A stretch of 27,961 nt of DNA. Source: a virus. The translations under genes and the position numbers were made by a program. Under the pieces are notes generated by a model. It was not told the origin of the DNA, did no database searches, and saw only the letters and a program-made list of their open reading frames with translations. The DNA lies in IMG/VR virus record IMGVR_UViG_3300047170_000040, positions 1 through 27,961 of that record. One strand, 5' to 3'. Numbering within the stretch: position 1 is the stretch's first letter; each line of letters begins with the position of its first letter. This document shows positions 1 through 27,961 of this stretch, one piece after another.

Positions 1-1329
1 GCCCCAGACGTCTTGATTCTCAAGAGACTTCTTCAAATCCGACCGCAGACCTTTGACCAGGTTCACGGCATCGGCGGCTTCGCCTGAAATTTCCTTCGTG
101 AAAGGAATGCGATTGTCGATCAGCTGCTTTGTCTCGTTAATCTTCTCGAACGCTTGAAATGGCGTTTGGATTTTGTCCGCATCGCGCGTCAGCGCCGTTC
201 CAATCTCCTCAAGCTTCGCAGCGAAGCGAGGCGGGTAGAGCTCTGGCTTCGCTCTCAATTCCTTGACCGCGTCGCCGACCGCCGTTTGAATCCGCGCGAA
301 CTCATCCGTTGCGAGCTGCGGGTCGGCTTTTACGAGAAGAGCTTTTGTCTCTTCGGGCCGCGCTTCCATATTGGCTTCGCGCATGACCTTGCCCGTATTT
401 GAGACCTGGTCCTTCATCGAGGAATGAAACTCGTCGACCATCTCGTGGATGTCAGATGGCTTCTGGACGTTCATCGCGCGGCTCTTTAGGCCCTCTAAGA
501 TCTCTTCTTCGGGCCTTCCGGATACGAACGCGGACGTCTTTGCGTACGTGTTGCCCGCTATGTTGCCGAGCGCTTCTTTTGCCCTAGCTCCTGCGTTGCC
601 TACAAGGTCGGCCGCTTTATAAACGCCGGCTTCAGCCACGGGGAGCGCAGCGCCTAATGCTCCGCCAAGCAGCGCTCCGTAACCGACGTTGGCCAGAATC
701 TTCTCTGCGTTGAGCGCTTTGTCGTCTCCGAGAGCGTCTTCCGAAATGCTATTGCCGAGACCGTAAAATCCGCCTTCGACAGCCGAGCCAATGCCGCCTG
801 CCAAAGCTTTGCCCGCAAGCGTGTTGGCTGGACCGAGCGACGCCGCTGCTTTGCCGCCAAGCTTTGAAACGGCCGAGACTGGGTTCGCCAGGTCTGCGGC
901 AGTCAGAACGTTCTTCGTCGCGTTCGCGGCTTCCCCGGCAGCGCCGGCGAGTTCGCCCTCGCCGCCAAGCAGGAGCCCCGCGCCGACCCCGCCAACTTCG
1001 CCTATGCCAGAAGCGATGGGGTTCGCCTGCTTGAGTCCAGACAAGGTCTCGGGCTTTATCGCGCCGAGATGGGTAAGCAGCTGATCAGACAGTCCGAACG
1101 TTGCGCCGCGCGCGGCGCCAAGAGCAGTGGCTCCCGCAAGATTGCCAAGACCGCTTCCGTACTTCTCTTGGTCACGATAGGCCTGAACCTCTTGAGCCGA
1201 CGGAATCCTAAAGCCATTGGCGACCGCCGCCTGCACCTGCGATTGCGGCAAAGACATGGGACGGCCCGCGGGACTTAGGACGTTCACCGTAGGTTCAGGC
1301 GCCTGTGGCAATGCCGCTTCTTCAGCCAT
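1..1329 (-). CDS. Internal virion / DNA-ejection-like protein, partial (C-terminus off the left edge)
   Basis: The frame is open for 443 codons from ATG at 1329 to the left edge with no stop, so the C-terminus is missing. The start shares one base with the stop of the upstream gene (TAATG), and GGAAG lies three bases before it. Residues about 100-260 are rich in Ala and Gly, with two hydrophobic glycine-rich stretches (near 110-120 containing GAGLLLGG, and near 210-225 containing GALLGGALGAALP) of the kind seen in proteins that insert into or cross membranes. The rest, after about residue 270, is charged and helical with many Lys, Glu and Asp. It is the last of three large genes behind the tail nozzle gene, where podoviruses encode ejection proteins. 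The family is inferred from position and composition; I see no enzymatic motif. Confidence 0.6.
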   Translation of the reverse strand, partial: MAEEAALPQAPEPTVNVLSPAGRPMSLPQSQVQAAVANGFRIPSAQEVQAYRDQEKYGSGLGNLAGATALGAARGATFGLSDQLLTHLGAIKPETLSGLKQANPIASGIGEVGGVGAGLLLGGEGELAGAAGEAANATKNVLTAADLANPVSAVSKLGGKAAASLGPANTLAGKALAGGIGSAVEGGFYGLGNSISEDALGDDKALNAEKILANVGYGALLGGALGAALPVAEAGVYKAADLVGNAGARAKEALGNIAGNTYAKTSAFVSGRPEEEILEGLKSRAMNVQKPSDIHEMVDEFHSSMKDQVSNTGKVMREANMEARPEETKALLVKADPQLATDEFARIQTAVGDAVKELRAKPELYPPRFAAKLEEIGTALTRDADKIQTPFQAFEKINETKQLIDNRIPFTKEISGEAADAVNLVKGLRSDLKKSLENQDVWG

Positions 1330-2891
1330 TACTTCCAACCATCCGTGGGTTTCGCTCCGCCAAACCGCTTGTACCCTGACAAGTTCGCTTCGCGGTTTGA
1401 TTCGATCTCATTCTCAAGATCTTTCAAGAAGGAATTTGTGCGAACTCCGCGCTGCATGAGCTGAGCGAACGAGGTCGGGTTACTGATGCCTTCAATTGCG
1501 CGGTGGGCTTCCGTCTCGTTGATCCGCTTGCTTCCGATCTTGGCGCTCTCAAGGCCAGCGATGTTCGTCGAAAGGTTCGCGCGCAGGGCTTTGCCTCGGT
1601 TGTACGCGGCCGTGCCCGGAACGGCTGCTTGCGGCCCGAGGCTATCGAGCTCCTTCAATGCGTCGAGGATGGGCCCGGCTTTCGATTCGACGATCCGAAG
1701 CGACTGCGCCTCATCCTTGCCTGGCGCTTGGTAAACCGCGTTTCCGACCTTTACGCGACCTTCTTTGTATTTCGGATCGCTCATCAGCAAGTAACGATCA
1801 AGCTCGCCGCCTTCAGGCAGGCCGCCGTATGTGCCCATGCCCTTTAGCGATTGCGCCGCCATCTGCTGCTTCAGCGCTTGGCGTTGCGCTTCGAGTTGGG
1901 CGTTTAAGACCTTGGCTTGCTCAATAGCGGTCTGGCTTCCGGTCATAGCCGCTTGCTTTGCGACCTGGGCCTGCAGGCTTCCGAGCAAAAGAGATTTGCT
2001 GGATGAAAGCGCCGCCAGCATGTTGCCGTGCTCTTTGTATTCGTTTGCGAGCAGGCTATCTTTTTTGCCCAGCTCCGTTTTCTGGCTCAGAATGTCGTCG
2101 TCGACTTGCTTGTTCAGCATAGTAAGCGCGACGTTTCCGTTTCCTCTTCCCGCAATGCCGCCGAGTATGAGCGCAATTGCCGAACCAATTTTCCCGCCGG
2201 TGGACTTCTCGTTCCAAAGCCGATTCGGATCGATCTTGTTATCCATGTATGCCTGATTCAGCTGCTCCACTCGGTGGTCATGATCGGCGATTACATCATT
2301 TTTGCGCTGCTGAACGGCCTTAAGAGATTCGATGTAGTCGTCGTTTGCCTTGGCGATGGCTTGCTGGCCCGTGGCAGTCGCTTGGCCAATGCGCGTATTG
2401 GCCGCCATCGCTGCGCCGAACGGATCTGATTGCGGGCCGACGGGCATCCCGGGCATTTGACTGCCTTGGCCAGGCGCCATCTGCGGCTGAGGCGGCTCGC
2501 CAGCCGCCGAAGGCAACGCTTCCTGCGGGGGAGCCGCGAGAGGCGCTGAAGTCATCATGGACGGTTGGCCAGCATAAGGATCGGCAGGCTTTGAAGCCTT
2601 GTCGCCGACGTAGGGAAGGCTCCCGCCATATACCTGATCGTTAGCCGCATTAAGGATGTCGTCGTCGATCTGCTTTTGCGAGCGATCGCTATCTTTTTTC
2701 TTAAGCGAATCGGGAACGTCGACTTCCGGGATTTTAATGTCCCCGCCCTCATCCAAATGCTGAGGCTTCATCCCGCTAATCTTTTTCAGCGTTGAAGCGG
2801 ATAAGCCCTTTTTAGCGACTTGAAACCTGCGGCCATCCGGATGCTCAACATGAAACGCGCGATCGTCTTCGTGAACGACTTTGTAGTTCAT
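1329..2891 (-). CDS. Putative internal virion protein (520 aa)
   Basis: ATG at 2891 overlaps the preceding stop by four bases (ATGA). The N-terminal 50 residues are compact and basic. Residues about 100-165 are low complexity, rich in Pro, Ala, Met and Gln. Residues 185-225 are charged and probably coiled coil. Residues 235-249 form a hydrophobic glycine-containing segment (IGSAIALILGG). Residues 300-350 are a Gln/Ala-rich helix. The layout of disordered linker, helix and short membrane-active segment fits a protein ejected with the DNA, and the gene lies between two others of the same type. I recognise no domain, and the function is inferred from location. Confidence 0.6.
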   Translation of the reverse strand: MNYKVVHEDDRAFHVEHPDGRRFQVAKKGLSASTLKKISGMKPQHLDEGGDIKIPEVDVPDSLKKKDSDRSQKQIDDDILNAANDQVYGGSLPYVGDKASKPADPYAGQPSMMTSAPLAAPPQEALPSAAGEPPQPQMAPGQGSQMPGMPVGPQSDPFGAAMAANTRIGQATATGQQAIAKANDDYIESLKAVQQRKNDVIADHDHRVEQLNQAYMDNKIDPNRLWNEKSTGGKIGSAIALILGGIAGRGNGNVALTMLNKQVDDDILSQKTELGKKDSLLANEYKEHGNMLAALSSSKSLLLGSLQAQVAKQAAMTGSQTAIEQAKVLNAQLEAQRQALKQQMAAQSLKGMGTYGGLPEGGELDRYLLMSDPKYKEGRVKVGNAVYQAPGKDEAQSLRIVESKAGPILDALKELDSLGPQAAVPGTAAYNRGKALRANLSTNIAGLESAKIGSKRINETEAHRAIEGISNPTSFAQLMQRGVRTNSFLKDLENEIESNREANLSGYKRFGGAKPTDGWK

Positions 2892-4132
2892 GCCTTCCCC
2901 GCTTTCCGGCGCGCTTCAAGCACCTTGCCAAAGCCCTCAGGCTTTCCGCGACGCTCCAAGTGCTCGACGAACTCTTTGGCCAAGTCAGGCGCGTCGGCAT
3001 CTTGCGCGACCGAACGCGGGAGCACGATCTCGCCAGGCGAAAGCATGGCCGGCACCTTGTCATTCTTTAAGCTATCGCCCGCGACTTCAGGCCTGCCTGG
3101 CACGTGCGCTCCTTGGAACGCAGCCAATGCCGCAGCACCCCCCCCGCCTCCCAGAGCCGAAGTCCCTGCGAGCGATCCTGCGCTATGAAGCCCGCTGTTA
3201 TTGCCAGTATTGCCAGCTGCCCATACCGGCATGTTTGCCATCGCAGCAATTTGGTTTGCGATGGATTGCGAAGCGCCGCCATTTCCAAAGTTTACCGGCA
3301 CCTGAGCTTGAGGCTTCGGATTGAGCGCTGCCTGAAAGTCTTGAGATTGTTGGCCAATGGCATTCGATGCGTCAGTTCCGCCAAGCGCGTTATCTGCAAC
3401 CAGCGGCTGCATGCCCACGGCGCTTGAGCCAAGTTGAGGAGCCTGAGCGCCCGCTGCAAAGGGATTATTCGCGGGATCAAGCGGCATATAGGCCGAACTG
3501 CCCTGAAGGTCATAAGCGCCTAGCGGAGGGCCTCCATATGCCAGACGTTGAACCGGGACCATGCCGCCGCGGCTGAAATGGATGCTTTGAAGCGCGCTAG
3601 CGGCGCCGCCAAATAGTCCCGAGACCGTTCCCTGATTAGCTGTGGCATTTTGCGCTGCGGCGGCCGCATTGGTATTGTTGCCTGCCGTAAGCGCGGAGGT
3701 CGCGGTTTGGTTAGCTCCCTGCGCTTCGTTTCCAATCGTTCCGTAAACGTTCGCAAGCTGCCCTTGAGCTGCAATCTGTTGTTGCGCTCCCAGCGTCGCA
3801 GCCTGCCCTGCGGCCGTTTGCTGAGCTTGCGCCCCTTGCATGCCGATCTGCCGTGCCGCTAGTGCCGGGTTAATGCCCTTTTGACCTGCGATCGCTCCTG
3901 CTTGTTGCTGCGAGAGCGAATTCGCATTTTGCATCAGCTGCGACTGCACCGGATTCGGGCCCGAACCATTTGACTGCGCGAGCAGCGCTTGGGCCAGCGC
4001 GTTTTGGTTCCCGATATTAGCCTGCGAGTTCTGCTGCGCTTGATTGAGCGCATTAATGAACCCTGACGTATCGACCGAATAATCGTTCTGCGGCGTCAGG
4101 GCGCCTGCGACGTTTCCTAAAAAGCTTGCCAC
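2888..4132 (-). CDS. Putative internal virion / ejection protein, Gln-Ala-rich (414 aa)
   Basis: The start is GTG at 4132, preceded by GGGGGAG four bases upstream. The first 170 residues are extremely rich in Gln, Ala and Asn, with almost no charge, and look like long polar helices. Near residue 186 the character changes to Gly-rich (FSRGGM). At residues 363-372 there is MLSPGEIVLP, a short motif I associate with phage virion structural proteins. The C-terminal 50 residues are charged and helical. It follows the nozzle gene directly and overlaps the next gene by four bases. Its amphipathic low-complexity body resembles the small ejection proteins of P22-like podoviruses in style; sequence homology is not claimed. 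Confidence 0.6.
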   Translation of the reverse strand: MASFLGNVAGALTPQNDYSVDTSGFINALNQAQQNSQANIGNQNALAQALLAQSNGSGPNPVQSQLMQNANSLSQQQAGAIAGQKGINPALAARQIGMQGAQAQQTAAGQAATLGAQQQIAAQGQLANVYGTIGNEAQGANQTATSALTAGNNTNAAAAAQNATANQGTVSGLFGGAASALQSIHFSRGGMVPVQRLAYGGPPLGAYDLQGSSAYMPLDPANNPFAAGAQAPQLGSSAVGMQPLVADNALGGTDASNAIGQQSQDFQAALNPKPQAQVPVNFGNGGASQSIANQIAAMANMPVWAAGNTGNNSGLHSAGSLAGTSALGGGGGAAALAAFQGAHVPGRPEVAGDSLKNDKVPAMLSPGEIVLPRSVAQDADAPDLAKEFVEHLERRGKPEGFGKVLEARRKAGKA

Positions 4133-4146
4133 TCTACTCCCCCGTT

Positions 4147-7100
4147 TTAGTAACTTTGCGCCGCAGGAAGCTTAACGCCCGAAGCGGTCTCAATGCCGAC
4201 GTCCAGAGTAAGCCCCGAGATCGAATACCCTTCGCCGTACGAAGACGACTGCGTGTCATAGATCGTAAACTGCATCGCTTCGCATTTTTGCCTGAGCATA
4301 TGGATTCGGTACTGATACGCGGTCGAAGGACTCGTCGTGACCGGGATCGTCACCGTCTGAACGGCCGCAGGCAAAAAGTCGACTTGCGTGGTGACGTTCA
4401 ACGTATGCGCCGACTTCCAGACGCCCAAAATATAGGCCCGCCACACGCGCTGGAAGCCCTGAAGCTTCGCCAGCTGGATCCAGGCCGTCGTAAGCGACAT
4501 CGGAATGAACGAGCCATCGTCGGTAAAGGTTCCAGGCGTCTCGACGTTCACGACGCCAGCCGACGTCAGATACGCGAAGTTCCCGTTGTAGCTTGCGACC
4601 GAGACGGCCGAGACGTTCGTAAACGTCGACCACTGCTTGATGTAGTAGTCGTAAACCAAGCAGATGCCGTTTGAGAGCATGAACCTAACCTGGTTCTGCG
4701 ACGACACGAGCTCAGACGCCGTTACCGTGTAGGAGTTGTAGCTATCGACGCCGGATCCAATGTAGCTCGCGGCAAGCGACCGATCGAGAAGCCAGATGCC
4801 GTTGTTTCCGGCCTGAAACATCAACCCAAACGGGGTCGAGACGACAGACGGCGGATTGCTGCAGCCGACGTTTGAGTTGATCAGCTGCGGATCCGTAAAG
4901 TCGTTCTGCGTGCCGGAGGCAGCCGGGCCAGAGCCAGCCATATAAAAGATCGTGTTCGCCTTGAACAAGATGAGCTTGTCGTCGATCACGCCGACGGCCG
5001 TCACGACGCCCCCTTGAGCGTCGCAGCTTTGAGTGAACGACGATGAGAATTCGACGGGGCTCGCTTCGCTTGCGGTGCCGGCAGGCGCCGGGACGACCTG
5101 CTTTGAGTACTGAATGCCGTATGGGTTCTCGGTCGGAACGCCGATGCCTCGCGATTTAAACGTAGTCATCGCGGAAAACTGCGGAGGGCCGGAGTCTTCG
5201 ATTTCCCCATCCGTATAGAGCTGTGGATTGCCGATGATCTGGCTGTCCGGAACCGTGTCGATGTAAATGAGGCCTGCCGTCCGGCTCGCGACAAGCGAGG
5301 TCACCTTGTAAAATACCGTTCCGTTGCATTGCGTGCGGTAAACGACGGCGTTCACAGTGCCTAAAGGCTTCTGCGTAAGCGGCAGGGGAGGGATCGCAAC
5401 CGTCACCGCATTGATGTCGTAGGTTTGAACTGAAACGCCCGTTGCGGTCGCAGTTGCCGGGTTGCTTACGATCAGCGTCGTGCCGCTGATGTTTGTAATG
5501 GTCGTGCCTGCCGGGAAATAGGACGTTCCGCCCGATTGCGAGATCACCTGGCCTACGAACAGGGTGCCTGCCGTAAACGTAGCCGACGTGATGACCGTGC
5601 TATTGACCGTGACATTGCCCGTGAAAATCACAACCAAGTTGGTTACGGGCGCCGAAAAGGTCGCAGGGACGCTCGGCGTAGAGCGATGCACTTGGCCTTG
5701 GCCGTCGGCCCATTCCCACGTCACAGCATACTGAAACTTCTCGACCGACAGCGGAGCTGCCCCTGGCCCGATGCCGCCCGATGCGATCGCAAGCAGCACC
5801 CTGATATTCTCAGGATACGTATGGAAGTTTTGTTCCGTCACATGCTTGCCGTCATAAGAAGCCGTGATGCCGGAAGCCACGATCAGCGAGTTGCCGATTT
5901 GAACGCTTGGCGGCTCGACCGTGGGCAGAAAATTAAACGTCGCCTGCGAAATGCCGTATGAATAGACCGGAACGCCCGAGACCGTCGTGACCGAGACCGT
6001 TTCCATGATGGGAAAGAAGTAGTTCCCGTTGGATGCATTGCCCGTCGTCGTATTTGGCGTCTCCGGCAAACGGCCGGACGTAAAATACGTCCCAGCATTT
6101 TCTTTTGCGAACTTCGCGACGGCGACCCCAGATGAATTCAACAAAAACAGCGTAGGCTCGATCGTGATCAAGTTGATATTAGTGCCGCTCAACGGCGGAA
6201 CGTTTGAGCCCGCGTAGATCGCAAGGAAATAGATCGTGCCGTTGTAATAGAAGGCTTTGCTCGCAAGGCCCAGGTTCGCCAGGTTGGTTAGGCCGCCAAA
6301 GCTCCCGGTGGCAGCAACCCCTGCAAACGTCAGAGTCGCAGTAAAGAGCTCGTTTCCGCCAGGATTGGTCAGCGTCGCAAGCGTGCCTGACGTCGGAGCT
6401 CCCTCGATGAAGAAGGTCTGGGTCGTTCCATTCACATAGCCCGTTACGTTGACGAACGGGTAATTTGAGTTCTGCGCAAGCACCAAGGTCGGCGCGAGCA
6501 AGTTGGTTGTATTTGCAGGGTTCACTATCGTGCAGTAAACGCCCGCCGCCGAAATCCAAGAGATCCATGAATTTGAGGTCCCGTAACCTACGACGCCGTC
6601 GCCGACGATGCTAACGGATCCGGTCACCGCATTTGAAACGGCGAAGCTATAGGGGCCAGTCGTGACGAAGATCGGGCTGATGAGCTCGCAGTTGCAGGTC
6701 GTCGAGTTGCTGAACCAGGCGATAGCGACGGATCCGGTCGATAAGAGCGTCGCATCCCACCAAGTTTGATAGAGGCTTGAGATAAAATCGATGCGGCTTC
6801 CCGGCGTTTGCGGCGATGTCACCGAGATTGGGATGTAAGAAATCCCGTTCGCCTTCTGCAAAAGCACGAGAAAATAGTTGCCGAGCGGCAAGACCTTTAT
6901 GCTCGTAAACGTATTTGTCGCAAGCGCCTGGTTCGTCACCACGTTCAAGCCCGTCGTCGTATCGATGATCGAGTACGACGGAAGCCCGTTATCCATGTAC
7001 GTGAAGCACTTAAGCCCCGAGGCCGGATGAAAGACGCAGTCTGGCTGCGTAAGCGAAGTCGCGTCGCGCGCCACCGCCGAAACCGTTCCCGCCGCGTTTA

Positions 7101-7365
7101 AAAGCGTGCCCTTGTTCACCCAAGCCGTCATGTCCGGCGAGTACGAATAGAGGCTTTGGCCATCCATGAGCACGAGCTCATTCTGGAAGTTTGAAAGCAA
7201 AACGCCCGACGCGATCGAGCCGCCGCCCAAGACGTTCGTCGTAAGAGCCAAATAGCCGTTGCGCTTATTAAGCTGGCCTGGGTTTTGAAAGACGCCGTTC
7301 TGCAAGGCCAGAAGCTGAGTCCCGCCCGTGAATGAAATTTGAAACGTTGCCTTTGAGAGCGCCAT
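4147..7365 (-). CDS. Probable tail nozzle / tubular protein B-like protein (1072 aa)
   Basis: This is the largest gene in the window. It starts at ATG 7365, ten bases after a strong GAGGAGG ribosome site. The protein is almost entirely beta-rich (Val, Thr, Ser, Asn, Gly, aromatic), has few charges, and carries recurring propeller-like segments of the type FxxGNNGIWLLD and NGICLVYDYYIKQWSTF. It has no signal peptide or membrane segment. In T7- and P22-like podoviruses a large beta-propeller protein forms the tail nozzle below the adaptor, and its gene follows the adaptor gene as here. It is longer than T7 gp12 (about 800 residues), so extra domains are likely. The call rests on composition, size and gene order. 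Confidence 0.65.
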   Translation of the reverse strand: MALSKATFQISFTGGTQLLALQNGVFQNPGQLNKRNGYLALTTNVLGGGSIASGVLLSNFQNELVLMDGQSLYSYSPDMTAWVNKGTLLNAAGTVSAVARDATSLTQPDCVFHPASGLKCFTYMDNGLPSYSIIDTTTGLNVVTNQALATNTFTSIKVLPLGNYFLVLLQKANGISYIPISVTSPQTPGSRIDFISSLYQTWWDATLLSTGSVAIAWFSNSTTCNCELISPIFVTTGPYSFAVSNAVTGSVSIVGDGVVGYGTSNSWISWISAAGVYCTIVNPANTTNLLAPTLVLAQNSNYPFVNVTGYVNGTTQTFFIEGAPTSGTLATLTNPGGNELFTATLTFAGVAATGSFGGLTNLANLGLASKAFYYNGTIYFLAIYAGSNVPPLSGTNINLITIEPTLFLLNSSGVAVAKFAKENAGTYFTSGRLPETPNTTTGNASNGNYFFPIMETVSVTTVSGVPVYSYGISQATFNFLPTVEPPSVQIGNSLIVASGITASYDGKHVTEQNFHTYPENIRVLLAIASGGIGPGAAPLSVEKFQYAVTWEWADGQGQVHRSTPSVPATFSAPVTNLVVIFTGNVTVNSTVITSATFTAGTLFVGQVISQSGGTSYFPAGTTITNISGTTLIVSNPATATATGVSVQTYDINAVTVAIPPLPLTQKPLGTVNAVVYRTQCNGTVFYKVTSLVASRTAGLIYIDTVPDSQIIGNPQLYTDGEIEDSGPPQFSAMTTFKSRGIGVPTENPYGIQYSKQVVPAPAGTASEASPVEFSSSFTQSCDAQGGVVTAVGVIDDKLILFKANTIFYMAGSGPAASGTQNDFTDPQLINSNVGCSNPPSVVSTPFGLMFQAGNNGIWLLDRSLAASYIGSGVDSYNSYTVTASELVSSQNQVRFMLSNGICLVYDYYIKQWSTFTNVSAVSVASYNGNFAYLTSAGVVNVETPGTFTDDGSFIPMSLTTAWIQLAKLQGFQRVWRAYILGVWKSAHTLNVTTQVDFLPAAVQTVTIPVTTSPSTAYQYRIHMLRQKCEAMQFTIYDTQSSSYGEGYSISGLTLDVGIETASGVKLPAAQSY

Positions 7366-7380
7366 TTTAAAGTCGCCTCC

Positions 7381-7692
7381 TCAGAAGCAGTAAATGTCGA
7401 CCAGCGCCGAAGCCGAAGACACCAAGACCAAGGTCGTTTGCGGAGTCGCGTTCGCGTCTTGCTGATCGTAAATCGAAGCCGCCGATCGCTGCCTCACGAT
7501 CGTCCAGCCCGTAAGCTGATAGCCAAGCCCATGCGATACCGTATTGCTGCCGGCTTTCAGCTGCACGCTGGCGACGATCGTTCCCTGATTCTGAGCGTTG
7601 CTCGTGAGCGGCTTAAGCCCCGAAATAATATTGTTCTGAAGCTGGTTGATCAGCCTGTCGGTGGTTTGAACTTTGGGCAGGCTAAGAGGCAT
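7381..7692 (-). CDS. Small conserved-type phage structural protein (103 aa), unknown function
   Basis: I place the start at ATG 7692, which shares one base with the stop of the adaptor-like gene (TAATG) and has GGGGG six bases upstream; a TTG two codons earlier has no ribosome site. The N-terminal third is helical and polar (LINQLQNNIISGLKPL). The remainder is a small beta domain containing GLGYQLTGWTIV and ending in VDIYCF. It sits between the adaptor and nozzle genes and is probably a minor tail or head-tail component. I do not recognise a named family. Confidence 0.65.
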   Translation of the reverse strand: MPLSLPKVQTTDRLINQLQNNIISGLKPLTSNAQNQGTIVASVQLKAGSNTVSHGLGYQLTGWTIVRQRSAASIYDQQDANATPQTTLVLVSSASALVDIYCF

Positions 7693-8414
7693 TACCAACC
7701 CCCGTCCCAGCCGCCGCCGCCGCCGTAACCATTCTGCTTTTGCACATCGACGACCTTCGGAGGACGACCGGCGTCCCGATTCTCTGCCATGGCTTCGATG
7801 CGCGCGATGAGCGCCGCCTTTTCATTCATTAAAACCTGAACGTCCGACTCCTGCTTCTGCAGGCACTTCATCGCGGCGTCGCAGATGATGTATTCGGTCC
7901 AGCCGGATACGCCCTGAACCAGGTCCGTCGAATTCACAAGCGTTGTCATCGTCGGCACGTACCAAAGCTGAATCGTAAGGCCGCCTTGCGGCACCTGCGT
8001 GCTAGGGCCTGCCCTCAGCCATAGATTCGATCCGTTGATCCTGTATTGGATATCCGTCGGGCCGTAATAAGCCTGGAAGCTTGAGTAGCTTGAATCGTTG
8101 CGCTCGCCGAACTCAAACGACTTAAGCGTGATCCAAACGCCTGGCTGGGTTGCGACCTGAAGATCGACGCCCAGGAGCTTGTAAAAGTCAGTCGGCAGAG
8201 GAAACAGGTAGTTCACGCCGTCCGTTTGAAACGTATACGGCGTTTGAACGTAGTAGTTATCCCCGTACCGACTTACCAATAGGTCATAGAGCTCGAAGTA
8301 CGACTGATTGATGTACGACGTGAGCTCCGCCGTCGCGATGAACTGCGAATTGACCATGTCAGCTCGCTGAAGAACTGCGGCTTGCAGATCAGATAGCTGC
8401 ATGGTCGTCGCCAT
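7692..8414 (-). CDS. Putative head-tail adaptor / tail tubular protein A-like protein (240 aa)
   Basis: The start is ATG 8414 with AGGAG seven bases upstream. The N-terminus is helical (a region starting LSDLQAAVLQRADM). The middle is beta-rich with many Tyr and Phe residues. A helical C-terminal part (ICDAAMKCLQKQESD, then EKAALIARIEAMAENRD) follows, and the protein ends in a glycine-rich tail GGGGGWDGGW. This helix-beta-helix layout and the size match the dodecameric adaptor (gatekeeper) that binds below the portal in podoviruses. It lies between the capsid group and the nozzle gene, which supports the call. The Gly/Trp tail is unusual and may be a docking peptide. Confidence 0.6.
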   Translation of the reverse strand: MATTMQLSDLQAAVLQRADMVNSQFIATAELTSYINQSYFELYDLLVSRYGDNYYVQTPYTFQTDGVNYLFPLPTDFYKLLGVDLQVATQPGVWITLKSFEFGERNDSSYSSFQAYYGPTDIQYRINGSNLWLRAGPSTQVPQGGLTIQLWYVPTMTTLVNSTDLVQGVSGWTEYIICDAAMKCLQKQESDVQVLMNEKAALIARIEAMAENRDAGRPPKVVDVQKQNGYGGGGGWDGGW

Positions 8415-8642
8415 TTATCGCTCCTGCTCGTCTTGCATCTCATCGTCGCGCGCGATCATGTCAGCGAAAGCCCGCAAGGCCTTTTGAAGCCTCTCTGGCG
8501 AATCGCTCTTGAACGCGCGCAGCATGTCTTCCGAGATCGCGCCGAGCTCGTCCAGAGACGCCCCTGCGTTGTCCCGGTCTGGCTTCATGCCCATGCCGTC
8601 GATGATCATCGATACCGTTTTTTTGCCGTCTGGAATGATCAT
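8415..8642 (-). CDS. Small acidic hypothetical protein (75 aa)
   Basis: ATG at 8642 is preceded by GGGG five bases upstream, and the stop lies directly next to the adaptor start. The protein is helical and rich in Asp, Glu and Arg in its second half (ending RDDEMQDEQER). It has no membrane segment or cysteine motif. Position in the head-tail block suggests a minor structural or assembly role. I do not recognise it. Confidence 0.65.
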   Translation of the reverse strand: MIIPDGKKTVSMIIDGMGMKPDRDNAGASLDELGAISEDMLRAFKSDSPERLQKALRAFADMIARDDEMQDEQER

Positions 8643-8650
8643 TCCATCCC

Positions 8651-9058
8651 CTACTGCTGAGCCGTCGGAAGCGGCAACGGGTTCACGGTAAGCGTCGCGG
8701 CCGTCGGGCTAAACACCTGGCCATCGGCCGAAGTGATAATCGCGCCGACCGAGAACGTTCCCGTGCCCGTTCCGATAGGTCCCGTCGAAGGAGCGAAGAA
8801 GTTCATCGAGACCGGGTATGTGACCGAAGCCGACGGCGCAATCGAGTTTGCGGCCGCAGGACCAAGGTTCACGTCGCCAGAATTAAACGAAACCGAGTTG
8901 CCGGGCGTGCCGCCCGTCGGAACCGCTACGACCTCAAGGCTCGTAAGCGACAGGTTTCCGCCGCCGGACGAGTTCGACACGGTGACGATCGCGTTGACGG
9001 TTTGATTGATAAGCGCGGTGGTCGGCGTAAGGGCTATGGCAGCGGTTAAAACAGACAT
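8651..9058 (-). CDS. Ig-like beta-sandwich protein, possible capsid decoration protein (135 aa)
   Basis: ATG at 9058 has GGAG nine bases upstream. The protein is nearly free of charged residues and is made of alternating Val/Thr/Ser/Asn strands with Gly/Pro turns. It begins ALTPTTALINQTVNAIVTVS and ends SADGQVFSPTAATLTVNPLP, a pattern typical of bacterial Ig-like or CARDB-type domains. Many tailed phages carry such domains on capsid surface proteins, and this gene lies just downstream of the capsid gene. Decoration is inferred; a fold match would be needed to confirm it. Confidence 0.65.
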   Translation of the reverse strand: MSVLTAAIALTPTTALINQTVNAIVTVSNSSGGGNLSLTSLEVVAVPTGGTPGNSVSFNSGDVNLGPAAANSIAPSASVTYPVSMNFFAPSTGPIGTGTGTFSVGAIITSADGQVFSPTAATLTVNPLPLPTAQQ

Positions 9059-9083
9059 TATTTAATTCTCCAAGTTTAATTAA

Positions 9084-9506
9084 TTAGGGTGCCGTCGAGT
9101 CGCCGAACGTGAAATCGAAGTAGCCGATCTCGCCCGAAGCAGGATCCGTCGCGGTCCCGCCGCCGGCCACGGTCAAGACGATTTGAATCGAGGCGGTGTT
9201 CGCGACCGCGATGTTATTCGCCTTGATGTAAAGCCCGGGAGCCGCCGGAGCCGCTGCGCCGGAGTTAAAGCACGCGGCTACTTGGAGGACTTTTACGTAC
9301 GTGTCGAACGCCGTGCGTCCGTTGGGAGTCGAACCGAAGACGAACGTGAACGTGCCGGCCGAGTTTCGCGTGACCGAGAGCACGCCCTTGGAGTTGGCGA
9401 CGTTAAGCGTAGGAGCTCCTGAGGCTCCGAACGTAACTTGCGCGAAGATGTCGGTCACTCTTTTTTCAAGAGTCAAGTTAAACTGGTTTGCCCATCGATT
9501 TGCCAT
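9084..9506 (-). CDS. Small beta-rich head-associated protein (140 aa)
   Basis: ATG at 9506 is preceded by AGGTGA. After a short polar start (MANRWANQFNLTLEKRV) the chain is beta-rich with Ala, Gly, Thr and Val and very few charges, ending FDFTFGDSTAP. It is the first gene after the terminator that follows the major capsid gene. It may be a decoration, fibre-like or head completion protein. No family is recognised. Transcription must come from read-through or from a promoter I could not identify in the 9507-9648 spacer. Confidence 0.65.
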   Translation of the reverse strand: MANRWANQFNLTLEKRVTDIFAQVTFGASGAPTLNVANSKGVLSVTRNSAGTFTFVFGSTPNGRTAFDTYVKVLQVAACFNSGAAAPAAPGLYIKANNIAVANTASIQIVLTVAGGGTATDPASGEIGYFDFTFGDSTAP

Positions 9507-9594
9507 GGAGATTCACCTTTCTTACCTGGTTCTAGCCAGGAGGGCGGTGATGTTTTGCCTTGCGAATCGCCCCCGTCCGCAGGCTTTGAAAACC

Positions 9595-9630
9595 AAACAA
9601 AAAGAGAGGAGCCGTCCGTGGCCCCTCTCT
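9595..9630 (-). terminator. Rho-independent terminator after the major capsid gene
   Basis: On the minus strand an 11-pair stem (AGAGAGGGGCC with GGCTCCTCTCT, one G-U pair) encloses the six-base loop ACGGAC and is followed at once by TTTTTG. It begins 18 bases past the capsid stop. The single non-Watson-Crick position is a wobble only when read as minus-strand RNA, which supports that direction. Confidence 0.9.
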
Positions 9631-9648
9631 GAAAATGCTAAACCAAAA

Positions 9649-10872
9649 TCAGGCCGACAGCGTGACCTGGCTGTTCCAGCCCGGAGCGTTGGTGCGGAGC
9701 TGCGCGTAGTAACCCACGCGAACTTCGCCGGCGTCCGCGTTGTACACGCGAAGCATTTCAAGGCCGTCGCCGTAGCGCAGAATTTGCGGAGCGTCGCCGA
9801 GCGACTCAAGAGCCCAAGTGTTCATCTGCATCAGATAACCTTGTTGCACTTGGCAGTTGCGATCAGGGAACACCTTGATCATCGAATTGGCTCCGTTGAC
9901 CATGATGCCGCGGAACGCGATCTCGGCGGGACCTTTCTCGGTGAAGTACTGGACCTTCGAGCCCAACGCTTTTTCAAGAGCCGAGTACGAGCCGAAGTTC
10001 GTGACGAACGTGTCGGGCTTGCCGCTTTCACGGGCCAGCAGGGCCGATGCGTCGACCAACGCTTCTTCGATCGATTGCGAAGCGCCGTTGTAACGGCCGC
10101 CGCCAAGGCGCCACGTATCCGACGAACGGTTCACGCCAAAGAAGTTATCGGTCGAAGTCGGCGCGGTCGCGGGAAGCCACCCGGCCAAGCCCGTGATCTT
10201 CGCATTCACGTCGCCTTGAACGAGCAAGAAGTCGGCCGCGGTCCAGCCAGTCGGAGATCCTGCTGCGCCGCCAAGGCCAGTCGCAGACACCGTGATCGCG
10301 CCGCCAGAGCGGTTAACCGCGATGATGTAGCCAAGGGCCGCGCGCGGAGTTCCGCCGTCGGTCGCGTTGGCTTGAATGACTTGGTTCAGTTCGAACTGAA
10401 CGACGTCGCCGGGGTTCGTCAGCGTAATGACGCCAGTCGAAATGCTGCCGATCGCGCCGATCGAGCCAGTGCCCGAGCGGAAGAGAGAGGACGCCAGCGA
10501 GTTCGTAGACGAACGGATCGCTCCGTCGACCACGAGCTTTGCGCCTTCGAGGAACGACATTTGGTCGGTGCGCGACGCAAGCATCGTTTGGTTGTCGAGG
10601 GTCGCAATCGAGTAATCAGACGCCCGCGTGAGCAAGAACGACTGAATTTGAACCGGCGACTGGTTGCCTTGCGCGTTGGCAAAGACCGAGCTTCGGCCTT
10701 GCGACACGCCGATGATGATCGGGATCGGCTTGTATTTGCCGCCGAAATCCGTGTTCTTCTTCAGCATCGCCAAAAGCGGGTTGTCAGCGTAGACAAGGTT
10801 CTCGACGGTCATGCCGTCGTACAGCTCTTTCAGAGCCGCGTTCATAGATGATAGGTCTAAATAAGCGCCCAC
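9649..10872 (-). CDS. Major capsid protein (407 aa)
   Basis: It forms the head shell. The protein has the size and layout of podovirus capsid proteins: a helical N-terminus (SSMNAALKELYDGMTVEN), a central beta-rich part with an insertion, and a C-terminus with LRYGDGLEMLRVYN and GYYAQLRTNAPGWN. I prefer GTG 10872 because AAGAAGG lies eight bases upstream; the in-frame GTG at 10878 is only two bases from that site. The gene follows the scaffold and ends in a strong terminator, as expected for the most abundant virion protein. Confidence 0.85.
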   Translation of the reverse strand: MGAYLDLSSMNAALKELYDGMTVENLVYADNPLLAMLKKNTDFGGKYKPIPIIIGVSQGRSSVFANAQGNQSPVQIQSFLLTRASDYSIATLDNQTMLASRTDQMSFLEGAKLVVDGAIRSSTNSLASSLFRSGTGSIGAIGSISTGVITLTNPGDVVQFELNQVIQANATDGGTPRAALGYIIAVNRSGGAITVSATGLGGAAGSPTGWTAADFLLVQGDVNAKITGLAGWLPATAPTSTDNFFGVNRSSDTWRLGGGRYNGASQSIEEALVDASALLARESGKPDTFVTNFGSYSALEKALGSKVQYFTEKGPAEIAFRGIMVNGANSMIKVFPDRNCQVQQGYLMQMNTWALESLGDAPQILRYGDGLEMLRVYNADAGEVRVGYYAQLRTNAPGWNSQVTLSA

Positions 10873-11045
10873 AGGCACATCCTTCTTCGCATAAGCGAAA
10901 GTTGTTTAGAGGTAGTTTTGACGTGTGCCTGCTAAACGGATGACCCGTGACTATCGATGACGCGGCTAAGGTATGCGCGAACCCAAAGGATCTATCTTCT
11001 AATCCCAGCCGCATGGAACGGCCGGGCCATATCAATAGCTGAAGG
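10873..11045 (-). promoter_or_regulatory. Leader of the capsid gene with a hairpin over the ribosome site
   Basis: This 173-base spacer separates scaffold and capsid genes. Near its end, minus-strand TTTCGC (10900-10895) can pair with GCGAAG (10890-10885) around a TTAT loop. The 3' arm overlaps the AAGAAGG ribosome site at 10881-10887, so pairing could limit initiation. I see no convincing sigma-70 promoter and no further gene in the spacer. Confidence 0.4.
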
Positions 11046-11948
11046 CTAGCCGTTGCCTTTGAGCTTTGCAAGGGCGCGCTGCATTCTATCGTTTTCGTTT
11101 GCTACAGAGAGCAGGCTCGGAGCGCTTGAAGTCGGGATTTGGCTTGAGAGCGTTGGAGATCCTGAACGCATCTCGCGCGCGGCGCTCTTAAGCCCGTCTT
11201 TGGCCTCGGCTTCCCTGCGCGCATAACGGGAGCTCATCTTTTTAGAGGTCGAGTTGATCTCATCCATCTGGTCTTCCAGATACTTTTCGACTAAATCGGC
11301 GGCCTCTTTCGTGCTCATGAGCTTTGGCTGCTTGCCTGGAGGGCTTCCCGCGCGCTTCCAGTTGGCGACCGATCTTTTCCAATGCTCTTCGACCGTGTCG
11401 GTAATGAGATCTTGCGATGCCGTCTTAAGCGTCAGTTCATAGGCTTCGGCATTTGATTCGACGTAGTCGTTTACTTCCTGCTTCCACGTTTCAAGCACCT
11501 GCTGCTGCTCGCGCTGGCTTTGCATGCGCTGTCGCTCGGCTTGCTCCTGCTCGCGACGCTGCGCTTCCTGGTCTCGCCTTTGAAGGTCGTCCTTGATAGC
11601 CTTCACCTCCATTTCAGGAGTCACTTGGCCGCCGTTGAGCTTGAACTGCGTCAGCTGGTCATAGGTCATGCCGAGCGTTTGCTGAAGGAACTGTTCCGGG
11701 TTCTGGCGTCCGCTCTGAACGAACTGCTCAAACTGCTTAATCTGCGCCTCGCGCTGAGCGATCTGCTGCTCGCGCGCCTGATAATTGCGTTGCTGGCGAT
11801 AGAGCATCTTCTGCTTGCGAGCCATCTGAGATAGGCGCTCGCTTAAAACCGGGTCTTCCTTTGGAGCTTCAGCGGCAGCAGGCGCAGCTCCTTCAATCGG
11901 CGCCGTTGCCGTTGCGTCTACGGGAGCCGACGTCGTCGTTTCAATCAT
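11046..11948 (-). CDS. Capsid scaffolding protein (300 aa)
   Basis: ATG at 11948 overlaps the previous stop by four bases. The first 35 residues are disordered and rich in Ala, Pro and Thr. Residues about 35-165 form a very strong coiled coil dense in Gln, Arg and Glu. The C-terminus is Ser-rich and ends in a basic helix (MQRALAKLKGNG), as in scaffolds whose basic C-terminus binds coat protein. The gene lies between portal and capsid genes, the standard place for podovirus scaffold. It is expected to guide procapsid assembly and then leave. No protease domain is visible. Confidence 0.8.
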   Translation of the reverse strand: MIETTTSAPVDATATAPIEGAAPAAAEAPKEDPVLSERLSQMARKQKMLYRQQRNYQAREQQIAQREAQIKQFEQFVQSGRQNPEQFLQQTLGMTYDQLTQFKLNGGQVTPEMEVKAIKDDLQRRDQEAQRREQEQAERQRMQSQREQQQVLETWKQEVNDYVESNAEAYELTLKTASQDLITDTVEEHWKRSVANWKRAGSPPGKQPKLMSTKEAADLVEKYLEDQMDEINSTSKKMSSRYARREAEAKDGLKSAAREMRSGSPTLSSQIPTSSAPSLLSVANENDRMQRALAKLKGNG

Positions 11949-12298
11949 GCGTTCTTCCTTTCGAGGTTTTCTTTCTGGATCTTCGCTATGCCTTGCTCAG
12001 CCTTTTCACGGGCCGCGCGACGCTTGTCGGCTTGCATGCCCCAGTGCTCCTCGATCGGCTCCTCTTTGATGAGCATGCGAGTCGTGACTCCGGCTTCGTC
12101 TCTCACGCTGGCTTCGCCGGTTGCGACGAGCTTGCGAAGGGCGTCGGGGTTCGTCTTGTGCCATTTGAAACGGTTCATCGCTTCAAATGACACAGGGTGT
12201 GCGAACGGCAGGCATTTCACCCAGAACGTGTCGTCAGGAAAGATGAGATAGACGTGGATGTACCTGGTCTGGCCAGGGGTAAAGTCCCAGAACTTCAT
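11945..12298 (-). CDS. Hypothetical protein in the head operon (117 aa)
   Basis: Both ends overlap neighbours by ATGA, so the gene is locked into the portal-scaffold unit. The N-terminal half is an aromatic-rich mixed domain (MKFWDFTPGQTRYIHVYLIF). The C-terminal third is a charged helix (ADKRRAAREKAEQGIAK). I do not recognise a family. A head assembly role is suggested only by position. Confidence 0.65.
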   Translation of the reverse strand: MKFWDFTPGQTRYIHVYLIFPDDTFWVKCLPFAHPVSFEAMNRFKWHKTNPDALRKLVATGEASVRDEAGVTTRMLIKEEPIEEHWGMQADKRRAAREKAEQGIAKIQKENLERKNA

Positions 12299-12537
12299 TC
12301 TTTGATTCCTTCGCTCGTAGTTTGCAAATTGATCTTCTCGACTCTGATTTCATCTGCATCGTCTTCGCCTGAAGTCACAAGCATCGTGATGCCCGACTGA
12401 AGGCAAAAGGAATTGAGCGCGCGGGCAAGCGCACGGCGATGCGATTCAAGCGTCCCCTTTTTAAGGACGATGTGGGCGTAGGTGCCCTTGACGAACTTAA
12501 TCTTTCGAAGCTGGCTCATCGCGAATAGCGGGCTCAA
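12295..12537 (-). CDS. Small basic hypothetical protein (80 aa)
   Basis: The stop of the portal gene overlaps a TTG start at 12537 (TTGA). An alternative is ATG at 12519, six codons later, giving 74 residues. The protein has an alternating basic/hydrophobic start (LRKIKFVKGTYAHIVLKK) and an acidic end. No motif is recognised. It lies in the head operon between portal and scaffold. Confidence 0.6.
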   Translation of the reverse strand: MSPLFAMSQLRKIKFVKGTYAHIVLKKGTLESHRRALARALNSFCLQSGITMLVTSGEDDADEIRVEKINLQTTSEGIKE

Positions 12538-14432
12538 GCAGCTGATCCCGGTACGTTTTGAACTAAATCGGATTGAGGTTGATCTTGGGGCGCTGCCTGA
12601 GGCGGAGCCATCGCCGCTTGAGCGGCTGCTTGCTGGGCCGCAGCCGCGGCCTTTGCCTTATCCTGAAGATCCTGGACCCGGGATGCGAACGTGCGCAGCA
12701 GATCAAGCTTCTCTTCGGACGCGCCTGCGAGCTTCGCCTGGCTGTAATACTCAAGGTACATCTCTTGCGCCAAGACGAGGTCGTCCTGCGGCTCGGGAGG
12801 CGTGAACTCGCCGTCCGCATCGAGCATCTTCTCAAACACCATATGGAGGTAATCCTCCTGGCTATCCTGGAGAGAATCGATCTGCTCAAGATCGGGGAAG
12901 TCCATGAGGCGCTTGCCTTGCCTTGGCGTATAGAACCCGGCTTGGATGAACTCCTGAACCGCTTGCAGGCGTCCTGCGGGCTCGTCAGGCAATGACGAGA
13001 CCGGGAAGGCCTTCATCACGTACTCGTCATCTTCAAGATCGATCTCAGCCCAATCGATCTCCTCGATGAAGCGCTTGCCCGGAACCTTTACCTTGAACTC
13101 GCCTTCGGTCTCGTAGATGTCCTTTGCGCAATCAATCGAGAGCTTGGCTAGGTCCAGGAAGAAGTTCTCGTAGCGCTGGCCGATGATGTTGAACCGGTCG
13201 CTCTCGATGTCGTTGTACTCGCGAAGCGCTTTGCCGGAGTTCAGCCCCTGAGGCTTTTCGCTTGCGGCCGACAGCATCGACACTCCAATTTGGTCAAAAG
13301 CTAAGCCCTTTAAGCGTTCGAAGTGGCTGTACATCTCCATCGGCACGATAGGCGGCACGATGTATTGAGGCGGCGTGTTTGAGTAGGTGAGGATCGTCCC
13401 GACGTCGTTGTTGAAATGCTCCTTTACGATCTTTGAGCCGTTTTCCATCAAGATTTTAAAGGTGCCTGAGAGCTGCATCGAGCGCTGGATCAGCCAAAGC
13501 AGCTTATTCATCTCAAGCTGGATGCTTTGAATCTGCTCAGCGCCCCCTTGCGCCCACCAACCGAACTGGCGCTTCGACCAGGGCAGGAAGGCGAAAGGAA
13601 AGAAGTCCTTCTTGTAGTCCTCGCTGAAAAGCTCGCCTTCTGGGATCGTGATGCAGTGGATGCCGTCTTTCGCGTCAGGGCCTGACGGCAAATGCCAGCT
13701 TTCGCAGACGGTAATTTGATCCGCCACGTTCTGGTAGACGCCCGTGAGGTCGGAAGTCGTGCTGCTCGCGGTTGCTAGGAGCTTAGCCTTGCCTGGAAAC
13801 ATCTCGATCAATACGTCGCGGTCGATGTTTTTAACCCTATGAAGCTGACGCGGCATGCCGTTAAAGGCTTCAGCCCAATCGACGTAGATCTCAGATGCGA
13901 GGACCCGGTCCCACTTCACGCGCTTGTGATGCTCGTAAACCTGGATGATGCCGTCGCCCCAGATGAACGAATCTCGAAAAGCGTCGACGCCTTTGCGATA
14001 AGCGTGGTTCTCGTAAAAGATGCCGTCGGTGAACTTGTTTAGCTTCTTCGCCTTGCGCTGCATCATGTAATCCCCGCCGGACGTCAAGAAGTAGGGCTTC
14101 GGCTTGTTCTTCGCCATCTTGGCCGTGATCGTGTCGCCGCAGCTCTGGACCACGTTGTAGCTGGTGCGCTCTTTCACGACGTTCGCGGTGCTTGAGGCTT
14201 TCGTCATGGAAAGGCCGTTTACGCCCATCATCGTGACGTTGCCGTAAAGCCTCGTTGAAATCTGGTACTGGCTTTGGCGCTTGCTGTCGAACTCCATCAG
14301 CATCTTCACGATGCGGGTGACCGATTGCGCAAGCTCGTCTTTGCTTGCTAGCCACCATCGCTTGTTTACCGTCGAAGCTTTATTTTCGACCGAATCGCCC
14401 GACTTGAACGTCGTGAAATCTACTTTTTGCAT
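12534..14432 (-). CDS. Portal protein (632 aa)
   Basis: It forms the dodecameric DNA entry channel at one head vertex. ATG at 14432 has AAAGG seven bases upstream. The length, the helix-rich middle, the hydrophobic/aromatic core region (FFPFAFLPWSKRQFGWW) and an Ala/Gln-rich disordered tail (QAAAQAAMAPPQAAPQDQ) fit large podovirus portals. It lies between the large terminase with one small gene and the scaffold, the canonical order. There is no short diagnostic motif, so the call depends on size, character and synteny. Confidence 0.8.
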   Translation of the reverse strand: MQKVDFTTFKSGDSVENKASTVNKRWWLASKDELAQSVTRIVKMLMEFDSKRQSQYQISTRLYGNVTMMGVNGLSMTKASSTANVVKERTSYNVVQSCGDTITAKMAKNKPKPYFLTSGGDYMMQRKAKKLNKFTDGIFYENHAYRKGVDAFRDSFIWGDGIIQVYEHHKRVKWDRVLASEIYVDWAEAFNGMPRQLHRVKNIDRDVLIEMFPGKAKLLATASSTTSDLTGVYQNVADQITVCESWHLPSGPDAKDGIHCITIPEGELFSEDYKKDFFPFAFLPWSKRQFGWWAQGGAEQIQSIQLEMNKLLWLIQRSMQLSGTFKILMENGSKIVKEHFNNDVGTILTYSNTPPQYIVPPIVPMEMYSHFERLKGLAFDQIGVSMLSAASEKPQGLNSGKALREYNDIESDRFNIIGQRYENFFLDLAKLSIDCAKDIYETEGEFKVKVPGKRFIEEIDWAEIDLEDDEYVMKAFPVSSLPDEPAGRLQAVQEFIQAGFYTPRQGKRLMDFPDLEQIDSLQDSQEDYLHMVFEKMLDADGEFTPPEPQDDLVLAQEMYLEYYSQAKLAGASEEKLDLLRTFASRVQDLQDKAKAAAAAQQAAAQAAMAPPQAAPQDQPQSDLVQNVPGSAA

Positions 14433-14460
14433 TGCTCATCCTTTGAGTAATGGCTGGTTT

Positions 14461-14706
14461 TTACTTTTCGTCTTGAGCTGGCTCTTCCATGCCTTCGGAC
14501 GCCATGAACAGAAGCTGATCGTCCGGCGGCATCATGTCGTAGAGGGATGGCTTCTCAGGGATGACGGGACCTGCTTCGTAGCCCGTGAGCTCGAACTCGA
14601 GCGCATGGTATTTGAGCTTTCGGATCTGGTGTTTTTTAGCTAGCTCAATGAACGCTTCCGCTGCCGCAAGCTCATTAGCCAACTCCGTGGCCTTTTCTTC
14701 CGTCAC
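14461..14706 (-). CDS. Small acidic helical protein between terminase and portal (81 aa)
   Basis: The start is GTG at 14706, overlapping the terminase stop as GTGA. The N-terminus is a strong amphipathic helix (ATELANELAAAEAFIELAKK). The C-terminus is acidic with Met and Pro. It may be a head accessory or adaptor. No family is recognised. Confidence 0.65.
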   Translation of the reverse strand: MTEEKATELANELAAAEAFIELAKKHQIRKLKYHALEFELTGYEAGPVIPEKPSLYDMMPPDDQLLFMASEGMEEPAQDEK

Positions 14707-16070
14707 TGATCATCCCCCATCATCTGGTCGAACATCCTATCCTCTTCAAGCTTGCGTTCAAGGAATTGCATGGCTTCGTCTTCCTGCTGCCTAAACCACG
14801 CAGGCGTCGACGGCTTTGGCTTCTCGACTTCCGGCTCATGCAGCCAATGTAAACACTCTCTGTATGAATAAAGCACCGCGTCGCAAATATCCGAATGGAA
14901 GGCGTCGCTGACGACGAGGCGATCGGGCGTGCTTTTCTCCCAGTCCCACTTAAGCCGCATGGAATCTTGCGCGAACTGGCCGTTTGGCTTGGCGAAGAAC
15001 TTCTTGGTGCGCAAGGCGTCGTTGAGCAGCTCGTAGTATTCGTTTTTGCGGGTTTTTTCGGCCGCGACGATCGGCAAAGCGTAACGCCTGCGCATCTCTT
15101 CTGCGATCTTGGCGCCAAGGCCGCCCGTATCCATGACGATGCGGTTTGGGTCGTAGCGCTTGATGCAGCCCTCAAGCTGATGGACGAGCTCGGTGATGCC
15201 CTGCTGCGGCTTCACGATCTCTTCGACCAGGTAGCAAGCGTCGTAAAGGTCGTTCCAAGCGATGACGGCTATCGCGTCCGCGTCATTGAAGCCGATGTCG
15301 ACGCCTAGAATGTACTGCCAAGGGCGCACAGAAGGAGGCAGAGAATCAAAGCCGTTAAGTCCTGAGTTCCATTTGATGACGAGAGCGCCGAGATCCAGAA
15401 CCCACCGACCATAATACTCGCGAACAAGAGTAGGGCTTTTGTCATCCCAGCCCTTCTTCTTTTTGAGATCATCGATGAATCCTTTGGGATCGACTTCGAG
15501 ATATGGGTTGTCGAATAACGACCAAGCGTGCCGCGAAAAGCCATGGCGCCCCTCCTCTGAGATTTCAAAAAAGTAACCGGACGGCAGAGGCCCTGGCGTG
15601 CCCGTCAGCGCGATCCAGCCGTCTTTGTAATCGATGATGGCAGGACCGAGCACGTCATCCACAAGATTCTCAACATGTGGACCAAAATCCTGACACTCGT
15701 CGATCGCGGCGCCCGGCGTCTTGATGCCCTTGAGCCTGCGGATGAAGTTCTTCATGTCGGCGCCAAAGAGCTGAAGCTTCGACTGATTGGGCAAAGTCAT
15801 CGTGAGGTCTGACTCGGTGAACGCAGCCTTGATATTATGCTTGTCCGAGATCTCATGCAGGATATTCCACATGATGTTTTTCGCCGACTCGCGCGTCAGC
15901 GCAACGTACGGGCAGAAGCTGCCTGGATGCTTCATCATCGTCCTGATGAAGCGGTAAGCGACGGCGGTCGACTTGCCGGCCCTTCGCGTGCAGCAAGCCG
16001 ACACGTAGCGGGCCGGGTCCATCACGAAGGCGTCCTGCTGCGGATAGCTTAGGTCGCGGACGGATTCCAA
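14703..16070 (-). CDS. terL: Terminase large subunit (455 aa as counted from TTG; start uncertain)
   Basis: This is the ATP-driven DNA packaging motor and headful/end nuclease. Counting from TTG 16070, an adenine-binding PQQ lies at 10-12, Walker A CTRRAGKST at 27-35, Walker B AAIDE at 121-125 and the coupling motif LTGTPG at 155-160. The RNase H-like nuclease has D258 (LGVDIG), D314 (IVMDTGG) and D394/D397 (HSDICD). All catalytic residues expected for the family are present. The TTG has no ribosome site, and the frame stays open upstream past the neighbouring stop at 16139 without ATG, GTG or TTG. A CTG or ATT start there is possible. Starting at the next GTG/ATG (codons 16-17) would lose the PQQ motif. 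Confidence 0.93.
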   Translation of the reverse strand: MESVRDLSYPQQDAFVMDPARYVSACCTRRAGKSTAVAYRFIRTMMKHPGSFCPYVALTRESAKNIMWNILHEISDKHNIKAAFTESDLTMTLPNQSKLQLFGADMKNFIRRLKGIKTPGAAIDECQDFGPHVENLVDDVLGPAIIDYKDGWIALTGTPGPLPSGYFFEISEEGRHGFSRHAWSLFDNPYLEVDPKGFIDDLKKKKGWDDKSPTLVREYYGRWVLDLGALVIKWNSGLNGFDSLPPSVRPWQYILGVDIGFNDADAIAVIAWNDLYDACYLVEEIVKPQQGITELVHQLEGCIKRYDPNRIVMDTGGLGAKIAEEMRRRYALPIVAAEKTRKNEYYELLNDALRTKKFFAKPNGQFAQDSMRLKWDWEKSTPDRLVVSDAFHSDICDAVLYSYRECLHWLHEPEVEKPKPSTPAWFRQQEDEAMQFLERKLEEDRMFDQMMGDDQ

Positions 16071-16138
16071 GGGCGAGGAGGCTTCGGCGAGCCTTGCGGC
16101 TTCAAGCCTTGAGAGAATGACTTCTAAACGCGCCGTGC

Positions 16139-16378
16139 TCAGGCTGATTTCCCTTTGGAGGGCTCTTCGCTGAAAAACTCGATGTAGGGCGTATTGGTGA
16201 ACGGCACCGCTATGCGAACTCCGTTGAATACGAAGTGGATGCCGAAGCTTAAAATCTCAATCGGCTCAGCGCCCAAGTTGGCGGCGTGGCGCTCAGTCGA
16301 TAAGCTTGAAAGAACGGTGCCGCCCGCTTGAACCGCGTCGTGAAAGCGCACCATCTTGACGTTCATCTTTTTGCTCAT
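16139..16378 (-). CDS. Small hypothetical protein upstream of terminase (79 aa)
   Basis: ATG at 16378 follows a run of nine G one base upstream. The protein is mixed, basic at the N-terminus (MSKKMNVKMVRFHD), with a central beta-like part (IEILSFGIHFVFNGVRIAVPF) and a polar end. It resembles a small beta domain. No function is assigned. The terminase frame remains open back into this gene, so true overlap is possible. Confidence 0.6.
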   Translation of the reverse strand: MSKKMNVKMVRFHDAVQAGGTVLSSLSTERHAANLGAEPIEILSFGIHFVFNGVRIAVPFTNTPYIEFFSEEPSKGKSA

Positions 16379-16379
16379 G

Positions 16380-16388
16380 CCCCCCCCC
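16380..16388 (-). promoter_or_regulatory. Nine-G run at a ribosome binding position
   Basis: Minus-strand CCC followed by nine G and C lies directly before ATG 16378. G runs serve as ribosome sites elsewhere in this window. A homopolymer of this length is prone to slippage in replication and to sequencing error, so its length may vary among genomes. Confidence 0.5.
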
Positions 16389-16397
16389 GGGATCTGA

Positions 16398-16811
16398 TCA
16401 GAATCGATACGGATCGTATTTTAGTTCCATGTCCTTGCGAGCGACGAAGCTTGCGCATGGATCCGTCCAGTGCGTGAAGGCGCTCATCCGAGATAAGCCG
16501 GACGCTTCGAAGAGCATCCTCGCGATTCCATTCTTCCGCCACACGTCTCGCACGTAGCAGTAATGGATGGTTTCAGGCTCAAAAGCAATGAAGCCTAAGA
16601 TGACGCCCGGCTCGTCAGGGAACGTGGCGATCATGACGTTTGATTTCGGCCGCATCGACATCGCCGTGATCTTGCTTGCCTCGCCAAGATAGTAAACGTC
16701 GTCCCTGATGCTTTTTGCGAAGGGCGACGTGTTCCTGAAGGATTTAAGCCACGAATCGTAGATGAAGGACTTATCGCCGGCCTCAAAGGCCCTGACTACG
16801 ATTCCCGTCAT
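16398..16811 (-). CDS. GNAT-like N-acetyltransferase (137 aa)
   Basis: GNAT enzymes transfer an acetyl group from acetyl-CoA to an amine. Residues 72-100 show the typical strand-helix core (LGFIAFEPE, then YVRDVWRKNGIARML). R92-K-N-G-I-A97 matches the pyrophosphate-binding R/Q-x-x-G-x-G/A motif A. The length is slightly short for the family. It starts with an ATGA overlap with the gene before it. Phage GNAT genes near packaging genes are known, but the substrate cannot be read from sequence. Confidence 0.7.
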   Translation of the reverse strand: MTGIVVRAFEAGDKSFIYDSWLKSFRNTSPFAKSIRDDVYYLGEASKITAMSMRPKSNVMIATFPDEPGVILGFIAFEPETIHYCYVRDVWRKNGIARMLFEASGLSRMSAFTHWTDPCASFVARKDMELKYDPYRF

Positions 16812-16996
16812 TGGATCGACCTCAACGCATGCAAGTGCTCTCGAAGGATGAGCTCGTGAGTATCGTTCATGATCCAGGTGATTTCCTCGAAATCATGCTC
16901 TTCCATGAGCTCGATGATCCGTTTGATCTGCTCTGAGAGCGAATCGAGGATGTCGCTCATCTCTTCTGGCGGCGAATCTTGGTCGAACTGGGCCAT
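16808..16996 (-). CDS. Small acidic helical protein (62 aa)
   Basis: ATG at 16996 has GAGG close upstream and starts three bases after the methyltransferase stop. The protein is almost wholly helical and acidic (SEQIKRIIELMEEHDFEEI), with no Cys or membrane segment. It overlaps the acetyltransferase gene by ATGA. Function unknown. Confidence 0.6.
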   Translation of the reverse strand: MAQFDQDSPPEEMSDILDSLSEQIKRIIELMEEHDFEEITWIMNDTHELILREHLHALRSIQ

Positions 16997-16999
16997 GCC

Positions 17000-18598
17000 T
17001 CAGCCCGTTTTCCAATAAGCGATTCTTTTCCTGGCTATGCCGACATACTCCTCGTCTTGCTCGATTCCGATGAATTTAAAACCAAGCTTTACGGCGGCGC
17101 AGCCGGTGGAACCCGAGCCCATGAACGGGTCCAGCACGACTCCGCCGGGAGGCGTGACCAGGCGGATCAAATATTCCATAAGGGCGATTGGCTTGACGGT
17201 GCTATGGAAGTTTTGCGACTTTGCGAAGCTTCTTAGTTTCGACAGCGTTTGCAATAGCGCATGCACGGCACCAAGGGCTGATGCCATCTCGGCGCTTGTA
17301 GTATTCAGCTTCAAGGGGCTTGTGAACGCCGCACTTTCGGCAAGGCTTAATCCACTCGCCTCGATCGTCCTGATAGCATCCAGAATGCTCGCGTTTATGA
17401 TCGAGCTTTGAGACGCACTCAAGGTTCTCAAGTCGGTTATCAGCTTTGTCGCCGTTTCGATGGTGAATATCAAAGCCGGCGGGTATCGGTCCGTTGAAGT
17501 TGGCCCAGACCCATCGATGTTCCATTGTTTGGCGGCCGTCAATTGAGCGTCGGATATAGCCCTTGCGAGTTGGTTTATGTTTTCCGTTAACGAGTTTAGG
17601 TCCTGTCTTTGCCATACCTCGAATTCCCAAACTAGATCCGCACTGTCAAGCCCAGCGTTGCGCTCACTTTTTGAGGCCTTGGCCACGTAGAAGAAGCGGG
17701 AGGCGCCTGGATTCTCGCCATCATCGTAACGAGGTGACGAACCGCCCGCATGACCAATGCCAAACATTGATTTCGATTTATCGAAGTTATCTTTCTTTGA
17801 ACGACCTTTACCAGCTGAGTGAATCCCGCCCGCTATGCTCTGCTCGTCCAGCGCCTCGGCCGCTTGCTCATCTAAAATGATGTTGGCGGGCCAGCGGCCT
17901 TCGGCTCGCACTGTCGGACCAATATCGAATTTGACGAAGAATGCCCCTCCGTCGGTTTTTTTAAATCGATTGGGATCTGCGTCGAGTTTGCCCGCCACGC
18001 GACTCGCCTCAATATTCAGCGCTCCCGTGCCGTACTTCTCGACGTTCTTCGCCACGGTCCCGATCAGCGGCTTGCGCGCTAGCACAATCGGCTCGTTTGC
18101 GGGCTTAAGTGCTGTGCCCCAGCCCTGCCATTGCTTTGCGAGGTCGGTCGCGGGCGCGGTTATGGCACCGTTATCATCTTGGTGAGCGCGACCAAAATTG
18201 GTATTCGCCAGAACGCCTCGGTTAAATCCACCGGGCGCTTCTTTTATTCCAACGACCTCACGCTCCGCCCCAGCCGCCTTATCCATCGCCTTCGAGACGT
18301 CAAGCGACTTCGGAAACCCGCTGCCATAAAGCCATTGAATTTGGTCTCTAATTTCAAAGCCCGCGTCTTCGATTGCGCACGCCATGCGATGATACGTTCG
18401 CGTGCCACCGAAGCTGAGCAGATGACCGCCAGGCTTGAGAACGCGCAAAGCCTCGCGCCAGACCTCAACCCCCGGCACGTCGTAGTCCCAATGCTTGTTC
18501 ATAAAGGCCAAGCCATACGGCGGATCCGTAACGATGGCGTCGACTTCTGCGTCCGCCAGAAATTTCATCTCTTCGACGCAGTTGCCCCAGATGATCAT
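17000..18598 (-). CDS. Beta-class DNA methyltransferase (probably N6-adenine) with an unusual central insertion (532 aa)
   Basis: It methylates an exocyclic amine in DNA. Catalytic motif DPPY is at residues 25-28, and the SAM-binding motif (LDPFMGSGSTG) is near the C-terminus at 489-499, preceded by HSTVKP at 465-470. This permuted order (IV before I) defines the beta class. DPPY favours N6-adenine, though N4-cytosine cannot be excluded. In relatives the conserved KASKSER segment is separated from HPTVKP by a short linker. Here about 143 residues (323-466) intervene, and that stretch coincides exactly with a complete HNH gene in another frame. The inserted residues are Ser/Thr/Leu/Ala-rich and predicted helical. 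The start overlaps the small terminase stop by ATGA. Likely roles are protection from host restriction or control of gene expression. Confidence 0.88.
   Translation of the reverse strand: MIIWGNCVEEMKFLADAEVDAIVTDPPYGLAFMNKHWDYDVPGVEVWREALRVLKPGGHLLSFGGTRTYHRMACAIEDAGFEIRDQIQWLYGSGFPKSLDVSKAMDKAAGAEREVVGIKEAPGGFNRGVLANTNFGRAHQDDNGAITAPATDLAKQWQGWGTALKPANEPIVLARKPLIGTVAKNVEKYGTGALNIEASRVAGKLDADPNRFKKTDGGAFFVKFDIGPTVRAEGRWPANIILDEQAAEALDEQSIAGGIHSAGKGRSKKDNFDKSKSMFGIGHAGGSSPRYDDGENPGASRFFYVAKASKSERNAGLDSADLVWEFEVWQRQDLNSLTENINQLARAISDAQLTAAKQWNIDGSGPTSTDRYPPALIFTIETATKLITDLRTLSASQSSIINASILDAIRTIEASGLSLAESAAFTSPLKLNTTSAEMASALGAVHALLQTLSKLRSFAKSQNFHSTVKPIALMEYLIRLVTPPGGVVLDPFMGSGSTGCAAVKLGFKFIGIEQDEEYVGIARKRIAYWKTG
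17202..17630 (-). CDS. HNH homing-type endonuclease nested in the methyltransferase gene in another frame (142 aa)
   Basis: HNH nucleases cut DNA with a beta-beta-alpha metal site. Key residues are visible: H38-R39 in MEHRWVW, H56-H57 and N59 in FDIHHRNGDK, and N65/N69 in DNRLENLE. A zinc-ribbon pair follows, C97-x2-C100 and C121-x2-C124. The N-terminus is basic. The frame opens at TTG 17630; ATG 17615 (codon 6, preceded closely by GAGG) is an alternative. Its stop TAG lies within the codons for the methyltransferase HST motif. The whole gene is inside the methyltransferase frame, same strand, offset by two bases. HNH genes of this form are usually free-standing selfish elements that home into phage genes. 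Confidence 0.85.
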   Translation of the reverse strand: MGIRGMAKTGPKLVNGKHKPTRKGYIRRSIDGRQTMEHRWVWANFNGPIPAGFDIHHRNGDKADNRLENLECVSKLDHKREHSGCYQDDRGEWIKPCRKCGVHKPLEAEYYKRRDGISPWCRACAIANAVETKKLRKVAKLP

Positions 18599-18957
18599 CC
18601 GACTTTTTCCGCCTCAAGCTTGTCGACTTCCGTTTTGGCGAGCTTGATCAGCTGAGATTGCGACAAGCCTTGGGTTTCTTTTTTCGCGAGATGGAACTCA
18701 TATGAAGGATCGCGCCAGCCCAAGACGACCTTTGAGAGCCAAATCTGCATCGGGACCGAACCCTTTTTGGCAGACGCAAACATCATTCGCTTTAATGATG
18801 TGCGGCATTCGGCTGCGCCATCACTAAGAGCTTCCGCAAACCTACGGGTCAGCGTGTCAACTGAACACCTGCACGCCCTTGCGATCTCTTCTTGAGAGCA
18901 GTGAAGGGCCGCAAGCTGACGAACTAAATCCTCATCGACTTCTTTGAGCTTCGCCAT
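18595..18957 (-). CDS. terS: Probable terminase small subunit, helix-turn-helix (120 aa)
   Basis: The N-terminal domain contains a helix-turn-helix at about residues 18-42 (CSQEEIARACRCSVDTLTRR), followed by a helical segment and the motif SVPMQIWLSKVVLGW. That motif resembles the GNxxMLIWLGKxxLG segment of many phage small terminase or terminase-like DNA-binding proteins. The C-terminal 30 residues are a charged helix. Small terminases recognise the packaging site and feed the large subunit. Here the two genes are separated by the methyltransferase group, about 2.5 kb apart, which lowers confidence. ATG 18957 has only a weak ribosome site. Confidence 0.6.
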   Translation of the reverse strand: MAKLKEVDEDLVRQLAALHCSQEEIARACRCSVDTLTRRFAEALSDGAAECRTSLKRMMFASAKKGSVPMQIWLSKVVLGWRDPSYEFHLAKKETQGLSQSQLIKLAKTEVDKLEAEKVG

Positions 18958-18994
18958 TGATGCAGTATCCCATCTATTTTGAACTAATTACAAG

Positions 18995-19498
18995 CTACAG
19001 GTTAATCGGCTCAAGCTCAGGTCCGACGGGATGCCCGCGAAGCCTGATCTCAATGTCGACGAACTCTTTGTCGCCAGGCGCTGCGATCGCTTTCTCGATG
19101 CCGACTTCCCACGCGTAGCAATCATCGACTTCGAGGAGCTTAAAGATCTGGTCCTCGGCGCATTTAAGGAAGTTGGTTACGTCGAGGCGCTTTGACTCCC
19201 CCGCTAGCTTTCGCTTGGCCGCAGGCGAGTGCTTGCCCGTCGCAGACTTGGTGATGACCCGGTCGCGATCGAAGTAAAAGGTGTACTTGAGCTTCAGGCC
19301 TACGCCAGCCGTCACTTGCGTCGCGATCGTCTTGGCCAGCGCGATGTCGCCCTGATTCTTGGCCTGCCATACGGCCATGGCCTTTTCGAAATCAAGATAG
19401 AGCCTGGTCTTGGCTCTGCCTCGGCCTGGAATATTGCGCCAGGCATCGTTGACGCTGGGCCCCATGGGAAGGGCATAGAGATAGGCTACGTCGCTCAA
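18995..19498 (-). CDS. rusA-like: RusA-like Holliday junction resolvase (167 aa)
   Basis: RusA resolvases cut four-way DNA junctions as dimers. Counting from TTG 19498, the PSVNDAWR substrate motif is at 14-21, the acidic metal site D106-V-T-N109 with K112 and D116 follows, and the second acidic pair D125-D126 sits in VDDCYAW. This matches the family pattern of DxDN...K...D...DD with N109 in the second acidic position. The TTG overlaps the endolysin stop (TTGA). The frame is open further upstream, but that part only shadows the endolysin. Such genes process concatemers before packaging or resolve recombination products made by the ERF-type protein at 25605-26381. Confidence 0.82.
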   Translation of the reverse strand: MSDVAYLYALPMGPSVNDAWRNIPGRGRAKTRLYLDFEKAMAVWQAKNQGDIALAKTIATQVTAGVGLKLKYTFYFDRDRVITKSATGKHSPAAKRKLAGESKRLDVTNFLKCAEDQIFKLLEVDDCYAWEVGIEKAIAAPGDKEFVDIEIRLRGHPVGPELEPINL

Positions 19499-20409
19499 GC
19501 TTTGAGCATCGCTTTGAGCTGGGCAGACGACCCATTGAACACGCTGACGTCGCAAGCTCCGGTCACGCCAGGCACCTGGCCAGCATCGGAGTACTGCCAG
19601 AAGGTCCAGCCAGTAGCGCTCCAGGGCTTCACCTGAGCCGGATATGGATTTTGCCAATATTGGGCAGCCCAGAGCGGGTAATTGGCAAACAGGCTCGGGT
19701 TTCCGATTTGATCCATGAAACCTAGGCCCGTGTAGACGATCGGCTGAACTGCGCATCGCGCTTCGACGTAATCAAGCCACTGCTTTGCGCGCGCGATTAC
19801 GATTGCCGCAGTCTGGCCGTCGGTGACTTCAAGGTCTAATACGGGCGCCAAGTTCCAGTCAGACGGCATGACGCTTAAGAAATGCTGCGCCTGAAGAACT
19901 GGATCGGCTGAAGCGCGAAAGAAGTGATAGGCGCCCCGAGGGACGCCGGCCGATTTCGAGTTCGCCCAGTTCTTTGCGAACTCGCCGTCGACGATCGTCG
20001 CTCCCTCGGTCGCCTTGATGAAGGCGAAGCTATAACCACCGGCCAGGATCCTGGTCCAGTCGTTATTTGGCTGATAGCTCGACACGTCGATGCCTAAGAC
20101 CTTTTGCGTAGCAGGGGCGGGCGTTGGCTGATTCAAGGTCATGAGCTTGGTCCAGGTGAGCGGTCCGACGACGCCGTCGTTTGAAAGGCCGTGTGAGGCC
20201 TGAAAGGCTTCGACTGCTTGGCGCGTGGCAGGGCCGAAGATGCCGTCCGGAGCGATTGGCGAGCCGCCTGCTGCGAGAGCCGATTGAACCTTTAAGACGT
20301 CAGGTCCGGCCGACCCAACCTGAAGCGGAAGAGTTGGCGGGAGCGTGACTGGAAGGGCTTGAGCCGGCGATCCCGGTAAGGATTGAGAATTGCCGTTAGT
20401 ATCGCCCAT
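19495..20409 (-). CDS. Endolysin: peptidoglycan-binding domain plus GH25 lysozyme (304 aa)
   Basis: It hydrolyses cell wall glycan strands at lysis. Residues 1-28 are a polar linker. Residues about 30-88 form a PG_binding_1 domain (VLKVQSALAA, PDGIFGPATRQAVEAFQ, DGVVGPLTW). Residues 104-304 form the GH25 barrel with GIDVSSYQ (D108), FAFIKATEG, RGAYHFF, the catalytic DLE (D192, E194), PIVYTG and a terminal WTFWQYSD...CDVSVFNG. I use ATG 20409 because GGGGG lies four bases upstream; TTG 20430 is an in-frame alternative. No signal peptide is visible, so export needs a holin. GH25 with an N-terminal binding domain is complete here. Confidence 0.93.
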   Translation of the reverse strand: MGDTNGNSQSLPGSPAQALPVTLPPTLPLQVGSAGPDVLKVQSALAAGGSPIAPDGIFGPATRQAVEAFQASHGLSNDGVVGPLTWTKLMTLNQPTPAPATQKVLGIDVSSYQPNNDWTRILAGGYSFAFIKATEGATIVDGEFAKNWANSKSAGVPRGAYHFFRASADPVLQAQHFLSVMPSDWNLAPVLDLEVTDGQTAAIVIARAKQWLDYVEARCAVQPIVYTGLGFMDQIGNPSLFANYPLWAAQYWQNPYPAQVKPWSATGWTFWQYSDAGQVPGVTGACDVSVFNGSSAQLKAMLKA

Positions 20410-20486
20410 GTTGCCCCCGATTTCATGCAATCAAAATTGACATGAGGTCGAGTTGCAAGCGTTGGCGATGCGCGTTGCGTATCTAG

Positions 20487-20753
20487 CTATTCGCTCGTGC
20501 GGTCGTGAGCCCACTGGGCGCCGCATATGAAGCCCTGGATGTAAGAGCGGGCGTCATGGGAGCCGATCTCAAGGCGCTGGATTTCGGCGAGCAGATCCCG
20601 CAATCGGTCCTCTTCCAGCTCATCGCCCTCATCCCCGATCCTGATGAGCGCGCGCGCCATTGATTCCCATCCAGGAGGGTCGGAGGCGAGCCCGCTCCAG
20701 CAATCGTCAAAAGCGCGGCCGATCTCGTTCAAGGTCCAGCGACGTATGGTCAT
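20487..20753 (-). CDS. Small hypothetical protein with the WTLxEI N-terminal motif (88 aa)
   Basis: ATG at 20753 overlaps the previous stop (ATGA). The N-terminus RRWTLNEIGRAFDDCW matches the start of the next gene upstream (RKWTLAEIEKAFDAAI). The rest is acidic and helical (DELEEDRLRDLLAEIQRLEIG) and ends QGFICGAQWAHDRTSE. It is the last of a run of tiny genes before the endolysin. Function unknown. Confidence 0.7.
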   Translation of the reverse strand: MTIRRWTLNEIGRAFDDCWSGLASDPPGWESMARALIRIGDEGDELEEDRLRDLLAEIQRLEIGSHDARSYIQGFICGAQWAHDRTSE

Positions 20754-21049
20754 TTGTACTCTCCAAGCGTGTTGCGCGCGATCGACCTAACCTGAAGAAA
20801 AGAGCTGCAGAACCAGTTGAGAAGGCTCAACTCATCGCCTGAAAGATCGCAATTTGGAAACTCGGCGATGGTTTTAAGGGCCTCTTCCAGCTCCGCGATG
20901 CGGGCGGATTCTTTCGGCTCGGGCAGCGCGTTGAGATGCGATTCAAAATCTGTAAACGAAGGTCCTGGCTCCCAGTACTCGGCATCTTCAGGAATCGCTG
21001 CATCAAATGCTTTTTCAATTTCCGCCAAAGTCCATTTGCGCTCGCTCAT
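20750..21049 (-). CDS. Small hypothetical protein sharing modules with both neighbours (99 aa)
   Basis: ATG at 21049 is set by its ATGA overlap with the membrane protein gene upstream and by GAGGT five bases before it; the longer open frame reads through that gene. Residues 1-16 share the WTLxEIxxAFD module with the 88-residue protein downstream. The C-terminal part (EALKTIAEF ... WFCSSFLQVRSIARNTLG) matches the C-terminus of the 99-residue protein at 21250-21549. It therefore looks like a fusion of two modules used separately next door. No function is assigned. Confidence 0.75.
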   Translation of the reverse strand: MSERKWTLAEIEKAFDAAIPEDAEYWEPGPSFTDFESHLNALPEPKESARIAELEEALKTIAEFPNCDLSGDELSLLNWFCSSFLQVRSIARNTLGEYK

Positions 21050-21225
21050 CTCAACCTCGGCATGCGGAAGGGAAGCGCTACGCCCAACGTCTGCAGCGCC
21101 CATAAGATGACGAGTACCAAGAGCAGGCCGACGATGACGTTGCGAAAGGGCTGAGGCATCGGCAGCTGAGTTATCAGCCATGCGATGACGCCTATTAACG
21201 CGATCATGACGATAACTTCGAGCAT
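21046..21225 (-). CDS. Small two-helix membrane protein (59 aa)
   Basis: ATG at 21225 is preceded by GGGGGG five bases upstream, and the stop forms an ATGA overlap with the next gene. The protein has two hydrophobic segments, residues about 3-22 (EVIVMIALIGVIAWLI) and 29-52 (NVIVGLLLVLVILWALQTLGV), joined by a short polar Pro-containing turn, and ends in basic PRLR. The form is that of small phage inner membrane proteins, including some holins. The endolysin is encoded about 0.6 kb downstream on the same strand, so it is a reasonable holin candidate, but this is an inference. Confidence 0.75.
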   Translation of the reverse strand: MLEVIVMIALIGVIAWLITQLPMPQPFRNVIVGLLLVLVILWALQTLGVALPFRMPRLR

Positions 21226-21249
21226 GTGTCCCCCCGGACGCCTAAATCG

Positions 21250-21549
21250 TTATGCCTCGCGCCCGAGCGCTTTGCTGGCTATGCGTTTCATCTCAAAAAA
21301 GGATTCAGAAAACCAACGCGAGCGTTCTTCGGCCGTGAGCTTTCCGGCATAGCCTTCGAAGTCAGCTATCGCCTTGAGCGCCGCTTCTTTTTCACAGGAC
21401 TCCGCGCCTGGCTCCGTCACCTTCATTATCTTGAACAGGCTGCTCATGATCCCATTGAACAATTCTCGTGGAATCACGTAGGAATCGCTTCTGTCGTGAA
21501 CTGGAAGGTTCTCAAAATCTCCGAAACCGCCGCACTGATCTTTAATCAA
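21250..21549 (-). CDS. Small hypothetical protein with the WFxxSF C-terminal module (99 aa)
   Basis: The start is TTG 21549, overlapping the previous stop as TTGA. The N-terminal half is polar and mixed. The C-terminal half (EKEAALKAIADF ... RWFSESFFEMKRIASKALG) is homologous by eye to the C-terminus of the protein at 20750-21049: both have EALK.IA.F, then WF, SF, IA and LG at similar spacing. Function unknown. Confidence 0.65.
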   Translation of the reverse strand: MIKDQCGGFGDFENLPVHDRSDSYVIPRELFNGIMSSLFKIMKVTEPGAESCEKEAALKAIADFEGYAGKLTAEERSRWFSESFFEMKRIASKALGREA

Positions 21550-21722
21550 AACGCCTCCCTAATCTGCCGGGCCCGCTCTTTTGCCCGCGCTTGGTCCTTC
21601 GCCTTTTGCACGTTCCGACATGGCTTGCAGACGCCGGTCTTGTGGCAGGTCTGCATTTGCTTGCACGTTAGGCACACGCCCCAACCCGCCGCGAGCTCAC
21701 GTCTCTTCTTGGCCTCTGGCAT
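21546..21722 (-). CDS. Small zinc-ribbon-like basic protein (58 aa)
   Basis: I choose ATG 21722, which has GGGGGA five bases upstream; GTG 21734 is in frame. Two CxxC-type pairs occur in CLTCKQMQTCHKTGVCKPC, suggesting one zinc site. The C-terminal third is a strongly basic helix (KAKDQARAKERARQIR). This resembles small nucleic-acid-binding phage proteins. The target is unknown. Confidence 0.65.
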   Translation of the reverse strand: MPEAKKRRELAAGWGVCLTCKQMQTCHKTGVCKPCRNVQKAKDQARAKERARQIREAF

Positions 21723-21747
21723 CTCTTCCCCCACGCTCTTTGCTTCT

Positions 21748-22077
21748 TCAAGTCGTCTTTATGCCCCATTTGACAAGTCGCCCGTAAAGCGATTCAGGCA
21801 TGACCGTGCAGAGTTTATGCATGGGTATTTCCTTAAAAGGATAGAACTCACTTTCGGTGAGCGGATCGGGCTGAACTCGCTGGAATGAAGCGAACCTGTC
21901 TTCGAGAAGCTTTTTTAAGCGCGTAGCCGATGGATGATCGACGAAGAGCCTCAGGCCACCGACAAAGACGCACATGGTAGCAGGGTCATAAGCCGCGACC
22001 TGATCGAGGTTGATCAGCACTTCGCCCATGCACTCGCCGGTATTGACCTGCGTCGCCCTGCACTTAAAAAAGTTCAT
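21748..22077 (-). CDS. Hypothetical protein, small beta domain (109 aa)
   Basis: ATG 22077 lies inside the end of the 39-residue membrane gene (14-base overlap). The N-terminus (GEVLINLDQVAAYDPATM, then CVFVGGLRLFVDH) looks like a small all-beta fold of the LytTR or DUF type that often holds INxxQV. A helix (ATRLKKLLEDRF) follows, then a Pro/Phe-rich C-terminus. The family assignment is tentative. Confidence 0.6.
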   Translation of the reverse strand: MNFFKCRATQVNTGECMGEVLINLDQVAAYDPATMCVFVGGLRLFVDHPSATRLKKLLEDRFASFQRVQPDPLTESEFYPFKEIPMHKLCTVMPESLYGRLVKWGIKTT

Positions 22078-22183
22078 GCGCTCTCGCGATCGTCCACATG
22101 CCGCAGGCGACGATCAAGAGGCCGCAGCCAATGAAAAAGCAGGTGCCGGCGTAAAAGAAGTAGGCGATCGCGTCTTCAATCAC
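22064..22183 (-). CDS. Micro membrane protein (39 aa)
   Basis: A GTG start at 22183 overlaps the previous stop as GTGA, which argues that this short frame is translated. The peptide is one transmembrane segment (YFFYAGTCFFIGCGLLIVAC) with an acidic start (IEDA) and a basic end (RAHELF). Three cysteines lie in the hydrophobic part. It could be a lysis regulator, small toxin-like protein or membrane anchor. The sequence alone does not say. Confidence 0.6.
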   Translation of the reverse strand: MIEDAIAYFFYAGTCFFIGCGLLIVACGMWTIARAHELF

Positions 22184-22386
22184 TGCGCATCCTTGATGAG
22201 CGCATAGACGGTCGTCGCAGTCATTCCGCGGCCCATGTCGTCCTGGAGCGTTACGACGCCATCTTGAAGCAAGCGCTCAGGCAAAGCGCGGACTTCGGCA
22301 GTTGGACCGTGCTGAAGCCTCAGCAGATACGTGTAAAGCCAACTTTCGTCGATATTGTCGTAAACGGTCGTGAGCGTCAGTTTCAT
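22180..22386 (-). CDS. Small hypothetical protein beginning MKLTLTT (68 aa)
   Basis: ATG 22386 opens a 68-residue mixed protein (TTVYDNIDESWLYTYLLR, then QDDMGRGMTATTVYALIKDAQ). The first 21 bases match the start of the 20-codon frame at 23186 with two differences, both silent. No clear ribosome site is visible. Between this gene and the methyltransferase remnant is an inverted repeat at 22412-22432. Function unknown. Confidence 0.65.
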   Translation of the reverse strand: MKLTLTTVYDNIDESWLYTYLLRLQHGPTAEVRALPERLLQDGVVTLQDDMGRGMTATTVYALIKDAQ

Positions 22387-22395
22387 TTGAGGCTC

Positions 22396-22432
22396 TGCAT
22401 ACCATGCCAGAAGTTTAATTCAAGCTTAAACT
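22396..22432 (-). promoter_or_regulatory. Inverted repeat with a possible promoter upstream of the MKLTLTT gene
   Basis: AGTTTAA (22432-22426 on the minus strand) and TTAAACT (22418-22412) form a perfect seven-base inverted repeat around GCTTGAA. TTGAAT at 22423-22418 and TATGCA at 22401-22396, 16 bases apart, resemble a weak sigma-70 promoter overlapping it. The -10 would lie only nine bases before the ATG, so a leaderless message would result. That is a weakness of the promoter reading. Confidence 0.35.
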
Positions 22433-23123
22433 ACGTCAGGCCGCTCAGCATCCTGAACGCTTCCCTCGCTTGGAAGGGGACGACCGAGTTTCCGAGAGCG
22501 CGCGTGCGCTCCATCCGGTCGGGTAATTCATCAACCACTCGATCCACTCGGGGTTCACGAACCCACCAAGACCCGATGTTTGGATCGCAGAGACCTGGAG
22601 ATCCGAGAAGCCTGGCTTCTTCCCTCTGTTCTCTGAGTGATAGCGGGACTTGCGCGCGAGGAGCGTAGCCGGCTTTTCGTAGAAAGTTTTTGGAGTGGGC
22701 CAGCAAGAACCAACGGGACCTTTTGTGCGGGGCTCCAATGGCTGCGGCAGATAAAGCAGTCCATCGACAGTCATACCCCATAGCATCAAGTGACCCGACC
22801 ACATCTCTAAGGCCACGGGTTCTGATGGCAGGGACGTTCTCAAGGAAGAGGAACGGGGCTTTGGTCTCCTCGGCAAGCCTGAGGATCTCCCTAAAAAGAC
22901 CCGACCGCTCGCCTGCCAGGCCTCGACCGCGGCCTGCAATCGATATGTCCTGGCAAGGGAAGCCGCCAAAGATGAGGTCGATTTTAGGGAGATCCGCCTG
23001 GCGAAGAGTTCGGACGTCGTCCCAGACAGGGGCCTCATGCAGGAGGCCGTCTCGCTTCAGACCCCTATGGAGCCAGACGCTATCGCCCTGGCAATAATTA
23101 ACTTTTTGCGTGGAACCTAAAGG
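22431..23123 (-). pseudogene. C5-cytosine DNA methyltransferase remnant, N-terminal motif I missing
   Basis: The frame encodes clear Dcm-type motifs in order. FGGFPCQDIS is motif IV with the catalytic Cys. LFLENVPAI is motif VI. GYDCRWTALSAAAIGAPHKRSRWFLLA covers motifs VII-VIII (separate blocks). RALGNSVVPFQAREAF is motif X. Motif I (FSGxGG), which binds SAM and normally precedes motif IV by about 70-80 residues, is absent. The frame is bounded upstream by TAA at 23124, and between that stop and GTG 22802 there is no ATG, GTG or TTG. No other frame nearby encodes motif I. The target recognition region is also short. Without motif I it should be inactive unless the missing part is supplied in trans or by recoding. 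I treat it as a pseudogene or degraded gene. Confidence 0.75.
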
Positions 23124-23186
23124 TTAGTTTTTCAGGGTGCGTTTGTCAACGTCCGAATCGACTAAGGTCGTCAGCGTTAGTTTCAT
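23124..23186 (-). CDS. Micro-ORF beginning MKLTLTT, in frame with the methyltransferase remnant (20 aa)
   Basis: ATG 23186 overlaps the upstream gene stop as ATGA and opens 20 codons that end in TAA 23124. The first seven residues equal those of the 68-residue protein at 22386, with two silent base changes. Its stop is in the same frame as the methyltransferase remnant that follows. It may be the broken front of a gene created by deletion, or a short coupled peptide. Confidence 0.45.
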   Translation of the reverse strand: MKLTLTTLVDSDVDKRTLKN

Positions 23187-23347
23187 CGGCCTTCCAGGCG
23201 GCGCTGCATCTTGAGCACGCCCAAGCGAAGGCGGTTCGCCCGGCCCACTTGCCTCGCCACCCCTAAGCTAAACGCCGATAAAGAGATGCTAAATATCGAC
23301 AATAAAATGCTTAAAATTAACATGATGTCGAAGGCCGTGCATTCCAT
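23183..23347 (-). CDS. Small single-pass membrane protein (54 aa)
   Basis: I choose ATG 23347, which has AGGA nine bases upstream; ATG 23365 is in frame but lacks a ribosome site. Residues about 6-30 are a hydrophobic segment (FDIMLILSILLSIFSISLSA). The C-terminus is basic (RQVGRANRLRLGVLKMQRRLEGR), which predicts it stays in the cytoplasm. It is translationally linked (ATGA) to the micro-ORF downstream. Function unknown. Confidence 0.6.
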   Translation of the reverse strand: MECTAFDIMLILSILLSIFSISLSAFSLGVARQVGRANRLRLGVLKMQRRLEGR

Positions 23348-23404
23348 GCGCGCATCCTGCCGCATGTCACGGTTTAACTCAAGGGTAAAGTCGCCTCAAC
23401 GCCT

Positions 23405-23590
23405 TTATGCGAAAAAGGCGAGCACGACGTAGGTATAAATGGCTAGGAAGGCGACCGCGAAAACGACGCTGACGCGGAACTGGGATCGCTCCGCCGCCTG
23501 CTCGCGCTCATGCTCCGCGATCATGGTATCCAGGAGATTCTCGTTACGGTCGTCCTGCGGCTTCATTCGGGTACCTGCGAGAGTCAGCAC
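23405..23590 (-). CDS. Small C-terminally anchored membrane protein (61 aa)
   Basis: The start is GTG 23590, fixed by a strong AAAGGAGG site five bases upstream. The first 40 residues are acidic and polar (DDRNENLLDTMIAEHERE). Residues 41-61 are one hydrophobic segment ending at the C-terminus (VVFAVAFLAIYTYVVLAFFA). This tail-anchored topology would place the charged part in the cytoplasm. It is the first gene after the structured non-coding region. Confidence 0.7.
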   Translation of the reverse strand: MLTLAGTRMKPQDDRNENLLDTMIAEHEREQAAERSQFRVSVVFAVAFLAIYTYVVLAFFA

Positions 23591-23640
23591 TAGGTCCTCC
23601 TTTGAGATATAGGCCTTATCGGCGCGGGGCTTAGGGAACT

Positions 23641-24350
23641 TGAGCTAAAAGAGCAATTCATTCGGTTTATGCAAAGCGTAAACTCTTAGCCTTGCGATGT
23701 CGACCTTCTCAAGGCCCGCCCATACCAATCTTCTCTGCGCGCCAATTGTCCGTCCTGAGAGGGTTGCCATCCCGCCATCGTGGCGGGCTGGGGGAAGACG
23801 TTCGATCAGAGTTTCACTTCATCGGGCATGGGATCAAAAGCCCTCGAAAGCGGAGCTCTGGGTATAGTCCCCCCTACCCCCCATGCCCAAGTTTTGAGCA
23901 TGGAGGCGGAGAACAAGGTCAAAGCACGAAGGACATCCTTCGCCACGGGGTACCATCGCTGTTACGGTCGCGACTTGCGTTTTCCCGCTCGCAGTCCAGT
24001 TATCAACCGCCTGACCGCGCTCGAAGCCCGGCCTTCATCTCAGGCGATTACCTCTCGGCTGGACTTCCCCCCATCGCCAGACCCCACGATGCTTACCGTA
24101 GGACGCACGATTGTTTACGTGCCGTTCACTCGCCACAAAAAGCGAATGCAGCGTCCCCCTCGGGGACGGATGGGCTCTTAGCCACCGTTTTTGCAAAGTC
24201 TTCTCTTGTGATGGGAAAGGTAGTCGGGCACACCGAAGGAACTCGGTGAACCGACGGTCGTTTCGTCATCATCGTCCAGTAGCCACAGCAAATGGTTACT
24301 GAGAGCACCGGAGGCTTTACGGCCTCTGGTGCTCAGACTTTTAATTCAAG
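23641..24350 (-). ncRNA. Candidate large structured phage RNA (about 700 nt)
   Basis: No credible gene lies in this 700-base stretch, yet it is packed with helices: 24303-24315/24322-24334, 24231-24236/24243-24248, 24152-24158/24162-24168, 24005-24014/24040-24049, 23972-23979/23990-23996, 23927-23932/23937-23942, 23878-23890/23894-23906, 23771-23777/23781-23787, 23702-23707/23711-23716 and 23644-23651/23683-23690. In four of them (five positions) the odd pair is G-U if read as minus-strand RNA but A-C on the plus strand. The 24303 helix shows the reverse. The strand matches the tRNAs and all phage genes. Size and position beside tRNA genes resemble the large ornate phage RNAs GOLLD and ROOL, but I cannot match a consensus. 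The ends are approximate. Confidence 0.6.
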
Positions 24351-24410
24351 TTCCAAAATGGGCAAGCTCAATCTTGAGACGCTCCGTCCCAAAGCGATCC
24401 ATCTAGAAAT

Positions 24411-24656
24411 CTATTCACCGTCGCCATAGGACGGGATCGACGCATCTTGGCTGCCCCAGGGATCGATGGGCGCCTCAGCTTCGATAGGCGGGTTCTGCGT
24501 GCGAAGGGCGTAATGACCGAACGTCGTCATGTCGGCTTGCGTCTGCATGTAGCCTTGCACGTATTGGCCGTCCCAGCGCACGTAGCCCTGCTGGTAGGAC
24601 TGAGCTAGGGCTGGCGCTGCAAAAGCGATTGTAAGGGCAATTAGAGCGGTTTTCAT
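24411..24656 (-). CDS. Small exported protein with signal peptide (81 aa)
   Basis: ATG 24656 has GGAGGT four bases upstream. Residues 1-18 are a classic signal peptide (MKTALIALTIAFAAPALA) with an ALA cleavage site. The mature part starts QSYQQGYVRWDGQYVQGYMQ, is rich in Tyr and Gln, and ends acidic (IPSYGDGE). No lipobox is present, so a periplasmic or secreted location is predicted. It lies between the tRNAs and the structured RNA region. An exported product in such a spot suggests a host-modifying (moron-like) role, which is inference. Confidence 0.75.
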   Translation of the reverse strand: MKTALIALTIAFAAPALAQSYQQGYVRWDGQYVQGYMQTQADMTTFGHYALRTQNPPIEAEAPIDPWGSQDASIPSYGDGE

Positions 24657-24762
24657 GGGGACCTCCGATGCTCGTCTCTATTGCGAGATCGGGGCCGGAA
24701 GGCTGAGGCTTATATTGGAGCTTTGTGCTTAAGCATTAGGCATGCGTTTACGAAAAGCGGCA

Positions 24763-24836
24763 TGGATGAAGAGGAAGGAATCGAACCTTCATTCACGGCT
24801 TCAAAGGCCGACGTCCTACCGTTAGACGACTCTTCA
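24763..24836 (-). tRNA. tRNA-Gln (anticodon UUG)
   Basis: The cloverleaf is visible on the minus strand. The acceptor stem TGAAGAG/CTCTTCA is perfect over seven pairs. The D-arm GTC/GAC encloses TAACGGTAG. The anticodon loop CTTTGAA gives UUG, and the T-arm GAAGG/CCTTC has the standard loop TTCGATT. The discriminator is T, followed by an encoded CCA at 24765-24763. The outermost anticodon-stem position is a U-U mismatch. It reads CAA codons. Confidence 0.93.
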
Positions 24837-24842
24837 AAAACA

Positions 24843-24918
24843 TGGCTGTGGATCCAGGCACCGCCCCTGGCCCTCCGGGGTAACAACCCGGCATCTCCGC
24901 TCTGTCGACCTATCCACA
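24843..24918 (-). tRNA. tRNA-Asn (anticodon GUU) with a non-standard T-loop
   Basis: The acceptor stem TGTGGAT/ATCCACA is perfect over seven pairs. The discriminator is G, followed by an encoded CCA at 24845-24843. The anticodon stem CCGGG/CCCGG encloses TTGTTAC, giving GUU. The D-arm is short (GTC/GAT with one G-U) with an 11-base loop holding GG. The T-stem CCAGG/CCTGG is perfect, but its loop is GGCGGTG instead of the near-universal TTCRAAY, so T54, T55 and A58 are all replaced. Positions 8-9 are AG rather than UA. The fold is intact, and only six bases separate it from tRNA-Gln. Confidence 0.78.
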
Positions 24919-25233
24919 GCAAAGATAAAGAACGAGCGGGACGCGATCCCCGCAACCAATCGACTGGCGATATCTCGCCCGTACTCAGGACATAACTCCT
25001 TCGTGGCCTACCCCATGGTGAGGGCGGGCATGTCTCCAGCCGAAGCCTGAATCCTCAACACGCCAGCCTTAGTGCTGTACGTTGCGGTTACCCGCAGGGT
25101 TGTCGGCAGGCCTTTGCAGCCCATCAGCTATCTTCGCAGCTTCCCATGCCGTCGTTCAAACAAATCATATATCAAGGCGGAGAAGGCGGGGAGCGACCCC
25201 GCCGAATGCATGCAATGCATCTCCGCGCGAATT
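24919..25233 (-). other. Structured spacer between the small gene at 25234 and the tRNAs
   Basis: This 315-base spacer starts right after a stop codon. GCGGAGA (25226-25220) pairs with TCTCCGC (25183-25177) and closes two hairpins: TGCA/TGCA around TTGCA, and GGCGGGG/CCCCGCC (25203-25185) around TCGCT. Together they make a Y-shaped three-way junction. Further on are the hairpins GGCGA/TCGCC (24979-24966, loop GATA) and GCGGG/CCCGC (24953-24936). The latter is followed by TCGTTCTTTATCTTT, which is a poor terminator-like tail before tRNA-Asn. Two short frames also occur in it. It may be an RNA leader or a second structured RNA. Confidence 0.45.
25008..25124 (-). CDS. Possible micro-ORF (38 aa)
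   Basis: ATG 25124 opens 38 codons (TTLRVTATYSTKAGVLRIQA, then SAGDMPALTMG). It overlaps by one base (TGATG) the stop of a 14-codon frame that starts at ATG 25168. Third codon positions are mostly G or C, as in the phage genes nearby, and the peptide has a plausible beta-like pattern. GAAG upstream is a weak ribosome site. It lies in a region that also folds well, so it could be chance. Confidence 0.35.
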   Translation of the reverse strand: MGCKGLPTTLRVTATYSTKAGVLRIQASAGDMPALTMG

Positions 25234-25608
25234 CTAGATCAGCTTGTCGATGAAATACATCTTGGCCTCGCGCGTCAGAGGGAGCCGGTTGATCGCGTGG
25301 ATCAGGAAGCCCGTGACGTCTTTTTCCGTTTCGTCGCTAAAGCCCAAAGTCGAAGTCACGGTCGTCGAAGCCGCCTTGCCTTTGCGCTTAACGGCGATCG
25401 ACGGCTTGCCGACCTTGCTGCGATTATGAGAAATCAGCGAGCTAATGTAATTAGGATCAGGGGCCGTGCCTCGGCTCGTCTTCACGCCGTCAGCTTTCAG
25501 CTTGTCAGCTATCGACTTGGGCTTCATGCCCTCCTTCGCAAGGCTCAGCACCCGCTCTTGAAAAAACTCAGCCGTCGGATTCATGTCGCCCGATTTCTTC
25601 TGGTTCAC
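25234..25608 (-). CDS. Basic hypothetical protein following the annealing protein gene (124 aa)
   Basis: I set the start at GTG 25608, which overlaps the stop of the previous gene as GTGA and has AAGGG six bases upstream; a longer frame begins at 25632. The N-terminal half looks like a helix-turn-helix or recombinase-like small domain (FFQERVLSLAKEGMKPKSIA, then DKLKADGVKTSRGTAPDPNY). The middle is basic and disordered (KRKGKAASTTVTST). The C-terminus is helical. DNA binding is possible, as is partnership with the annealing protein. No family is certain. Confidence 0.7.
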   Translation of the reverse strand: MNQKKSGDMNPTAEFFQERVLSLAKEGMKPKSIADKLKADGVKTSRGTAPDPNYISSLISHNRSKVGKPSIAVKRKGKAASTTVTSTLGFSDETEKDVTGFLIHAINRLPLTREAKMYFIDKLI

Positions 25609-26381
25609 TTCATTCCCTTCGTTTCCGGCCATTCGGCCATTGGTTCATTCCAATCCGGAAGCTCGTCATCGTCGGACTTTCGCGACTTCGCTTTATTTGT
25701 CGCCCGTATCACTTTCAAATGATCCTCGGCTGTGCCGGATTTGATCATCCCGGCAAGCTCCGCGAACTGATCCGCTGTCAGCTCGTTTGAGGTCTCGCAC
25801 CGAAAGTGCTCCTGGATCACCGCCCTGATTTCCGAATCGGCCCATTTAAACTTCTTTGCCAACTGAATGATCAAGGCGCGGTTGACCAGTTCAGACGCGG
25901 CGCCAGGCACGTGCGCAAACGGCGCAGGGATTGGCTTTGCTTGCGACGTCTTCTGCGGCAAAGGCGCTTGCGAAGCCGCATGGCCGTCGTCATCGGTCTG
26001 GCTGAGGCCAGCGATCGCTGAAAGAGCGTAACGCCTGGCGTAAGACGTAGCAGAGCCCATCGCTTGGGCCGTGTTCTTGTCTGCCAAGATCGGCGTATAG
26101 CCCCTGATCCACTGCCCGCTCGCATGAAAGAGGGTCGTGACCAAGATAAGATCGCCGCCTTCTTTCAGCATCGTCTGCGTGAAGCTCAGCCCGTGCTTTC
26201 CGAACGGCTCCCTGACGGCGTCGATCACCGACGCTAACGACGCGAACGACGCCTTGAAATGCGGGTTCTGGGAATCCTTTTGCGCGTGGTTCATGTCCGA
26301 CTGCGCTTTTGAGAGCGACGCGGCTATCTCGCCGACCTGATCCGATTGCAATGCATGGTTCATGCGGATGCTATCTCCCAT
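25605..26381 (-). CDS. erf-like: ERF-family single-strand DNA annealing protein (258 aa)
   Basis: ERF proteins anneal complementary single strands in phage recombination and genome circularisation. Residues 22-62 show the family start (LSKAQSDMNHAQKDSQNPHF, then KASFASLASVIDAVREPFGKHG). W91 lies in a conserved ASGQWIRGY segment. Residues 109-130 carry GSATSYARRYALSAIAGLSQ, the best-conserved ERF signature. After a Pro/Gln-rich linker at about 135-155, the C-terminal part is helical and ends acidic (DDDELPDWNEP). ATG 26381 is the outer start; ATG 26363 is six codons inside. It likely works with the RusA-like resolvase downstream and the small protein that overlaps its stop. Confidence 0.88.
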   Translation of the reverse strand: MGDSIRMNHALQSDQVGEIAASLSKAQSDMNHAQKDSQNPHFKASFASLASVIDAVREPFGKHGLSFTQTMLKEGGDLILVTTLFHASGQWIRGYTPILADKNTAQAMGSATSYARRYALSAIAGLSQTDDDGHAASQAPLPQKTSQAKPIPAPFAHVPGAASELVNRALIIQLAKKFKWADSEIRAVIQEHFRCETSNELTADQFAELAGMIKSGTAEDHLKVIRATNKAKSRKSDDDELPDWNEPMAEWPETKGMK

Positions 26382-26429
26382 TTCCAGTTGATGTGCAAAT
26401 TAAACTCTCGCGATAAATAAAAACTCGCC

Positions 26430-26630
26430 TCAGCAATCAAGCTCATGGGCCGTACGACGCAGGTCGAGTCGTGCGCTTGCCCAGCAGTGAAATTCGACGT
26501 TCGTCGGCTCATATCCAAACTCCTCGCATGCCTGATCCCAAAGGCTCAATCGGTCGCTCAAGCATTCAAAATCAGTCAGCCCCTTCTCTCTTCCAAGTAT
26601 TCTCAAGACCCAGCGCCACAGACTCGTCAT
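26430..26630 (-). CDS. Small hypothetical protein (66 aa)
   Basis: ATG 26630 is preceded by AAAGGGGG four bases upstream, a strong site that supports translation although the frame overlaps the end of the previous gene by 59 bases. The N-terminus is hydrophobic and basic (MTSLWRWVLRILGREKG). The rest is mixed and aromatic (SLWDQACEEFGYEPTNVEFH) with three cysteines. No function is assigned. Confidence 0.65.
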   Translation of the reverse strand: MTSLWRWVLRILGREKGLTDFECLSDRLSLWDQACEEFGYEPTNVEFHCWASARLDLRRTAHELDC

Positions 26631-26901
26631 CTATCCCCCTTTGGCTTAGTCCCTTTTCCCGGTCTACCCACCCCATTTGAGCCATCTTCTCATGCCATTG
26701 CTCTTCTATAGACCGAAAAGCCGCCTCATCCATGATCTCGCCGAGCTTCGCGTGCGTCGCTTCCCCAAGCCTAAATTTCGCTCGCATTTTCACAAGCCAT
26801 GCGTGATAGGCCCGAATATCGGATAGGCGCGGGAAGTCATCGATCCTTGAGTCGTACTTCACTTCGCCCGTCTTCCCATCGGTTACCTTCACGAATCCCA
26901 T
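26572..26901 (-). CDS. Hypothetical protein (109 aa)
   Basis: The start is ATG 26901, which shares one base with the stop of the helix-turn-helix gene (TGATG) and has GGAG five bases upstream. The longer open frame upstream only shadows that gene. The N-terminus is a small strand-turn-strand (MGFVKVTDGKTGEVKYDSRI). The rest is helical and charged (FRSIEEQWHEKMAQMGWVDR), containing several Trp and Met. It is coupled to the regulator gene. Function unknown. Confidence 0.7.
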   Translation of the reverse strand: MGFVKVTDGKTGEVKYDSRIDDFPRLSDIRAYHAWLVKMRAKFRLGEATHAKLGEIMDEAAFRSIEEQWHEKMAQMGWVDREKGLSQRGIDDESVALGLENTWKREGAD

Positions 26902-27113
26902 CACAGCTCCAGCGGCCTCATGCGGGCCCATTTTTTCATCTTCTTCTCGATGCGCGCCAAGAGCTCGTCCGACGGGTTCCCTTTGCCGTGAAGGCAAAAG
27001 CTAAACCATACGGGCGTAATCCCAAGCTCGCGCGCGGCTTCCTTGTGAGGCTTCTGCAAGCGCTTGAGCTCAACGTTCATCGACTCGAAGGTTTTCATGC
27101 CGATCCAACTCAT
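26901..27113 (-). CDS. Small helix-turn-helix protein, possible regulator (70 aa)
   Basis: ATG 27113 follows GGGGGA five bases upstream. Residues about 23-45 (HKEAARELGITPVWFSFCLH) form a Cro/CI-like helix-turn-helix, continuing GKGNPSDELLARIEKKMKKW. The length is typical of a minimal Cro-type protein. A perfect 18-bp palindrome lies 34-51 bases upstream over a promoter-like sequence, so autoregulation is likely. It could instead be a general phage transcription regulator. The target is inferred from position. Confidence 0.6.
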   Translation of the reverse strand: MSWIGMKTFESMNVELKRLQKPHKEAARELGITPVWFSFCLHGKGNPSDELLARIEKKMKKWARMRPLEL

Positions 27114-27137
27114 CTCGTTCCCCCGTGCATAAAGCGA

Positions 27138-27166
27138 ACGTTAGGCGATAAACTATAGTTTATCAA
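27138..27166 (-). promoter_or_regulatory. Promoter-like sequence with an 18-bp palindromic operator
   Basis: The palindrome GATAAACTATAGTTTATC at 27147-27164 is perfect. On the minus strand TTGATA (27166-27161) and TAACGT (27143-27138) lie 17 bases apart, so the palindrome fills the -35 and spacer region. The -10 is weak. It sits directly upstream of the helix-turn-helix gene, the typical arrangement for a repressor site. Confidence 0.55.
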
Positions 27167-27178
27167 GGAATTAAACTG

Positions 27179-27493
27179 CTAATTGCAGGAGCACGAGGCG
27201 TACTTGTCGGCCATCGCCTGGCCCCAGGCCTTGATATTCGCCCAGCCTTGGGCGTCCGTGCAGGTCCAGCGATCGACGTCCTGGGGCTTCGCAAGCGGCC
27301 TTAAGTGGGCAACGGCCGAGGACTTGAGAACGACGCGGTTATTTGAAACCGCGTAGTCGGCCGCAAGGTTGTAGCAGACAAGGCGCGAGCGCTGGCTGTC
27401 TGCGATGCACAGGTCTGAGTTTGGAAGCACGATCGTCCCGCAGCTCGCGAGAATGACGGGGCTAAATATTGTCGAGAGACGACTTAGCCGCAT
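27179..27493 (-). CDS. Small lipoprotein, possible outer-membrane spanin subunit (104 aa)
   Basis: I start at ATG 27493, which has AAGGA eight bases upstream; the longer frame is a shadow. Residues 1-18 are a lipoprotein signal with a basic start (MRLSRLST) and lipobox L15-A-S-C18, so the mature protein would begin at a lipid-modified Cys18. The mature part contains CIADSQRSRLVCYNL and a WTCTDAQGWANIKAWGQ segment and ends SCSCN, with several Cys that may form disulfides. The gene overlaps by 32 bases the gene for a membrane-anchored helical protein, an Rz/Rz1-like arrangement. It is longer and less Pro-rich than typical Rz1, so the spanin role is tentative. Confidence 0.65.
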   Translation of the reverse strand: MRLSRLSTIFSPVILASCGTIVLPNSDLCIADSQRSRLVCYNLAADYAVSNNRVVLKSSAVAHLRPLAKPQDVDRWTCTDAQGWANIKAWGQAMADKYASCSCN

Positions 27494-27665
27494 CGTCGAC
27501 TTCCTTTTCGGTTTTAGCCTTCTGCAAAACAGCGGCTTCCGCCGCGGCCTGCTTAGCTTGCTGAGCCCGCGTCTCGGCATCTTGAATGTCTTTTGCCAGC
27601 AAAGCCCAGAACTTCGAAAGCAACCATTCCAAGACCTGAGCCGCGAGCCCCGCTAGAAACGTCAT
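27462..27665 (-). CDS. Small helical protein with hydrophobic N-terminus, possible inner-membrane spanin (67 aa)
   Basis: ATG 27665 has AGGT ten bases upstream. Residues 1-23 form a hydrophobic amphipathic segment (FLAGLAAQVLEWLLSKFWAL). Residues 27-67 are a highly charged Ala/Glu/Lys coiled coil (DIQDAETRAQQAKQAAAEAA). This is the topology of a short inner-membrane spanin, and the lipoprotein gene overlaps its end. It is shorter than usual for Rz. Confidence 0.6.
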   Translation of the reverse strand: MTFLAGLAAQVLEWLLSKFWALLAKDIQDAETRAQQAKQAAAEAAVLQKAKTEKEVDDAAKSSLDNI

Positions 27666-27668
27666 GAA

Positions 27669-27860
27669 TTATGCGACCTGCGCGTCAAACCAAGCTTGAA
27701 TCGACGGAAGGACCGCAGGCAAGAGCAGCGTCGCCAAGGGCGCGACGTATGGCTGCGCAGCTGCCGGCAAGCGCGCCACTTCGCCTGCGATCAACGCAGG
27801 CAAATTTGAGATGAAATCATCGCCCAATTTTTTCACGATCGCCTTTTCCGCTTCGTTCAT
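27669..27860 (-). CDS. Small protein with a hydrophobic C-terminal half (63 aa)
   Basis: ATG 27860 has GGAG five bases upstream. Residues 1-17 are a charged helix (NEAEKAIVKKLGDDF). The rest is hydrophobic with several Pro (EVARLPAAAQPYVAPLATLL, then LPAVLPSIQAWFDA). It may associate with the membrane. It precedes the membrane-anchored helical protein and the lipoprotein, so it could belong to the same lysis or envelope group. No family is recognised. Confidence 0.6.
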   Translation of the reverse strand: MNEAEKAIVKKLGDDFISNLPALIAGEVARLPAAAQPYVAPLATLLLPAVLPSIQAWFDAQVA

Positions 27861-27884
27861 ACCAACTCCGTTTGTTTGAACAGT

Positions 27885-27961
27885 TTAAAATCCAACCGTC
27901 TTTGCGTTGGCCGAAATCAACGCGCCGGCCGCCGAAGTCGTCTTCGTGTAGACGACTCTCA
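27885..27961 (-). CDS. C-terminal end of a gene entering from the right edge
   Basis: A frame open at the right edge ends at TAA 27887-27885. The visible peptide (RVVYTKTTSAAGALI, then SANAKTVGF) is beta/Ala-rich with Thr and Lys, like the end of a structural or fibre protein. The other two minus frames are less protein-like (one has a stop at once). Only 24 residues are visible, so no function can be given. Confidence 0.45.
   Translation of the reverse strand, partial: RVVYTKTTSAAGALISANAKTVGF

Follow-up and report, generated by a model that had tools for sequence, protein, structure and literature searches.

We asked whether a gene-free stretch of a phage genome, lying between two small genes and close to a tRNA gene, encodes a large structured RNA and, if so, of what kind. 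The window that we analysed is the whole of IMG/VR record IMGVR_UViG_3300047170_000040, 27,961 bases that form a virus record in themselves. The minus strand carries its genes for structure and recombination, among them a P22-like portal (12534-14432), a terminase large subunit (14703-16070), whose name rests on weak phage matches, and a major capsid protein (9649-10878), named from its position and its relatives. Beyond the capsid gene lie an endolysin and an Erf-like annealing protein. A first-pass annotation, made from the sequence alone, had called the stretch a candidate giant phage RNA.

Borders of the element and absence of genes

The gap (23591-24410) lies between two genes of the minus strand. 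The upstream gene (24411-24656, 81 aa) has by eye a secreted-type N-terminus, and the downstream gene (23405-23590, 61 aa) has a GTG start with AAAGGAGG upstream of it and a hydrophobic C-terminus. Read from the sequence, both have good ribosome-binding sites. A repeat search of the region returned one inverted repeat of 17 nt with 15 Watson-Crick pairs (23635-23651/24338-24354). This repeat brings the gap ends together, and we took the element as 24354 to 23635 on the minus strand (720 nt); its borders are 57 nt away from the stop of the upstream gene and about 45 nt from the start of the downstream one. The arms of the closing stem, both read on the minus strand, are GGAACTTGAATTAAAAG on the 5' side (24338-24354) and CTTTTAGCTCAAGTTCC on the 3' side (23635-23651). 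An equally good inverted repeat no more than 120 nt from both gap ends occurred in 1 of 300 shuffles; anywhere in the 1.2-kb region, one was found in 12 of 100. Neither a promoter nor a terminator was evident at the element ends.

The open reading frames inside 23591-24410 score below 0 bits per codon, compared with 0.2-0.5 for most genes of the phage, and a plus-strand frame of 185 aa scores -0.31 bits per codon. Pfam identified no family in five stop-masked frames of the gap (all but the third plus-strand frame). On these grounds we rejected coding by either strand, the 185-aa frame included, which agrees with the first-pass view that no plausible gene is present. The same annotation had described the genome as otherwise gap-free, which is incorrect: stretches without a called gene also occur at 22387-23210, 24657-25233 and 26382-26900.

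Neighbouring tRNA and methyltransferase genes

The sole certain tRNA near the element is a tRNA-Gln(TTG) at 24763-24836 (minus strand), 409 nt upstream, with the 81-aa gene in between. The tRNA setting proposed in the first-pass annotation thus holds for one gene, in addition to which there is a tRNA-like fold at 24846-24921 (minus strand) that neither ARAGORN nor Rfam called. In this fold the Asn(GUU) anticodon arm is perfect and the acceptor-like stem has 9 bp; a CCA end is present, but the T loop (GGCGGUG) is non-standard. The fold is possibly a decayed or unusual tRNA-Asn. A normal tRNA-Asn(GUU) is present in relatives of the phage. Between the tRNA-like fold and a 132-aa gene there is a further gene-free stretch on the minus strand (24925-25152), with an end-to-end pairing of its own (GAACGA..UCGUUC) and, at 24953-24936, a hairpin that resembles a terminator; its stability is not clearly beyond chance level.

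On the other side of the element, 22445-23120 (minus strand) holds the remnant of a C5 cytosine methyltransferase (PF00145, 1.8e-29). No N-terminal motif and no start codon were found, and the motif NPEWIEWLMNYPTGW lies in another frame, so that the gene is truncated and frameshifted. We take this remnant as a warning that parts of the segment are degenerating. A second methyltransferase gene, for an N6/N4 DNA enzyme (17000-18598, minus strand), contains about 140 inserted residues that keep its frame, and within this insertion an HNH endonuclease gene (17202-17630, minus strand; PF13392, 3.1e-19) lies out of frame. This hidden gene resembles the insertion of ShiLan, for which a comparable arrangement has been described (PMC11855218).

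Fold stability and predicted helices

We assessed the stability of the predicted folds against 120 dinucleotide-preserving shuffles. The minus strand has a minimum free energy of -302.2 kcal/mol compared with -261.0 +/- 7.1 kcal/mol for the shuffles (z -5.8), and 0 of 120 shuffles were as low. The plus strand reaches -290.0 versus -242.0 +/- 8.3, likewise a z of -5.8. With sets of 20 shuffles, the minus-strand z varied with the exact stretch, from -3.2 to -8.1. Among 240-nt windows across the minus strand of the record, 24121-24360 was the best, and 24001-24240 and 24241-24480 were also in the top seven; more generally, the windows in 23761-24480 are among the most stable of the record relative to shuffles. 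The first-pass description of the stretch as helix-dense is borne out by these energies. The number of local stems is unremarkable, being reached by 20 of 100 shuffles, and such counts on their own were rejected as proof of structure. Elsewhere in the record, the RNA predicted from either strand of the coding stretch 8281-8520 (minus strand) is also unusually stable (dE -18.4 and -15.2 versus shuffles).

The predicted minus-strand fold is a series of hairpins and one branched domain, enclosed by the closing stem. Following the minus strand from the 5' arm, the helices are GAGCACCAGAGGC/GCCTCCGGTGCTC (24303-24334), which pairs better on the plus strand, CAGTAACCA/TGGCTACTG (24277-24301), CACCGA/TCGGTG (24231-24248), and a possible hairpin CGTCCCC/GGGGACG (24152-24168) with which a long-range pairing of the minus-strand fold competes. 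These are followed by CATTCGCT/GGCGAGTG (24127-24148), GCACG/CGTGC (24105-24122) and CCTACGGT/ATCGTGGG (24083-24102). The branched domain spans 23993-24065, with the closing helix AGTCCAG/CTGGACT and the inner helix AATCGCCTG/CAGGCGGTT (24049-24041/24013-24005). Beyond it are the hairpin GAAGG/CCTTC (23928-23941), a 13-pair hairpin with two U-G pairs at 23878-23906 that matches its first-pass description, an interrupted stem CAGAG...CTCTG (23807-23860), and the hairpin CCCGCC/GGCGGG (23771-23787). The last hairpin, GTTTATGC/GCGTAAAC (23665-23683), is assigned to the plus strand, on which it pairs better. Five helices had been listed before our analysis. Those at 24334-24303, 23906-23878 and 24049-24041/24013-24005 were recovered, but the confident helices do not include 23716-23711/23707-23702, and 23690-23683/23651-23644 competes with the closing stem.

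Strand of the candidate RNA

The first-pass annotation had argued that four of its helices hold G-U pairs only when read as minus-strand RNA, one helix (24303-24334) showing the opposite. To count without favouring a strand, we picked stems by a score in which G-U and A-C have equal weight, and tallied both afterwards. In the minus-strand reading, these stems have 18 G-U and 14 A-C pairs, and the local hairpins have 6 of each. There is no G-U excess over A-C and thus no sign of selection on RNA rather than DNA pairing; the plus strand, moreover, folds at the same z of -5.8. The strand-bias argument consequently fell away. The earlier suggestion of a giant phage RNA still agrees with an element that is large and structured, has defined ends and lies in a phage near a tRNA gene. 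Certain helices pair better when read from the plus strand, for example 23665-23683 and 23807-23860, the latter extending to 11 pairs on that strand. We infer from the direction of the genes and from the larger number of confident pairs on the minus strand (132 versus 110) that a candidate RNA would be encoded on the minus strand.

Comparison with known RNA families

We compared the record with all 4227 families of Rfam 15 using cmscan. At the gathering threshold, the whole record yielded tRNA-Gln only. The element was scanned with permissive filters, and no family matched it up to E = 5; this includes OLE, HEARO and raiA, which the first-pass annotation had named together with GOLLD and ROOL as families to compare, and no recognisable member of any of the five was found. 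Separate searches up to E 10 gave no match of the element to the GOLLD model (RF02032, with a gathering score of 150 bits), the ROOL model (RF03087) or the group I intron model (Intron_gpI, RF00028). The known control genomes do match the group I model, although it also misses introns of the relatives of this phage. The ROOL search is weaker than the GOLLD and group I searches because no control genome matched the ROOL model.

Search for relatives of the element

Relatives were sought through neighbouring proteins, DNA sequence and structure. Protein queries brought in 48 loci from viral contigs (14 with the terminase, 12 with the capsid protein and 22 with the Erf-like protein). Comparison of the element with the whole records behind most of these loci gave chance matches only, of about 14-20 nt. 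The 81-aa gene led to no homologues in viral contigs, and the capsid protein to none in genome contigs. Distant blastn searches of phage and plasmid records returned either no match or short ones, about 30 nt long, and in scans of viral contigs with four DNA patterns the matches stopped at the pattern edge. The subdomain 24110-23985, built into a covariance model and run on 1.0 Mb of relatives, gave one 19-bit match, inside a well-coding ORF. The element therefore appears to be an orphan, with no detectable relative in the collections searched, an absence that is no proof of uniqueness.

The closest relatives, G027 and G028, have capsid proteins about 80% identical to that of this phage, lack the element, and share none of the genes at 17-25.6 kb, which makes that region an accessory segment. 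Structured gaps in four other relatives (G007, G008, G013 and G014) were considered as homologues and rejected as a different RNA. Two gene-free gaps in related phages also fold far above shuffles, L092 9389-10130 (G029 45389-46130) at z -6.8 and L057 14470-14901 (G003 33470-33901) at z -5.5; neither has an Rfam match at the gathering threshold.

Paired insertions in the capsid genes of related phages

Capsid introns are known from other phages (PMC3706429). Five related phage records have a conserved-core RNA inserted in their capsid gene, at three different positions among the five (L062 8100-9320, minus; L065 9600-10560, plus; L070 13270-13830, plus; L071 330-910, minus; L037 8190-8657, plus). 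HNH genes lie inside two of the five insertions. Of 34 pairs, 18 are changed on both sides and slid-partner controls collapse, a test made on the same four sequences from which the structure was derived, two of them nearly identical. The resulting model found the fifth member, which had not been used in building it, at 162 bits. Rfam, including Intron_gpI, does not detect this RNA, and the model has no match in our record.

All five carry a second insertion of 45-59 nt, located 20-40 nt upstream of the structured one. As read from the four distinct versions, both insertions start after U and end in G, and the frame is restored on their removal. The upstream insertion begins with a P1-like hairpin formed with the end of the preceding exon, and it is possibly a core-less mini-intron served by the downstream ribozyme. 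To our knowledge, such a mini-intron paired with a capsid intron has not been known before and would be new; the paired insertions deserve separate study.

Interpretation and alternative explanations

A gene-free segment that folds far beyond chance and has a stem joining its ends may encode a large structural RNA. The reading that we prefer, with a probability of roughly 0.45, is that the element is an orphan RNA of this kind, similar to GOLLD and ROOL in its action and a member of neither. The stretch from 24354 to 23635 would be transcribed along with the surrounding minus-strand genes and would adopt a closed multi-branch fold, in which the terminal stem unites the ends and encloses one branched domain together with some twelve hairpins. 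The RNA itself would accumulate during infection as the functional object, as in large ornate phage RNAs, and might serve to hold or shield components of phage or host, as a scaffold or a self-assembling particle. The stability, the closing stem, the absence of coding, the minus-strand neighbours, the larger number of minus-strand pairs and the nearby tRNA fit an RNA. Arguing against it are the lack of a homologue, of a G-U excess and of a promoter or terminator, the equal folding of the two strands and the decayed gene nearby. More tentatively, the element could be the first known member of a new class of large phage structural RNA unrelated to GOLLD and ROOL and acting as an RNA-only object in infection; such a class, equally tentative, would be defined by the stem that joins its ends and by some twelve hairpins.

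Selection could instead have acted on the DNA, with the inverted repeats serving as single-stranded hairpins or protein sites in replication origin function, recombination or packaging. Equal folding of both strands and the balance of G-U and A-C are what this explanation would lead one to expect, and the Erf annealing gene is 1.3 kb away. We nevertheless consider it unlikely, as the repeat search did not find direct repeats such as origin iterons, and a 720-nt array of mostly unlike hairpins corresponds to no origin or packaging layout familiar to us.

The segment might also be a relic of decayed genes or of a dead mobile element, its helices having arisen by chance or from old terminal repeats. 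The truncated, frameshifted C5 methyltransferase, the abnormal tRNA-like fold and the absence of the segment from relatives are all in keeping with decay, and the repeats at its two ends may represent terminal inverted repeats, as in MITE-type elements. However, decay does not push folding stability to a z of -5.8, and the five frames scanned hold no protein remnant. No target-site duplication is visible in the flanking sequence, and the end-repeat motif gave single matches in genome contigs, never two copies at one locus among the matches listed. A relic is thus an improbable source of the element, in our estimate.

A self-splicing intron without an ORF, or the remains of one, of a type that Rfam misses is very unlikely. 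Relatives of the phage do carry introns invisible to Rfam, and large closed folds are typical of introns, but no gene is visibly split here, both flanking ORFs being complete, and neither the group I model nor the model of the relatives' intron matches. That the element serves the 61-aa gene, ahead of whose start and strong ribosome-binding site it stops, as a long untranslated leader or as an intergenic region regulating it is likewise very unlikely, given that 720 nt is very long for so compact a genome and that no known riboswitch or leader family matches.

Comparison with known large structured RNAs

Our preferred reading, an orphan large structured RNA, places the element beside a small number of known systems. 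Group I introns of phages resemble it in being structured, mobile and accessory among close relatives, but they interrupt genes, whereas the ORFs flanking the element are complete with ribosome-binding sites; the element also has no endonuclease inside and no match to their model. OLE, HEARO and raiA are large structured RNAs as well (bacterial or mobile-element), and differ in that their models do not match.

GOLLD and ROOL are phage-borne and often found near tRNA genes or tRNA islands; they have no established function and were recently found to build RNA-only cages (PMC12286853). GOLLD is a large RNA without an ORF whose members often exceed 800 nt (PMC12286853). The element is likewise large and ORF-less, in a record with a P22-like portal and with tRNA-Gln 409 nt away, but the conserved 3' domain of GOLLD is not recognisable in it and RF02032 is unmatched. 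ROOL is similar to the element in size (its model has 574 positions), in being phage-borne and near tRNAs, and in its complex multi-helix fold; it differs in lying in a tRNA island rather than near a single tRNA, and RF03087 is unmatched. The large ornate RNAs known so far are few in number. If the element is one of them, it would add an unrelated class from a gene-dense phage, which would make it easier to see what such RNAs have in common and would offer a compact system for testing what they do.
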